Assembly: GCA_947306495.1 (NCBI GenBank)
Contig: CAMZGT010000001.1
Location: 62,001-126,000 of the forward strand
Source of the DNA: an uncultured Acinetobacter sp.
GTDB taxonomy: Bacteria; Cyanobacteriota; Vampirovibrionia; Gastranaerophilales; Gastranaerophilaceae
Length of the DNA stretch: 64,000 nucleotides
Reading direction: 5' to 3'
Shown: positions 1 through 64,000 of the stretch, piece by piece
How the letters are laid out: every line of letters starts with the position of its first letter
How positions within the stretch are numbered: the first letter of the stretch is position 1
Translations under genes and position numbers: made by a program
The notes under the pieces: generated by a model
The model's database searches: none
Told to the model about the DNA's origin: nothing
What the model saw: the letters and a program-made list of their open reading frames with translations, nothing else

Positions 1-1
1 T

Positions 2-172
2 CCTACTGCAACATATGAGTATTATCATAATTATATAAAACCTAAAAAACAGGAAGAAAAACACGGATGGAGATGTAAAATATGCGGCTATATCTATGAA
101 GGAGAAGAGCTGCCCGCAGACTATATCTGTCCGCTCTGCAAACACGGAGCTGCTGATTTTGAAAAAATCTAG
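2..172 (+). CDS. C-terminal part of a rubredoxin-domain protein (partial, 5' end outside window)
   Basis: Frame 2 reads ...HGWRCKICGYIYEGEELPADYICPLCKHGAADFEKI*, with two CxxC knuckles typical of rubredoxin. Confidence 0.85.
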   Translation, partial: PTATYEYYHNYIKPKKQEEKHGWRCKICGYIYEGEELPADYICPLCKHGAADFEKI

Positions 173-1173
173 CCAATTTTAATATATGCTTTAAAAATTT
201 TATTGTTTACAGTATCTTCGAACGCTTGTTGAATTTTTTCAAGCGGGTAAGTTGTTGTGAGGTTTTTTACATTAACTTTTCCTGAGACCAAAAGATTAAA
301 AGAGTCATTTAAATCTTGCGGAGAAGGAGAATAGCTCCCCAGTATTGTTAACTCATTATAATATATTTCATTATTCGGATACCCGTTATTATTCGGAGTG
401 CTTGAAAATACAAGAATTTTTCCGCCTTTTCTTATTACTTTGAGTGCAACATCAATAGCTTTATCTGCGCCAGAAGTCATAAATACAGCATCAATACCGC
501 AGCTTTTTTTCTGTATTTTAGTATTGAATTCTTCAAGGTTTTTAGAATTATATGACTCTATTCCCATAGAATTTGCAAGCTCTATCCTGTCTTCTATAAG
601 GTCACATCCGTATACTTTATAGCCGCTGGCTTTTATACCCTCGCTCATAAGTAACCCTATGGAACCCAACCCGACAACAAGAACTTTATCACCTTCAATC
701 AGATTACATCTTTTAATAGCGCGTATGCAGCATCCAAGCGGTTCATAAAATGATATCTCTTCATCTGAAATTCTATCCGGGACTTTGTATGCAACATTTT
801 TCAAGTGTTCTTCCGAAAGATACACAAACTCGCTAAACCCTCCGGGAAAAATATTTGTTTTCTTAAAATGAGCACACATAGAAACATTACCATGTCTGCA
901 ATAAACACATTCTCCGCACGGAATATGATGTGAAGAAACAATTTTATCACCGGCAGAAAATTTTGTATCAGAGTTTATTTCAACAACTTCAGCAACAATT
1001 TCATGGCCTAATACAGTACCGTCTTTTGAAATTTTTTCGCGGAATTTAACTATATCAGAACCGCAAAGTCCGCAACCGAGAACTTTAACAATGGCTCCTT
1101 TTCTATTATCCAGAGTTACTTTTTCTATATCATTAATAACAATTTTGTTTTGTTGAATTTGCGCTGCTTTCAC
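169..1173 (-). CDS. Zinc-dependent medium-chain alcohol/sorbitol/threonine dehydrogenase family protein
   Basis: GHEIVAEV, CGECVYCRHGNVSMC zinc motif, GLGSIGLL Rossmann motif. Confidence 0.88.
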   Translation of the reverse strand: MKAAQIQQNKIVINDIEKVTLDNRKGAIVKVLGCGLCGSDIVKFREKISKDGTVLGHEIVAEVVEINSDTKFSAGDKIVSSHHIPCGECVYCRHGNVSMCAHFKKTNIFPGGFSEFVYLSEEHLKNVAYKVPDRISDEEISFYEPLGCCIRAIKRCNLIEGDKVLVVGLGSIGLLMSEGIKASGYKVYGCDLIEDRIELANSMGIESYNSKNLEEFNTKIQKKSCGIDAVFMTSGADKAIDVALKVIRKGGKILVFSSTPNNNGYPNNEIYYNELTILGSYSPSPQDLNDSFNLLVSGKVNVKNLTTTYPLEKIQQAFEDTVNNKIFKAYIKIG

Positions 1174-1188
1174 TTATTAATCCTCATA

Positions 1189-2049
1189 TTATTTTAATCT
1201 TGCAAATTTTGTATTAGCGTAAAAATATTTCAAAATTTGATATCCGTTGTAACCTCTTTTTGCGAGATTATTCGCCCCATATTGACTCATTCCGACTCCG
1301 TGACCATTCTTTTTTACTCCGTCATCATACGACGGAACTGATTTTAAAAACGGCAAATCTGTTGACCAAACTTGGCTTCCTGTATTTGTTTTACCTCCTG
1401 CAGAAGCTGAATAGTAGGCAGGGACTATTTTCCCCTGACAAACAAGCACAATTCCTTCAGTCTCAGATACCGCATCGTTAGTTTGCGAAGTTTCAGCACT
1501 TGCACCGCCATATGCCTGATCCTCAGGAGTATCTTTCAGATCATATCCGTATTTAGCACGTTTCCCCATATTTGCAACCGCATAACTTCTTGCGGCTATA
1601 GCTTGTGCCTTGTGTGCTTCATGTTCCCAGCCAGGAGGCATTTCAGAAGGAACGACTCCTCGAAGATACAGTTCAAGTTGAATATCGTTCATAACTGTGA
1701 GACCGGAACCATCATTGATAATTTTAAAATTCCCCCTGTACCATTTTCTTTTAACGCTGACAAAACCGTTTTCTTCAGGTTTGATTATTATTTTATCAGT
1801 TTTTATTTTTTTAAACTCGCCATCAACTTTTATTGCAATTAATCCTCTGTATGGTTTTAATTCATACCCTTTCATTTTTTCCATAACAAAGATTAATTTA
1901 TTGGTATTACAATCAATTATTTCGGCTTTGGTTGAAGCCCCTATAAAAGTTCTGTTTACATGTGTTTGCAACCCTATTTTTATTGCATGAACCGGCATAA
2001 CAAAAAACAACAATGCAAACAATATAAAAATAATTTTTCTCTTCCCCAT
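1189..2049 (-). CDS. SpoIID/LytB domain protein
   Basis: ELYLRGVVPSEMPPGWEHEAHKAQAIAARSYA and GHGVGMSQYGA motifs; N-terminal signal peptide. Confidence 0.9.
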   Translation of the reverse strand: MGKRKIIFILFALLFFVMPVHAIKIGLQTHVNRTFIGASTKAEIIDCNTNKLIFVMEKMKGYELKPYRGLIAIKVDGEFKKIKTDKIIIKPEENGFVSVKRKWYRGNFKIINDGSGLTVMNDIQLELYLRGVVPSEMPPGWEHEAHKAQAIAARSYAVANMGKRAKYGYDLKDTPEDQAYGGASAETSQTNDAVSETEGIVLVCQGKIVPAYYSASAGGKTNTGSQVWSTDLPFLKSVPSYDDGVKKNGHGVGMSQYGANNLAKRGYNGYQILKYFYANTKFARLK

Positions 2050-2181
2050 ATGGTTATTATACACTAAAATAACAGACCGTAAAATTAATAAAACCTTGAA
2101 TTATAAGTAATCGTGTTTTATACTGTAATATACGCACATTGAAAGGTCAAATTCACTTAATCACCTTTTTACATGTAATTC

Positions 2182-2204
2182 ATGGGGATGTAATGGTTTT
2201 GACG
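2182..2204 (+). repeat. Truncated duplicate of the tmRNA 5' end (23 bp direct repeat, copy 1)
   Basis: ATGGGGATGTAATGGTTTTGACG, identical to 2337-2359. Confidence 0.9.
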
Positions 2205-2336
2205 CCGCGCGGCGAGCGTTATGGGCAAGCCAGAGGTGCGTTAGCACCGAAGGTGGAGCGTAATCAGCGGTGTCGTATTGCGAGAGCAATACGAGCAGGC
2301 TGATATAGCGGAGCCGTTTCCTCCAATCTGTTTTAC
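2205..2336. repeat. GC-rich structured insert between the two tmRNA 5' copies
   Basis: Contains GGTGC-GTTA-GCACC (2235-2248) and ATCAGC-GGTG-TCGTATTGC-GAGA-GCAATACGA-GCAG-GCTGAT (2263-2304). Confidence 0.7.
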
Positions 2337-2338
2337 AT

Positions 2339-2725
2339 GGGGATGTAATGGTTTTGACGTGGTGATTGATAGATTCTGGTTGCGAGTCCGAGAGCTGTTC
2401 TCGGTTATCAACGGGCAAACTAAATTAAATGCTAACGACAACGTTATCGCATTCCCTTCTAGAGCACAAGCTCTTGCTGCCTAATTGCAGTATGGGACCT
2501 CATAGTTGACCAGCTTGCCGTTTACTATGATGAAATTATGCAAGACGCAGTACGCAAATGATGGTATGCGTATCAAGATTACCATTGGAGGTTAGGTTTC
2601 CGTAAAAAATCTTTGGCTTAATAAAGGTTAGTAACTTTCCGTATCAAGCCGAGACAAAAGTTACTACACTCGTAGATATCAGCTTTTATCCGCTATGGAC
2701 AGGGGTTCGACTCCCCTCATCTCCA
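2339..2725 (+). ncRNA. ssrA: tmRNA (transfer-messenger RNA); tag ANDNVIAFPSRAQALAA encoded at 2431-2484
   Basis: 5' GGGGATG pairs with 3' CATCTCC; 3' T-arm GGACAGGGGTTCGACTCCCC; tag ORF GCTAACGACAAC...GCTGCCTAA ending in ALAA; CCA not encoded. Confidence 0.95.
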
Positions 2726-2731
2726 GATTTT

Positions 2732-2758
2732 AAAAGGACTTTTCAAGAGAGTCCTTTT
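2732..2758 (+). terminator. Intrinsic terminator after tmRNA
   Basis: AAAAGGACT...AGTCCTTTT hairpin. Confidence 0.75.
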
Positions 2759-2768
2759 CTTGTTTGTC

Positions 2769-2883
2769 GGCATTAAACGTGCCTTCGTATTATGCTGACG
2801 CAAAACTTACCTCTCACAAAACTGTCCACAGGACACTTTTGTTCGGCAGAGTGCACTCTGCCGACAAGCCGCTTTTTAATGCC
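2769..2883. repeat. Palindromic intergenic element
   Basis: GGCATTAAA (2769-2777) and TTTAATGCC (2875-2883) flank TGTCC-ACA-GGACA and the perfect 20-bp palindrome CGGCAGAGTGCACTCTGCCG (2844-2863). Confidence 0.55.
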
Positions 2884-2978
2884 AAAATATTCCGACAGTA
2901 GCGGGGTTTCAGGAAAAGAGAGAATCAAAAATTTCTTAACAATCCATAGGTGATTTTTGAAAATAGATATAAAAAAGT

Positions 2979-3230
2979 ATGAAAAGACTTACTCTTTATA
3001 TCTTAATAGTTATATTATTTACTTGTGGCTGTACTAAATCAAATTTAAACAGTGACGAGACATTTTCTCAATCAAAAAATCAAGAAATCACAAATCATGA
3101 AATAAGTTTAAATAAAGAAGAACCCCAACCCCAAGAAAAAGAACAAAAAGAATATGGATTTGATATGACCCAAAAAAAGGTGCCTATAGTAATACACATA
3201 ATAATGAAGCAGATACTTTTTTGTTTATGA
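2979..3230 (+). CDS. Small predicted lipoprotein, possibly frameshifted (see findings)
   Basis: MKRLTLYILIVILFTCGC lipobox-like N-terminus; hydrophilic remainder. Confidence 0.5.
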   Translation: MKRLTLYILIVILFTCGCTKSNLNSDETFSQSKNQEITNHEISLNKEEPQPQEKEQKEYGFDMTQKKVPIVIHIIMKQILFCL

Positions 3231-3273
3231 GGAGTCAAGCCCGACATAACTTTCGTGACGTTGGGGTTCTTCT

Positions 3274-3711
3274 TTATTTTACAACCTTCTGAACATCAGC
3301 AGTTATATCATCACCGCCAAATACAACAACTCCTTTTGATATAACCATATCATATCCTTTTGATTTTGCTGTAGCAGAAATCGTATCTGTTATACTCTTA
3401 TCAACAGCTTGTAATCTTGTTTGATAATCTTTTGCTATTGCTTCTTTTTTCTTTGCAAAATCAGCATTATATTTTTTTAATAACTTTTCTTTTCCCTCTT
3501 GCGTATTTTGTTTTTCAACATCAGCTTTCGCTGTTTTTAACCATTTTTCCAAATCTTGAATTTTTGCTTGCTGCTCCTTTTTTAAAACCTTAACTTGCTC
3601 AGATTTTGCAACAACAGCACCGACATCGATTACTGCAATTTTTTGTTCCGCCATACTAACACCTGTACCTAATATTAATGCAGTTAAAACTAATGATAAT
3701 ATCTTTTTCAT
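3274..3711 (-). CDS. OmpH/Skp family periplasmic chaperone-like protein
   Basis: Signal peptide, then QKIAVIDVGAVVAKSEQVKVLKKEQ... coiled coil, YDMVISKGVVVFGGDDITADV. Confidence 0.85.
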   Translation of the reverse strand: MKKILSLVLTALILGTGVSMAEQKIAVIDVGAVVAKSEQVKVLKKEQQAKIQDLEKWLKTAKADVEKQNTQEGKEKLLKKYNADFAKKKEAIAKDYQTRLQAVDKSITDTISATAKSKGYDMVISKGVVVFGGDDITADVQKVVK

Positions 3712-3754
3712 TCCTATTCTCCTATTTCGATAGCAAACCAAAACTCTATCTTAA

Positions 3755-5299
3755 TTAATTTATTTTTTTAATATTCTCACTTGTTTCCGACAAATTCTGA
3801 ATTTGCTTTTTCGCTATCCTTTGATTATTTATTGTAGCATTGCCTCCGATACATCCGCCTTCACAGCACATGACTTCTACCAGATTGCAACCGTTTTCAC
3901 ACTCACCGGTTTTTGCATAATTTCTTAATTTTTTAATACTGTCTTTGTCAAGACCATTTATAATACATGGTTTAACAATATTATCTTCTTTTAATGAAGC
4001 TTTTACGGACTCTGTAACACCCCCTGAAAAACCGAAATTACGAGCCTGCTTGGATGATTCTACAACATATTTTCCTTCCGGCATATTTAAAATTTGAATT
4101 TTTTGAGCGACGAATAATGAGCCAAGCTCTTCGTAGTTCATAACATAGTTAACATTTGGATTTTCAAAACTCTCAGCACGTTTTGCAACACAAGGGCTTA
4201 TAAATACAGTTACAGCATCAGGGAAATCTTTTTTTACAATTTCAGCTGTGTAATATAAAGGAGTTTTTGTATCCGATACATAAGGCTTTATTTCCGGCAT
4301 ATGTTTTTTTATTAATTGATTATACCCTGCACAACAAGATGTTGTCATAAAATTATGCACTTTTTCATCTTCAACGGTTTCGTCATATTCACCATATCCG
4401 CCTGCATTTGCCCATTCTGTAACCCACTCTGAATTCTTTTCATTTACGGCTTCCATTCTTTCAAGAAACTCTTGCGCTTCATTATTTGCCGTAATATCAG
4501 CGCCCTGTGCAACTTCATAAACATCATCAAAACCTGATTTTATTATCGCATTTTTCAATTGATATATATTTCCGGGAAATTGTCCCGCAATTGACGGAGC
4601 TATCATTGCAATAACTTTCTTATTTGATTTTATTGCCTTAAGAATATCAACTATTTGACTTCTTTCATGAACTGCACCAAACGGGCAAGCTGCAATACAT
4701 CTTCCGCAATTTATGCATTTATCATAATCTATACTTGCAAATCTTGTTTCATCTTTCTTAATTGCTCCTACAGGGCATGCATCTTCACATGGTACGGTAA
4801 TTTTTACAATAGCATTATAAGGACATGCTTTTACGCACATTTGACATTTTTTACATTTTGAATCATTAATAATTGATCTTCCGTCAACAATAGATATTGC
4901 CCCAAATTTGCAAGCTGACTGACAAGGACGCGCAACACATCCTTGACATAAATCCGTAACATAAATTCTATTGGTAGCACAACCTTTACAGGCCGTTTGT
5001 AATACGGTTAAGTTTTTATCGCTTATTTCTTTTCTTTCAAGAGCTTTCTGTGCATATGTTTTCAGAGAAACTGTTTCATCATCTTCTTCGATAGGGAATC
5101 CCAAACCTGCAATTGTTCTGTCTTTTATAATTGCACGTTCCTTGTATACGCAGCATCTGAACGGAACTTCCATACCCTTAGGCCTCATTGAATATGGAAT
5201 AAGCCTTGCCTGCTCCTCGAAATTATCCGAAAGAAATGCTTTTATTATTCTTACTAATATTTCTTTTTTTATGTGTATTGCTTGTCCCGCATTATTCAT
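3755..5299 (-). CDS. [FeFe]-hydrogenase-like iron-sulfur protein with N-terminal 4Fe-4S ferredoxin modules
   Basis: Several CxxCxxC ferredoxin motifs; H-cluster-type motifs TTSCCAGY, SPCVAKR, EVMCCEGGCIGG. Confidence 0.88.
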   Translation of the reverse strand: MNNAGQAIHIKKEILVRIIKAFLSDNFEEQARLIPYSMRPKGMEVPFRCCVYKERAIIKDRTIAGLGFPIEEDDETVSLKTYAQKALERKEISDKNLTVLQTACKGCATNRIYVTDLCQGCVARPCQSACKFGAISIVDGRSIINDSKCKKCQMCVKACPYNAIVKITVPCEDACPVGAIKKDETRFASIDYDKCINCGRCIAACPFGAVHERSQIVDILKAIKSNKKVIAMIAPSIAGQFPGNIYQLKNAIIKSGFDDVYEVAQGADITANNEAQEFLERMEAVNEKNSEWVTEWANAGGYGEYDETVEDEKVHNFMTTSCCAGYNQLIKKHMPEIKPYVSDTKTPLYYTAEIVKKDFPDAVTVFISPCVAKRAESFENPNVNYVMNYEELGSLFVAQKIQILNMPEGKYVVESSKQARNFGFSGGVTESVKASLKEDNIVKPCIINGLDKDSIKKLRNYAKTGECENGCNLVEVMCCEGGCIGGNATINNQRIAKKQIQNLSETSENIKKIN

Positions 5300-5301
5300 T
5301 A

Positions 5302-5559
5302 TTAATGTCCCAGTTTTTTGTCTATAGCTTCTAATACCTTTTCTACCGTTGCTTCGTTAACAACTTCATCATCAACTTTAACATAAGGTGCTTTTGAGTA
5401 TTCCCAATTTATGGAACAAAGTCCCAAACAATTATTTGATGTTACTTCAACCTTATCACCATATTTTTTAGGAATGATATCATTTAATTCTTGCAGATTA
5501 TTTCCACCCATAACAAAGCAGGTTGTACCCAAGCATACTTTTACTTCAATCTTTGTCAT
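5302..5559 (-). CDS. Thioredoxin-like [2Fe-2S] ferredoxin (NuoE-like C-terminal fold)
   Basis: VCLGTTCFVMGG...NNCLGLCSINW; lies directly upstream of the hydrogenase gene. Confidence 0.85.
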   Translation of the reverse strand: MTKIEVKVCLGTTCFVMGGNNLQELNDIIPKKYGDKVEVTSNNCLGLCSINWEYSKAPYVKVDDEVVNEATVEKVLEAIDKKLGH

Positions 5560-5600
5560 ACCAGACTCCTTGTTTTTGTATTTATAAAATATGTATAAAG

Positions 5601-8228
5601 TTAAACAATACCTTCATAAGCGTCAAGGAATAACTGTTTTATTTCACTCATAAGCGGATATCTTGGGTTAGCGCCTGTACACTGGTCATCAAATGCTCTT
5701 TCTACAAGCATGTCCAAATTTGCTTTAAAATCTTTTTCCTTAACCCCGAATTCTTTTATTGACTTCGGTAAATTAATTTCTGTCATAAGCTTATCAACTG
5801 CCTCAATCAGCAATTTAACTTTTTCATCATCATTTTTACCGCCTAAACCGAGTTCGTCAGCAACTTGACCATATTTAGTCTTAGCATTCGGATATTTATA
5901 TTGAGGGAAAATTGCTTGTTTAGTAGGTTTATCTGTTGAATTGTACTTGATAACTTGACGAATTAACAGAGCATTTGCAACACCATGTGGAATATTATAC
6001 ATGGCCCCAAGCTTGTGAGCCATTGAGTGGCATAATCCTAAGAATGAATTTGCAAATGACATCCCCGCAATTGTTGCCGCATAGTGCATTTTCTCTCTTG
6101 CTAAAGGATCGTTAGCTCCCTCCTTATATGAACGTGCAAGATATTTGAATACTAATTTTGTTGCTTCCAAAGCATTTGAATTAGTAAAGTTCGTTGCCAT
6201 ACAAGATACATACGCTTCTAAAGAGTGAACCAACGCGTCAATACCTGATGCTGCAGTCAATCCTTTCGGCATGCTGTCAACAAAGTTAGGATCTACAATT
6301 GCCATATTAGGAGTTAAAGCGTAATCAGCTATAGCGTATTTATAATGCGTTTTTTCATCCGTAATAATTGAGAAAGGTGTAACTTCAGAACCTGTTCCTG
6401 ATGTAGTCGGAATACAAACCATTTCAGCCTTTTTGCCCAAATCAGGAATTTGACAAATTCTCTTTCTGATATCCATAAATCTCATTGAAATGTCTTCAAA
6501 ATTTGTATTCGGCTGCTCATATAATAACCAGATAATTTTAGCCGCATCCATAGGAGAACCTCCGCCAAGTGCAATAATTACATCCGGTTCATAAGGTCTT
6601 ACTATTTCCATTGCCTGTTTAATTGTTGCAATTGTTGGGTCAGGTTTTACATCAAAGAATACCTGATGGTCAATATCAATTTCATCTAAAACTTTAGTTA
6701 TATTCTCTACTGCGCCTGAATTAAATAAGTAACGGTCAGTAACAATAAACGCTCTCTTTTTACCTTTTAATTCTCTAAGAGCTAAATCCAAACAACCTCT
6801 TTTGAAGTAAACTTTTGGAGGAACCTTGAACCATAACATATTTTCTCTCCTTTCAGCTACAGTTTTATAATTTAATAAATGTTCTACACCTATGTTACCT
6901 GATACGGAATTTCCGCCCCAAGAACCACAACCCAGCGAAAGTGACGGTTCAAGTTTGAAGTTGAATAAATCACCAATACCCCCTTGAGATGATGGCGAAT
7001 TGACGAGAATTCTGCAGGACGGCATTTTTTCAGCATAAGCATTAATTCTTTCAGATTTTCTTTCATCAGTATAAAGCGATGACGAATGCCCCGCTCCGCC
7101 TTTTATAACCAATTCATAAGCCATATCGGCAGCTTCCTCAAATGATTTTGCCTTGTACATAGTTAAAATCGGCGACAATTTTTCACGGCTGAATGGGTCA
7201 TTCCAATCCATTTTTGCTCTTTCACACAATAATATTTTTGAATCTTCCGGAATTGAGAACCCTGCCAGCTCTGCAATTTTATGCGCAGGTTGACCAACTA
7301 TAGACGGATGGGCAGTTCCCCTTTGATGGTCAATAAACGGAAGCTCCAACAATTTCTTTTCGTCGGATTTTTTTACAAGATATGCTCCGCGATATATAAA
7401 TTCTTTTTTCACTTCTTCATAAATATCATCAACAACAATAACCGATTGTTCTGAAGCACAAATCATACCGTTATCAAAAGTTTTTGACATAAGGATTGAT
7501 GATACAGCCATCTTGATATCCGCAGTTTCGTCAATAACTGCTGCAACATTACCGGGACCGACACCTAATGCAGGTTTACCTGAAGAATAAGATGCTTTCA
7601 CCATCCCAGGACCGCCTGTTGCAAGAATACAAGCTATATCAGGATGATGCAGCAAAGCTGCGGATAAATCCATAGAAGGTACATCTATCCAACCTATAAT
7701 GTCCTTTGGTGCGCCTGCTTTTACAGCAGCTTCCAATACAACTTTTGCGGCTTCAATAGTTGATTTTGTTGCACGGGGATGTGGTGAAAATATTATAGCA
7801 TTTCTGGTCTTTAATGAGATTAAAGACTTAAATATTGCTGTTGATGTCGGGTTGGTCGTAGGAATAATTCCGGCCAATATGCCAAGAGGTTCGGCAACTA
7901 TTTTTATGCCGTTTTCTTTATCTACGCTAATAATTCCGCATGTTTTTGCATTCTTATGTTTATTATAAATATATTCTGAAGCATAATGGTTTTTAATAAT
8001 TTTATCTTCTAAAACACCCATGCCTGTATCTTCAACTGCCATTCTTGCAAGAGGAATTCTCATCTTGTCGGCAGCTGTTGCTGCGGCTTTAAAAATTTTG
8101 TCTACATCTTCTTGAGAGAATTTTGAATATTCTTCTTGTGCTTTTTTTACTCTGCAGATTAAATCGTTCAAAGCATCAACATTATCAACAAGCCCTGATG
8201 ACTTTCGAATATTTTTTTTCTCTGGCAT
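5601..8228 (-). CDS. adhE: Bifunctional acetaldehyde-CoA/alcohol dehydrogenase
   Basis: 875 aa, ALDH N-half plus Fe-ADH C-half ([30 protein letters not shown]). Confidence 0.97.
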
Positions 8229-8301
8229 TATATCTCTCCTTTTGCTAAATAATCGCTAAAACCCTATATTCAATATTATTACTTACGCCGAACGGTGTCA
8301 A

Positions 8302-9534
8302 CTATTTCATAATTTCGGCACCTTTGGGAATAGTAAGCCAACCTTGCTTTTCAGGTATATTTTTATTGACAAAACCAGTACGTACAATATTTCGTCCGAA
8401 TTTTTGCTCTAATTTATCAAGGCTTTTTCCCAAATTTTCATTCTGAATCCTCTTAGGATTATCATCAAAAATAGTAAGCTGCTCTTCACCGTTCAAAGAA
8501 AAATCTTCCAATACTACACCAATACTTCTGTATAACGTTGTTTTAGAATACATTCCATCCAGAATCTTAAAAGCGATTTTAGATATATCAAACTCAAAAT
8601 CCAAAGGTGTTTTCAAATTTTCTTTCTCATAAAACGTTTTAAAATCTTTTGTTCTTACTATTACTCCTATTGTTGAACATCTACAGCCTATTTTACGTAA
8701 TTTTGTACAAGTGCTGTGTATATGAATTGATAATTCGTTTCTCAAAAAATTTAAATCAGAAGTAAATTCTAAAAACGACTTGGTATCACTGATTGATTTT
8801 GGGAGTTCAATTTCATTGGATATCGGAGATATCATAATTCCTAAAAGCTCAGATTTAATCTCAAGTCCGTTTTTACCAAGATGTTTTTTTATCCATCCAT
8901 TGTCACGTTCAACAAAGTCTATAGCAGTCTTTATACCGTATCCGCGAAGCTTTACACCTAATCTTCGACCAATTCCCCAAACTTCTTGTATATCAGTTTT
9001 TGCTAAAAGGTTTTGACGTGTTTGTTTTCCTGCCAGAGCAATTCTGTCTTTCGAGTTCTTAGCTTTATCGGAAGCAAGTTTTGCAAGAGTTTTCGTTCTG
9101 CTTACTCCTATTGTCACAGGCATTTGAGTTTCGTTCCAAATTTTTTGCTGAAGCATAAGCGCCAAGTTATAATAATTTTTCCCATAAAGTTTTGTAAGTC
9201 CGGTAAAATCTACAAATGCTTCATCTATAGAATATACCTGAACATTAGGACTAAAATCTTTTAAAATAGCCATAACCATCTTAGAAATTTTTCCGTACGC
9301 ATGGTGATTTGCACTAATATAGATACATTCCGGATACTTTTCAACAGCCTGAAAAAGCGGAATTCCCATAGGAACACCAAGTTCTTTAGCTTCGCGAGAG
9401 CGTGCGATTACGCACCCCCTTTCTCCGGATACAACACTTACAGGCAATCCGTTCAGTTCGAGATTAAGCTTGCGTTCACAGGAAACAAAAAAGCTGTCAC
9501 AATCTACTAAAGCTATGTATTTTTGATTTGTCAT
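8302..9534 (-). CDS. Y-family DNA polymerase, UmuC-like
   Basis: ALVDCDSFFVSCERK, YSIDEAFVDFTG, GVSRTKTLAKLASDKAK. Confidence 0.92.
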   Translation of the reverse strand: MTNQKYIALVDCDSFFVSCERKLNLELNGLPVSVVSGERGCVIARSREAKELGVPMGIPLFQAVEKYPECIYISANHHAYGKISKMVMAILKDFSPNVQVYSIDEAFVDFTGLTKLYGKNYYNLALMLQQKIWNETQMPVTIGVSRTKTLAKLASDKAKNSKDRIALAGKQTRQNLLAKTDIQEVWGIGRRLGVKLRGYGIKTAIDFVERDNGWIKKHLGKNGLEIKSELLGIMISPISNEIELPKSISDTKSFLEFTSDLNFLRNELSIHIHSTCTKLRKIGCRCSTIGVIVRTKDFKTFYEKENLKTPLDFEFDISKIAFKILDGMYSKTTLYRSIGVVLEDFSLNGEEQLTIFDDNPKRIQNENLGKSLDKLEQKFGRNIVRTGFVNKNIPEKQGWLTIPKGAEIMK

Positions 9535-9537
9535 AAA

Positions 9538-9762
9538 TTATTCGAAAGTATAATCTACCTTCTTTTCCTTCCAGTCATAAACTTTTTTCTTCGGCAAAAT
9601 CTCAGTTAAAAGACCTTCCTTGTAACGCTTCACATACCATCTGTGAAATCTTAATGCACGATTAATGTCCGTAGTTTGGAATTTTTCAATTCGCTTACCA
9701 CCCTTAATTTGAACCATTTTATATAAGGCTTCTATCTGTTCGCCAGTATCAATATCTAACAT
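9538..9762 (-). CDS. Small conserved-looking protein (74 aa) directly upstream of the UmuC-like gene
   Basis: ORF ends 3 nt before the polymerase start; same strand. Confidence 0.6.
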   Translation of the reverse strand: MLDIDTGEQIEALYKMVQIKGGKRIEKFQTTDINRALRFHRWYVKRYKEGLLTEILPKKKVYDWKEKKVDYTFE

Positions 9763-9814
9763 AATAATATTTTAGCATGGGACAAATTAGTAAACAAAAT
9801 GGCTAATAAATATT

Positions 9815-9844
9815 AAAAAGCTGCTTCATAAGAAACAGCTTTTT
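9815..9844 (-). terminator. Intrinsic terminator for nrdD
   Basis: AAAAAGCTG...CAGCTTTTT. Confidence 0.7.
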
Positions 9845-9877
9845 AGTATTTTATCTTTTATTTGTCTATATTTATCA

Positions 9878-12160
9878 CTACATAGATTTTCTGTCTGCAA
9901 TTTCTTCCATCTTGTGGTCTGCTAGACGAGAATCACCTTTTACACGTGAATATGAAAGGTATCCGTTCATACGGTCAATCTTTGTAAGGTTTCTGCTTCC
10001 GCATTTCGGACATACATCCATATTCAATTCTTCGTGACCGCAGTCATCACAGTATGAAAGTGACAAGTTAACCCCTTCATAGAAACCCATATCCATTGCT
10101 CTCAAAACAAGAGTTTTAACAGCGTCTGTATTATAATCAAGCGGGTATTTTACATATTGAATTTTTCCGCCGTTCATCAAATCCCAGAAACGTTTTTCTA
10201 AATCTTGTTTTTGGATAGGTGTAATATTTTCACTTACGTGGCAGTGGAAGCTGTTTGAAACGTACGGTTTATCAGATACGTGAGAAACAACACCATATTT
10301 TTTACGGAATTGTTGAACTTGAAGTCCGCAAAGGTTTTCAGCCGGAGTTCCGTATAATGCATAGAGATTTCCATCTTCTTTCTTGAACTCAGCAACTTTC
10401 TTGTTTATGTATTCCATAACTTCGATTGCAAATTGACCGTCTTCTACCAAAGATTTTCCGTTATATAATTCTTGCAATTCATTTAATGCTGTAATACCAA
10501 ATGATGCTGTAGCTGCTTTCAATAAAGGTTTAATCTTATCATGAATACCTAAATGACCGCCTAAGAAACCGCCTTCGCAGTATGCAAGAGGGTTAACTGA
10601 TGCTTTCATTTCTCCCAAGTATTCATAAGTTCTTATGTGAAGTTGTCTGATTAATTCCAAATAGTAATCAAGAACTTCATAAAAATCTTTACTTTCCTTT
10701 TTAGCTTTAGCATAAATCATAGGTAAGTGTAAGCTGATTGCACCTATGTTGAAACGACCTACGAAAATTGGTTTGTCATTTTCATCAGCCGGTTCCATAC
10801 CGCCTCTTTCGAACCAAGGAGAAAGGAATGCTCTGCAGCCCATCGGAGAAACAACTCTGCCGTATTTTTTGTACATACTTGCAACATATCCTTCACCTGA
10901 TAATGACAACCAGTCAGGATACATAGCTTTCTTGGAGCATTCAACACCTGCTTCGAACAAGTCATAATTAACCTTGCCTTCACCGTGGATGTTTTCATCA
11001 TATAAGAAAACTATCTTAGGGAATAATACAGGTTTTTTGTTACCTTTCTTACCTTGACCGTTCATACGAATTTTTAACATAGCTTTTGTAGCCATTTTTT
11101 CGTATAATTCAGTTCCAAGACCGGCTGTAACTGTGATGAACGGATAGTCCCCACGAGAAGATGCTACTGTATTAAATTTATATTCCCAACCTTGGAAACC
11201 TTGTTCAAAATCTTTTTCTACATCTTTTAAAGCTTCTTCTCTTGCCTTTTCAAAGTCCAGACCCATGCAAAGGTATTTTTCGTTTTGTCTTGAGAATGTT
11301 TTTTCTGCGTATGGTGCCAAAATTTTATCAACTTCCGGAACAGTAAAACCGCCGTATTGTTGACTTGCAGCAGCCATAACGATATCACCGATTACATCAA
11401 AGGCAACATCAAGTGATTTTGGTTCGTTGTACCATAGGTTACCCATTTCAAAACCACCCTTAAGAACTGTTGCCACATCAAATAAACAGCAGTTCATAGT
11501 ATCACGTCTTGCTGACATATCGTGAATATAAATATAACCATCTCTTATTGCTTGAAGTTCATCTACTGTTAAGAAGAACTTTTTGTATAATTCCTTGTTG
11601 AGTTCGTTGAATATTAAAGAACGTTTTGTTGAAACAAGAGTGGAATCAGCGTTTGAGTTTTCTTTATCACCTATGTACATAATTCTTTGAGATTCCTGAT
11701 AAACTTTATCAAGCATGTGTACAAAATCTTGTTTATAGTTTCTGTAATTTCTGTAACTCTGCGCTACGCTAGGATTAAGAGCTTCTAATGCTCCTTCAAC
11801 AAGATTATGCATTTCTGCAATAGGAATTTCGGTTTTACCGATTCTTGCAATATTTGCTTCCACAAAGTCACATATGTCTTTAAGTTCTGTATCTGTGAGC
11901 TCAACCAACATTCTTGTTGCAGATTTTTTAACGGCATTAACAATTTTAGAAGCATCGAATTCTTCTTTTGTACCGTCTTTTTTAATTACATAAACATGTT
12001 CTAATTTCGCAGGTTTGATTTGCGCTGCTTTTAGCTGTGCAACCTGAGATATGAATTCCTTGTTTGGATTTGCTGAACCACGCATCATATCTGTAGCAAC
12101 ACCTGATTTAGTTGATGAGAATTCTACTACATTTCCTTCCTTATTCAAACTGTTTTGCAT
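9878..12160 (-). CDS. nrdD: Anaerobic ribonucleoside-triphosphate reductase
   Basis: ATP-cone N-terminus (VIKKDGTKEEFDASKIVNAV), C-terminal CDDCGHEE..CPKCGS Zn site, RMNGYL glycyl-radical motif. Confidence 0.96.
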   Translation of the reverse strand: MQNSLNKEGNVVEFSSTKSGVATDMMRGSANPNKEFISQVAQLKAAQIKPAKLEHVYVIKKDGTKEEFDASKIVNAVKKSATRMLVELTDTELKDICDFVEANIARIGKTEIPIAEMHNLVEGALEALNPSVAQSYRNYRNYKQDFVHMLDKVYQESQRIMYIGDKENSNADSTLVSTKRSLIFNELNKELYKKFFLTVDELQAIRDGYIYIHDMSARRDTMNCCLFDVATVLKGGFEMGNLWYNEPKSLDVAFDVIGDIVMAAASQQYGGFTVPEVDKILAPYAEKTFSRQNEKYLCMGLDFEKAREEALKDVEKDFEQGFQGWEYKFNTVASSRGDYPFITVTAGLGTELYEKMATKAMLKIRMNGQGKKGNKKPVLFPKIVFLYDENIHGEGKVNYDLFEAGVECSKKAMYPDWLSLSGEGYVASMYKKYGRVVSPMGCRAFLSPWFERGGMEPADENDKPIFVGRFNIGAISLHLPMIYAKAKKESKDFYEVLDYYLELIRQLHIRTYEYLGEMKASVNPLAYCEGGFLGGHLGIHDKIKPLLKAATASFGITALNELQELYNGKSLVEDGQFAIEVMEYINKKVAEFKKEDGNLYALYGTPAENLCGLQVQQFRKKYGVVSHVSDKPYVSNSFHCHVSENITPIQKQDLEKRFWDLMNGGKIQYVKYPLDYNTDAVKTLVLRAMDMGFYEGVNLSLSYCDDCGHEELNMDVCPKCGSRNLTKIDRMNGYLSYSRVKGDSRLADHKMEEIADRKSM

Positions 12161-12564
12161 TTGACAACGAACCTCCTAATCTTGTTGAAAGGTTAGCTAT
12201 TATATTTCACATTAAATTATTTTGCTACCTTCTAATAAGAGAATAACATTCTCTTCCCAAAATCTAATCCACTATATAAATGATAATTCAAAAAGTCATT
12301 CTAATCAAATAGTTTAATAAAACTTATCAATCGACTCAAATTCAATAGAATCAACATGTTTACATTTCTAAATATTATTAAAAATGTAACAATTTTTGCA
12401 TGAAAAAAACGTAAATTTCTTGACAAAATCCATAACTGTTATTAATTGTGAATTTGACACTTGTGGCAGTAAAAAAGAATAGGCATGGATAAAAACATGT
12501 TGAGTCAAAAGCAAAATAATGTTATTATGTAATAGCGGATACAAAATTAAAAGAGGCTTTATAT

Positions 12565-13311
12565 ATGAAAAAAAGAGGATTTTCACTTGTGGAAGTTTTA
12601 ATTACACTGGGAATTTTCGGAATTATATCCGCTCTTGTAATGCCGACAGTTTCAAGCTTAAAGCCAAATAAAAACAAAATAATGTTCCTGAAAACATATG
12701 ATACAATTGCCGTAATAATTAACCAATTTGCCACTAACACAAGATTAAATCCTCCGTGCCAAGAGTTAAGTATTGATGGCCAAACAGAAAACAAATGTTT
12801 TCCTAACAATTTATTATTTAATTCAATGTTAACTGAAAACAATCAGCCTACGGATGTTGGCGCAAGGAAACTTTGTGAAACATTAAAAGCGCAATTGAAT
12901 GCTGATTTCATAGGCAATCAAACTTGTTCATCACAAGGTTTTTATACAACCCCAGCAGATTTTCAATTTGAAACAACGGAAGGGATAAGGTTTTTTGTAC
13001 ATACAGACAGACAAGTTTTAAGCAATCCTACATATTATTCACAAATTGTTTTTGACGTTGACAACTCCAATAATAATTCTGATGCAGCTAACGAAAACTG
13101 CGTATTTAATGCATTAAACCCCGATAGTTGCCCTAATCCGGACGTTTTCAAATTATGGGTATACTCTGACGGTTCTATACAATATGGAGATCACGGAACT
13201 GAAAATTATCTGCAAACAAGAACAAATTTAAAGCAAAAAGTTATCAAAACAAATGCACTTCCTGATCCTGACTATGACCAAAATAAATATAAATTTGATT
13301 TTAAATCATAA
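12565..13311 (+). CDS. Type IV prepilin-like protein
   Basis: MKKRGFSLVEVLITLGIFGIISALVMP class III signal/N-methylation motif. Confidence 0.88.
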   Translation: MKKRGFSLVEVLITLGIFGIISALVMPTVSSLKPNKNKIMFLKTYDTIAVIINQFATNTRLNPPCQELSIDGQTENKCFPNNLLFNSMLTENNQPTDVGARKLCETLKAQLNADFIGNQTCSSQGFYTTPADFQFETTEGIRFFVHTDRQVLSNPTYYSQIVFDVDNSNNNSDAANENCVFNALNPDSCPNPDVFKLWVYSDGSIQYGDHGTENYLQTRTNLKQKVIKTNALPDPDYDQNKYKFDFKS

Positions 13312-13354
13312 GTTTATTTTGACATTCGATATTATTTTTACGTAAGATTAATAT

Positions 13355-14203
13355 ATGCAAAAAATCAAAATTAAATGTCCTGCAAAAATAAATCTTACGC
13401 TGGAAGTTGTTAACAAGCGCTCTGACGGATTTCATAATATTAAAAGCGTTATGCAGCTTATAAGTCTGTATGACTTTCTTTATATTGAATGTTATGAAGA
13501 TTTAGAACCCAAAATTCTTTTAGAGGGAAATAGCTGCGATATTCCTTATGATTCAAAAAATTTAGTTTATAAAGCAGCAGAACTGTTTTTGAAAACGACT
13601 GAAACAAAAAACAGAACCGTCAAAATATATATAGAAAAGAACATTCCCATTGCAGCAGGTCTTGCCGGTGGAAGCACTAATGCTGCAGGAACTTTGTACG
13701 GATTAAATGAACTTTGCGGGAAACCGTTAACAAAAAAAGAACTGCACAATCTATGTGCGGAATTAGGTTCAGATTTGAATGTATGCTTAGAAGGCGGAAC
13801 TCTTCTTGCAACTTCAAGAGGGGAAAAAATTGAAAAACTGAAAACAATTGAAATGCCCGTAACCTTAATTAAACCTAAAAATCTTGGAATTTCTGCAAAA
13901 GAAGCTTATACAAAATATGCGGCAAAAGAATTTAAGCCTCAAAATAATATGACGGAAAAATTATGCAACGCTTTAAAAAATAAAACCGACATAAGAGAAT
14001 TTTTATACAACGATTTGGAATATGCTGTTTTTTATGACTATCCTGAATTGCAATACATCAAATCAAAACTCCCCGACTCAATAATGTCAGGCTCCGGCTC
14101 AACATATTTTGTCTTAGGCATGGTAGAATCCCCTGATTTTTCTGAAGAATATCAAGTGATTAGCGGATTAAAATTTATAAATAATGGAATATGTGCAGTA
14201 TAA
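13355..14203 (+). CDS. ispE: 4-diphosphocytidyl-2-C-methyl-D-erythritol kinase
   Basis: KCPAKINLTLEV, PIAAGLAGGSTNAAG, SGSGSTYF GHMP kinase motifs. Confidence 0.95.
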   Translation: MQKIKIKCPAKINLTLEVVNKRSDGFHNIKSVMQLISLYDFLYIECYEDLEPKILLEGNSCDIPYDSKNLVYKAAELFLKTTETKNRTVKIYIEKNIPIAAGLAGGSTNAAGTLYGLNELCGKPLTKKELHNLCAELGSDLNVCLEGGTLLATSRGEKIEKLKTIEMPVTLIKPKNLGISAKEAYTKYAAKEFKPQNNMTEKLCNALKNKTDIREFLYNDLEYAVFYDYPELQYIKSKLPDSIMSGSGSTYFVLGMVESPDFSEEYQVISGLKFINNGICAV

Positions 14204-14222
14204 ATAAAAACCCAAAAACTAT

Positions 14223-16211
14223 TTATTCAGCTAAAGAACCTACACCTACAACTTCGTAAATATCAATTTTTTCCGATTTACCTCGAATTTCAACATCAGA
14301 AATTCTGTTCACTTCGATTATTTCTTTAGAAGCCTCATAAGTTGATGAACTTATCAGCATATGTGTTTTATACATTTTGTTATAACTTTCAAGCCTGCTT
14401 GCAAGGTTCACCGTATCTCCTATTACAGTGTATTCCATCCTGTTAACAGAACCGATATTTCCGACAAAAACTTCTCCTGTATTCACTCCTATACCTATTT
14501 CTACCTTGGGTTTTCCTTCTTTCTCCCATTTTTCATCAAGTTCTTTTACTTTTTGAAGCATTTCAAACCCGCATTTTACTGCTTTTAGAGGGTGTTTTTC
14601 GTCTTGAATAGGCTCGCCAAACACTGCCATAATAGCATCACCAATAAATTTGTTAATAATACCGTTATACTTTGTAACAATCGGCTCCATTTCAGAAAAA
14701 TATTCATTGAGGAGTTCAGAAACCTGACTTGCAGACATTTTTTCAGATAAAGATGTAAACCCTCTGATATCAGAAAATACAACAGTCACTGTTGATTTTT
14801 TACCGCCTAAACCGAGATTATCAATATTTTTCATTACACTTTTCATAACATCTTCAGACATGTACTTACCCATCGCATTTTTAACTTTTTCTTTGTTCCT
14901 GCTTTCAATAAGATACCTGTGTACATATGCAATAATCATTGTTACAACAAACATTACAGGCGGTGTAATAACATTTATAACTACGTTGTAATAAAAACAT
15001 GTCGCCGCAATAAACAAGTATAAAACAATTACCAGTATTGTATAACTTATTGCCTTAAAAAGCTCATGAGTTCTGATTGTACAGTAAACAAATGCCATAC
15101 CTAATAAAATTATAAAGATATTAAACCATTTTGGAATAACCTTCAAGAAATCATTATGCATAATATTATCGATGGCTGTAGCTTGCATATCAACACCTGG
15201 ATGATTAACCGACACAGGCGAATTTTTATTATCATTAAGCCCTGTTCCGGCAGGAACATTTGCACCTATAACAACTATCTTTTCTTTAAATTTTTGAGGA
15301 TCAATTACAGTTTTTTTCCCCTGCCTGATATTGTCATATGAATCCATAATATCCACCGCAGAGTATTTAATATGAGAATACCCGTTATCATACATTTTGT
15401 AAAATTTCAAAGGAGAAATCATTTGAAATGTAGTTTGATTCATATTTATTTCTAAATTACCAATTCGTAGCTTATTATTTTCAAGTGTAACTTTCGGATT
15501 ATTATGAGCCTGCAAATAAGTTGCCATGGCAAGAGAAGGAAAAAGCGCTTTATTATAATTAATAATATATTCGTGAGTTCTAAAAACTTCATCCAGTGCA
15601 TAATTACTTAAATTTCCGTCAATAAATCCCGGAATTAAAGCTACAGAACCAACATGCTTAATAATATCAAAATATGGTTTTGGGAATGGCATGACGCTTG
15701 AATATAATTTTGATATAAAATTAGAGTTATTCGCTACATTTAGGGCATATTTATTTGTAAACATATTATCGTAGACTTTACCTGAATCAACATTTTCCCA
15801 TTCCGTTATTCTTGGCATAAATCCTTCAACTAAATTGTCAATTTTGCTTAAAGATTGAAAAAATTTGTAATCTGACTCCGGATTTTCTTTATCCAAAGTA
15901 ACTAATACAGAATCGTGTACAACTACTTTTGGCTTAGCATACTCAGAGAAAAAATTAAAAATTTTACAATTAATATCTCTTTTCCACGGCCAACGATACT
16001 TTTCTATAGTATTGGCATCTATGACAACTAAAACAATATCATCACTACCATAGATATTTTTTTTGTTATCAAACGGCAACCTTTGAGTTAAAACATTTTT
16101 TGTCATAAAATCGTATGCTTTCGGTTCAACAAAAGTATACGTAATAAAGTAAACAAAAATTAGCGCCAATAATACAATAAGACTGAACAAAATATATTTT
16201 ATTTTTTTCAT
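14223..16211 (-). CDS. CHASE2-domain class III adenylate/guanylate cyclase
   Basis: CHASE2-like extracytoplasmic region, TM helices, VTVVFSDIRGFTSLSEKM catalytic domain. Confidence 0.92.
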   Translation of the reverse strand: MKKIKYILFSLIVLLALIFVYFITYTFVEPKAYDFMTKNVLTQRLPFDNKKNIYGSDDIVLVVIDANTIEKYRWPWKRDINCKIFNFFSEYAKPKVVVHDSVLVTLDKENPESDYKFFQSLSKIDNLVEGFMPRITEWENVDSGKVYDNMFTNKYALNVANNSNFISKLYSSVMPFPKPYFDIIKHVGSVALIPGFIDGNLSNYALDEVFRTHEYIINYNKALFPSLAMATYLQAHNNPKVTLENNKLRIGNLEINMNQTTFQMISPLKFYKMYDNGYSHIKYSAVDIMDSYDNIRQGKKTVIDPQKFKEKIVVIGANVPAGTGLNDNKNSPVSVNHPGVDMQATAIDNIMHNDFLKVIPKWFNIFIILLGMAFVYCTIRTHELFKAISYTILVIVLYLFIAATCFYYNVVINVITPPVMFVVTMIIAYVHRYLIESRNKEKVKNAMGKYMSEDVMKSVMKNIDNLGLGGKKSTVTVVFSDIRGFTSLSEKMSASQVSELLNEYFSEMEPIVTKYNGIINKFIGDAIMAVFGEPIQDEKHPLKAVKCGFEMLQKVKELDEKWEKEGKPKVEIGIGVNTGEVFVGNIGSVNRMEYTVIGDTVNLASRLESYNKMYKTHMLISSSTYEASKEIIEVNRISDVEIRGKSEKIDIYEVVGVGSLAE

Positions 16212-16281
16212 AATCTTCCTACAAAGTTAGTACAATTCATTCTTTATGATATAATGAATTGGATAAAAAGGACACATACAA

Positions 16282-16914
16282 ATGACTGAAAATTATATGC
16301 AAATAATAGAGGAAAGCAAAATATATCCGATAATAAGATGCAAAGATGCTCAACAAGTATTAGATGTTTCTAAAGCTCTCGCTGAAGGCGGAATAAAGAT
16401 TATAGAAATAAATGTGGAACATCCTTCAATTTATGAAGCAATAAAAGAAGTTTCCGGATTTGCACACGTTTGCGCAGGAGGAATAATAACTTCTTCACAA
16501 GCAAACCTTGCTTTTCAGGCAGGAGCCAAAGTCTTTTCATCTCCTATTTTCCAAATAAACTTAATTAAAATATCCAAGAATAAACGAGTTCCGTATATTG
16601 CAGGTGCGACTACCGCAAACGAAGCATATACAGCTTGGAAATCCAGAGTTCCCTTGATAAAATTATTTCCTACTGAAGCGATGGGTGGTGTCCGGTATAT
16701 AAATGATATCCTCAGACAAATGCCGTTTCTTAATCTTGTACCAACGGGAAATATTAAACTTAATGAGGTAACTAACTATCTAAAAGCTGGAGCTGTTGCT
16801 GTAGGTGTCGGAAGAGATTTTTATCAGGGATTTACTACTCAAGAAATTACTCAAAGAACAAAAGATATTCTCAGACAAATTAAGGATTATAAAACATGGA
16901 ATCGCAAAAAATAG
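16282..16914 (+). CDS. eda: 2-dehydro-3-deoxyphosphogluconate aldolase (KDPG/KHG aldolase family)
   Basis: YPIIRCKDAQQVLDVSKALAEGGIKIIEIN, KLFPTEAMGG. Confidence 0.9.
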   Translation: MTENYMQIIEESKIYPIIRCKDAQQVLDVSKALAEGGIKIIEINVEHPSIYEAIKEVSGFAHVCAGGIITSSQANLAFQAGAKVFSSPIFQINLIKISKNKRVPYIAGATTANEAYTAWKSRVPLIKLFPTEAMGGVRYINDILRQMPFLNLVPTGNIKLNEVTNYLKAGAVAVGVGRDFYQGFTTQEITQRTKDILRQIKDYKTWNRKK

Positions 16915-17828
16915 ATATTGCCATTATTGGTGAATGCTTAATAGAGCTATCTTCCAACGGTACTCTTGCAGAAAGTTCAACTCTTAACAAATATTTTGGT
17001 GGTGATACAGTTACCACTGCAGTTGCAATAGCACGCTTAGGCGGAAATGTTGCATACGTTACTAAAGTCGGCAATGATGGATTTAGTGAATTTATTCTTT
17101 CGTGTTTGCAAAAAGAAAACATTGATACATCACTTATTTCAACTAACGACGAACAAAACGGCATGTATATAGTTTCTAAGAGCCAAGATAAAAAAGAATT
17201 GCTTTATTATAAGAGAAAAACCGCTGCTACAAAATTGTCAGTAGAAGATTTGTCAGAAGATTATATTAAAAAACTAAAATTGTTATACTCTACAGGCGTT
17301 GTTCAGTCGTTAAGCGCTTGTTCAAGAGAACTTGTCAGAGAAAGTTTTAGGATTGCGAGAGAGAATGATATTTTAACGGCTTATGACCCGAATTATACAT
17401 CTTGTTTTATGAGCTCTTCAGATACAAAAGAATATATGGAAGAAATCGGTGAATACACAGATATAATATTTTTAAGTCTTAAAGGTGATGCTGTAAGATT
17501 GTATGACTTGGATTCCGTTGATCAAATTATGAAATATTTCTGGGATAAGGGAATAAAAATTGTTATAATAAAATCTCACGTCGACAACGGATATTACACA
17601 GGTTATCGTGGAGAAATAAATTTTACGGAATTCTACAATTCTTCCAAAGCAATAGATACAACAGCATCAGGAGATGTCTTCAACGGCGGATTTTTATATG
17701 CAATAACCCATGGCTATTCACCTAATGATGCTACCAAATTTGCTTCTGTTGTTTCAGGATTGCAAACCCAAAATTATGGAGCCATTCAGTCAATACCTTA
17801 TATCAGCACTGTTTTGGAGAATGTATAA
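16896..17828 (+). CDS. PfkB-family sugar kinase, probable 2-keto-3-deoxygluconate kinase
   Basis: GGDTVTTAVAIARLGG and IDTTASGDVFNGGF; overlaps the aldolase gene. Confidence 0.85.
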   Translation: MESQKIDIAIIGECLIELSSNGTLAESSTLNKYFGGDTVTTAVAIARLGGNVAYVTKVGNDGFSEFILSCLQKENIDTSLISTNDEQNGMYIVSKSQDKKELLYYKRKTAATKLSVEDLSEDYIKKLKLLYSTGVVQSLSACSRELVRESFRIARENDILTAYDPNYTSCFMSSSDTKEYMEEIGEYTDIIFLSLKGDAVRLYDLDSVDQIMKYFWDKGIKIVIIKSHVDNGYYTGYRGEINFTEFYNSSKAIDTTASGDVFNGGFLYAITHGYSPNDATKFASVVSGLQTQNYGAIQSIPYISTVLENV

Positions 17829-18757
17829 TGACAAGGTATATAGTATCGGGATATATCGGATTTGATAATTTTGGTGATGAAGCTATTGCAAAAGTCTTAA
17901 CTGATTCTTTAAAAAGAAACGGTGCCGATAAAATCACACTCATATCTTCAAACCCTAAAAAAACATCAGAACTTCATCATGTAGAATCTTGTTCTATGCT
18001 GAATTTTATAAATCCGTTATTAAATTCTGACGTTTTGATATCTGGAGGAGGAAGTCTTTTACAAGATGTAACAAGTTTTAAAAGTCTTATTTATTATTTA
18101 TCTGTAATATATATAGCTTTGATTTTCAGAAAAAAAGTAGAAATTTATGCTCAAGGCATAGGACCTATACGCTCAAAAATAGGAAGATTTTTAACCAAAA
18201 CAGCGTTAAAACATGCAGAAAAAATCTCTGTAAGAGATGAAAAATCTCAACAACTTTTATCCGAATGGAACATAAAATCAGAATTAGTAAAAGACCCCCT
18301 TTTTCTGATAGATTTACCGCATAAAGAACATAAAAAAATTGTGGGTGTACAATTAAGAGATTTTCCCGGAATAAGTCAGAAATTTTTAGAAAAACTTGCT
18401 TGCGAAATAGCTTCCCGATTTGGAGAAAAACAAATTATTATTTTTTCTTTGCAAGATTCTATTGATACAAATATTTGCAACAGCTTTGCAAATATTCTTA
18501 GAAGTAAGGGGTTAAACAATACAGAAATACTTACAAACCTTTCAACTGACAAGGTTTTTGAAAAATTTTCAGAATTGGAATATTTAATTGCAATGAGATT
18601 TCACGCTAATGTTGTCGGTATAAAATCCGGAGTAAAAACACTTGCAATTAACTACGACCCAAAAGTTAAAAAATTAGCTGATGAATATAACTTACCGTTA
18701 ATAAATTTGGATGATACAAATTTTTCCGACGCTTTTAACAAATTAGTTTTATCTTGA
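17828..18757 (+). CDS. Polysaccharide pyruvyl transferase family protein (CsaB-like)
   Basis: SGYIGFDNFGDEAI, ISGGGSLLQDVTS, AMRFHANVVGIKSG. Confidence 0.85.
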   Translation: MTRYIVSGYIGFDNFGDEAIAKVLTDSLKRNGADKITLISSNPKKTSELHHVESCSMLNFINPLLNSDVLISGGGSLLQDVTSFKSLIYYLSVIYIALIFRKKVEIYAQGIGPIRSKIGRFLTKTALKHAEKISVRDEKSQQLLSEWNIKSELVKDPLFLIDLPHKEHKKIVGVQLRDFPGISQKFLEKLACEIASRFGEKQIIIFSLQDSIDTNICNSFANILRSKGLNNTEILTNLSTDKVFEKFSELEYLIAMRFHANVVGIKSGVKTLAINYDPKVKKLADEYNLPLINLDDTNFSDAFNKLVLS

Positions 18758-18788
18758 TTTAGTTAAAATAACATGATAATTTTATTTT

Positions 18789-20615
18789 GTGGAAGATATT
18801 GTATCATCAGATAACAAAATTACTGAAGAAGAACTTGACGAAGCAGAAGAATACTTTGTCAAAGACGATTTTGTGTATGAAGTGAAAATAAACTATCGAT
18901 TTTTGCGCAAAAAGTTTTTTGCATTCGTTAGAAATTTTTGCAAAAAAGGTTTCAAAAAAATTTTATACATAACTTTGAAGGCTCCACCTTATGATTATAT
19001 TAATGCAGTACAAAAACAATATCCTGATAAAGAAATACAGGTTTTGATTCCGATATTCAACGAAAAGGAAATAATCGGAAAAGTTATTCACAACTTTGTA
19101 TATTTTTACCAAAACAAAAAACAAATTGCTAAGTTATATAAAATACAAAAGAGTATTAACAACATCCAAACTTACGGAATTTTATCTTCTGTATTCACAG
19201 CTTCGGATTCTGCTGATGATATAAGTTTTATAGGTGCATACGCAAAATGTGCAAGAATAGCTGTTTCAAAACTAAAACCTGACATTGTTCATTCAGATGA
19301 AATTCCCATTATGCTGGGCGCAGAATTTGAAAAAAAACAAATAAAATTTAAATCTGTACAACAAATTTCCGATTTCAATCAATTTAATGAAATTGATCCG
19401 TTTTGGGCAATAATAAATATGGCCGAGGCAAAAGGAATCAGGAGACTTCAAAAGGATAAATTTATACAAAAATATATTTCCCTATATTTGAACAAACAAA
19501 AAAATTTAAAACAAAAAGATTTTGAAAATTTTCTGGAACAACTGTACAAGAATTATAAACAAATACGAGAAATTTCAGAACAAAATGAAAACAAACAAGC
19601 AGAAATTCTTTTTAATCAAATTAACAGCAGAGTATTAAAACTGTTTTCAAATTGTTTTGAAGCTGATACATATAAATACAATCCGTACTTTTATACTCTA
19701 AAGAATGTTGATTACTGGTTTGTAGTATCTAAATCATATTATAAATACTTAAAAGATAATATTACACCATCTGAGAAAATTATAAATATTACGAATAACA
19801 TTATTAACAAAGGAAACTATATAAGAAAAGGAGTTGAAACTTCATCCGAACCTATATTTTTTCCGTTTACATCAAGCGATTTCAGAGAAAAACGAATAGA
19901 AAACAAGAATTACTTGGTAAAAGAATTTTCTGAAAGCCGCATAGAAACAGGGTTTACTAATATTAATCTGTTTGATGAAGAGGAAGTTAAATTATACGGA
20001 TACTTAGATTCTTATTATGAATCACCGCTGATTTATTGCAACATTTCCAATGATATAAAAAAGTTTGGAACAGATATATCGATTTGTACTATCCTAAAAC
20101 TTTTTGAAATAAGAAAAAATATACGTGTAATTATTAACATTCCCGAAAAAATTCAAAATAATAACATTCGTTCGTTTATAGAATTCTGCGAAGAATATTC
20201 AACAATTAACGGCAGATGGCTGCTTATTGAAGGGAAAGTAAAAGAAGCGCAATTTTTGGCAGCTTCAGATATGATTATGTTACCGTTTAGAACTAACTGC
20301 TGTAAAAATCTGCTGCAAACAGCACTAAATTTTGGCTGTGTACCTATAGTTCCAAAATATGGAATTTATGACGATAATATAAGAGATATTTTAGACGATA
20401 TGACCCTAGGATGCGGTTTTAAAACTAATACTAAACTCACTAACACTCAAAGCGGTACGGAAATGTTTGCTTCTGCATGCCTACGTGCTGTGCATTTTTA
20501 CTTTGAAAACAATTCTTGTTGGAATTTATTAATTGAAAATTGTTTAAAACATCGTTTTGAATGGGACTTTCGAACAATTGAAAAAATTAATAACGTATAT
20601 GAAGAATTACTTTAA
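18789..20615 (+). CDS. Glycogen/starch synthase-like glycosyltransferase (GTG start)
   Basis: IVHSDEIPIMLGAEFE, AASDMIMLPFRTNCCKNLLQTALNFGCVPIVPKYGI. Confidence 0.65.
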   Translation: MEDIVSSDNKITEEELDEAEEYFVKDDFVYEVKINYRFLRKKFFAFVRNFCKKGFKKILYITLKAPPYDYINAVQKQYPDKEIQVLIPIFNEKEIIGKVIHNFVYFYQNKKQIAKLYKIQKSINNIQTYGILSSVFTASDSADDISFIGAYAKCARIAVSKLKPDIVHSDEIPIMLGAEFEKKQIKFKSVQQISDFNQFNEIDPFWAIINMAEAKGIRRLQKDKFIQKYISLYLNKQKNLKQKDFENFLEQLYKNYKQIREISEQNENKQAEILFNQINSRVLKLFSNCFEADTYKYNPYFYTLKNVDYWFVVSKSYYKYLKDNITPSEKIINITNNIINKGNYIRKGVETSSEPIFFPFTSSDFREKRIENKNYLVKEFSESRIETGFTNINLFDEEEVKLYGYLDSYYESPLIYCNISNDIKKFGTDISICTILKLFEIRKNIRVIINIPEKIQNNNIRSFIEFCEEYSTINGRWLLIEGKVKEAQFLAASDMIMLPFRTNCCKNLLQTALNFGCVPIVPKYGIYDDNIRDILDDMTLGCGFKTNTKLTNTQSGTEMFASACLRAVHFYFENNSCWNLLIENCLKHRFEWDFRTIEKINNVYEELL

Positions 20616-20633
20616 ATTTTAATGAAAAAAAGA

Positions 20634-20656
20634 GGCACGAACTAAAAGTTCGTGCC
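20634..20656. terminator. Bidirectional terminator between convergent genes
   Basis: GGCACGAAC-TAAAA-GTTCGTGCC with flanking A/T tracts. Confidence 0.8.
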
Positions 20657-20680
20657 ACTTTCTTATATTTATTGGATGAG

Positions 20681-22333
<1,653 letters not shown>

Positions 22334-22368
22334 TTATGTATCCTTTCTTTCTTTATTTATTTTTGTTT

Positions 22369-22589
22369 CGTGAATTGTGAATTGCGAGCCGTGAGTCAAA
22401 ATATATTTGAAGGTATAGATATTGCAGTTCTTCTCATTTGTGAAGCGATATCAAATTTTTTATCATTTGGAAATTTTCAGTTAAAGAATATACTTTGGTT
22501 ACCAAATTTATTGATTCTTTCCAAACATCTAACTCTTTGTGATTCATATTCTATAACTCCGATTCACGATTTACAAATCACGATTCACG
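22369..22589 (-). mobile_element. Small element remnant with terminal inverted repeats between groES and groEL
   Basis: Ends read CGTGAATTGTGAATTGCGAGCCGTGAGTC and (rc) CGTGAATCGTGATTTGTAAATCGTGAATC; encloses the decayed ORF at 22396-22547. Confidence 0.7.
22396..22547 (-). pseudogene. Four-helix-bundle (23S rRNA IVS/S23-type) protein gene, frameshifted and truncated
   Basis: MNHKELDVWKESINLVTKVYSLTENF then, after a frame change, PNDKKFDIASQMRRTAISIPSNIF*; the family pattern is KELDVWK...LTSQMRRAA.SIPSNIAEG. Confidence 0.8.
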
Positions 22590-22595
22590 TTATAC

Positions 22596-22886
22596 TTATT
22601 CAACTATTGCAAGTGCATCTTTGATGGACAAAATCTTGTATTCTACTCCATCAATCTTAACTTCTGTACCGGCATATTTAGCGTAAAGAATTACATCACC
22701 TACATTTACGCCTAAAGGTTCTTTTTCTCCTTTATCGTTAGTTTTACCTTCACCAACAGCAACTACTTCACCTTTTTGAGGTTTTTCTTTTGCGCTGTCC
22801 GGAATAAAAATCCCTCCTGCTGTTTGTTCGGTATCTTCAATAACTTTGATAACGATTCTGTCTTGTAACGGTTTTAATGCCATAAT
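22596..22886 (-). CDS. groES: Co-chaperonin GroES
   Basis: [45 protein letters not shown]. Confidence 0.97.
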
Positions 22887-23074
22887 ATAATCCTCCTTCT
22901 TATATGTTTGCAAGTTTACAATTCTATTTATACTATAAATTCGACTGTTAATGTTAAATATTAATGAAAAATTAATATTTTATTTTAAAGAAATCAAGAT
23001 TATATAAAGACAAGCAAAAAGTATGGTAAACTTGAATTAGGGAGAAAGTTATTTTTAATATTTAGGAGGGAAAT

Positions 23075-24193
23075 ATGATTCCAATTTTAGATTCAAAAAG
23101 ACAATACGCAAAAATCGGCAGCGAAGTTGAAAAAGCTGTTTGTGAAGTACTTCGTTCAGGTTCTTATATTTTAGGGCCAAATGTTAAAGCTTTGGAGAAC
23201 GAACTTGCAAATTACATCGGATGTAATTATACAGTAGGTTTAAATTCAGGTACAGATGCTCTTCACATTGCACTTCGAGCTCTTGACATAGGAGCAGGCG
23301 ATGAAGTGATTACAACTGCATTCACATTTGTTGCAACAACAGAGTCTATAGAAATAGTTGGCGCTACCCCTGTATTCTGCGATATTAATCCTGATACATT
23401 TAATATTGATGCCGACAAAATTGAAGAATTAATAACACCAAGAACAAAAGCAATCATGCCTGTACATTTATACGGCCAACCTTGCGATATGGATAAGATT
23501 ATGGATATTGCTAAACGCCATAACTTATATGTAATTGAAGACTGCTGCCAAGCAATCGGTGCTAAATACAAAGGTCAGATGGTCGGTACTTTCGGTGATA
23601 TCGGATGTTACAGTTTCTATCCGACTAAAAACCTTGGCGGTATGGGTGATGGTGGCTTAATTACGGTTAACAGTGAAAACCTTAAAAACAGAATTGTTGC
23701 TCTTCGTAACCACGGCGGTGCAATTCGTTACCATCACGACGAAGTTGGTGTAAACTCTCGCCTTGACGAAATCCAAGCAGCCATCCTAAGAGTAAAACTT
23801 AACTATATTGATGAATGGAACAAATTAAGAAGAGAGCACGCTTCAACTTATAATGAATTACTTTCAAGCTGTTCAGATATCCAAACACCAAAAGAATTAG
23901 ATGATACATATTGCGTTTATCACCAATATACAGTTAAGATTCCTAACCGTGATGAAATTCATAAAATGCTTCAAGAATCAGGTATTGGCGCTATGTTATA
24001 CTACCCGATTCCTCTCCACATGCAAAAAGTTCATTCACATTTAGGTTATAAAATGGGCGATTTGCCTATTACAGAAAAAAATACGGAATGCGTTATTTCT
24101 CTTCCAATGTTCCCTGAATTAACATTAGAAGAACAAAAAACAGTTGCATCGACTCTTATCAGCTGTTTAGAAAAATCAAAAGCGTTGATATAG
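23075..24193 (+). CDS. DegT/DnrJ/EryC1/StrS family PLP-dependent aminotransferase
   Basis: PILDSKRQYAKIGSEVEKAV, NSGTDALHIALRAL, EDCCQAIGAKYKG, SFYPTKNLGGMGDGG. Confidence 0.95.
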   Translation: MIPILDSKRQYAKIGSEVEKAVCEVLRSGSYILGPNVKALENELANYIGCNYTVGLNSGTDALHIALRALDIGAGDEVITTAFTFVATTESIEIVGATPVFCDINPDTFNIDADKIEELITPRTKAIMPVHLYGQPCDMDKIMDIAKRHNLYVIEDCCQAIGAKYKGQMVGTFGDIGCYSFYPTKNLGGMGDGGLITVNSENLKNRIVALRNHGGAIRYHHDEVGVNSRLDEIQAAILRVKLNYIDEWNKLRREHASTYNELLSSCSDIQTPKELDDTYCVYHQYTVKIPNRDEIHKMLQESGIGAMLYYPIPLHMQKVHSHLGYKMGDLPITEKNTECVISLPMFPELTLEEQKTVASTLISCLEKSKALI

Positions 24194-24206
24194 TTTAAAA
24201 AATAAC

Positions 24207-24246
24207 AACAAGAAGGCTCGGACAAAATTTTCCGAGCCTTCTTGTT
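24207..24246 (+). terminator. Intrinsic terminator
   Basis: AACAAGAAGGCTCGGA...TCCGAGCCTTCTTGTT. Confidence 0.9.
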
Positions 24247-24364
24247 TAATTTCCCAAACATTTCTGTTTTCGATTAAAACAGCTCATATACAATTAACGT
24301 TGTATTGAGTTTTGTTTTTAAATTTGATATAATTTGCTTGTATTTGAGAAATAAGAGGAAGATT

Positions 24365-25237
24365 ATGAGCAATATTATTATTTATTCTAAAAAACCAATG
24401 CCTGAATTACAGGCTGCATTGACAGATATCGATGAAGCTGAATCAAGAGTTGTTTCTATTGATCAAATGAAAGATTATGCCGTTTTAAATCCATCATTAA
24501 TAATCGTAGAAAATATAGACTTGGCAAAAGATGCCTTAATGACAAATAAATTTTCTTGTCCGATACTTTTCTTCGGTCCGACAAGACGGGATGTTACTGT
24601 AAGAGCAGAAGGCTACGATTTCATTCAAGATCCAGCAAAAACCGATGAACTTATTGTTCGTGTAAATGCTTTACTCAGGATAAAAGCTATAAAAGATAGA
24701 CTTGAAACTGTTTCTACAACAGATGAATTAACAGGTTTACATAACAGAAAATATTTGCAAGAACGTTTAGAAGAAGAAATTTCACGTTCTCGTCGTTACG
24801 GAACAAAGCTTTCTTGCATACTTTTTGATATTGACTTCTTTAAAGTTGTGAATGATATGTACGGATACGAATGGGGAGATATTCTTCTTAAGAATATTGC
24901 TAATAAATTAACTGCAATGGCAAGAAAAGAAGATATTGTTACAAGATATGGAGATGAAGAATTTTTACTTGTTCTTCCGAATACATCAGAAGACAATGCT
25001 TTCTTGTTTGGCGAAAGATTCCGCAGAGAAGTTGAAAAAATGGAATTTATTCCTGCCGGAGAAGAAGAAGCACACAGAGTAACAATTTCAGGAGGAATAT
25101 CAACATATCCTTGCATGACAGATGTAGATGAAGATGCTAATACAGTTATCCGCTACGCCGAACACGCTTTATACAATGCTAAACACAGAGGCAAAAACAA
25201 AATTATTCAATTCTCTCAAATGAATTTGGAAATGTAA
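24365..25237 (+). CDS. GGDEF-domain diguanylate cyclase with receiver-like N-terminus
   Basis: TDELTGLHNRKYL, LFDIDFFKVVND; signature written YGDEE (G-D-E-E variant). Confidence 0.88.
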   Translation: MSNIIIYSKKPMPELQAALTDIDEAESRVVSIDQMKDYAVLNPSLIIVENIDLAKDALMTNKFSCPILFFGPTRRDVTVRAEGYDFIQDPAKTDELIVRVNALLRIKAIKDRLETVSTTDELTGLHNRKYLQERLEEEISRSRRYGTKLSCILFDIDFFKVVNDMYGYEWGDILLKNIANKLTAMARKEDIVTRYGDEEFLLVLPNTSEDNAFLFGERFRREVEKMEFIPAGEEEAHRVTISGGISTYPCMTDVDEDANTVIRYAEHALYNAKHRGKNKIIQFSQMNLEM

Positions 25238-25249
25238 AAAAGTTTATAA

Positions 25250-25291
25250 AATAACGGAGGCGGGGAAAATTTTTTCCCGCTTCCGTTATTT
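25250..25291 (+). terminator. Intrinsic terminator
   Basis: AATAACGGAGGCGGGAAAA...TTTTCCCGCTTCCGTTATT. Confidence 0.85.
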
Positions 25292-25363
25292 TTGTTACAA
25301 ATAGGCAATTTTTCATAAGAAAAATACTTTATAAATATAAGGATATATTAATAAGGGAAAATC

Positions 25364-25900
25364 ATGCCGATACCAAAACTTACGGGACAAATTTCAGTAA
25401 ATAACTACTATGCTTCTAACGGAAGTAATGAAAATTTAACGCTTCTGCAAGCAGGATTAAAACCTTGTAAAAATTTAAATGTAACTTTTGGAGTTGGTAA
25501 TGATTTGAATATTTCAGCAGACGGAAAATCCGAAAACAAACCCGCAATTGAATTAAAATGCAAATACAATATAGGTGAACACTTAAATGCACAAGCCAGA
25601 TTCCGTGAAATTGGAGGAAAAGAACAATATCGTCTGACTTTTGGAAGTTCATACGGTTTTGATCGTCACCATTCTGTATATGCAGCTGTTCACGCAACAA
25701 CAAATGATTTTAGAAAAGGAAAAACAGGCGGCTGGGTCGGATATACATATGCAACTAATAGCGGAATATCACTATCTGCTGAAGTTCAACAAAACTTTGC
25801 TATTAATAACAAAACTGCCAAAAATACTTTTGAAACATTAGGCAGCTTTGATGATGGTAATAAATTATTTAACGTTATGATATCTATACCGATTAAATAA
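25364..25900 (+). CDS. Hypothetical beta-strand-rich protein
   Basis: 178 aa ORF with alternating polar/hydrophobic strands, no signal peptide. Confidence 0.7.
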   Translation: MPIPKLTGQISVNNYYASNGSNENLTLLQAGLKPCKNLNVTFGVGNDLNISADGKSENKPAIELKCKYNIGEHLNAQARFREIGGKEQYRLTFGSSYGFDRHHSVYAAVHATTNDFRKGKTGGWVGYTYATNSGISLSAEVQQNFAINNKTAKNTFETLGSFDDGNKLFNVMISIPIK

Positions 25901-25902
25901 AA

Positions 25903-26364
25903 TTATAAATCAGAAGTACAATTCGGACATTTATGTGCATTGATAGGAATTTGTGTGCAGCAGTGAGGACATTCTTTTTCTGTTGCTGCAACTTCTGCTT
26001 TTTCTTCCTTGCAAGCTCTATCCTTAATTGTATTTACGGCTTTTACAAGAGCAAAAATAGCACAAGCTACTATTAAGAAACTTATAACTGTATTAATAAA
26101 CAGACCGTAATTAATAGTTACTGCACCTGCAGCAGCTGCAGCATCAAGTGAATCATATTTTTCTCCAAGTGGGAATAATGTTACATACAAGTTTGAAAAA
26201 TCAACCTTACCTAACACAAAACCAATCGGAGGCATGATAATATCTTTAACCAAAGAGTCAACAATTTTACCAAATGCAGCACCAATAATGATACCTATAG
26301 CCATGTCCATAACGTTTCCGCGTAAGATAAAATCTCTCAATTCTTTTCCTAAATTTTTAAACAT
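25903..26364 (-). CDS. mscL: Large-conductance mechanosensitive channel with C-terminal zinc ribbon
   Basis: [57 protein letters not shown] tail. Confidence 0.95.
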
Positions 26365-26448
26365 AGTAAACTCCTTTTCTCTTATAGAATAATGTTATCA
26401 AACATTTTTAAGAAACACAACATAATATATTTTTGCAGATGACAAAGT

Positions 26449-27402
26449 TTATTTAAATTCTTCTCCGATTTTGGGGTTAACAATTCTTATAAAATCTTTG
26501 CTATCACCCATAAAGAAACTTCCAAACTGCATAACAGTAGGGACAATTAAACCTTTAGAGGTTGCTATAAAAAATTTGTCATCTTCAATTTTTGCAACAG
26601 TCCCTGCCGGATGAGGCACACAAAACGCATCCGAAGCAACTTCCGCTTTCATAATTTTCATCATATTTCCGCGAAACGTTGTACTAGCGAGTATAAATGG
26701 ATTTAGAGCCCGTATAAATCGTTCAATTTCCTCTGCTGATTTATTATAATTAATGAATAAATCCTGCTCACTTAAACCTTTACCGGAAACAAAATCTCCT
26801 CTCGGCTGAGGGAGTCTTGGAAGCGGCTCTGTTTCGTATGACATTAAAACTTGTAAAAGAAGCTCAATTCCTATCACGTTTAATTCATTAAAAATAGTTC
26901 CCATTGTTGCTTTTGAGTGAATATGGTATGGCTTTTGAGCAATAATGTCACCAGTATCAAATCCTTCATCCATAAAATGAATTGTGACGCCTGTTTCCGT
27001 TTCACCGTTCATAATTACTCTTGAATAAGGATTTCCGCCTCTGTATTTCGGAAGCATAGAAGGGTGAACATTTATAAATCCGTCTTTAGTGGTTTCCAGA
27101 AGAATCTTAGGAATCTTATAATTAAATGAACAAACAACTGCTGCATCAACCTCCAAAGAGCGCACCGTTTCTATAAGATTAGCTTCATCAAGTTCGTCAT
27201 AATCTATATAATTTAGTCTTCTTGAAAGAACAAAATTCTTAAAATCATAATACATATTATGGTCTTTTTTAGGCCCCAAAACACCTACGATATTTACTCC
27301 TGCCATTAGAAGTCCGTCAAGCCCAATGTATGCCATATCTGGAATTCCGACAAATAATATTCTCTTTTTGAACGTTGTTCTGTTAAACACGTGCTTGCTC
27401 AA
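26449..27402 (-). CDS. Formyltransferase family protein, methionyl-tRNA formyltransferase-like
   Basis: INVHPSMLPKYRGGNPYSRVIMNGETETGVTIHFMDEGFDTGDII. Confidence 0.85.
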   Translation of the reverse strand: MSKHVFNRTTFKKRILFVGIPDMAYIGLDGLLMAGVNIVGVLGPKKDHNMYYDFKNFVLSRRLNYIDYDELDEANLIETVRSLEVDAAVVCSFNYKIPKILLETTKDGFINVHPSMLPKYRGGNPYSRVIMNGETETGVTIHFMDEGFDTGDIIAQKPYHIHSKATMGTIFNELNVIGIELLLQVLMSYETEPLPRLPQPRGDFVSGKGLSEQDLFINYNKSAEEIERFIRALNPFILASTTFRGNMMKIMKAEVASDAFCVPHPAGTVAKIEDDKFFIATSKGLIVPTVMQFGSFFMGDSKDFIRIVNPKIGEEFK

Positions 27403-27532
27403 TCCTCGTTTCTAAATTCTATATTATCATTAAATTTGATTTTATACCAGTATTTAAATTGTTGATTAATAACTTTTTCTTGTCTGTTTGTGTTAAACTG
27501 AAAACAATATAAGTATAAGAGGAGATTGAGAA

Positions 27533-28855
27533 ATGGATTTGATACATACCTTTGTATCAGCGCACAATGTAGTGATTTCAGCAAGTTTACTGATTTTAGC
27601 ATATATTTTTATTGCAACTGAAAAAATTCCTAAAGTTACTATTGCGCTTTTGGGGGCCGGCATAACAATTTTACTTGGTTTAGTCAGTCAATCAAAATTA
27701 ACCGGAGGAGAAATAAATCCGCATTATTTTATCAATTTTGTTGATTTCAACGTAATATTTTTGCTCGTATCAATGATGATAATTGTTAATATTTCAACAA
27801 GAAGCGGTGTTTTCACTTATATTGCGAATGAACTTTTGAAACATACTAAGGGACATCCGATAAAAATACTTGTTGCTCTTGGTATTTTTACTGCCGTTAC
27901 CAGTGCTTTTTTGGATAATGTTACTACAGTAATACTTGTCTTACCAATAACATTTGCAATTGCTAAAAAATTAGAAATTGATCCGTTGCCTTACTTGTTA
28001 ACTGAAATCTTTTCATCAAATATTGGCGGAACTGCGACACTAATAGGCGATCCGCCAAATATAATTATCGGAAGTGCTGCAGGATTTTCGTTCTTGGACT
28101 TCCTAAAGAATCTGACTGATGTTGTTGCAATTATTTTATTCGTTGTTATAACAATTTTAGCAATTCTGTTTAGAAAAAATTTGCACGCTGATGCCGAAAA
28201 AATGCTAGAAGTAGCCAATATTGATAACTCTAATACTATAACAGACAGAAACTTAATGATTCGTTCAATGCTGGTTTTGGGTTTGGTTATTCTAGGATTT
28301 GTAACGCACGATATTACACATATAGAAACTTGTATATGTGCAATGCTTGGCGCAAGTGTACTGCTTTTATTTGAAAAACCGACTGATATTTTAAAAGATG
28401 TTGAATGGAATACTATATTTTTCTTTATCGGTTTATTTATAATAATCGGTGGAGTTGAAGCATCCGGCGGAATTAAACTTATGGCCGAATGGATTTTGAA
28501 TGTTACTCAAGGTTCTCAACAAGCTGCTTCAATGCTTATTCTGTGGGCTTCAGGATTAATATCAGGTGTAATAGATAATATTCCTTATACAGCAACCATG
28601 GCACCAATGATTCAAGTAATCGAACAAGCAAAAGGAGCAGATTACGCATTCCCTCTTTGGTGGTGTTTGTCTTTAGGAGCATGTCTTGGCGGAAATTTAA
28701 CAATAATAGGTGCGGCAGCAAATGTCATTGTTTCCGAAAATGCAGCGCATGAAGGTCATCCAATTGCATTTATGAGATTTTTAAAATACGGCTTTGCAGT
28801 TGTTTTCATTTCATTATTAATCTGCACTGCTTACATCAATATAAAATATCTGTAA
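27533..28855 (+). CDS. ArsB/NhaD-family ion transporter (Na+/H+ antiporter-like)
   Basis: Polytopic; FLDNVTTVILVLP, GGTATLIGDPPNIIIGSAAG, GGNLTIIGAAANVIV. Confidence 0.88.
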   Translation: MDLIHTFVSAHNVVISASLLILAYIFIATEKIPKVTIALLGAGITILLGLVSQSKLTGGEINPHYFINFVDFNVIFLLVSMMIIVNISTRSGVFTYIANELLKHTKGHPIKILVALGIFTAVTSAFLDNVTTVILVLPITFAIAKKLEIDPLPYLLTEIFSSNIGGTATLIGDPPNIIIGSAAGFSFLDFLKNLTDVVAIILFVVITILAILFRKNLHADAEKMLEVANIDNSNTITDRNLMIRSMLVLGLVILGFVTHDITHIETCICAMLGASVLLLFEKPTDILKDVEWNTIFFFIGLFIIIGGVEASGGIKLMAEWILNVTQGSQQAASMLILWASGLISGVIDNIPYTATMAPMIQVIEQAKGADYAFPLWWCLSLGACLGGNLTIIGAAANVIVSENAAHEGHPIAFMRFLKYGFAVVFISLLICTAYINIKYL

Positions 28856-28879
28856 ATCTATTTCTGAAAGGTTTATGTT

Positions 28880-29509
28880 TTGAGTACAAATTTTAAATTT
28901 TTAAAAAAGACTGATGAAAATCTTTTCAATATAATACAAGATGCTGAAAAATTATATCGTGATGAATATTTTGACCAATGTATGATTCAAACCAGAAGAT
29001 TTGGTGAAAACATATGTAGGAATGTTCTCGGTTCAAGACGCACAACCGAAGTTACGTTTGACGCCATGCTTGCAACACTTAAAGACTGCACTCTGGGAAG
29101 TTCTGATGAAGCAAAAGAATTTGTGGATGATTTATATTTTTTAAAAAAACACGGAAATGAAACTGCACATTCTATTACTGTTAAAACAGACGGAATGGAG
29201 GCTCTGGAATGTCTTAAACGTGCATTTGAAATTGCCATAAACTATTGTGTTTATTCTATGGGAGAGTCCCGTTCATTACTTAATTTAAATTATGATACAG
29301 AGCTATTGGTAACAGCTAAAAAGTCTAAAAAAAGCCTTGCAGAAAAATACCAAAATGAAAAAGCAAAAAGTAAAAAGAGTAAAAAGTCTAAAAAACAATA
29401 TTGTACTGTAAAATCAGACTCAAAAGAGAAAAAACCATACTTCTGGTATTTTGTAGCGGTTTCAGGGATAATTTCATTAATAATGCTAATAATCCTGGCA
29501 CTCATTTAA
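28880..29509 (+). CDS. DUF4145-like protein with Lys-rich linker and C-terminal TM helix (TTG start)
   Basis: AEKLYRDEYFDQCMIQTRRFGENICRNVL...FLKKHGNETAH; KSKKSKKSKKQ; YFWYFVAVSGIISLIMLIILALI. Confidence 0.7.
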   Translation: MSTNFKFLKKTDENLFNIIQDAEKLYRDEYFDQCMIQTRRFGENICRNVLGSRRTTEVTFDAMLATLKDCTLGSSDEAKEFVDDLYFLKKHGNETAHSITVKTDGMEALECLKRAFEIAINYCVYSMGESRSLLNLNYDTELLVTAKKSKKSLAEKYQNEKAKSKKSKKSKKQYCTVKSDSKEKKPYFWYFVAVSGIISLIMLIILALI

Positions 29510-29550
29510 TGCCAAGATTATTAAACAAACTTTTATTTTAGAACAATAAT

Positions 29551-31110
29551 TTATTTTTTACTGCCTTTGTCAGCAAGTTCGCTATCCATCCTCAAGAAAA
29601 CAGGTTTAATGTTTTCTTTGTCAATTAAATGTCCTGCTTTTATATTTGAACAAGTTAAATCATCCAATTTAATATTAATATCAAAGCTTAACTGTTCGGC
29701 CATTTTTTGTGCAATATTCGGACAGAACGGATAAATAAGTGAAGTTATTACACACATCACTTCAAGTACATTTGTCAAAACTTCTCCACATTTTTCAATA
29801 TTGCCCTCTTTTGCAAGGGTCCAAGGAGCATTATCCGTAACGTATTTATTGGTAATATCAACCAGCTCTATAATCTTTTGAGCTGCTTCTGTTACTTCAT
29901 AATAATCAAAATGGTGTTTTACTGCTTTAACTGTATCAATAGCAGCTTGAGCCAGTTCATTTTTTCCTAAAAATTCAGGCTTAATGTTACCTTCAAAATA
30001 TTTTACAAGCATTGAAAGAGTTCTGTTTAGAAGATTTCCCATTGAATTAGCCAAATGTGCATTAACCTTTTCTTTGAAATCTTCGTCAGAGTAGTTTCCG
30101 TCCTTTCCGCAAGGTGCAGCTGACGCCATATAGTATCTTAAAGGATCAGAAATCTCCAAATTAAAAGCTTCCATAATGCTTGTCGGTGAAATCACGTTTC
30201 CTAAAGATTTTGACATTTTAGTCTGGTCAATAGTAATCCAACCATGTGCTAAAATATGTTTAGGAAGAGGTAAATCAAGTGCCATAAGTATTCCAAGCCA
30301 ATAAATACTGTGGAATTTCAAGATATCTTTACCTATTACTTGAACATCAGCCGGCCAAAAATCTTCAAACAAATCACTGCTTCCATCCGGATCGTATCCT
30401 AGCGCTGTTATATAATTAGAAAGCGCATCAATCCAAACATAAATTCCTTGTTCGTCATCACCTAAAACAGGTATATTCCAGCTTACATTAGATTTAGAAC
30501 GTGAAACTGATATGTCCTCAATATTTTCCAATTGGTTTAATACTTCGTTTGCTCTATAAGATGGAACTATAAAATCAGGATTTATTTTTATATGTTTAAT
30601 AATTGCATCCTTGTATTTTGTAAGACGGAAGAAATAATTTTCTTCGGAAACGACCTCAGGCTTCTTTTGATGGTCAGGACAAAGTCCGTCTTCCGTTAAA
30701 TCTTTTTCACTTAAAAACGCTTCGCATCCGGAACAATAAAGTCCTGTATAAGAATGTTTATATATATCACCTTTGTCTAAAAGTTTTTTGAATATTTTTT
30801 GTACAACTTTTTCATGCGCTTCGTCAGTTGTTCTGATAAATTTAGTATAATCAATATTTAAAGCTTTCCATGCATCTTTAAATTTTTGAGCATTCATGTC
30901 ACAGAAATCTTTTTCACTCATATTATTTTCTTTGGATGTTTTTTGGATTTTAATGCCGTGCTCATCAGTACCTGTCAAAAAATACGTTTTGTCACATCTT
31001 TGAGTAAAATGACGATATATAACATCCGTAAGAATTTTTTCATAAGCATGCCCGATATGCGGAGCACCGTTGACGTAATCTATTGCCGTTGTGATATAGA
31101 ATTTTTCCAT
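29551..31110 (-). CDS. metG: Methionyl-tRNA synthetase
   Basis: FYITTAIDYVNGAPHIGHAYE, KMSKSLGNVISP. Confidence 0.97.
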   Translation of the reverse strand: MEKFYITTAIDYVNGAPHIGHAYEKILTDVIYRHFTQRCDKTYFLTGTDEHGIKIQKTSKENNMSEKDFCDMNAQKFKDAWKALNIDYTKFIRTTDEAHEKVVQKIFKKLLDKGDIYKHSYTGLYCSGCEAFLSEKDLTEDGLCPDHQKKPEVVSEENYFFRLTKYKDAIIKHIKINPDFIVPSYRANEVLNQLENIEDISVSRSKSNVSWNIPVLGDDEQGIYVWIDALSNYITALGYDPDGSSDLFEDFWPADVQVIGKDILKFHSIYWLGILMALDLPLPKHILAHGWITIDQTKMSKSLGNVISPTSIMEAFNLEISDPLRYYMASAAPCGKDGNYSDEDFKEKVNAHLANSMGNLLNRTLSMLVKYFEGNIKPEFLGKNELAQAAIDTVKAVKHHFDYYEVTEAAQKIIELVDITNKYVTDNAPWTLAKEGNIEKCGEVLTNVLEVMCVITSLIYPFCPNIAQKMAEQLSFDINIKLDDLTCSNIKAGHLIDKENIKPVFLRMDSELADKGSKK

Positions 31111-31177
31111 AGTTTTCCTCTCTTTTGTAACTATGATAACACAAGAATATATGCTTTAACATATTCACTTGCTTCGT

Positions 31178-31585
31178 TTAGTTTACCCCTTTGCTCCTAA
31201 AGGCAAATTTCTTGAATAAAATGTAGGTACAAACAGCAGCTGCAAGTGTCGCAATAAACTGAGAAATAAATACGTTCATATGAATGTATTTTACAAAGAC
31301 CTCCAATAAAACCGCATTAACAACGTAGCTAAAAAACCAAGTAGTACAGCATTTCAGATATTCTTTAATCCAGTCATTTCCACCCTTAAAAACCAGAAGT
31401 TTTTGTGTTGTAAAAGATACTATCGAAGACACTGCCCGATCTAAAACCAAAGCAAATTGGTACATTGAATTACCGAGTAAAAGGCAAAATGCCACATATA
31501 ATAAGTATGCTACGCAAAAATTAAACCCGCCTACAAACAGGAATCTTATTTTATCATTTAAACTAAACCAATATTTCTTTATCAT
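31178..31585 (-). CDS. GtrA-family membrane protein
   Basis: KIRFLFVGGFNFCVAYLLYVAF, four TM helices. Confidence 0.85.
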   Translation of the reverse strand: MIKKYWFSLNDKIRFLFVGGFNFCVAYLLYVAFCLLLGNSMYQFALVLDRAVSSIVSFTTQKLLVFKGGNDWIKEYLKCCTTWFFSYVVNAVLLEVFVKYIHMNVFISQFIATLAAAVCTYILFKKFAFRSKGVN

Positions 31586-33837
31586 ATCTTGTATTCCGGA
31601 ATTATAAACTCTTCATTATTAGCATCTTTTTCTACAAATTTCAAATAATGATTCAAAGCTATTTCTTTAGAATTGTTGTAGAATTCATCTGTTAACAAGT
31701 TTTTATGCAAATCAGTCCTGTCTCCGGAATAATTTCCTAAAATCCTTGAAAATCTTTGAATATCATCAAGTTGTTCACCGCCTGAATAAGCTTTTGTTTT
31801 AGCATCTGTCCCTGACGGCCTGATTTCAACATATTTATCGCTAAATTTGAGATATGTTCCGTCACCTACAAATTTTACGTCTACAAGGTTATCAAATCTC
31901 AGTTCTTTAAATGCGTCATTGAGAACTTCTTTTACGTCATTTAAGCTAATTTTACCTTCTTTTATTCCTATAGCTAAAGAAAGATAAAACAAATCATTCT
32001 TTGTTCTTTGTTTTTCACCTTCTATTTTAGCCACCTTCAACTTATCTATATCAGGTTCTGATTCATTATAATAAGATATATCTTCTCTTACGTCATATTT
32101 TGCTATAATATTATTTTCTTCAAAAATATCTGCTAAATATTCAGAAAGAGTTTTATTTTCTTCTTCCAGTTTTGCAGCCAGAGAAGAAGCTACAATTATA
32201 GCTTCTGTAGCACTTTTTTCTCTCATAGCAATAGCTTTTCTGCCCGATAAAGATTCTATCAAATCTTCAGAACCCATAATCATACCGCCGGATTCTTCTC
32301 CGCCAAATATCATTCGTGGCTGAATACCAAGATTTATAGTGTTTCCAAAAACATCATCAACTTTAACTTCATCATTAGGATTATTTTTAATTTGAAGCTC
32401 AACCTTTTTCATTATGTTAGCAATTTCTTTAAAACCAACCGGTACATTTATAACCCTAATATCATTTGCTTTAGCCCACTCATCCCAAGATAGAGCCGAT
32501 GCTGTTGTTTTTATCATAAATCTCGGATGATTTTTAAATTTGCCGCTGTGTTTGAGTTGTTTTACACGATAATCCATTAACATTAAAAATGCTTGGTTAG
32601 CACTGTAAACCGTTAAAATTCTGTTTTCATCAAGTTTAATATAAGAAATTCCGAATTCATCCAGCATAGGAATATTGCCTGCTGCTTCTATCTGACAAAC
32701 AGTTAATCTGTCATGGTCAGGATCTGTTATCAAAACAATCATTCCCATTTGACAATCAGCAAGAACTCTTTCATAATGCAATGATTCTATAACAGGAAAG
32801 AAAGATTCTCCGTTTCGTCGTTTTGCAAGTACAGTTGCATCAACGGAATAATCATAAAAAACTTTGTTCCCTTTAGGGTCTGTATCATATTTACCAATAG
32901 AATGGAAAAACGGGTCTTCTTGAGTATTATTCCAAATGTACTTGTCAGAAATTTCTAATTTATCTAACACTCTGCTCAGAGTTCTGTATGCACAACCTCC
33001 GACACATTCTATGAACAATTTTGAGTTCATTTTTTTAACGTTATCAAGATTTTCTGCAACGCCTGATTTCAAGTATTCTACATATAAATCTATACCATCA
33101 TTAATTTTTTCCATAACAGATTCATCGATAAGCGGATTGTTTTTTGCTGAAACTTTTATTTCATATGAGCCTTCTTTCTCAATAATATCAAAGATTTCTT
33201 GAATCTTATCGACAAATTCCAGAGATTCTTCCGGTAAATATTGGCTGCCTTGAGAATTGAGGTCTTTTGTTGCTGTTTTTACGGAAATTCCATGGCTTGA
33301 AGTTATGTATTCACCACCTACCAAATCAAGTTTAAACGCTAAAAAGGACGCAAGCCATATAGGAATAGTTTTCCTTTCCTTCGGCGTAAGAGTTTTTATG
33401 CCTTGAGCAGCTTGAATTCTGGATATAGCGTCAAGATAAAGTTCTGAATTATACCTAACTTCGCTGCCTGCAAGTTTACGAATCTCTTTGCCTCTATATT
33501 TATCTGTCGCTACAAGAGCTTTTGCAAGCGTTGCAAGCACAATTCCCACAAGATTAATAGGAAATCTTGTATCTTGAGGATACAGGATATTTTGAGGCCC
33601 TCTGATACCTGCTGTGGAAACTTTAGCTTCTTTAGCATAATTTGCAAACCATTCCAATAGGTTTAAACCTTCAGGATTGTCCTCAGAATGAGGATAAAGA
33701 TGAGTTTTTTTCAATGTAAAACTAAATTCATCTTCATTATCAAGATTTATCAGGTTTAAATTTTTTATATAATCCGGTGTTTTATCAAAAACATTTTTAA
33801 ATAATTGATTTTCCAGTTCACAAGTCGCTTTTTTCAT
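31582..33837 (-). CDS. Large phosphohexomutase (phosphoglucomutase/phosphomannomutase superfamily)
   Basis: TDPDHDRLTV metal loop, FGGEESGGMIMG, EIRPSGTDAKTKAY. Confidence 0.85.
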   Translation of the reverse strand: MKKATCELENQLFKNVFDKTPDYIKNLNLINLDNEDEFSFTLKKTHLYPHSEDNPEGLNLLEWFANYAKEAKVSTAGIRGPQNILYPQDTRFPINLVGIVLATLAKALVATDKYRGKEIRKLAGSEVRYNSELYLDAISRIQAAQGIKTLTPKERKTIPIWLASFLAFKLDLVGGEYITSSHGISVKTATKDLNSQGSQYLPEESLEFVDKIQEIFDIIEKEGSYEIKVSAKNNPLIDESVMEKINDGIDLYVEYLKSGVAENLDNVKKMNSKLFIECVGGCAYRTLSRVLDKLEISDKYIWNNTQEDPFFHSIGKYDTDPKGNKVFYDYSVDATVLAKRRNGESFFPVIESLHYERVLADCQMGMIVLITDPDHDRLTVCQIEAAGNIPMLDEFGISYIKLDENRILTVYSANQAFLMLMDYRVKQLKHSGKFKNHPRFMIKTTASALSWDEWAKANDIRVINVPVGFKEIANIMKKVELQIKNNPNDEVKVDDVFGNTINLGIQPRMIFGGEESGGMIMGSEDLIESLSGRKAIAMREKSATEAIIVASSLAAKLEEENKTLSEYLADIFEENNIIAKYDVREDISYYNESEPDIDKLKVAKIEGEKQRTKNDLFYLSLAIGIKEGKISLNDVKEVLNDAFKELRFDNLVDVKFVGDGTYLKFSDKYVEIRPSGTDAKTKAYSGGEQLDDIQRFSRILGNYSGDRTDLHKNLLTDEFYNNSKEIALNHYLKFVEKDANNEEFIIPEYKI

Positions 33838-33965
33838 ATATTTCTCTCCTACAAGTATCTATTATAGCATAAGTTATTAATAAATGTTTCTGCAAGTTGC
33901 GCATAGCGGATATTTATGTTAATATCAGTAAAAATGTATAGATTATAATGAACTAAGGAGTTTTT

Positions 33966-34523
33966 ATGATTTCAGTAAACGATTTAAAGAATGGCTTAAC
34001 TTTAGAACTGGATAACGGTCTTTGGACTGTTATTGAATTTTTGCACGTTAAACCCGGCAAAGGTGCAGCATTTGTAAGAACAAAACTTAAAAATGTTGAA
34101 TCAGGTAACGTTGTAGAAAAAACATTCAGAGCCGGCGAAAAAGTTGCAAAAGCAATGCTAGACAGACGTGAAATGCAATATTTATATAAAGAAGGTTCTG
34201 ACTACGTTATGATGGATAATGAAACATACGAACAAATCCAAATAACAGAAGAACAAGTTGGCGACGGCAAGAAATACCTTAAAGAAAATATGATGGTTCA
34301 AGTTTTAAAACATGATACGAGAATCATTGGTGTTGATATTCCTGCTCACGTTGAACTTGAAGTTGTTGATACTCCGCCTGCAGAAAAAGGTAACACGGCT
34401 CAAGGCGGCACAAAACCTGCAACTCTTGAAACAGGTGCAGTTGTAAACGTTCCTTTCTTCGTATCAAATGGTGATGTAATCAGAGTTGATACCAGAACAA
34501 ATGAATACCTTGACCGTTGTTAA
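33966..34523 (+). CDS. efp: Elongation factor P
   Basis: ISVNDLKNGLTLELDNGLWTVIEFLHVKPGKGAAFVRTKLKN. Confidence 0.97.
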   Translation: MISVNDLKNGLTLELDNGLWTVIEFLHVKPGKGAAFVRTKLKNVESGNVVEKTFRAGEKVAKAMLDRREMQYLYKEGSDYVMMDNETYEQIQITEEQVGDGKKYLKENMMVQVLKHDTRIIGVDIPAHVELEVVDTPPAEKGNTAQGGTKPATLETGAVVNVPFFVSNGDVIRVDTRTNEYLDRC

Positions 34524-34991
34524 ATGGAGATAAAAAAAATGAAATTCGAACCGGAATATATTGAAAAATTAGCTAAAATAATTACAGACAATGGCTTAAC
34601 TGAAATTTCAATGGAAGATGGTGAGCAAGCTATTACCATCAGAAAGGATTTACCCGAAGTAATGGTAACTCCTTCTGCCGCATCAGTTACGCCTGCAGCT
34701 GTCGCACCTGCCATTAGTGCAGAAGCTAAAGAAACAAAAACAGAACCGACTCAGAAAGGAAAACCTATAACTTCACCTATGGTCGGCACTTTTTATACTG
34801 CTCCGTCTCCTGATGCTGCACCTTTCGTTGAAATAGGCAGTGAAGTTAAAACAGGTGACGTTGTTTGTATTATTGAAGCAATGAAATTAATGAATGAAAT
34901 TAAATCTGAAGAATCCGGCAGAGTTATAAAAATTTGTGTTAAAAATGGTGACCCTGTCGAATTCGGTCAAGTTTTAATGTATGTAGAATAA
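34524..34991 (+). CDS. accB: Biotin carboxyl carrier protein of acetyl-CoA carboxylase
   Basis: [36 protein letters not shown] biotinyl motif. Confidence 0.97.
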
Positions 34992-34993
34992 TA

Positions 34994-35054
34994 CGTGAAT
35001 CGTGAATTGTGCATCGAAAATATTTGAATCACTAGTCACAATTTACTAATCACG
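34994..35054. mobile_element. 61-bp MITE-like hairpin related to the groES-groEL element
   Basis: CGTGAATCGTGAATTGTGCATCGAAAATATTTGAATCACTAGTCACAATTTACTAATCACG; ends are imperfect inverted repeats and resemble 22369-22397. Confidence 0.6.
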
Positions 35055-35066
35055 ACAAGGATAATT

Positions 35067-36419
35067 ATGTTTAAACGAGTATTAATAGCAAATCGAGGGG
35101 AGATTGCGGTAAGGGTCATTAGAGCCTGCCGTGAACTTGGAATTCCGACGGTAGCAGTATATTCACAAGCAGATGCTGAATCTTTACACGTAAGATTAGC
35201 AACAGATGCTTTTTGTATAGGACCTGCGCCAAGTATAGACAGTTATTTAAATATTCCTGCAATAGTTTCAACAGCTTTAACTACAGGTTGTGATGCAATT
35301 CATCCCGGATACGGTTTTTTGTCTGAAAGAGCCGAATTTGCAGAGATTTGCGATATGCATGGCATAAAATTTATAGGACCTACCGCTGCATCTATGCGCA
35401 AAATGGGCGATAAAGCTACCGCGCGCAGAACAATGATTGAAAATAACGTTCCTGTTACCCCCGGCACAGGGATTCTAAAATCTGTAGAAGAAGCAAAAGA
35501 ATTTGCGCACAAAGTCGGATACCCTATAATCCTTAAAGCTACTGCAGGTGGCGGCGGAAAGGGAATGAGAATCGTTAGAACTAATGATGAATTAGAAACT
35601 AATTTGAATTTGTGTCGTCAGGAAGCTCAAAGCTTCTTCGGAAATGCGGGAGTTTACGCAGAAAAATTTCTGGAAAACCCTCGACATATTGAAGTACAAA
35701 TTTTAGGTGATTCTTTTGGAAATGTTATTCATCTTGGTGAACGCGACTGCTCAATTCAAAGGCGTCACCAAAAACTTCTGGAAGAAGCCCCTTCTCCGGC
35801 AATTGACGAAGAAACGCGTAAAGAAATGGGTGCTGCTGCCGTAAGAGCTGCAAATGCCGTGAAATACGAAGGAGCAGGCACTTGCGAATTTCTGCTTGAC
35901 CACGACGGCAAATGGTATTTTATGGAGATGAATACTCGTATTCAGGTTGAGCATTGCGTTACGGAAATGATTTCTCAAATTGATATAGTTCGTGAACAAA
36001 TTTTGATAGCATCAGGAGAAAAACTCAGTTACACACAAGATGACGTAAAGCTTAGAGGACATGCTATAGAATGTCGAATTAATGCGGAAGATCCTGAAAA
36101 CGACTTCATGCCTTGTCCAGGAAAAATAGATGGTTATTTCACTCCCGGTGGTTTTGGTATTAGAGTTGATTCACATGTATACCCCGGATACTCTATTCCG
36201 CCATATTACGATTCTATGATAGGAAAACTTATTTGTTGGGGCGAAAATCGTAAACAAGCAAGACGCCGAATGTATCAGGCTTTAAAAGAATACGTTGTAA
36301 CCGGAGTTAAGACAACTATTCCTTTCCATCAGGAAATCATAGAAGATGAAGTATTCAAAACAGGCAAGTTTAATACCGGTTTTATTGAAGATTTTTATAA
36401 AAGAAAAGAAGAAAAATAG
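35067..36419 (+). CDS. accC: Acetyl-CoA carboxylase biotin carboxylase subunit
   Basis: FKRVLIANRGEIAVRVIRACRELGI, KATAGGGGKGMRIV, EMNTRIQVEHCVTE. Confidence 0.98.
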   Translation: MFKRVLIANRGEIAVRVIRACRELGIPTVAVYSQADAESLHVRLATDAFCIGPAPSIDSYLNIPAIVSTALTTGCDAIHPGYGFLSERAEFAEICDMHGIKFIGPTAASMRKMGDKATARRTMIENNVPVTPGTGILKSVEEAKEFAHKVGYPIILKATAGGGGKGMRIVRTNDELETNLNLCRQEAQSFFGNAGVYAEKFLENPRHIEVQILGDSFGNVIHLGERDCSIQRRHQKLLEEAPSPAIDEETRKEMGAAAVRAANAVKYEGAGTCEFLLDHDGKWYFMEMNTRIQVEHCVTEMISQIDIVREQILIASGEKLSYTQDDVKLRGHAIECRINAEDPENDFMPCPGKIDGYFTPGGFGIRVDSHVYPGYSIPPYYDSMIGKLICWGENRKQARRRMYQALKEYVVTGVKTTIPFHQEIIEDEVFKTGKFNTGFIEDFYKRKEEK

Positions 36420-36460
36420 GCGGACGTAATTCAGTGGTAAAATGCAACCTTCCCAAGGTT
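36420..36460 (+). repeat. Truncated duplicate of tRNA-Gly 5' half
   Basis: GCGGACGTAATTCAGTGGTAAAATGCAACCTTCCCAAGGTT matches 38839-38879 with one mismatch. Confidence 0.92.
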
Positions 36461-36622
36461 TTAAGGGGTTCTCTTCATATTTTTCACATTCTTCATAGAC
36501 TTTACAAATCAAGCATTTTGCCTATTTTATATTTTTCACAAATCTCACATTTTTCACTTGTTTTACGAAAAAATGTTATAAAAATGTTATAAAAAGTCTA
36601 ACCAAATTAAAGTCCTAAAAAG

Positions 36623-36650
36623 TTGCAAAAAGAACAAAATATTGTATAAT
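36623..36650 (+). promoter_or_regulatory. Promoter upstream of the DUF3800-like gene
   Basis: TTGCAA-N16-TATAAT. Confidence 0.6.
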
Positions 36651-36741
36651 ATAAATATGGGCTGAGCGTATGCTCTGGGTCCACCGTAGGCGAGGGATGA
36701 CCCTCGCCATTTTAATATTGAGATTTAGAATAGAGAAAATA

Positions 36742-37425
36742 ATGAAAGATTTAAGTATATTTGTAGATGAGTCAGGTGATTTTGGTGAATATAACTACAA
36801 TTGTCCATATTATATTGTTACATTTGTCATTCATGAACAAGACAATTCTATAGAAGAACAAATAAATAAGCTCAATCTCCGTTTTAATATTTCTAATTCA
36901 AATATCCCCGCAATGCATACTGCACCATTAATAAGAAGAGAGGAAATGTATAGGCATTATGATATAAAAGAACGTAAAGCATTGTTTAGTACATTTTTTC
37001 ATTTTACAAGAAAAGTTGGCATAAAATACAAAAATATAGTTGTCGATAAAAAGCATAAAACAGCAATTGATATGAATATGGATATATCAAAACAGTTATC
37101 TAATTTTGTAAAAGAGAATCTTTCATATTTTCAAAATTTTGATAAAATAATCACTTATTATGATAATGGGCAGAACCAACTTGCCAATATCCTTGTATCG
37201 GTATTCAGTTCTTGGTTTCATGAAAAATTTGAATATCGTGTAGTTTCTCCTTATGATTATAAATTATTTCAAGCGGCAGACTTTATTTGCACATTATCAT
37301 TAATTGAACATAAAAAACTATGTGGACAAACATTTACTAAATCAGAGCAATTCTTTTTCGGTTCTTACCGAAATCTAAAAATAAACTACTTAAAGCATCT
37401 TAAAAAGTTGGAGTTTCAGGGGTAA
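36742..37425 (+). CDS. DUF3800-like protein
   Basis: LSIFVDESGDFG N-terminus; late YKLFQAADFICTL motif. Confidence 0.8.
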   Translation: MKDLSIFVDESGDFGEYNYNCPYYIVTFVIHEQDNSIEEQINKLNLRFNISNSNIPAMHTAPLIRREEMYRHYDIKERKALFSTFFHFTRKVGIKYKNIVVDKKHKTAIDMNMDISKQLSNFVKENLSYFQNFDKIITYYDNGQNQLANILVSVFSSWFHEKFEYRVVSPYDYKLFQAADFICTLSLIEHKKLCGQTFTKSEQFFFGSYRNLKINYLKHLKKLEFQG

Positions 37426-37565
37426 AAGGTAAAAAAATAAATAAATTTCCTAATAGTTTTACGGAAAAATGTTGGAAAATGTTGGAAAAAGAAATGTATT
37501 CTATTTTTACTATAAAAAACTCAACATTATAATAAATTTATCAATTTAAACAATTTTATAAAAAA

Positions 37566-38642
37566 TTAAATTCCAAAACCACCTGCTACTCCTTGACAAG
37601 TTATTTTTATACCTTTATTTCTTTTTATATATTTTTCCACTTCATTATAATTTACTTCATTACCACTTGCATCATAAAATTTATTATTCTTTTTTGTATA
37701 TACAATATTATTTGAGGAATCCTTTATTTCTGCATCACCCAATCTATTATCATCCCAAGGAAAATCATGTTCTTTATCAAAGAATAATTCACCTAATCTG
37801 TCATTTTCTGATAATTTGTCACCATCGATTTCGGTGGTTTTATTTTGCATATCCCATTTTCGGGTTCCATCAGATTTAATTGCTTCTTTAGTTCTACCAT
37901 CATAGTAAAACACATCTTTATATCCATATACACCATAATCAACTGTAAAGGTTCCATCATGATTATCCTTTACGCTATGTTCATCAAATTGTTCCCAATA
38001 TGGTTTTTCAAATTTACCATTTTTATTCGCTGTAATTGCTTGTTCATATTTTTCTAAAAATGTTTTTTCATCTACTTCTTGACCATCAGCAATATATTTG
38101 CCATTCAGTGAGATAAAACTTATTTCTTTGTCATCACTAATTTGTATATGCTTTAATGCATATTTTGAAAACCCTTTAGATTGTATTTCATCTCTTAAAG
38201 TTTGTACTTCTTCTGATGATGGTGCATTAGCTTCTTCATCTTTAGCTTTTTCTTTAGCAATTTGAATTTCATTATTGATCTCATCTTGAGCTTTTGTCTT
38301 ATATTCTGTTGCTAATTTTTCAAATTCTGCATCTGCATTATCTGCACTTTGTTGAGTTGATATATCATATTTTATCCCAGCAAATTTCATTGCATATTTA
38401 TTATAAGTACATTTAATAAATCTTGTGAAATCCCTAAATTGTGATACCCAATTGGAGTTATTGCTTATATTTGTGTTTGTTGAGACTAATTCATTTTTAG
38501 CAGTATCAAAAATACTAATAACAGCTTCGTCTTGTAAATTAATTAAGCCAATAGGATCACTGTCTGATATACCTTGACGGCTATAATCACGGTTACTATC
38601 GTATTTTGCATAGTAGAATTGTTGTTGAATTTCGTTTGCCAT
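37566..38642 (-). CDS. Hypothetical protein, island cargo
   Basis: Continuous ~358 aa ORF (MANEIQQQFYYAKYDSNRDYSRQ...), RBS-like AGAGAG upstream. Confidence 0.7.
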   Translation of the reverse strand: MANEIQQQFYYAKYDSNRDYSRQGISDSDPIGLINLQDEAVISIFDTAKNELVSTNTNISNNSNWVSQFRDFTRFIKCTYNKYAMKFAGIKYDISTQQSADNADAEFEKLATEYKTKAQDEINNEIQIAKEKAKDEEANAPSSEEVQTLRDEIQSKGFSKYALKHIQISDDKEISFISLNGKYIADGQEVDEKTFLEKYEQAITANKNGKFEKPYWEQFDEHSVKDNHDGTFTVDYGVYGYKDVFYYDGRTKEAIKSDGTRKWDMQNKTTEIDGDKLSENDRLGELFFDKEHDFPWDDNRLGDAEIKDSSNNIVYTKKNNKFYDASGNEVNYNEVEKYIKRNKGIKITCQGVAGGFGI

Positions 38643-38838
38643 AATAACTCTCTCATTATTAAAAAGTATATTTTTTTTTAATAATTTCATAAAAAATGCT
38701 TTTTGTAACATAAATTAATAATTAAAGTAATTATAACTAACGCAATCACAAATACGATTTGTTATAAAAATGTTATAAAAATTCAAAAAAATAGAAACAT
38801 GTTAACAGCCTGAAATGTTTGTTATAAAATAATCATAT

Positions 38839-38910
38839 GCGGACGTAATTCAGTGGTAGAATGCAACCTTCCCAAGGTTGACGTCGCGAGTTCGAGTCTC
38901 GTCGTCCGCT
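38839..38910 (+). tRNA. tRNA-Gly (anticodon CCC), CCA not encoded
   Basis: Acceptor GCGGACG/CGTCCGC; anticodon arm CAACC-TTCCCAA-GGTTG; T-arm GCGAGTTCGAGTCTCG. Confidence 0.93.
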
Positions 38911-39184
38911 TTTATATATTGAAAATAGTATAACAAAAGACGAGAACTCGCCATAAAGCAAAGCCGTATTTGAGTTCGAGCGACTTGTGAGCAGAGGTTG
39001 AAGAGCATTTGCAAAAACTACACTATCATAGTTTATTTAAAAATTCGTTCCTCATCCCTTCTTTACTTCCTATTTACGGAAAGAAAAAAATAGGCAAAAA
39101 TTGACATAATAGCCAAATGTAAAACTTCCTATGTTATAATATTTATAATAATTGAATATATTTTTCTATATGGGAAAGGTGAAT

Positions 39185-40051
39185 ATGATATACAACAATG
39201 TTTTAGAACTTATAGGAAATACACCGCTTGTCAGATATTCTGATAACATTTGTCTCAAGCTTGAATATTATAATCCGTCTAACTCCATAAAAGACAGAGC
39301 TTCTTATTCAATGATTAAGGGCGCTATAGATAGAGGCGAAATTAATAAAGAAACTATAATTATAGAACCAACCAGCGGAAATACAGGGATAGGGCTTGCT
39401 ATGTGTTGCGCTGTTTTGGGGCTCAAGCTCATTATCTGCATGCCTGAAAGCATGTCGGAAGAGCGCAAAAAAACGATGCGGGCATATGGTGCTGAACTGG
39501 TTTTAACTCCCAAAGAACAAGGAATGCAAGGTGCCGTTGATAAAGCTAATGAATTAAAAGCAAAGTTTACTAACAGTTATATACCTATGCAGTTTTCAAA
39601 TCCAGATAATCCGAATGCTCATAAAAAAACAGCCCAAGAAATAAGGTCAGCCGTCGGCGACAAAAAAGTTGTAGTAGTTGCTGGAATTGGCACAGGTGGG
39701 ACCGCCTGTGGGATAAAAAAATATTTAGATAATGCTATTGTTTATGGTGTTGAGCCAAAAGAGAGCCCTTTGTTTACGGAAGGAAAAGCCGGTTCGCATA
39801 AGATTCAGGGAATCGGCGCTAACTTTAAACCTGAAATATGCAACGGACATAATTTGGACGAAATACTAACTGTTAGCGGTGATGATGCGATGAATACTGC
39901 TTGTGAACTTGCAAAAAATCACGGAATATTCTGCGGAATCAGTGCAGGAGCCAACTTATATGCCTCAAAACAACTTGCAAACAAGCATAAAGACCGAATT
40001 ATTATTTCAATTGTTCCGGATTCCGGAGAACGTTATTTATCAGTGTGGTAA
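39185..40051 (+). CDS. cysK: Cysteine synthase (O-acetylserine sulfhydrylase)
   Basis: [35 protein letters not shown]. Confidence 0.95.
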
Positions 40052-40061
40052 AGGATTTAAT

Positions 40062-40703
40062 ATGATAATACGTGCATTAAATAAAATTAAAGAGGATATA
40101 AAAGTCATTTATGAGAAAGACCCTGCTGCTAATAATCTTGCAGAAGTAATATTCTGTTATCCAGGTTTTCAAGCTCTTTTACTTCATAGAATAGCTCACA
40201 AGCTTGCTTACTGGAAAATACCTTTTATTCCGAGATATATTTCTTATCTTACAAGAATTATCACAGGCATTGAAATTCATCCGAAAGCCAGTATCGGTAA
40301 CAGATTTTTTATTGACCACGGAGAAGGTGTTGTAATAGGAGAAACAACCGTTATAGGTGATGACGTTTTAATATATCAGCAAGTAACTTTAGGAGGTACC
40401 GGTTCTGAACACGGAAAACGACACCCTACCATCGGCAATAATGTTATTATAGGTGCAGGCGCAAAAGTGTTAGGGAATATTACAATAGGAGATAATGTAA
40501 GAATCGGTGCAGGTTCTGTGGTTATAGAAAATGTTCCGGAGCACTCCACGGTAGTAGGTGTTCCCGGAAAAGTTGTGCAACAAAAAGTTATGAATAATGA
40601 TGGTGTATTAATGCACAACAGGATTCCTGATCCTATATCTTGTGAGTTAAATCGACTAAAGTATGAGGTTCAAGATTTAAAAGAGAAAATCAACAATGTC
40701 TAG
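40062..40703 (+). CDS. cysE: Serine O-acetyltransferase
   Basis: [34 protein letters not shown] hexapeptide repeats. Confidence 0.95.
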
Positions 40704-41328
40704 ATATATTGCAATAACTGATATACATGGGGAATTAGGCAAGCTCGAAAATTTGTTAAGCAAAATCAAATCCAATTCTGACGATATATTTATTTTTATG
40801 GGAGATTATATTGACAGAGGCCCTAATTCAAAAGGTGTTATAGATAGGGTTATTGAGCAATCCAATTACAATAAATGTATTTATTTAATAGGTTCTCACG
40901 AATACGCTTTAATGCATGCCGAAACAGATGATTATTACCAATTCTTATTTGATAATTATGGCGGGCCTGCAACTGTTAGAAGTTACGGGGGCTTTCAAAA
41001 TATCTTTCGCATACATGGTGAATTTCTGAAAAACCTCAAATTTTATTATCTTACTGATAGATATCTTTTTGTGCATGCCGGAATTGAACCAAACTGCAGT
41101 TTGGAAAATCAGAACAAAGTAGATTTGGTGTATATACGGGGAAGATTTATCTACTCGAAGCACAACTTACCGCAAAAAATCATATTTGGTCATACTGAAT
41201 TTGACAAACCTTATATTGATAACTGTAAAATCGGCATTGACTTAGGCTGCGGAAAGTATCCTTATGCAAAATTATGCGGTTTGATTTTGGATGAAAACGG
41301 TAAAGAAGAATTTGTTTATTCTGACTAG
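40696..41328 (+). CDS. Calcineurin-like metallophosphoesterase (serine/threonine phosphatase type)
   Basis: [40 protein letters not shown]. Confidence 0.9.
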
Positions 41329-41360
41329 CAAAAAAAATTTTTTCGGTTTTTAGTTTAAAT

Positions 41361-42182
41361 ATGCAAATACTAAACACTCATTACCCATATGCGAAACCTG
41401 CATTTAAAAGCTGCGTAAGAACTTATACGCACGATTTTTCCACATATCCTGAAAGTACAAGAAAATTAGTAGAAGCTAATAAAACAAAAAAAGGTATCCC
41501 GGTAAATACAAGTGTTTTAACTGCTACACACATGTTTAGAGGAGATTTAAACTGGTTTGAACTGGTAGAATTTATAAATAAAAATTTTGCCGATAAACCA
41601 AAAGTTCAGTCTTATTCGATTGCTGCTTCTGATGGCTCAGAAGCATATACATATGCAATTTCAGTAATGGACAGATTGCCTAAAGAGGTGTGGTTAAAAT
41701 ATCTCCCTGTTTATGCTTCAGACATTGACGCTGAAGTAATAAAAGCAGCCCAAACAGGAAAAATAAACCTAAAAGATTCTGATATTTGGATTATGGATGA
41801 GTCTTTGAAGCGTCCTACTGAGTATTTCAAATGCTGCGGGAATGCATTAAAAATAGAAAATGACCTTCATGATGCCGAATTAGTCAGTAAAGCATATGAA
41901 CCGATTCCAATTCTTAAAAATGCTGTAAAATTTGAGCAAGATGATATTTTACATAAAATTTCGAGCATTAAAGACGAAGGAAATTCTGTAATATTATGCC
42001 GCAATGTAACACCATATTTAGGTCAGTCATATGTAAAAGCCATAGTAAAAAAAGTTAATCAAATTTTACAAAAAGGAAGCCTTTTTATAATTGGTGAATT
42101 TGATTGCTGTACCGGAATTGATGAGCTTTTAAAACAAACTAAGTTTAAACAATGTGCAGATTTTGTTTTTCGTAAAATATAA
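41361..42182 (+). CDS. CheR-like methyltransferase domain protein
   Basis: SYSIAASDGSEAYTYAI, YASDIDAEVIKAAQTG, VILCRNVTPYLG. Confidence 0.65.
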   Translation: MQILNTHYPYAKPAFKSCVRTYTHDFSTYPESTRKLVEANKTKKGIPVNTSVLTATHMFRGDLNWFELVEFINKNFADKPKVQSYSIAASDGSEAYTYAISVMDRLPKEVWLKYLPVYASDIDAEVIKAAQTGKINLKDSDIWIMDESLKRPTEYFKCCGNALKIENDLHDAELVSKAYEPIPILKNAVKFEQDDILHKISSIKDEGNSVILCRNVTPYLGQSYVKAIVKKVNQILQKGSLFIIGEFDCCTGIDELLKQTKFKQCADFVFRKI

Positions 42183-44930
42183 TTATTTAATTCTTTTCAG
42201 TAATGATAGAAAATTATTGTTTAAAATATCACCATCAACTTTGGTCAAAAATACTTGCGCTCTTTCTTCTCCGTTTTTGAGCTTAGGTATCATAGAAAGC
42301 TCATTTGCATAATAGTTACTGTCATTTCTCGAGCTTATTGATATCTTGGTTGCTAAGGTATTTAAAGAAATATTTCTTAAAACCCCTGCAAAACCTTTGG
42401 TTTTATCAGAGAATTTTGTGTATACTCTGAGCATTGCGTCGTTAGTATTTAAATCATATCTGCCAAAAATCAGAGTAGCAAGTTCGTCGGATGTAGATTC
42501 TATCTTCATTCTCTTAATAACATTATCTTCAAGCTTCATTTCGCCTTGAATTTCATCAAAATTTCCGTCCGGTATTGTTACCAAATCAATAACTGTAGAA
42601 GGACTAATCATAGCAAGAGGATTCCGGAATAATGAAGCTGCTTTTAGGATATATTCAACGTATCCGATTTGTTCAATGCTGCCGTTTGATATTCGAAATT
42701 TTATATCTCCGTTCATTTTTAACGATTCATCAGATGAAAGTTCAATTAACCCTTTGGCTTTGCCGCTGATTTGACGGGGCATGCCTAAGATAGAGGTCGC
42801 CATAATATTTGAATCAACGTCTTTGATGCCAAGTTTCATGTAATAATGCTTCTGCGCTAAATCCGCCTTTACTTTCAATGTTGATATTCCGTCTGCAATA
42901 TCAAACCTGTTGGATTTTAGATTCATTATGCCGTCTTTATCAAGAGTCATATTGGCATTAATATTACCGAATTTTATTTCTTTATAAATTCCTTTTGCAA
43001 TATTCAAAGAACTGTTCTCAATAACAACAAGTCCCTTTGTGAATTCAAGCGAGTCTTTGTCTTCTTCTCCATCTTCACCCGTAGAAACCAAAGCTTGTTG
43101 AGCAGAAGAACTTTCATGATTTTTTTGAGGTTGTGCAAGAATTCTTTCTACGTCAACATTATCTAAGTTTAAGTTCATGTCCTTAACAATTATAGGAAAT
43201 CTTAATTCATTAAGAATTTTTCCGTCAAATTTATATTCAGAGCGTTTAAACCTTCCTTGAGAAGTCATTGATATAGTATTATTTTCTGCAGTCAATTTTG
43301 CTGCCCTTATAAACATCCTTTGAGCCGGCACAAAAACCTTATCTAAAGCTATTTCGCCTTTCATTACAGGATAACTGCCATGATTATCAATGTGCATTTG
43401 ACCGGAGACTTCACCTTTTTTGAAAATATTTTGACAAGTTAAAAAGTTTAGTATCTCACTGGGAAGCGGACGAGGAATATCAAGATTGATGTCCAAAATC
43501 CTCATATTGTCAGCCATATCTATATTGCCGTTCGCAGTTAATATCGGTTTTATTCCACGCTTTAGTTCACTATTAATATAATAATTAATTGTGTTAATCT
43601 TTAATATATTTTTTACAACGCTTAGGTCAACTTTAAATAAAGTTTTGTACTTTTCTAAAACCATAGATTGCTCGCCGATCTTAAATCCTTCATTCTCATC
43701 AAGTTTGAAAAACCATAGGATATCACAGGAACCGTTTTTAGATTTTAGAATCAATCTTGAACCTGCCTCGCCAAACATACCTAAACTGTAACCAAGCATT
43801 TTTGAGAGATAATTTTTGAAAAAATCATCTGTTATATATATATCAGAGATTATTTTTGTATCACACGTTTTCTGATAATCTTTTGTTTCTCTATGCATGG
43901 TAAGTTTGTTATTTATAAGATTATTATAATATCCTTCAAAATCTGAATATTTGATATCATTATTTCCAATATCAATAACACCTTGTGTGATTTTTACAGG
44001 TAAATCAAGTAGTTGAACCAGTTTAAAATCAATATTATGAATTTTTATATTCCCGTTTGTGTTTCCTTTTTTAATACTTAAATTAAAATCAACTTTTCCG
44101 TGTACATCTCTAATCGGCGCAAGCATTTTGCTTCCGTTATGAATAAAAATATCTGAAACTATTGCATTCGATATAACATTAGCATCAAAATCTCTAGAAA
44201 CTATATTTAACTCATGCCTACCTTTGTTATCCATAAAAGCATTTATAATAATGTTTGAATTGTCTACTGTTATAGGGAAATCTTTCACATACGCAACGTG
44301 ATCTTCCATAAAAATTCTATTTTTGTCATTTGCCGAAACAATAATTCGTTTATTGCCTTTTCTTAGTTCAAAGTCAAAATCAAAATGTAAAAATTTTCTT
44401 AACTCAGTTCTGTCAAAAATCATGTTTCGAGCTTGAAAGTTCATATTGAAATCAGGATTATTATACGAGATTATACATTTTTTTACCCCTAGCAAAACAT
44501 TATAAAAATCTAAATTAATAAAGCTTTTAGACTCTTTATTTTTTTTCGTCGGAGTTAAATCAGATATATTATAGGCATCGACAAAAATATCATCTGCAAT
44601 CATTTTCTTTACAATAATTCTGCGCTTAATAATATCTTCCAATGAAAATAAGGTATCTATATTTGATAAAGTCAGGAGATTTTTACCCTCTTTTGTTATA
44701 GATAAATTTTTTACCGTAAAAGCAATCTCAGAACCTGTTTTTAACTTTGGTTCAATGATATTCACATCTACATTTAAGGATTTTTTTGCTTGAGTTTCTA
44801 TTAAGGATATTATTTGGTTGTTAGAAACAGCATATGGCAAAGCATATCTATAAATCGCAAATAGAGCAAAACCCAATATTATTACAAAAAAACAAGAATA
44901 TATAATACTTTTTTTGATAAAGCTTCTCAT
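42183..44930 (-). CDS. AsmA-like (DUF3971-type) large envelope protein
   Basis: Single N-terminal TM, long beta-rich repeats, C-terminal AsmA-like region. Confidence 0.7.
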   Translation of the reverse strand: MRSFIKKSIIYSCFFVIILGFALFAIYRYALPYAVSNNQIISLIETQAKKSLNVDVNIIEPKLKTGSEIAFTVKNLSITKEGKNLLTLSNIDTLFSLEDIIKRRIIVKKMIADDIFVDAYNISDLTPTKKNKESKSFINLDFYNVLLGVKKCIISYNNPDFNMNFQARNMIFDRTELRKFLHFDFDFELRKGNKRIIVSANDKNRIFMEDHVAYVKDFPITVDNSNIIINAFMDNKGRHELNIVSRDFDANVISNAIVSDIFIHNGSKMLAPIRDVHGKVDFNLSIKKGNTNGNIKIHNIDFKLVQLLDLPVKITQGVIDIGNNDIKYSDFEGYYNNLINNKLTMHRETKDYQKTCDTKIISDIYITDDFFKNYLSKMLGYSLGMFGEAGSRLILKSKNGSCDILWFFKLDENEGFKIGEQSMVLEKYKTLFKVDLSVVKNILKINTINYYINSELKRGIKPILTANGNIDMADNMRILDINLDIPRPLPSEILNFLTCQNIFKKGEVSGQMHIDNHGSYPVMKGEIALDKVFVPAQRMFIRAAKLTAENNTISMTSQGRFKRSEYKFDGKILNELRFPIIVKDMNLNLDNVDVERILAQPQKNHESSSAQQALVSTGEDGEEDKDSLEFTKGLVVIENSSLNIAKGIYKEIKFGNINANMTLDKDGIMNLKSNRFDIADGISTLKVKADLAQKHYYMKLGIKDVDSNIMATSILGMPRQISGKAKGLIELSSDESLKMNGDIKFRISNGSIEQIGYVEYILKAASLFRNPLAMISPSTVIDLVTIPDGNFDEIQGEMKLEDNVIKRMKIESTSDELATLIFGRYDLNTNDAMLRVYTKFSDKTKGFAGVLRNISLNTLATKISISSRNDSNYYANELSMIPKLKNGEERAQVFLTKVDGDILNNNFLSLLKRIK

Positions 44931-44965
44931 AAGTAGAATTATACCATACAAACATTTACAAAAAC

Positions 44966-44994
44966 TTGCTAGGGTAATTTATGCGTGGTATAAT
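44966..44994 (+). promoter_or_regulatory. Promoter of rubrerythrin gene
   Basis: TTGCTA-N17-TATAAT. Confidence 0.6.
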
Positions 44995-45038
44995 TTCTTT
45001 GTGTATCATATATTTTTTAAAAAAGAAAGGAATTAATT

Positions 45039-45581
45039 ATGGCAAAATACGTATGTTCTGTTTGCGGTTATACTGTAGAAGGTGAAGCTCCAGAAACATG
45101 TCCTGTTTGTGGTGCTGTAAAAGAAGTTTTCACAAAAATGGAAGAAGGCAGCAAAAATTACGCTGACGAACACAAAGTAGGTATCGCAGCAGGTGTTGAT
45201 GCTGAAATCTTGGAAGGATTAAGAGCAAACTTTAACGGCGAATGTGCAGAAGTCGGAATGTACCTTGCAATGGCAAGACAAGCAGATAGAGAAGGTTATC
45301 CTGAAGTTGCTGAAGCTTACAGAAGATACGCTTTTGAAGAAGCGGATCACGCTTCGAGATTTGCAGAACTTTTAGGCGAAGTACTTACAGGTTCGACTAA
45401 AAAGAATCTTGAACTTAGAGCAGAAGCTGAATTTGGTGCTTGCGACGGTAAAATGAAATTAGCAAGAAAAGCTAAAGAATTAGGTTTGGATGCTATTCAT
45501 GATACAGTACACGAAATGGCTAAAGACGAAGCTCGCCATGGTAAAGGTTTTGATGGCCTTTTAGCAAGATATTTTGCGTAA
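45039..45581 (+). CDS. Rubrerythrin with N-terminal rubredoxin domain
   Basis: [23 protein letters not shown] at the N-terminus; [19 protein letters not shown] diiron motifs. Confidence 0.95.
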
Positions 45582-45593
45582 TAAAGTATTAAG

Positions 45594-45638
45594 ATAATAA
45601 TCGAAGGCGCAGGCAAAGCCTGCGCCTTCGATTATTAT
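45594..45638. terminator. Bidirectional terminator, 21-bp perfect stem
   Basis: ATAATAATCGAAGGCGCAGGC-AAA-GCCTGCGCCTTCGATTATTAT. Confidence 0.95.
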
Positions 45639-45657
45639 TTTGACTACGCTAATATAC

Positions 45658-46956
45658 TTATATTTCACCAACTAAGTCATACTCTGTCGCACCAATTATT
45701 TTAACTTGTTCAATATCACCCGGAGTAACAATTTTATCTGTTTTAATACTTACTATACCGTCAACTTCAGGAGCATCAAACTCACTGCGTGCAACAATTT
45801 CACCATCATCTGAATATGCTTCGATAATACATGGAATAGTTTTACCGACAAAACTTTTATTACGCTCAAGAGATATATCTTGCTGAATTTCCATAAGCTT
45901 TCTATATCTCTCTTTTGCAATCTTAGCAGGAACTCTATTTTTCATATTATAAGACGGAGTACCCTTTTCTCTTGAATACGTAAAAACACCGACTCTGTCA
46001 AATTTCATGTCTTTCACAAATTGTACAAGATGCTCAAAATATTCTTCTGTTTCTCCCGGATATCCAACTATAAATGTTGTTCTGATTGAAACATCCGGAA
46101 TTTGTTTCCTTAGATTTTCTATCATAGGACGATAGTCAAAACTTGGTCGATTCATAAGTTTTAACATTTCAGGGTGTGAATGTTGAAGCGGAATATCTAT
46201 GTATTTTACCACTTTATCCAGTGTTGCTATGGCATTAATAAGTTCATCATTTAATGTAGTCGGGTATGCATACATAAAACGTATCCAGCCTAAATCTTCT
46301 ATTTTATTAAGCTCTTTCAACAATTCTACAAGCATCGGTTTTTTATATAAATCAATACCGTATCCTGTTGTATCCTGCGCGATCAAAATAATTTCAGTTA
46401 CACCCTTTTTGACGAGTTTTTTAGCTTCTGAAATTATATCTTCCATTCTTCTAGAATGATAATCGCCTCGCAAATACGGAATTACACAGTAACCACAGCG
46501 ATAATGACAACCGTCAGCTATTTTTATATAAGAGCTTGCACCCATCGTAATTTGTTGTCTTTCAACTATTTCAGGGTAAATATAGTTAGGCTTTTCGCTA
46601 ACTTCAACTTCATAACCCTTATCAATATTTTTGATTACATCCACTATCTTATTGAAGTCAGTTGCTCCGACCATTCCTACTATTTCAGGAATTTCCTTTT
46701 TTAGTTCTTTAGAATGTTTTTGAGCAAGACAACCCGCTACAATCACTTTTTTACCTTGTTCAACCAATTCAAGGATTGTCGAAATTGATTCTCTTTCCGC
46801 ATCACAAATAAAAGAACAAGTATTAACAATAACAATATCTGTTTCGTTTTCGTCAAGAGTTATTTCGTACCCGTTTTGAGTAAGTATACCCAATATCAAT
46901 TCAGAATCAACTAAATTTTTTGCACATCCGTGACTTATAAGAGCTATCTTTTTCAT
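45658..46956 (-). CDS. rimO: Ribosomal protein S12 methylthiotransferase
   Basis: ALISHGCAKNLVDSE, IADGCHYRCGYCVIPYLRGDYHSR radical SAM motif. Confidence 0.95.
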   Translation of the reverse strand: MKKIALISHGCAKNLVDSELILGILTQNGYEITLDENETDIVIVNTCSFICDAERESISTILELVEQGKKVIVAGCLAQKHSKELKKEIPEIVGMVGATDFNKIVDVIKNIDKGYEVEVSEKPNYIYPEIVERQQITMGASSYIKIADGCHYRCGYCVIPYLRGDYHSRRMEDIISEAKKLVKKGVTEIILIAQDTTGYGIDLYKKPMLVELLKELNKIEDLGWIRFMYAYPTTLNDELINAIATLDKVVKYIDIPLQHSHPEMLKLMNRPSFDYRPMIENLRKQIPDVSIRTTFIVGYPGETEEYFEHLVQFVKDMKFDRVGVFTYSREKGTPSYNMKNRVPAKIAKERYRKLMEIQQDISLERNKSFVGKTIPCIIEAYSDDGEIVARSEFDAPEVDGIVSIKTDKIVTPGDIEQVKIIGATEYDLVGEI

Positions 46957-46979
46957 AAAATTATAATACCATGCGTACT

Positions 46980-47315
46980 CTATTTTTTAAATATGAAAAA
47001 TACGGCAAGAATTATAAAAATAAAACCTATAAGATAGTTCCATTTGAATTGCTCTTTTAAGTACAAAACCGAAAAAAATGAAAAAACCAAAAGAGTTATA
47101 ACTTCTTGAATAGTTTTGAGTTGAGTCGCATTATAACAATCATATCCAATTCTGTTTGCAGGCACCTGAAAACAGTATTCAAAAAAAGCAATACCCCAAC
47201 TTGCAAGAATCACAACAAATAACGGTAACCCTCTGAATTTTAGATGTCCGTACCAAGCAAATGTCATGAATATATTTGATATAAGCAATAAAACAATCGG
47301 TGTTAAATATCTCAT
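46980..47315 (-). CDS. DMT/DUF486 family small membrane protein
   Basis: FMTFAWYGHLKFRGLPL...FFEYCFQVPANRIGY. Confidence 0.88.
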   Translation of the reverse strand: MRYLTPIVLLLISNIFMTFAWYGHLKFRGLPLFVVILASWGIAFFEYCFQVPANRIGYDCYNATQLKTIQEVITLLVFSFFSVLYLKEQFKWNYLIGFIFIILAVFFIFKK

Positions 47316-47366
47316 ATAAAAATTTTAACAAAAAATACAATATTTTGTTATTTTTTATATTTTTAA

Positions 47367-48017
47367 TTATTCGCCTATTTTCATAACCATAGGTATCTTA
47401 CCAATTTCACGAATTTGGCGTTCAAATTCTGTAATATCAACACTAATAGCATCAAAAGTATTATAATGCATAGGAATAATAGCACTTGCACCAAGCCATT
47501 CTGCTGCTTTTACAGCATGTTCAATATCCATAGTGTATTTTCCGCCTATAGGTAATATAGCTATATCTGGTTGATAAACCTCTCCTATCATCTTCATTTC
47601 TGTGCTTAAGCTTGTATCACCGGCATGATAGATTGTTTGACCATCTATATCAAAAACAAAACCGCAAGGAGACCCGGCATAATGTCCGTCAGGAGTTGTG
47701 CTAGAGTGAAAAGCTGGAACTGCAACAACTCTTCCCCAACTATATTCCTGCCAAGCTCCCAACCCTATATCTATCGCTTTTGCTCCTTGTTTTGAACAAT
47801 AGTTCGCAAGTTCAAAAATAGCAGTAATAGGAGCACTTGTCATTCTTGATATTTCAATTGCGCTTCCCAGATGGTCGCCATGTCCGTGGGTTACAAAAAT
47901 ATTGTATATATTTTCAGGCTTATAATTTTGCACACAAACCAAAAACGGGTCTATAAGAAATTTTTTTCCATTCGTTTCTATTTCAAATGCGCTATGTCCT
48001 AAATAATGTATTTTCAT
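47367..48017 (-). CDS. UPF0173-type metal-dependent hydrolase
   Basis: MKIHYLGHSAFEIETNGKKFLIDPFL, THGHGDHLG. Confidence 0.92.
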   Translation of the reverse strand: MKIHYLGHSAFEIETNGKKFLIDPFLVCVQNYKPENIYNIFVTHGHGDHLGSAIEISRMTSAPITAIFELANYCSKQGAKAIDIGLGAWQEYSWGRVVAVPAFHSSTTPDGHYAGSPCGFVFDIDGQTIYHAGDTSLSTEMKMIGEVYQPDIAILPIGGKYTMDIEHAVKAAEWLGASAIIPMHYNTFDAISVDITEFERQIREIGKIPMVMKIGE

Positions 48018-48028
48018 GTTCTTGCTTC

Positions 48029-48370
48029 CTATCTGTTTAATTTCTCTTGTAATTTTCTCAATTTTTTATACTCTTGGCCCCATTTTTGCATAGCTTCTAC
48101 AACCGGCCTTAGCGTATACCCTATATCTGTTAAATAATATTCTACACATTTTTCTTTTGTGTCTGCTTCTTCTCTGATAACAAGACCGTCTTCTTCCATC
48201 TCTTTAAGACAAGCACTAAGAACCTTTGGCGTGCATCCCAATTTTTTCTTAAGCTCGGAAAATCTTAATTCTTGTTTAAGTAATTCTTTGACTATTAATA
48301 TTTTCCACCTTGCTCCGACAAGTTGTAAAATAACACTTACCGGATTTGATGAAATATCTTTGTAATCCAT
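48029..48370 (-). CDS. HxlR-family transcriptional regulator
   Basis: VGARWKILIVKELLKQELRFSELKKKLGCTPKVLSACLKEME. Confidence 0.92.
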   Translation of the reverse strand: MDYKDISSNPVSVILQLVGARWKILIVKELLKQELRFSELKKKLGCTPKVLSACLKEMEEDGLVIREEADTKEKCVEYYLTDIGYTLRPVVEAMQKWGQEYKKLRKLQEKLNR

Positions 48371-48400
48371 AATTATACCTAAATCTAACCTAACAATTTT

Positions 48401-48715
48401 TTAATTATCTTTTTCTGCAGAATTCCATAATTCCGTTAACTTATCTTTAATCCCCATTCTTCCGAACCATTTTGATACAAAACGTTCCTCATAACCGAGT
48501 CCCCCATTAATTTTAGTACAATCATTCAAAGCAAATACAGCTTCAGAGATAGATATTCTGACAAAAAAATGAGGTTGAGTATATTTGGATAAATCCATCC
48601 AGATTTTTATATTATTGTATTTTGCAACACTTACGTTTCTGGAACTGTGCGCATCTGATTGCTCTTGTATAAGAAAATTTTTAAAACTATCTTCCAAATC
48701 TTTAAATGTAGCCAT
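48401..48715 (-). CDS. Hypothetical protein
   Basis: 104 aa ORF in an apparent operon. Confidence 0.65.
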   Translation of the reverse strand: MATFKDLEDSFKNFLIQEQSDAHSSRNVSVAKYNNIKIWMDLSKYTQPHFFVRISISEAVFALNDCTKINGGLGYEERFVSKWFGRMGIKDKLTELWNSAEKDN

Positions 48716-48731
48716 TTTTTATTACTTTCCT

Positions 48732-50099
48732 TTAATTATTTAAACTATGAATAGGAGCAGGAATTCTGCCGCCTCTTAAGACGAAATCCGCAGAAGAAAG
48801 TTTGTTAACTTTCATTATAGGAGCTTCTCCAAGAAGTCCACCATATATTACCTTATCACCTTCTTTTTTATTGGGCGCAGGTATAATCCTTGCCGCTGTA
48901 GTTTTTTTATTTATCATACCAATTGCCATTTCATCCGCTATCATACCGGCAATCGTGGTATAAGGTGTATCTCCCGGTATTGCAATCATATCCAACCCAA
49001 CAGAGCAAACACAAGTCATTGCTTCTAATTTATCAAAAGTCAAATATCCTTTTTCTGCAGCTTCTATCATGCCTGCATCTTCAGAAACAGGAATAAATGC
49101 ACCTGACAAACCGCCGACATACGAACTTGCCATAATTCCGCCCTTTTTAACGGCATCATTAAGCATAGCAAGCGCAGCTGTTGTTCCGTGTGCACCCGCG
49201 TGTTCAAGTCCCATTGCTTGGAAAATTTGCGCAACACTGTCTCCTACCACAGGAGTCGGAGCTAATGATAAATCAATTACACCAAAGGGAACATTAAGTT
49301 TTTTTGCAAGTTTTCTGCCGACTAACTCTCCGGTACCCGTAATTTTGTATGCTGTTTGCTTAATCTTATTTGATAATTCACCCATATCAGCCTTTTTGTC
49401 TAAATCCAAAATAGCCGCTCTTACTACACCGGGGCCGGAAACTCCAATATTTAGAGCACATTCCGGTTCTCCATATCCGCAATATGCGCCTGCCATAAAC
49501 GGATTATCGCTAACTGAATTACAAAAAACTACAAGTTTTGCTGCGCCAATTCCATCTCTTTCGGATGTTAACTCTGCTGATTTTTTAATTGTTTCCGCCA
49601 TCTTTAAAACAGCATCCATATTTATACCTGCTTTAGATGTGCCTACGTTTACAGACGAACAAAGTTTTTCAGTTATAGCCAAAGCTTCGGGAATTGATTC
49701 AATAAGAGCTGAATCGCCTTTTGTGAAACCTTTCTCCACAAGTGCTGAATACCCGCCTATAAAGTCTATACCTAAGTTTTCGGCACAACCATCCAACGTT
49801 TTAGCTATTTTCAAATAATCCTTAACTTTACAAGCTTCGCCTACCAAAGAAATCGGCGTTACAGCAATTCTTTTGTTTACAATAGGAATTGAATAGTCAT
49901 TTTCTATTTCATCAGCATATTTAACAAGATTCTGAGCATATTTGTCCAATTTGTATTTTATTTTGTCACAGACAATATTTACATCTTCAGACAAACAATC
50001 TCTCAGGCTTATTGTAAGCGTCACAGTTCTTATATCAAAATTGTGAAGCTTTATCATATTAATTGTTTCAAGAATTAAATTTTCGTCAAAAATAGTCAT
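48732..50099 (-). CDS. UPF0210/PFL-family (DUF711) protein
   Basis: [58 protein letters not shown]. Confidence 0.92.
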
Positions 50100-50201
50100 A
50101 GTCCAAACAATTGTAACATATTATAGGGTATAATAGCAAAATATTTTTCTCTATTAAGCAAAGGTTAATATATGATACAATTTAATAAAAAGAGGTGTAA
50201 T

Positions 50202-51749
50202 ATGGATAAACAAGAAATTTTTATAAACTTAAGAGAAGAATTTTCCAGAAAATTAGAACCTGCAAATTACGAAGCAAACATATCAAGTTGGAATTTTTAC
50301 ACAAATTCGACGGAAGAAAATATGCAAAAAATGCAAGAAGCTGATGATACTGTTTCAAATTTATACAAGGATAAAATTTTTTATGAAAAATTTCTTTCTA
50401 TTGATAAAAGTAAGCTCTGTAAACACGAAGCCAAACAGTTAAAAGATATTTTGCGCATCTTTGATGAAGAATTGAACACAGGTGATGCAAAAAAAGCTTT
50501 ACGGGAAAAAGAAAATGAGATAGCAAGAAAATATAATTCTTATATTCCCATGCTGGACGGAAAAGAAATTACAAATGTTAAAATTGCCCAAATACTTCAA
50601 ACAGAAGTCGACTCTGAAATCAGGAGAAAAGCATATGAGGCCAAAATAAAAGGTGGTGATTTAATCGCTAATGATTTAATTGAATTTATAAAAATGCGCA
50701 ATAATTATGCTAAAACGAAAGGATATAATAACTTTTTTGAATATAAACTAAAAGAAGCCTATGACGTTAATATAGAACAATTAGAAAAACTTATAGACGA
50801 AGTTTACTCAAACGCTCATGATAAAATTGCTTTCATACAAAAAGAAACTCAACAAGAATTAAAAGATTTTTTTCAAGTTGAAACCTTAAAACCGTGGCAT
50901 TATGGTTTTCTGTTGGATTCTAATCCTGAAAAAGGTGTCAACGAAATTCTTAAAAAGAATAATATTGAGGAAATTTCAAAACAAACTTATATGGGAATGG
51001 GTTACAATATTGATAAAATGATAGAAGACGGGAAACTGACTCTTGATTTATATCCGAGGAAAGGTAAAAATACTCACGGTTTTTGTTTTGGAATTAAAGC
51101 CGGTGAAGATTCAAGAATTCTTGCAAACCTGATAAACAACACGAATAGCCTGGATACCCTAAACCACGAAATGGGTCATTGCATATACGATTTAGGAATT
51201 TTAAATACATTACCGTATTTTGACCAAGAACCTGCTTCTTCAGCTTTCACGGAAGCTATTGCTATGATGATGGGTGATATTATAAAAAAGGAAAATATTT
51301 TAAAAGATTTAATTCCACAAAATTTATTCATAAAATTCCAAAACTCGCACAAAAAAGACGAAGCAAAATTTATATCACGAAGCCTGCAAATTATAGACTT
51401 CGAACGTGAATTTTATAAAAATCCCGACCAAAATCCGGCAAATTTATGGCAAAATATTAAACAAAAATATTTAAACAGAAACGAGGAAGCAAATAATGAA
51501 TGGGCAACTATTCCGCACTACTTATCACATCCTTCGTATTATCAAAACTATTTTAGGGCAACGCTTATGAAAGCTCAAATATATAATCACCTGAAATCTG
51601 TTTTAGGTAATATTACAGAAAATAAATCTACTGCTGAATATTTAATAAAAAATATTTTTTCTTACGGCGCATCTGTTGATGAATATGATCTGATTAAGCA
51701 GTTAACAGGTAAAGATTTTTCGGCAAAAGATTTTATAAAATCATTATAA
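50202..51749 (+). CDS. Zinc metallopeptidase, M2/M3-like
   Basis: LNHEMGHCIYDLG (HExxH), downstream EAIAMMMGD. Confidence 0.75.
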   Translation: MDKQEIFINLREEFSRKLEPANYEANISSWNFYTNSTEENMQKMQEADDTVSNLYKDKIFYEKFLSIDKSKLCKHEAKQLKDILRIFDEELNTGDAKKALREKENEIARKYNSYIPMLDGKEITNVKIAQILQTEVDSEIRRKAYEAKIKGGDLIANDLIEFIKMRNNYAKTKGYNNFFEYKLKEAYDVNIEQLEKLIDEVYSNAHDKIAFIQKETQQELKDFFQVETLKPWHYGFLLDSNPEKGVNEILKKNNIEEISKQTYMGMGYNIDKMIEDGKLTLDLYPRKGKNTHGFCFGIKAGEDSRILANLINNTNSLDTLNHEMGHCIYDLGILNTLPYFDQEPASSAFTEAIAMMMGDIIKKENILKDLIPQNLFIKFQNSHKKDEAKFISRSLQIIDFEREFYKNPDQNPANLWQNIKQKYLNRNEEANNEWATIPHYLSHPSYYQNYFRATLMKAQIYNHLKSVLGNITENKSTAEYLIKNIFSYGASVDEYDLIKQLTGKDFSAKDFIKSL

Positions 51750-51750
51750 G

Positions 51751-53733
51751 TTATACCATCTCACGTAATTTCTTTAACTGATCACGAATTTCTGCCGCAC
51801 GCTCAAAATCAAGTATTTTGGCAGCTTTGTGCATATCTTTTTCAAGTTTTGTTATAAGTTTTGGTAAATCTTTTTTATCAATGCCTAAATCCACCATCTC
51901 TTCAGCAACAATATCTTCTAAATCACGATAACTTGCAACCAACGACAACAAATTATTCTCGATAGGCTTTTTAATAGTTTTAGGAATAATTCCGTATTTT
52001 TTGTTATGCTCAAGTTGAATTTCCCGTCTGCGTGTTGTTTCTTCAATTGCTCTTGCCATCGAATCTGTTATTTTATCAGCATACATAATAACCTCACCGC
52101 AAGAATTTCTTGCCGCACGACCTATTGTTTGAATCAGACTCGTATCAGACCTTAAAAATCCTTCCTTATCAGCATCCATAATTGCAACAAGCGAGACTTC
52201 AGGGATATCAAGTCCTTCTCTTAGAAGGTTTACACCAATCAAAACATCAAATTCACCCAGCCTTAAATCTCTCAAAATTTCAACACGCTCAATTGACTTG
52301 ATTCCGCTATGCAGATATCTTACTCGTATTCCATCCTGTAAGAAATAATCGCACAAATCCTCTGCCATACGTTTGGTTAAGGTAGTTATCAAGACTCTTT
52401 CATCCTTCTTGGCACGTTTGGCTATTTCAACCTTTAAATCTGCAATCTGTGTTTCAATAGGTCTGACACTAATCTTAGGGTCAACTAATCCCGTAGGACG
52501 AATAATTTGTTCAACAAGCTGCTCTGATGTTTCTTTCTCAAAATCTCCGGGAGTTGCGGAAATATATATCTTCTGCCCAACTTTATTAAAAAATTCATCC
52601 CATTTTAAAGGCCTGTTATCCTTTGCACATGGAAGCCTGAATCCAAAATCTATAAGGGTCTGTTTTCTTGAAGCATCACCATGGTACATTCCGTTTAACT
52701 GAGGAAGAGTTACATGGGATTCGTCTATAACTGTTAAAAAATCGCCCCTGAAATAGTCTAATAAGGTTGCAGGTGCAGAACCTACAGGACGACGTTCAAT
52801 GATTCTGGAATAATTTTCAATTCCTGTGCAATAACCCATTTCCTTTATCATTTCCATATCGTATTTTACGCGCTGCTGAAGTCTTTGAGATTCAAGAATT
52901 TTGTTTTCAGCTTCAAGCTCTGCAACACGGTTCTTTAACTCTGCTCGAATCATATCCAGAGTTTCGTCTTCATTTTCATCATACGCTATATAATGCACAG
53001 CAGGGTATATATACACAGATTCCGGTGCTTCAATAATTTCTCCGGTTAAGTGGTCAATCCTTACAATTTTTTCTATTTCATCTCCAAAGAAATAAATCCT
53101 TGTTACAACCTTTTCAAATGCAGGCATAATCTCTAAAATATCGCCCCTTGCTCTGAAAGTTGAACGTTCAAGCTCTAAGTCATTCCTTGTATAACGTGTC
53201 ATTACAAGGTGCTTAATTAAATCATTCCGCTCCAAAGTATCACCTACGGAAATTTTGATAGTTCCCTTAAAATAACTTTCCGGCAACCCTAAACCATATA
53301 TACAACTCACTGAAGCCACAATGATTACATCGTTACGCTCATAAAGACTTCTTGTTGTATTATGCCTCAATCGGTCAATTTCATCATTAATACTTGCAGA
53401 TTTTTCTATATAAGTATCTGTTCTCGGAATATAAGCCTCCGGTTGGTAATAATCATAGTATGAGATAAAATATTCAACCGCATTATTAGGAAAAAGCTCT
53501 TTAAATTCATTATATAATTGAGCAGCAAGAGTTTTATTGTGTGCAATAATTAAAGTAGGTTTCTGAACACGCTCAATTACATTAGCAATAGTAAATGTTT
53601 TACCTGAGCCTGTTATACCTAAAAGAGTCTGCGCATCATCACCATTATTCAACCCGTCAACCAACTGCTCTATAGCCTTTGGCTGGTCGCCTGAAGGACG
53701 ATATTTTGAAACTATCTCAAATTTCCTTTGCAT
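51751..53733 (-). CDS. uvrB: UvrABC system protein B
   Basis: [57 protein letters not shown] motif at C-terminus. Confidence 0.98.
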
Positions 53734-53829
53734 GACAACATTATACACAAAAAGGAGTTGCTTTTTTACAAAAAAGAAAGCGAAAAATAACATTACAAAA
53801 TAGTTCTTAAGGACTACTTCCTAAGTAGA

Positions 53830-53858
53830 TTAAGAAGAGGTGAAACCAATGCTATAAT
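53830..53858 (+). promoter_or_regulatory. Promoter of candidate sRNA
   Basis: TTAAGA-N17-TATAAT, about 7 nt before the closing stem. Confidence 0.5.
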
Positions 53859-53864
53859 AGTAGT

Positions 53865-53950
53865 GTAAGTCGAAGGCAGCGAGTGATATTGTCGGTTGTT
53901 CGACGAAAAAAATGATTAGGCATTTGTGTGTGTGTTCGGCTTACTTCTTT
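53865..53950 (+). ncRNA. Candidate structured small RNA
   Basis: GTAAGTCGAA (53865-53874) pairs with TTCGGCTTAC (53935-53944); inner hairpins GTCG-GTTGTT-CGAC and AATG-ATTAGG-CATT; T-rich 3' tail. Confidence 0.45.
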
Positions 53951-54105
53951 AGAAACCAAAATCTTTTCTTCATAATAATTAGCCTTGCTCCTTTTGCTTC
54001 TCTTCCGAAAGGGGCTTTATTATCGGCAGGAATAAATATAAGAGTATATCGTCCGGCTTTTGTTAAAACTACCGTTCTTGTTTAAATCTTTTTAAATGAT
54101 ACTGT

Positions 54106-54738
54106 TCAATTATCATTTTGAATTAATTCCTGATTTTTTATAGCCTCTATTTCCATTTCAATGATATTCGCTTTATTCGCCCAGTATTCCGGATTAGGAA
54201 TATCGTCACAAGACAACATTCTTGCAATATATGCCAGTGCTAATCTTTTTTCGTCAACAGTAGACGTTCTATTTGGTATATTTTTTTTCATTTCTGCAAA
54301 AACATCATTAAACGATTCCGTTTTAATTCCATTTTCATTTTTCCAGTTGTTCAAATCCCTGTAATGGTTACTTCTGTCAATCATAGCATTGTTTTTCATT
54401 CTGCTCCATTCAGTTTTAACATCTTCCGGAAGATCATTACACGCTAACACTTTATCACAATATTCTATGTATGTATCGTAATAATTAATCCAATATTTCT
54501 CTCGTTGCTCTCTGGAATCAAAGTTAGGTTCCGGTTTATTCCAAACACTATCAGTATATTCTTTCCATTCTTTTACAATATCTTGCCAATTTTCAGTATT
54601 TTTTGTTGCAAAACTCACTGTATCTAATCCGCCACCTTGTTCTAGTAATGAAACTTCTTTTTGAGTTAATTCCAATTTCTTTGCTTTATTTTCATTAGAT
54701 AATTTTATAACTCCAAATAAACGATTAATTTGCACCAT
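54106..54738 (-). CDS. Hypothetical protein
   Basis: ~210 aa ORF from MVQINRLFG with RBS-like AAGGAG. Confidence 0.7.
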   Translation of the reverse strand: MVQINRLFGVIKLSNENKAKKLELTQKEVSLLEQGGGLDTVSFATKNTENWQDIVKEWKEYTDSVWNKPEPNFDSREQREKYWINYYDTYIEYCDKVLACNDLPEDVKTEWSRMKNNAMIDRSNHYRDLNNWKNENGIKTESFNDVFAEMKKNIPNRTSTVDEKRLALAYIARMLSCDDIPNPEYWANKANIIEMEIEAIKNQELIQNDN

Positions 54739-54887
54739 ATTTATACTCCTTATTTTTTTAATTATAAATAATTTTATATAATGTATTACGGCACAAATTT
54801 TCAAAACTTTAACTAAAGATATTCTCTCTTTACAAATATTTACAATCATAACAATTTTAAGCTATAATGATTCCTAGAGAGGTTAAT

Positions 54888-56213
54888 ATGAAGAAAACAT
54901 TAGTAAAATACCCATTCTTGACTAAGGATGTTGAAATATATGAACAAGAGAACGGACATAAGATTGTTTTAGCACACAAAGAAGGTGACATGGTTAATGT
55001 GTCATCATGGGTTAAAACAGGTTCAATAAACGAAAATGACAAAAATAACGGCATTTCTCACTTTCTCGAACACCTTATGTTTAAAGGCACTCACAAGCAT
55101 AAAGCCGGCGAATTTGACCATATACTTGAAGCTCGCGGAGCTATCGTTAATGCAGCGACTTGGAAAGACTATACTTTCTACTATGTTACTCTGCCAAAAG
55201 GTGAAAACGAAGAAAACTTTAACCTCGCAATAGAACTCCACGCAGATATGATGACAGACCCTATTGTACCTGATTACGAAATGGGAGCACCGTTTGATAT
55301 TAACGATAAAACTGTTACCGACAAACGTGAACGTCACGTTGTAATAGAAGAAATTCGTATGCGCAAAGACCAACCTTGGACAAAGGTTTATAATGCCGTT
55401 AATAATGCTATGTACACTTCACATCCTTATAAACGTGACGTAATCGGAACCCCTGAAATTATTTCACAAGTTTCTCAATCCGAAATAATGGATTACTATA
55501 GAACTTTTTATTCGCCAAAGAACGTTACAACAATAGTTGTTGGCGACTTTGATTCGGAAAAAGTTTTGCAAAAAATAGTCAATGAATTCAATTGGGGAGA
55601 ACGTCCGGAACCGCCTGAAAGAAATATTCAGCCGGACAAACCTATTGAAAAACAAGCTTATATAGAAAATAAAGCAAATATTAATTCTTCATTTATGATG
55701 TTTGGCTTCCTGGGTGTTCCTGCCAAAGACCTTAAAAATCTTATTGCATTAGAAATGCTGTCTGTTATTTTAGGAGAAGGAACCAGTTCAAGATTATATC
55801 AAAATCTAATTGAAAACCAAGATAAACAAATCTTTAATATTATTGATTCAGAAAATTATGCCTTCCGTGACGGATCTAATTTCTTTATACAGGCCAACTT
55901 TAACCCTGAATACAAAGAAAAAGCCATTGAACTTGTAAAAACAGAAATTGAAAAACTTAAATGCGGAATTTCAGAAAGAGAGCTAAATAAAGCTAAGAAA
56001 AAATTGAAATCAGAATTTGCTTGTGAAGTTGAAACAGTTTCAGATATTGGCGAATCAATAGGTTACTACATGACTGTCTGTGATGATTTATCTTTGGCAG
56101 AAGATTATATTCCTATCTGTGAAAGTATTACTGCCAATGATTTAACAGAGGCTGCAAAGAAATATCTCAATCTTAACCACGCAGCTATTTCGCTTTTGCT
56201 GCCGAAAGCATAA
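54888..56213 (+). CDS. M16-family zinc peptidase
   Basis: NGISHFLEHLMFKGT (HxxEH), downstream RHVVIEEIRM. Confidence 0.93.
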   Translation: MKKTLVKYPFLTKDVEIYEQENGHKIVLAHKEGDMVNVSSWVKTGSINENDKNNGISHFLEHLMFKGTHKHKAGEFDHILEARGAIVNAATWKDYTFYYVTLPKGENEENFNLAIELHADMMTDPIVPDYEMGAPFDINDKTVTDKRERHVVIEEIRMRKDQPWTKVYNAVNNAMYTSHPYKRDVIGTPEIISQVSQSEIMDYYRTFYSPKNVTTIVVGDFDSEKVLQKIVNEFNWGERPEPPERNIQPDKPIEKQAYIENKANINSSFMMFGFLGVPAKDLKNLIALEMLSVILGEGTSSRLYQNLIENQDKQIFNIIDSENYAFRDGSNFFIQANFNPEYKEKAIELVKTEIEKLKCGISERELNKAKKKLKSEFACEVETVSDIGESIGYYMTVCDDLSLAEDYIPICESITANDLTEAAKKYLNLNHAAISLLLPKA

Positions 56214-56215
56214 AA

Positions 56216-56995
56216 CTATTCTGCTCGTCTTATTTCTGCCCATATTATCGGATTTTCATCAGTGCAATCCGTAATATCTATTATTCTGTAATACGGTGCA
56301 GGTGCTGTAGAAATATGGCTTACACCGTTTCGTTCAATTTCTTTATTAACTCCAAAATGTCCCGATATTACTGCCTTGACATTTTTATGATTATCTAATA
56401 TTTTAAAATAATTCTCAGGTTTATAAGTATAATAAAGTTCTTTTTCTGCAGGTGGAATTAAAGGATAATGTTGTAAAATTATTACATTTTTTTTAGAATA
56501 CAATTCCAAGTTTGCATCAAGCCATTCAAGAACATCATCTTTATAATAACCTACCGTATCATTAACAACATCTTTAGAACCATCAACAACAATAAACACA
56601 ACTCCATTCTTTTCAAAAACATAATTTGGAGTTTTAGGTTTATAAAATCCTACATGTTTATGTACAAATTTTGCATAATCTTTTTTGCCAAGCTCTTTGC
56701 GTTTATTTACATCTCTCTCTCCTATTACAACATAAAAAGGTGCGTTGAGCTTTTTGGCCTTATTAAGAAAAGCCTTTAAATCATCTTTGTTTGCTCGGTT
56801 TATGTTATCACCAGTAAAAACAACAAAACTTATGTCTTTTTGTTTATTAATATCATTGACAATGCATTCTAATCCGACTCTGTTAGTTTCATTTGAGAAT
56901 CTTAAATCAGTCACTTGAGCAAACCTTATGTCTTTTGCTTGTACAACAGAACAGAAAAATAACATAGCAAAAACAAAACTTATAATTTTTTTCAT
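56216..56995 (-). CDS. Secreted calcineurin-like metallophosphoesterase
   Basis: Signal peptide; FVVFTGDNINR, VIGERDV, ISGHFGVNKE. Confidence 0.85.
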   Translation of the reverse strand: MKKIISFVFAMLFFCSVVQAKDIRFAQVTDLRFSNETNRVGLECIVNDINKQKDISFVVFTGDNINRANKDDLKAFLNKAKKLNAPFYVVIGERDVNKRKELGKKDYAKFVHKHVGFYKPKTPNYVFEKNGVVFIVVDGSKDVVNDTVGYYKDDVLEWLDANLELYSKKNVIILQHYPLIPPAEKELYYTYKPENYFKILDNHKNVKAVISGHFGVNKEIERNGVSHISTAPAPYYRIIDITDCTDENPIIWAEIRRAE

Positions 56996-57108
56996 AAACC
57001 CCTCAAAAATTTAAATAATACGATAGAATGATTTTAACACGAAAACAGTAGAAAAAGTTCAAAAAAGAGTTATAATATACATGCAATGTATGAATCAGAG
57101 GCAAAGAC

Positions 57109-57366
57109 ATGTCTTTTGATTTTGGAAATATCAACCCAGCATTTAAAGCCGGTGCAGCATACAAAGACGGAAGCGGCATGGGCGGCGGTGGCATGTACTT
57201 TCAACAAAAAGGAAAGCGTAAAGAACAACCAGATGATGATTTGTTTGAAAAAAGTGATGATAAAAGAGAAGATGAAATCACTTTTGATAAAGAACCTATA
57301 GAAGAAATTCCTCAGGAAAATATTGTTAATAAATTTGTCAACTGGTTCAGAATAAATAAAGAATGA
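57109..57366 (+). CDS. Small acidic hypothetical protein
   Basis: 85 aa ORF followed by a strong terminator; Gly-rich then Asp/Glu-rich. Confidence 0.65.
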   Translation: MSFDFGNINPAFKAGAAYKDGSGMGGGGMYFQQKGKRKEQPDDDLFEKSDDKREDEITFDKEPIEEIPQENIVNKFVNWFRINKE

Positions 57367-57369
57367 TAA

Positions 57370-57404
57370 AAAAGGGCGCGAAGCAAAATGCTTCGCGCCC
57401 TTTT
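57370..57404. terminator. Bidirectional terminator between convergent genes
   Basis: AAAAGGGCGCGAAGC-AAAAT-GCTTCGCGCCCTTTT. Confidence 0.9.
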
Positions 57405-57423
57405 ATTATCAATCAGATATTAA

Positions 57424-59865
<2,442 letters not shown>

Positions 59866-60005
59866 TCAATCTGTTATTAATGTAAATTTTAAATCTTTAG
59901 TGAGTTATATTACCCATTCTATATATATTGTAGCATAAAAAGCATTTTAGAAGCAAGAATTTACATATATCAGACTTAGTTGTAACAATATTTATTAACG
60001 CCTTT

Positions 60006-60707
60006 TTACTCTCCGGTATAAATTTGTGCTTCAACTGTTTTATGCGGAAGAATGAAATCTTCCATACTGTGAAACAGTTGTGCACGTGTCTTTGCTTCAC
60101 TAAAATGACCACCTGTAACATCAGCAGTACATTTTAATTGTGCTAAATCATCATCATCCGTTACATCAAACGCAATTACGTCAATCTTGATATCACGCCT
60201 TGTTTTCATCAGCCCTATTGCATAATCGCAAGGACTTTCGTCGCAGTTTTCTCCTCCGTCAGTAAGCAAAATTATATGTTTAATCCCGCTAAAATTATTT
60301 AAATCCTTCTTTACTGCTTGCTTTAATGAATATGTAATTGGCGTCATGCCTCGCGGACGAAGTCTTATAAGTTCTGAAGATATTAAGCGGGCATTGTTTA
60401 AACCTAAAGGAACGACAAGCTCCGAACTTCTGCAAGCGTTATATGCTATTAAATTACAAGTGTGACCATACACCCGCATGCCGACTTTTGTGTCAGGAGA
60501 AATCTTTGGCAAAATATAATTCATCATATCTTTAACCTGATTAACTTTGGTCTTATACTCCAAAAAATCACCCATGCTGTTTGAAAAATCCAATACAAAT
60601 AAAAGTTTATCTCCTTCCTGACGGTATTCGTATTCGTTGGGGAAATAAACTTCATAAGCCACAACCGGTAAAACAATTAAAAACAATAAAACTAAAATTT
60701 TTTTCAT
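60006..60707 (-). CDS. von Willebrand factor A domain protein, exported
   Basis: Signal peptide; LLFVLDFSNSMGDF MIDAS-like, HIILLTDGGENCDE. Confidence 0.9.
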   Translation of the reverse strand: MKKILVLLFLIVLPVVAYEVYFPNEYEYRQEGDKLLFVLDFSNSMGDFLEYKTKVNQVKDMMNYILPKISPDTKVGMRVYGHTCNLIAYNACRSSELVVPLGLNNARLISSELIRLRPRGMTPITYSLKQAVKKDLNNFSGIKHIILLTDGGENCDESPCDYAIGLMKTRRDIKIDVIAFDVTDDDDLAQLKCTADVTGGHFSEAKTRAQLFHSMEDFILPHKTVEAQIYTGE

Positions 60708-60796
60708 ACCACAATTTATATTAAAATATTAAAAAATATAATTGCTCCGTTTGGTTATTTATTGACGGAAGATTTTAGTTGCAATATGATTCTTGT

Positions 60797-62020
60797 ATGG
60801 AATATAATTTTAAACTGGCTGAAAAATCATTAGAAAAAGAATTTGATGAAATAAACGAGATACGGGATTTTAACCAGAGAAAAGTTTTAAGGGCTTTTTT
60901 TGACAACAAAGTAGCTCCGGAACATTTTTATACAGTATCAGGTTATGGTCATGATGATTTAGGACGTGAAATTTTAGACAAAACTTTCGCACAAGTTTTT
61001 GGAGCTGAAAAAGCAATAGTCAGAATACATTTTGCTTCAGGAACACATACGCTTGCTTGTGCATTGTTTGGGAACTTAAGAGCAGGCAATAAACTTATTT
61101 CTGTTGCAGGTGCGCCTTATGATACTATGCAAGAGGTTATAGGCACGGCAGGAGATAGTGAAACTAAACGTTCTTCATTAATTGGTAACGGCATTTTGTA
61201 TGACGAAGTACCGCTTTTGAATAACACTGACATAGATTTTAAAACTCTTGAACAAATGGTTGACAAAAATACTACAATGGTACTTATACAACGCTCAAAA
61301 GGTTATTCTACAAGAAAGTCACTCTCGATGGAAACAGTAGAGCGCATATGTAAGGTTGTTAAATCTAAAAATCCTGATTGTATATGTTTTGTTGATAATT
61401 GTTATGGTGAATTTACAGATAAAAAAGAACCTTTAGAAGTTGGTGCTGACTTGATTGGCGGCTCTTTGATTAAAAATCCCGGAGGCGGAATTGTAGAAGC
61501 AGGAGGATATATTGCAGGCAAATCTATATTAGTTGAACGCGCTGCTACAAGACTAACTGCTCCGGGAATCGGCTCTGAAGGCGGAGCAATGTTTAACCAA
61601 CACAGATTGATTTTCCAAGGATTATTTATGGCACCATCCGTTGTATCAGAAGCTCTTAAGGGTGCAATTCTTGCTGCAAAGGTTTTTGAAGATATCGGAT
61701 TTAATTCTCATCCAAGGTACAACGAAAAAAGAACAGATATAATACAAAATATCATTTTTAATTCTCCCAACAAGCTGGAAGAGTTTTGCAGAACTATACA
61801 GTCACTTTCACCTGTTAACGGGTATGTAACTCCTATTCCGGAATATATTCCCGGATACGAAGACAAAGTTATTATGGCTGGAGGTACTTTTATCGAAGGC
61901 TCAACGATAGAACTATCCGCAGACGGTCCAATGCGCCCGCCGTATGCTGCTTATATGCAGGGCGGATTAAATTATGCACATGTAAAAATTTGTTTAGAAG
62001 AAATAGTCAAGAAGTTATAA
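60797..62020 (+). CDS. Methionine gamma-lyase-family PLP protein (YnbB / aluminium-resistance family)
   Basis: SGYGHDDLGREILDKTFAQVFGAEKAIVR, GGSLIKNPGGGIVEAGGYIAG. Confidence 0.9.
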   Translation: MEYNFKLAEKSLEKEFDEINEIRDFNQRKVLRAFFDNKVAPEHFYTVSGYGHDDLGREILDKTFAQVFGAEKAIVRIHFASGTHTLACALFGNLRAGNKLISVAGAPYDTMQEVIGTAGDSETKRSSLIGNGILYDEVPLLNNTDIDFKTLEQMVDKNTTMVLIQRSKGYSTRKSLSMETVERICKVVKSKNPDCICFVDNCYGEFTDKKEPLEVGADLIGGSLIKNPGGGIVEAGGYIAGKSILVERAATRLTAPGIGSEGGAMFNQHRLIFQGLFMAPSVVSEALKGAILAAKVFEDIGFNSHPRYNEKRTDIIQNIIFNSPNKLEEFCRTIQSLSPVNGYVTPIPEYIPGYEDKVIMAGGTFIEGSTIELSADGPMRPPYAAYMQGGLNYAHVKICLEEIVKKL

Positions 62021-62025
62021 AAAGA

Positions 62026-62050
62026 AAAGCGGAGAAAAGTTCTCCGCTTT
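62026..62050 (+). terminator. Intrinsic terminator
   Basis: AAAGCGGAGA-AAAGT-TCTCCGCTTT. Confidence 0.8.
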
Positions 62051-62072
62051 AAAGCTCTCTTGTTACTAAATA

Positions 62073-64000
62073 TTATTCTGAAATTGCGTCATAGCAATCT
62101 GAACATATTGTTTCATGTCCTTCGTGTTTACCTAATGGACGATACTTCCAACAACGTTCACATTTTTCACCTTCCGCTTTTACAACCCAAATTGTTGTAT
62201 CACCTTCAGTATACTCATTTAACACGTCTGCAGGTGCGGAATCTGAAACATATGCTTGAGATACAATAAATATATCCGCTAAATCTTTTTCATTAGCTTT
62301 TAGAATTTCATTATCGGCAGACTTAACATAAACACCTACTTCTAAAGAACTTCCTATAGTCTTTTCCGCTCTGAGTGGCTCAATAGCACGTGTTACAACT
62401 TCTCTGGTTTTAAGAATTTTTGTAAAATCTTCTTCCAGCTTTTCGTTGTTCCAATCTTTATTTACCCCTACCCAAGAAGCTAAAAGAACGCTTTCCAAGC
62501 CACATTTTTGGCATTCAGGTGTATTTTGCCACATATCTTCTGCTTGGAACGGCATAACAGGAGCTACAATTCTGACTAAAGTTTGGAATGTTTCATATAG
62601 AACTGTTTGACAAGCCCTTCTTGAAAGTGATTTTTTGCCTGCCGTGTATAATCTGTCTTTTACAATATCAAGATAAAATGCACTTAAATCAACCGCCGCA
62701 AAATTTTGAAGAACTTGGAAATACTTATAAAACTCATAGTTTTCAAATGCTTCCGTAACTTCTGCAGCGACCTTATTCAATTTGTGTAAAGCAAACTTAT
62801 CTATAGGCTTAAGCTCTTCGTATTTGACATAATCCTTTACAGGATCAAAATCAAAAATGTTACCAAGTAAAAATCTTGCAGTGTTTCTTGTTTTCTTAAA
62901 TATTTCCGCAAGTTGTTTAACTATGTTATCACCAATCTTAGTATCATTTTTATAGTCTACAGAAGCCGCCCAAAGCCTTAAAATATCAGCGCCATAGTTT
63001 TTAATAATATCATCAGGCCTTATATAGTTACCTAAAGATTTTGACATTTTTCTTCCGTCTTCTCCAAAAACAAAACCGTGTGTCAAAACTTGCTTATAAG
63101 GTGCTTTTCCTTGAGTTGCAATTGAAGTTAAAAGTGATGATTGGAACCAACCTCTATGTTGGTCAGAACCTTCAAGATACATATCTACAGGGGTATGACC
63201 AAGCTCGTCAGCTCTTTTTTCCACAACAGCTCTCCAAGATATACCTGAATCAAACCAAACATCCATAATGTCTTTTTCTTGGCGGAAATGCGTTTTTCCG
63301 CAAGCCGGACATTTGAAACCGTTTGGCAAAAGTTCTTCAGCTGTTCTGTTCACCCAAGCATCCGAACTCTCTTTTTCAAATATTTCTGCTATATGTTCAA
63401 TTGTTTCATCAGTACAAATAACCTCACCACAATCTTCGCAATAGAATATCGGAATAGGAACACCCCAAGCTCTTTGGCGCGAAATACACCAATCCGTACG
63501 ACTCGCTACCATATTTCCGATTCGGCTTTCACCACTTGACGGAATCCACTTAACATTGTGAATTTCTTCCATCGCTTTATCACGGAATTTATCAACCTTA
63601 ACAAACCATTGAGGTGTAGCTCTATATATTACAGGATGTTTACATCTCCAACAATGAGGGTAAGAATGGTTTATCTCATTTTGATGTACAAGTGCTTTCT
63701 TTTCAAGAAGCATATCTATAACCATGTCATTACCTTTATAATACGGAACTCCGATTAATTCAGAGATTTGTCCTTCTTCTGTCCAGCAGCCTTTGCTATC
63801 AAGCGGAGAAAGAACTTCTATACCATACTTGCAACCGACTTCATAGTCTTCAAGACCGTGTCCCGGAGCTGTATGTACTAAACCGGTACCTGCATCCAAA
63901 GTAACATGTTCACCAAGGATTATTTTAGACTTTCTGTTTACAAGCGGATGCTCAACTTCCATAAGTTCAAAATCTTCACCAAGTGCAGTTTCAATCAGCT
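62073..64000 (-). CDS. ileS: Isoleucyl-tRNA synthetase, C-terminal part (partial, 5' end outside window)
   Basis: DGRKMSKSLGNYIRPDDI, TDWCISRQRAWGVPIPIFYC, C-terminal zinc-binding CERCWKYRP; frame stays open to the window edge. Confidence 0.97.
   Translation of the reverse strand, partial: LIETALGEDFELMEVEHPLVNRKSKIILGEHVTLDAGTGLVHTAPGHGLEDYEVGCKYGIEVLSPLDSKGCWTEEGQISELIGVPYYKGNDMVIDMLLEKKALVHQNEINHSYPHCWRCKHPVIYRATPQWFVKVDKFRDKAMEEIHNVKWIPSSGESRIGNMVASRTDWCISRQRAWGVPIPIFYCEDCGEVICTDETIEHIAEIFEKESSDAWVNRTAEELLPNGFKCPACGKTHFRQEKDIMDVWFDSGISWRAVVEKRADELGHTPVDMYLEGSDQHRGWFQSSLLTSIATQGKAPYKQVLTHGFVFGEDGRKMSKSLGNYIRPDDIIKNYGADILRLWAASVDYKNDTKIGDNIVKQLAEIFKKTRNTARFLLGNIFDFDPVKDYVKYEELKPIDKFALHKLNKVAAEVTEAFENYEFYKYFQVLQNFAAVDLSAFYLDIVKDRLYTAGKKSLSRRACQTVLYETFQTLVRIVAPVMPFQAEDMWQNTPECQKCGLESVLLASWVGVNKDWNNEKLEEDFTKILKTREVVTRAIEPLRAEKTIGSSLEVGVYVKSADNEILKANEKDLADIFIVSQAYVSDSAPADVLNEYTEGDTTIWVVKAEGEKCERCWKYRPLGKHEGHETICSDCYDAISE

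What the first reader, a model, noticed from the sequence alone, without database searches (positions are those of the whole stretch)
22369..22589. Decayed four-helix-bundle (IVS/S23-type) element inside the groES-groEL operon
Seen: on the minus strand, 221 bp between groES and groEL begin and end with related inverted repeats (22 of 29 positions agree: CGTGAATcGTGAtTTG... vs CGTGAATtGTGAaTTG...). The interior reads MNHKELDVWKESINLVTKVYSLTENF, then one frame over PNDKKFDIASQMRRTAISIPSNI, then stops at the repeat. A single missing T in AATTTCCAAATGAT would restore one continuous frame. Established: this N-terminal half matches the pattern of the 23S rRNA intervening-sequence/four-helix-bundle family (related in fold to bAvd of diversity-generating retroelements). 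Inference: the family moved here as a compact element with its own hairpin-forming ends, landed 6 bp after the groES stop codon, and then decayed. Mobility of this kind outside 23S rRNA is poorly explained.
Basis: partly seen in the sequence, partly recalled or inferred. Interest (0 to 1): 0.78.

Follow-up and report, generated by a model that had tools for sequence, protein, structure and literature searches.

The report
Broken hairpin-armed S23 element in groESL
Between two essential chaperone genes sits the broken remains of a tiny mobile element, a 23S-intervening-sequence (S23) protein gene held between matching hairpin arms of 7-letter repeats; whole copies occupy the same spot in related species and the same design recurs at operon junctions across bacteria, which offers an origin for many unexplained bacterial 7-letter repeats.

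Summary
22369-22589 (-) is a remnant of a PF05635/TIGR02436 (23S-rRNA intervening-sequence, S23) gene between 29-nt inverted arms (22/29) that start 6 nt after the groES stop. Its two pieces joined by X score 52.5 bits (cut-off 33.8). One frame break lies near 22470 and the C-terminal half is deleted.

Across 55 congeneric genomes the groES-groEL spacer is bare in 25 (14-45 nt), holds the whole element in 23 (one frame-broken), the remnant in 1 and an ORF-less insert in 6. The element is exchanged independently of its flanks (IVP vs groEL identity, Spearman 0.03; AU tests reject the host groupings, p<=8e-5).

Arms are tandem 7-8-nt units. The unit differs between species, even between copies in one genome, yet both arms of one element match.

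The design is general: of 76 IVP loci from many phyla, 60 exceed the 95% null for matched inverted flanks (3.8 expected), and 113/154 flanks are periodic (controls 43/797). accB|accC hosts IVP elements in Xanthomonadales and an ORF-less hairpin in this window.

Mobility mechanism unknown: neither reverse transcriptase nor Y1 transposase goes with it. RNase III excision is inferred.

The parts
22596..22880 (-). groES, upstream host gene
   Evidence: ORF list (the listed ORF starts at an earlier TTG, 22913); used as query
22561..22589 (-). 5' arm of the element, tandem 7-nt units (CGTGAATCGTGATTTGTAAATCGTGAATC)
   Evidence: the repeat finder I1, 22/29 complementary to the 3' arm
22470..22547 (-). 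N-terminal piece of the IVP/S23 gene (26 residues, PF05635 positions about 1-24)
22399..22470 (-). second piece in the next frame (24 residues, PF05635 positions 24-46), ending at a stop beside the 3' arm; the remaining 60 or so residues are deleted
22369..22397 (-). 3' arm of the element, inverted relative to the 5' arm
   Evidence: pairs with the 5' arm in the predicted RNA fold
20681..22330 (-). groEL, downstream host gene with its own ribosome-binding site after the element
34992..35066 (+). ORF-less hairpin of the same repeat unit between accB (34524-34991) and accC (35067-36419); read as a gutted or non-autonomous relative
   Evidence: accB and accC named by profile (and the accC-like query)

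Best explanation
This is the decayed remnant of a compact mobile element of the 23S-rRNA intervening-sequence (IVS/S23) kind that lives at operon junctions rather than in rRNA. Anatomy: a 115-120-codon four-helix-bundle gene under purifying selection, held between two arms of tandem 7-8-nt units that are reverse complements of each other. In RNA the arms pair (27-42 bp) and put the gene in the loop, after the stop codon of one gene and before the ribosome-binding site of the next, so the insertion leaves both host proteins intact; the stem could be cut by RNase III as in 23S IVSs. Shown: the family, the arms, their matching across different sequences, bare and filled sites, exchange between species at a constant site, recurrence in many phyla. 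Inferred: that the element itself, and not only ordinary recombination, drives the exchange; that arm matching is kept by copying within the hairpin and/or by selection for the stem; RNase III excision. In this genome the gene lost its C-terminal half and its frame while the arms remained. ORF-less hairpins such as the accB|accC one are read as gutted or non-autonomous relatives.
For: Family: 52.5 bits for the joined pieces; intact congeners 125.9 bits. Site: 25 bare, 23 whole (one frame-broken), 1 remnant, 6 ORF-less inserts among 55 congeners. Exchange: IVP identity unrelated to groEL (Spearman 0.03) and groES (0.08); pairs with 93-96% flanks but 65-75% IVP, and 99.7% IVP with 92.9% accC; AU p 4.1e-5, 7.8e-5, 4.5e-8. 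Arms: matched duplex median -42.6 against -24.2 kcal/mol mismatched; 27-42 bp in every element. Per-element identity: in multi-copy genomes the within-element match is 17.75 against 8.0 between copies. Generality: 60/76 loci over the 95% null, 41/76 over the 99% null, control ORFs 4/138 over the 99% null; 113/154 flanks periodic against 43/797 controls; Xanthomonadales 17/29 over the 95% null. Protein under purifying selection, median dN/dS 0.23. RNase III is encoded in this genome.
Against: No transposition event, target-site duplication or dedicated enzyme was found; the 3' breakpoint of the exchanged segment is not resolved. In the genus the element is nearly always at one site and mostly single-copy, which also fits site-bound persistence with recombination. 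About a fifth of the 76 loci lack a clear inverted match. Excision and protein-arm binding are untested.
Confidence: 0.72

Rival explanations
1. A resident gene of the groESL operon (for example a regulator of chaperonin expression) with structured untranslated regions, inherited vertically and lost several times; this genome is one of the losses.
For: Same junction in 23 congeners, usually one copy per genome; purifying selection.
Against: IVP tree rejects host groupings and is uncoupled from the flanking genes; other IVPs sit at unrelated junctions (glyQ|permease, 2-oxoacid oxidoreductase alpha|beta, rimP|nusA, carA|carB, accB|accC); bare sites in 25 species.
Confidence: 0.1
2. The gene and arms are passive cargo: short-tract homologous recombination between species swaps the groESL spacer, and the arms look matched only because long inverted repeats are corrected towards perfection by template switching during replication. 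No element-driven mobility exists.
For: Exchange with a constant site; the stretch after the 3' arm up to groEL also differs between swapped pairs; template switching in inverted repeats is established knowledge.
Against: Does not explain the arrival of the same gene-plus-arms design at many unrelated operon junctions in many phyla, nor the shared sequence left between the groES stop and the 5' arm in G065 and G071/G078.
Confidence: 0.2
3. A hairpin element mobilised in trans by a Y1/RAYT-type transposase (REP-like) or by a reverse transcriptase, with the IVP protein as accessory, as bAvd is in diversity-generating retroelements.
For: Hairpin ends; weak bAvd profile similarity (25.2 bits, cut-off 40); RVT_1 in 15/65 and Y1_Tnp in 36/65 congeners.
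Against: Neither goes with the groESL element (my tally of the tables: RVT_1 in 5 of 23 carriers against 10 of 42 others, Y1_Tnp in 14 of 23 against 22 of 42), and neither is found in the window genome. Arm units are not conserved, as a sequence-specific enzyme would need.
Confidence: 0.08

Closest known systems
23S rRNA intervening sequences (IVS) with an S23p ORF, e.g. Coxiella burnetii (PMC4990558) and rRNA insertions of CPR bacteria (PMC11270868)
   Same: Same protein family; terminal complementary arms (28-bp stem in Coxiella); three tandem heptamers before the Coxiella ORF; decaying ORFs; ORF-containing and ORF-less insertions at the same rRNA sites in CPR bacteria.
   Different: Lies between protein genes of an operon, not in rRNA; arms are arrays of 7-8-nt units private to each element; exchange between species at a protein-operon site; excision not shown.
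Heptameric tandem repeats: cyanobacterial heptanucleotide repeats and GGGAATC arrays of Xanthomonas (PMC4692102), TAACTGA arrays (PMC4679880)
   Same: 7-nt tandem units in intergenic DNA; 70-75 convergent inverted pairs per Xanthomonas genome; Xanthomonadales IVP arms found here are CGGGACT/CGGGATT-like.
   Different: The published descriptions consulted do not mention S23/IVP genes; here the arrays are the paired arms around such genes or of ORF-less hairpins.
bAvd accessory protein of diversity-generating retroelements (PF22296; homology discussed in PMC10053308)
   Same: Same fold class, weak profile similarity.
   Different: Below the Pfam cut-off and no reverse transcriptase in most carriers.
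REP/RAYT and MITE elements
   Same: Small intergenic inverted repeats, ORF-less derivatives.
   Different: No conserved terminal sequence, no associated Y1 transposase, no target-site duplication found.

Membership tests
PF05635 / TIGR02436 (23S rRNA IVP, four helix bundle protein) | Profile score over the curated cut-off | tested here: met
   Joined pieces 52.5 (cut-off 33.8) and 45.9 (cut-off 24); intact congener 125.9 bits
PF05635 / TIGR02436 (23S rRNA IVP, four helix bundle protein) | Complete four-helix domain | tested here: not met
   In the window copy profile positions 47-106 are missing; whole in 22 congeners
23S rRNA intervening sequence (IVS) | Located inside an rRNA gene | tested here: not met
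   Between groES and groEL; the other loci examined lie between protein genes
23S rRNA intervening sequence (IVS) | Complementary ends enclosing the ORF | tested here: met
   22/29 here; 27-42 bp in 23 congeners
23S rRNA intervening sequence (IVS) | Excised from RNA by RNase III | not testable with these tools
   Only the presence of RNase III was checked
Heptameric tandem repeat arrays (STRR-like) | Tandem units of 7 nt in intergenic DNA | tested here: met
   Period 7, 8 or 14 in most of 113 periodic flanks out of 154
Diversity-generating retroelement accessory protein (bAvd) | bAvd profile over its cut-off, and a reverse transcriptase partner | tested here: not met
   20.8-31.8 bits, cut-off 40; no RVT_1 match in the window genome
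REP/RAYT system | Y1 transposase of the same genome | tested here: not met
   No PF01797 match in the window genome
MITE / DNA transposon | Target-site duplication at a bare/filled pair | tested here: inconclusive
   The closest bare/filled pairs are too diverged in the spacer

The most novel reading that the evidence does not exclude
S23/IVP genes and the unexplained heptameric tandem repeats of bacteria are two halves of one pan-bacterial mobile-element system: an S23 gene between self-matching heptamer arms that settles at operon junctions, whose arms are rebuilt or homogenised within each element by a hairpin-copying process in which the S23 pentamer takes part, with ORF-less heptamer hairpins as its non-autonomous offspring.
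Probability: 0.4. Interest if true: 0.9.

Novelty: new variant of a known kind. Interest (0 to 1): 0.78.

Why it matters
S23/IVP genes are widespread (130 of 292 sampled genomes of the window's phylum; 116 of 300 of the order of Dyella), yet their role outside rRNA is unexplained. Showing that they sit at operon junctions between arms that match within an element and differ between elements defines a minimal mobile unit and makes its mobility testable. It also offers an origin for heptamer repeats that have been reported for decades without a mechanism. The groESL and accB|accC junctions give natural bare, whole and decayed states for following the life cycle.

Tried and rejected
(1) Genome-wide copies of this element's DNA: none besides itself, and only one further place, accB|accC, carries the exact unit. 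(2) Arms set by one genome-wide template: rejected as a general rule, because copies in one genome carry different units; some congeners do share a unit between the groESL arms and the accB|accC hairpin (permutation p 0.0003; relatedness of the species not removed). (3) Reverse transcriptase or Y1 transposase as the driver: no association. (4) Vertical inheritance of the element: rejected by AU tests. (5) Target-site duplication: not resolvable. (6) A first pass on Xanthomonadales with 160-nt flanks gave a weak signal because reading frames run past the arms; wider flanks cured this. (7) Further heptamer hairpins in the window: none besides groESL and accB|accC; the other strong hairpins look like terminators.

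Full report
What is there. On the minus strand, groES (22596-22880) is followed after 6 nt by a 29-nt arm (22561-22589), a broken gene (22547 to 22399), a second arm (22369-22397, 22/29 complementary) and groEL from 22330. The two reading-frame pieces each hit PF05635; joined by X they score 52.5 bits, over the cut-off of 33.8, and TIGR02436 at 45.9 bits, over a cut-off of 24. Profile positions 47-106 are missing, so the element lost its C-terminal half as well as its frame. No other PF05635 gene is found in this 92%-complete genome.

The site in relatives. groES was found in 55 of 65 genomes of the genus and their spacers were read. Twenty-five spacers are bare (14-45 nt, little more than a ribosome-binding site). 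Twenty-three hold the whole PF05635 gene between arms (115-120 aa; frame-broken in one, G071). The window genome holds the remnant. Six hold ORF-less inserts of 64-207 nt; by eye four of these (G041, G058, G056, G042) are hairpins of tandem units. G041 looks like G014's element with the middle removed (same outer ends). So this is an insertion site, not a conserved spacer.

Sideways exchange. IVP identity between species does not follow groES (Spearman 0.08) or groEL (0.03), although groES and groEL follow each other (0.52). G007 and G067 are 93-95% alike in groES, groEL and the unlinked accC but 69.6% in IVP; G065 and G071 are 92-96% alike but 75% in IVP. Conversely G011 and G072 share a 99.7% identical IVP with accC at 92.9%, and G007 and G059 share 94.9% with accC at 84.8%. 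The IVP tree rejects three host groupings (AU p 4.1e-5, 7.8e-5, 4.5e-8) and the accC tree rejects G007+G059 (p 5e-5); accC does not reject G065+G070 (p 0.16). The groups were chosen after looking at the data, so the p-values are somewhat flattering. G065 and G071/G078 still share sequence between the groES stop and the 5' arm while their elements differ, which puts one breakpoint near the arm; the 3' breakpoint is not resolved because the stretch up to groEL also changes.

The arms. Each arm is a short array of 7-8-nt units. The unit differs between elements (GTGAATA, GTGAATC, AAGTGACT, GCGTGAA, AAGTTAAT in this genus), yet the two arms of one element match. All 23 elements fold with 27-42 bp between their 5' and 3' flanks. 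Matched arms have a duplex median of -42.6 against -24.2 kcal/mol for mismatched arms; the mean of -44.7 lies far outside 20,000 permutations (mean -27.2, lowest -35.3). In genomes with several copies each copy tends to have its own unit: within-element inverted match median 17.75, between copies of the same genome 8.0, between genomes 7.5. Arm identity is therefore set per element, in cis.

Selection on the protein. Median dN/dS among congeneric IVPs is 0.23 over 85 pairs, so intact copies are kept as protein-coding genes. The solved relative is XCC0516 of Xanthomonas campestris (2gsc, E 4e-26), described as a pentamer of four-helix bundles (cited in PMC4990558).

How general. A scan of one genome per bacterial and archaeal species returned 80 named loci (Bacteroidota, Clostridia, Acidobacteria, Fibrobacter, Planctomycetes, CPR, Proteobacteria and others). 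In 76 usable loci the upstream flank matches the reverse complement of the downstream flank with median score 16.5, against 7.5 for flanks of different loci; 60 exceed the 95% null (3.8 expected) and 41 the 99% null (0.8 expected). Control ORFs of the same loci exceed the 99% null in 4 of 138 cases. Of 154 flanks 113 are significantly periodic, mostly with period 7 (61), 8 (22) or 14 (20), against 43 of 797 control windows. Both neighbours are co-directional in 45 of 67 loci, with median gaps of 71 and 54 nt. Caveat: loci were chosen by similarity to the query, so typical IVPs are over-represented, and species are not independent. A few loci have direct instead of inverted arrays (for example L068, L069, L074), which this model does not explain.

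Recurrent junctions. In the genus: groES|groEL, glyQ|permease, 2-oxoacid oxidoreductase alpha|beta, rimP|nusA and a fliP|fliQ-like pair (names checked except the permease and fliP/fliQ, which are my reading of the sequence). In the order of Dyella (L132; Xanthomonadales by my own knowledge) my reading of the 29 loci gives carA|carB in about eleven and accB|accC in five, with CGGGACT- and CGGGATT-type arms (carB, accB and accC checked). accB|accC is thus used by IVP elements there and by an ORF-less hairpin in this window (34992-35066) and in many congeners. In several congeners the accB|accC hairpin uses the same unit as the groESL arms (permutation p 0.0003).

How it most likely works. The element sits after a stop codon and before the next ribosome-binding site, so the operon still works. 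The transcript folds the gene into the loop of a long stem. In 23S IVSs such a stem is cut by RNase III (PMC4990558); RNase III is encoded here, but cleavage is inference. How it moves is not known. Reverse transcriptase (15/65 genomes) and Y1 transposase (36/65) do not go with the element, and neither is found in this genome. Matched arms with a unit private to each element are what hairpin-templated copying plus slippage would give; selection for the stem may help. This step is inference.

Literature. Heptamer repeats have been described repeatedly: GGGAATC arrays with 70-75 convergent pairs per Xanthomonas genome, with earlier cyanobacterial heptanucleotides cited there (PMC4692102), and TAACTGA arrays for which no mechanism is evident (PMC4679880). 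S23 genes are known from rRNA (PMC4990558, where tandem heptamers precede the ORF; PMC11270868) and as bAvd relatives (PMC10053308). In the held library no paper found joins the two. Most subscription papers are not held, so priority cannot be claimed with certainty.

Verdict. The larger finding is the general anatomy: S23 genes between self-matching, element-specific heptamer arms at operon junctions. My estimates: identity of the remnant 0.95; mobile-element nature 0.8; RNase III excision 0.5; mechanism of movement open. The genus is probably in Gastranaerophilales (Cyanobacteriota); this is an inference from the named locus L073 and general genome features, not a test.

Noticed in passing
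window 34992-35066: ORF-less tandem-heptamer hairpin between accB and accC with the same unit as the groESL arms; most congeners have an insert at this junction, often a hairpin with a unit of its own.
   Followed up: yes
L033/L262 (G071) spacer: A second congener has a frame-broken groESL IVP while its near relative G078 has an intact one.
   Followed up: partly
L007 and L065 (G011, G072) spacers: IVP gene 99.7% and 3' arm fully identical, yet the 5' arms differ at several positions: the 5' arm seems to change faster than the rest.
   Followed up: no
L068, L069, L074 (Bacteroidota loci): IVP flanked by direct rather than inverted heptamer-like arrays.
   Followed up: no
L263 (G052): At the glyQ|permease junction the groESL-type IVP subfamily, broken by stops, sits where G009, G014 and G042 carry a different IVP subfamily: another swap at a constant site.
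   Followed up: partly
L058 (G067) spacer: The 3' side holds two arm-like arrays separated by about 60 nt, as if two 3' arms were stacked.
   Followed up: no
L192, L194, L211, L201, L184, L191 (accB|accC spacers): Some congeners have a different, G+C-richer insert of 130-140 nt at accB|accC, of unknown kind.
   Followed up: no
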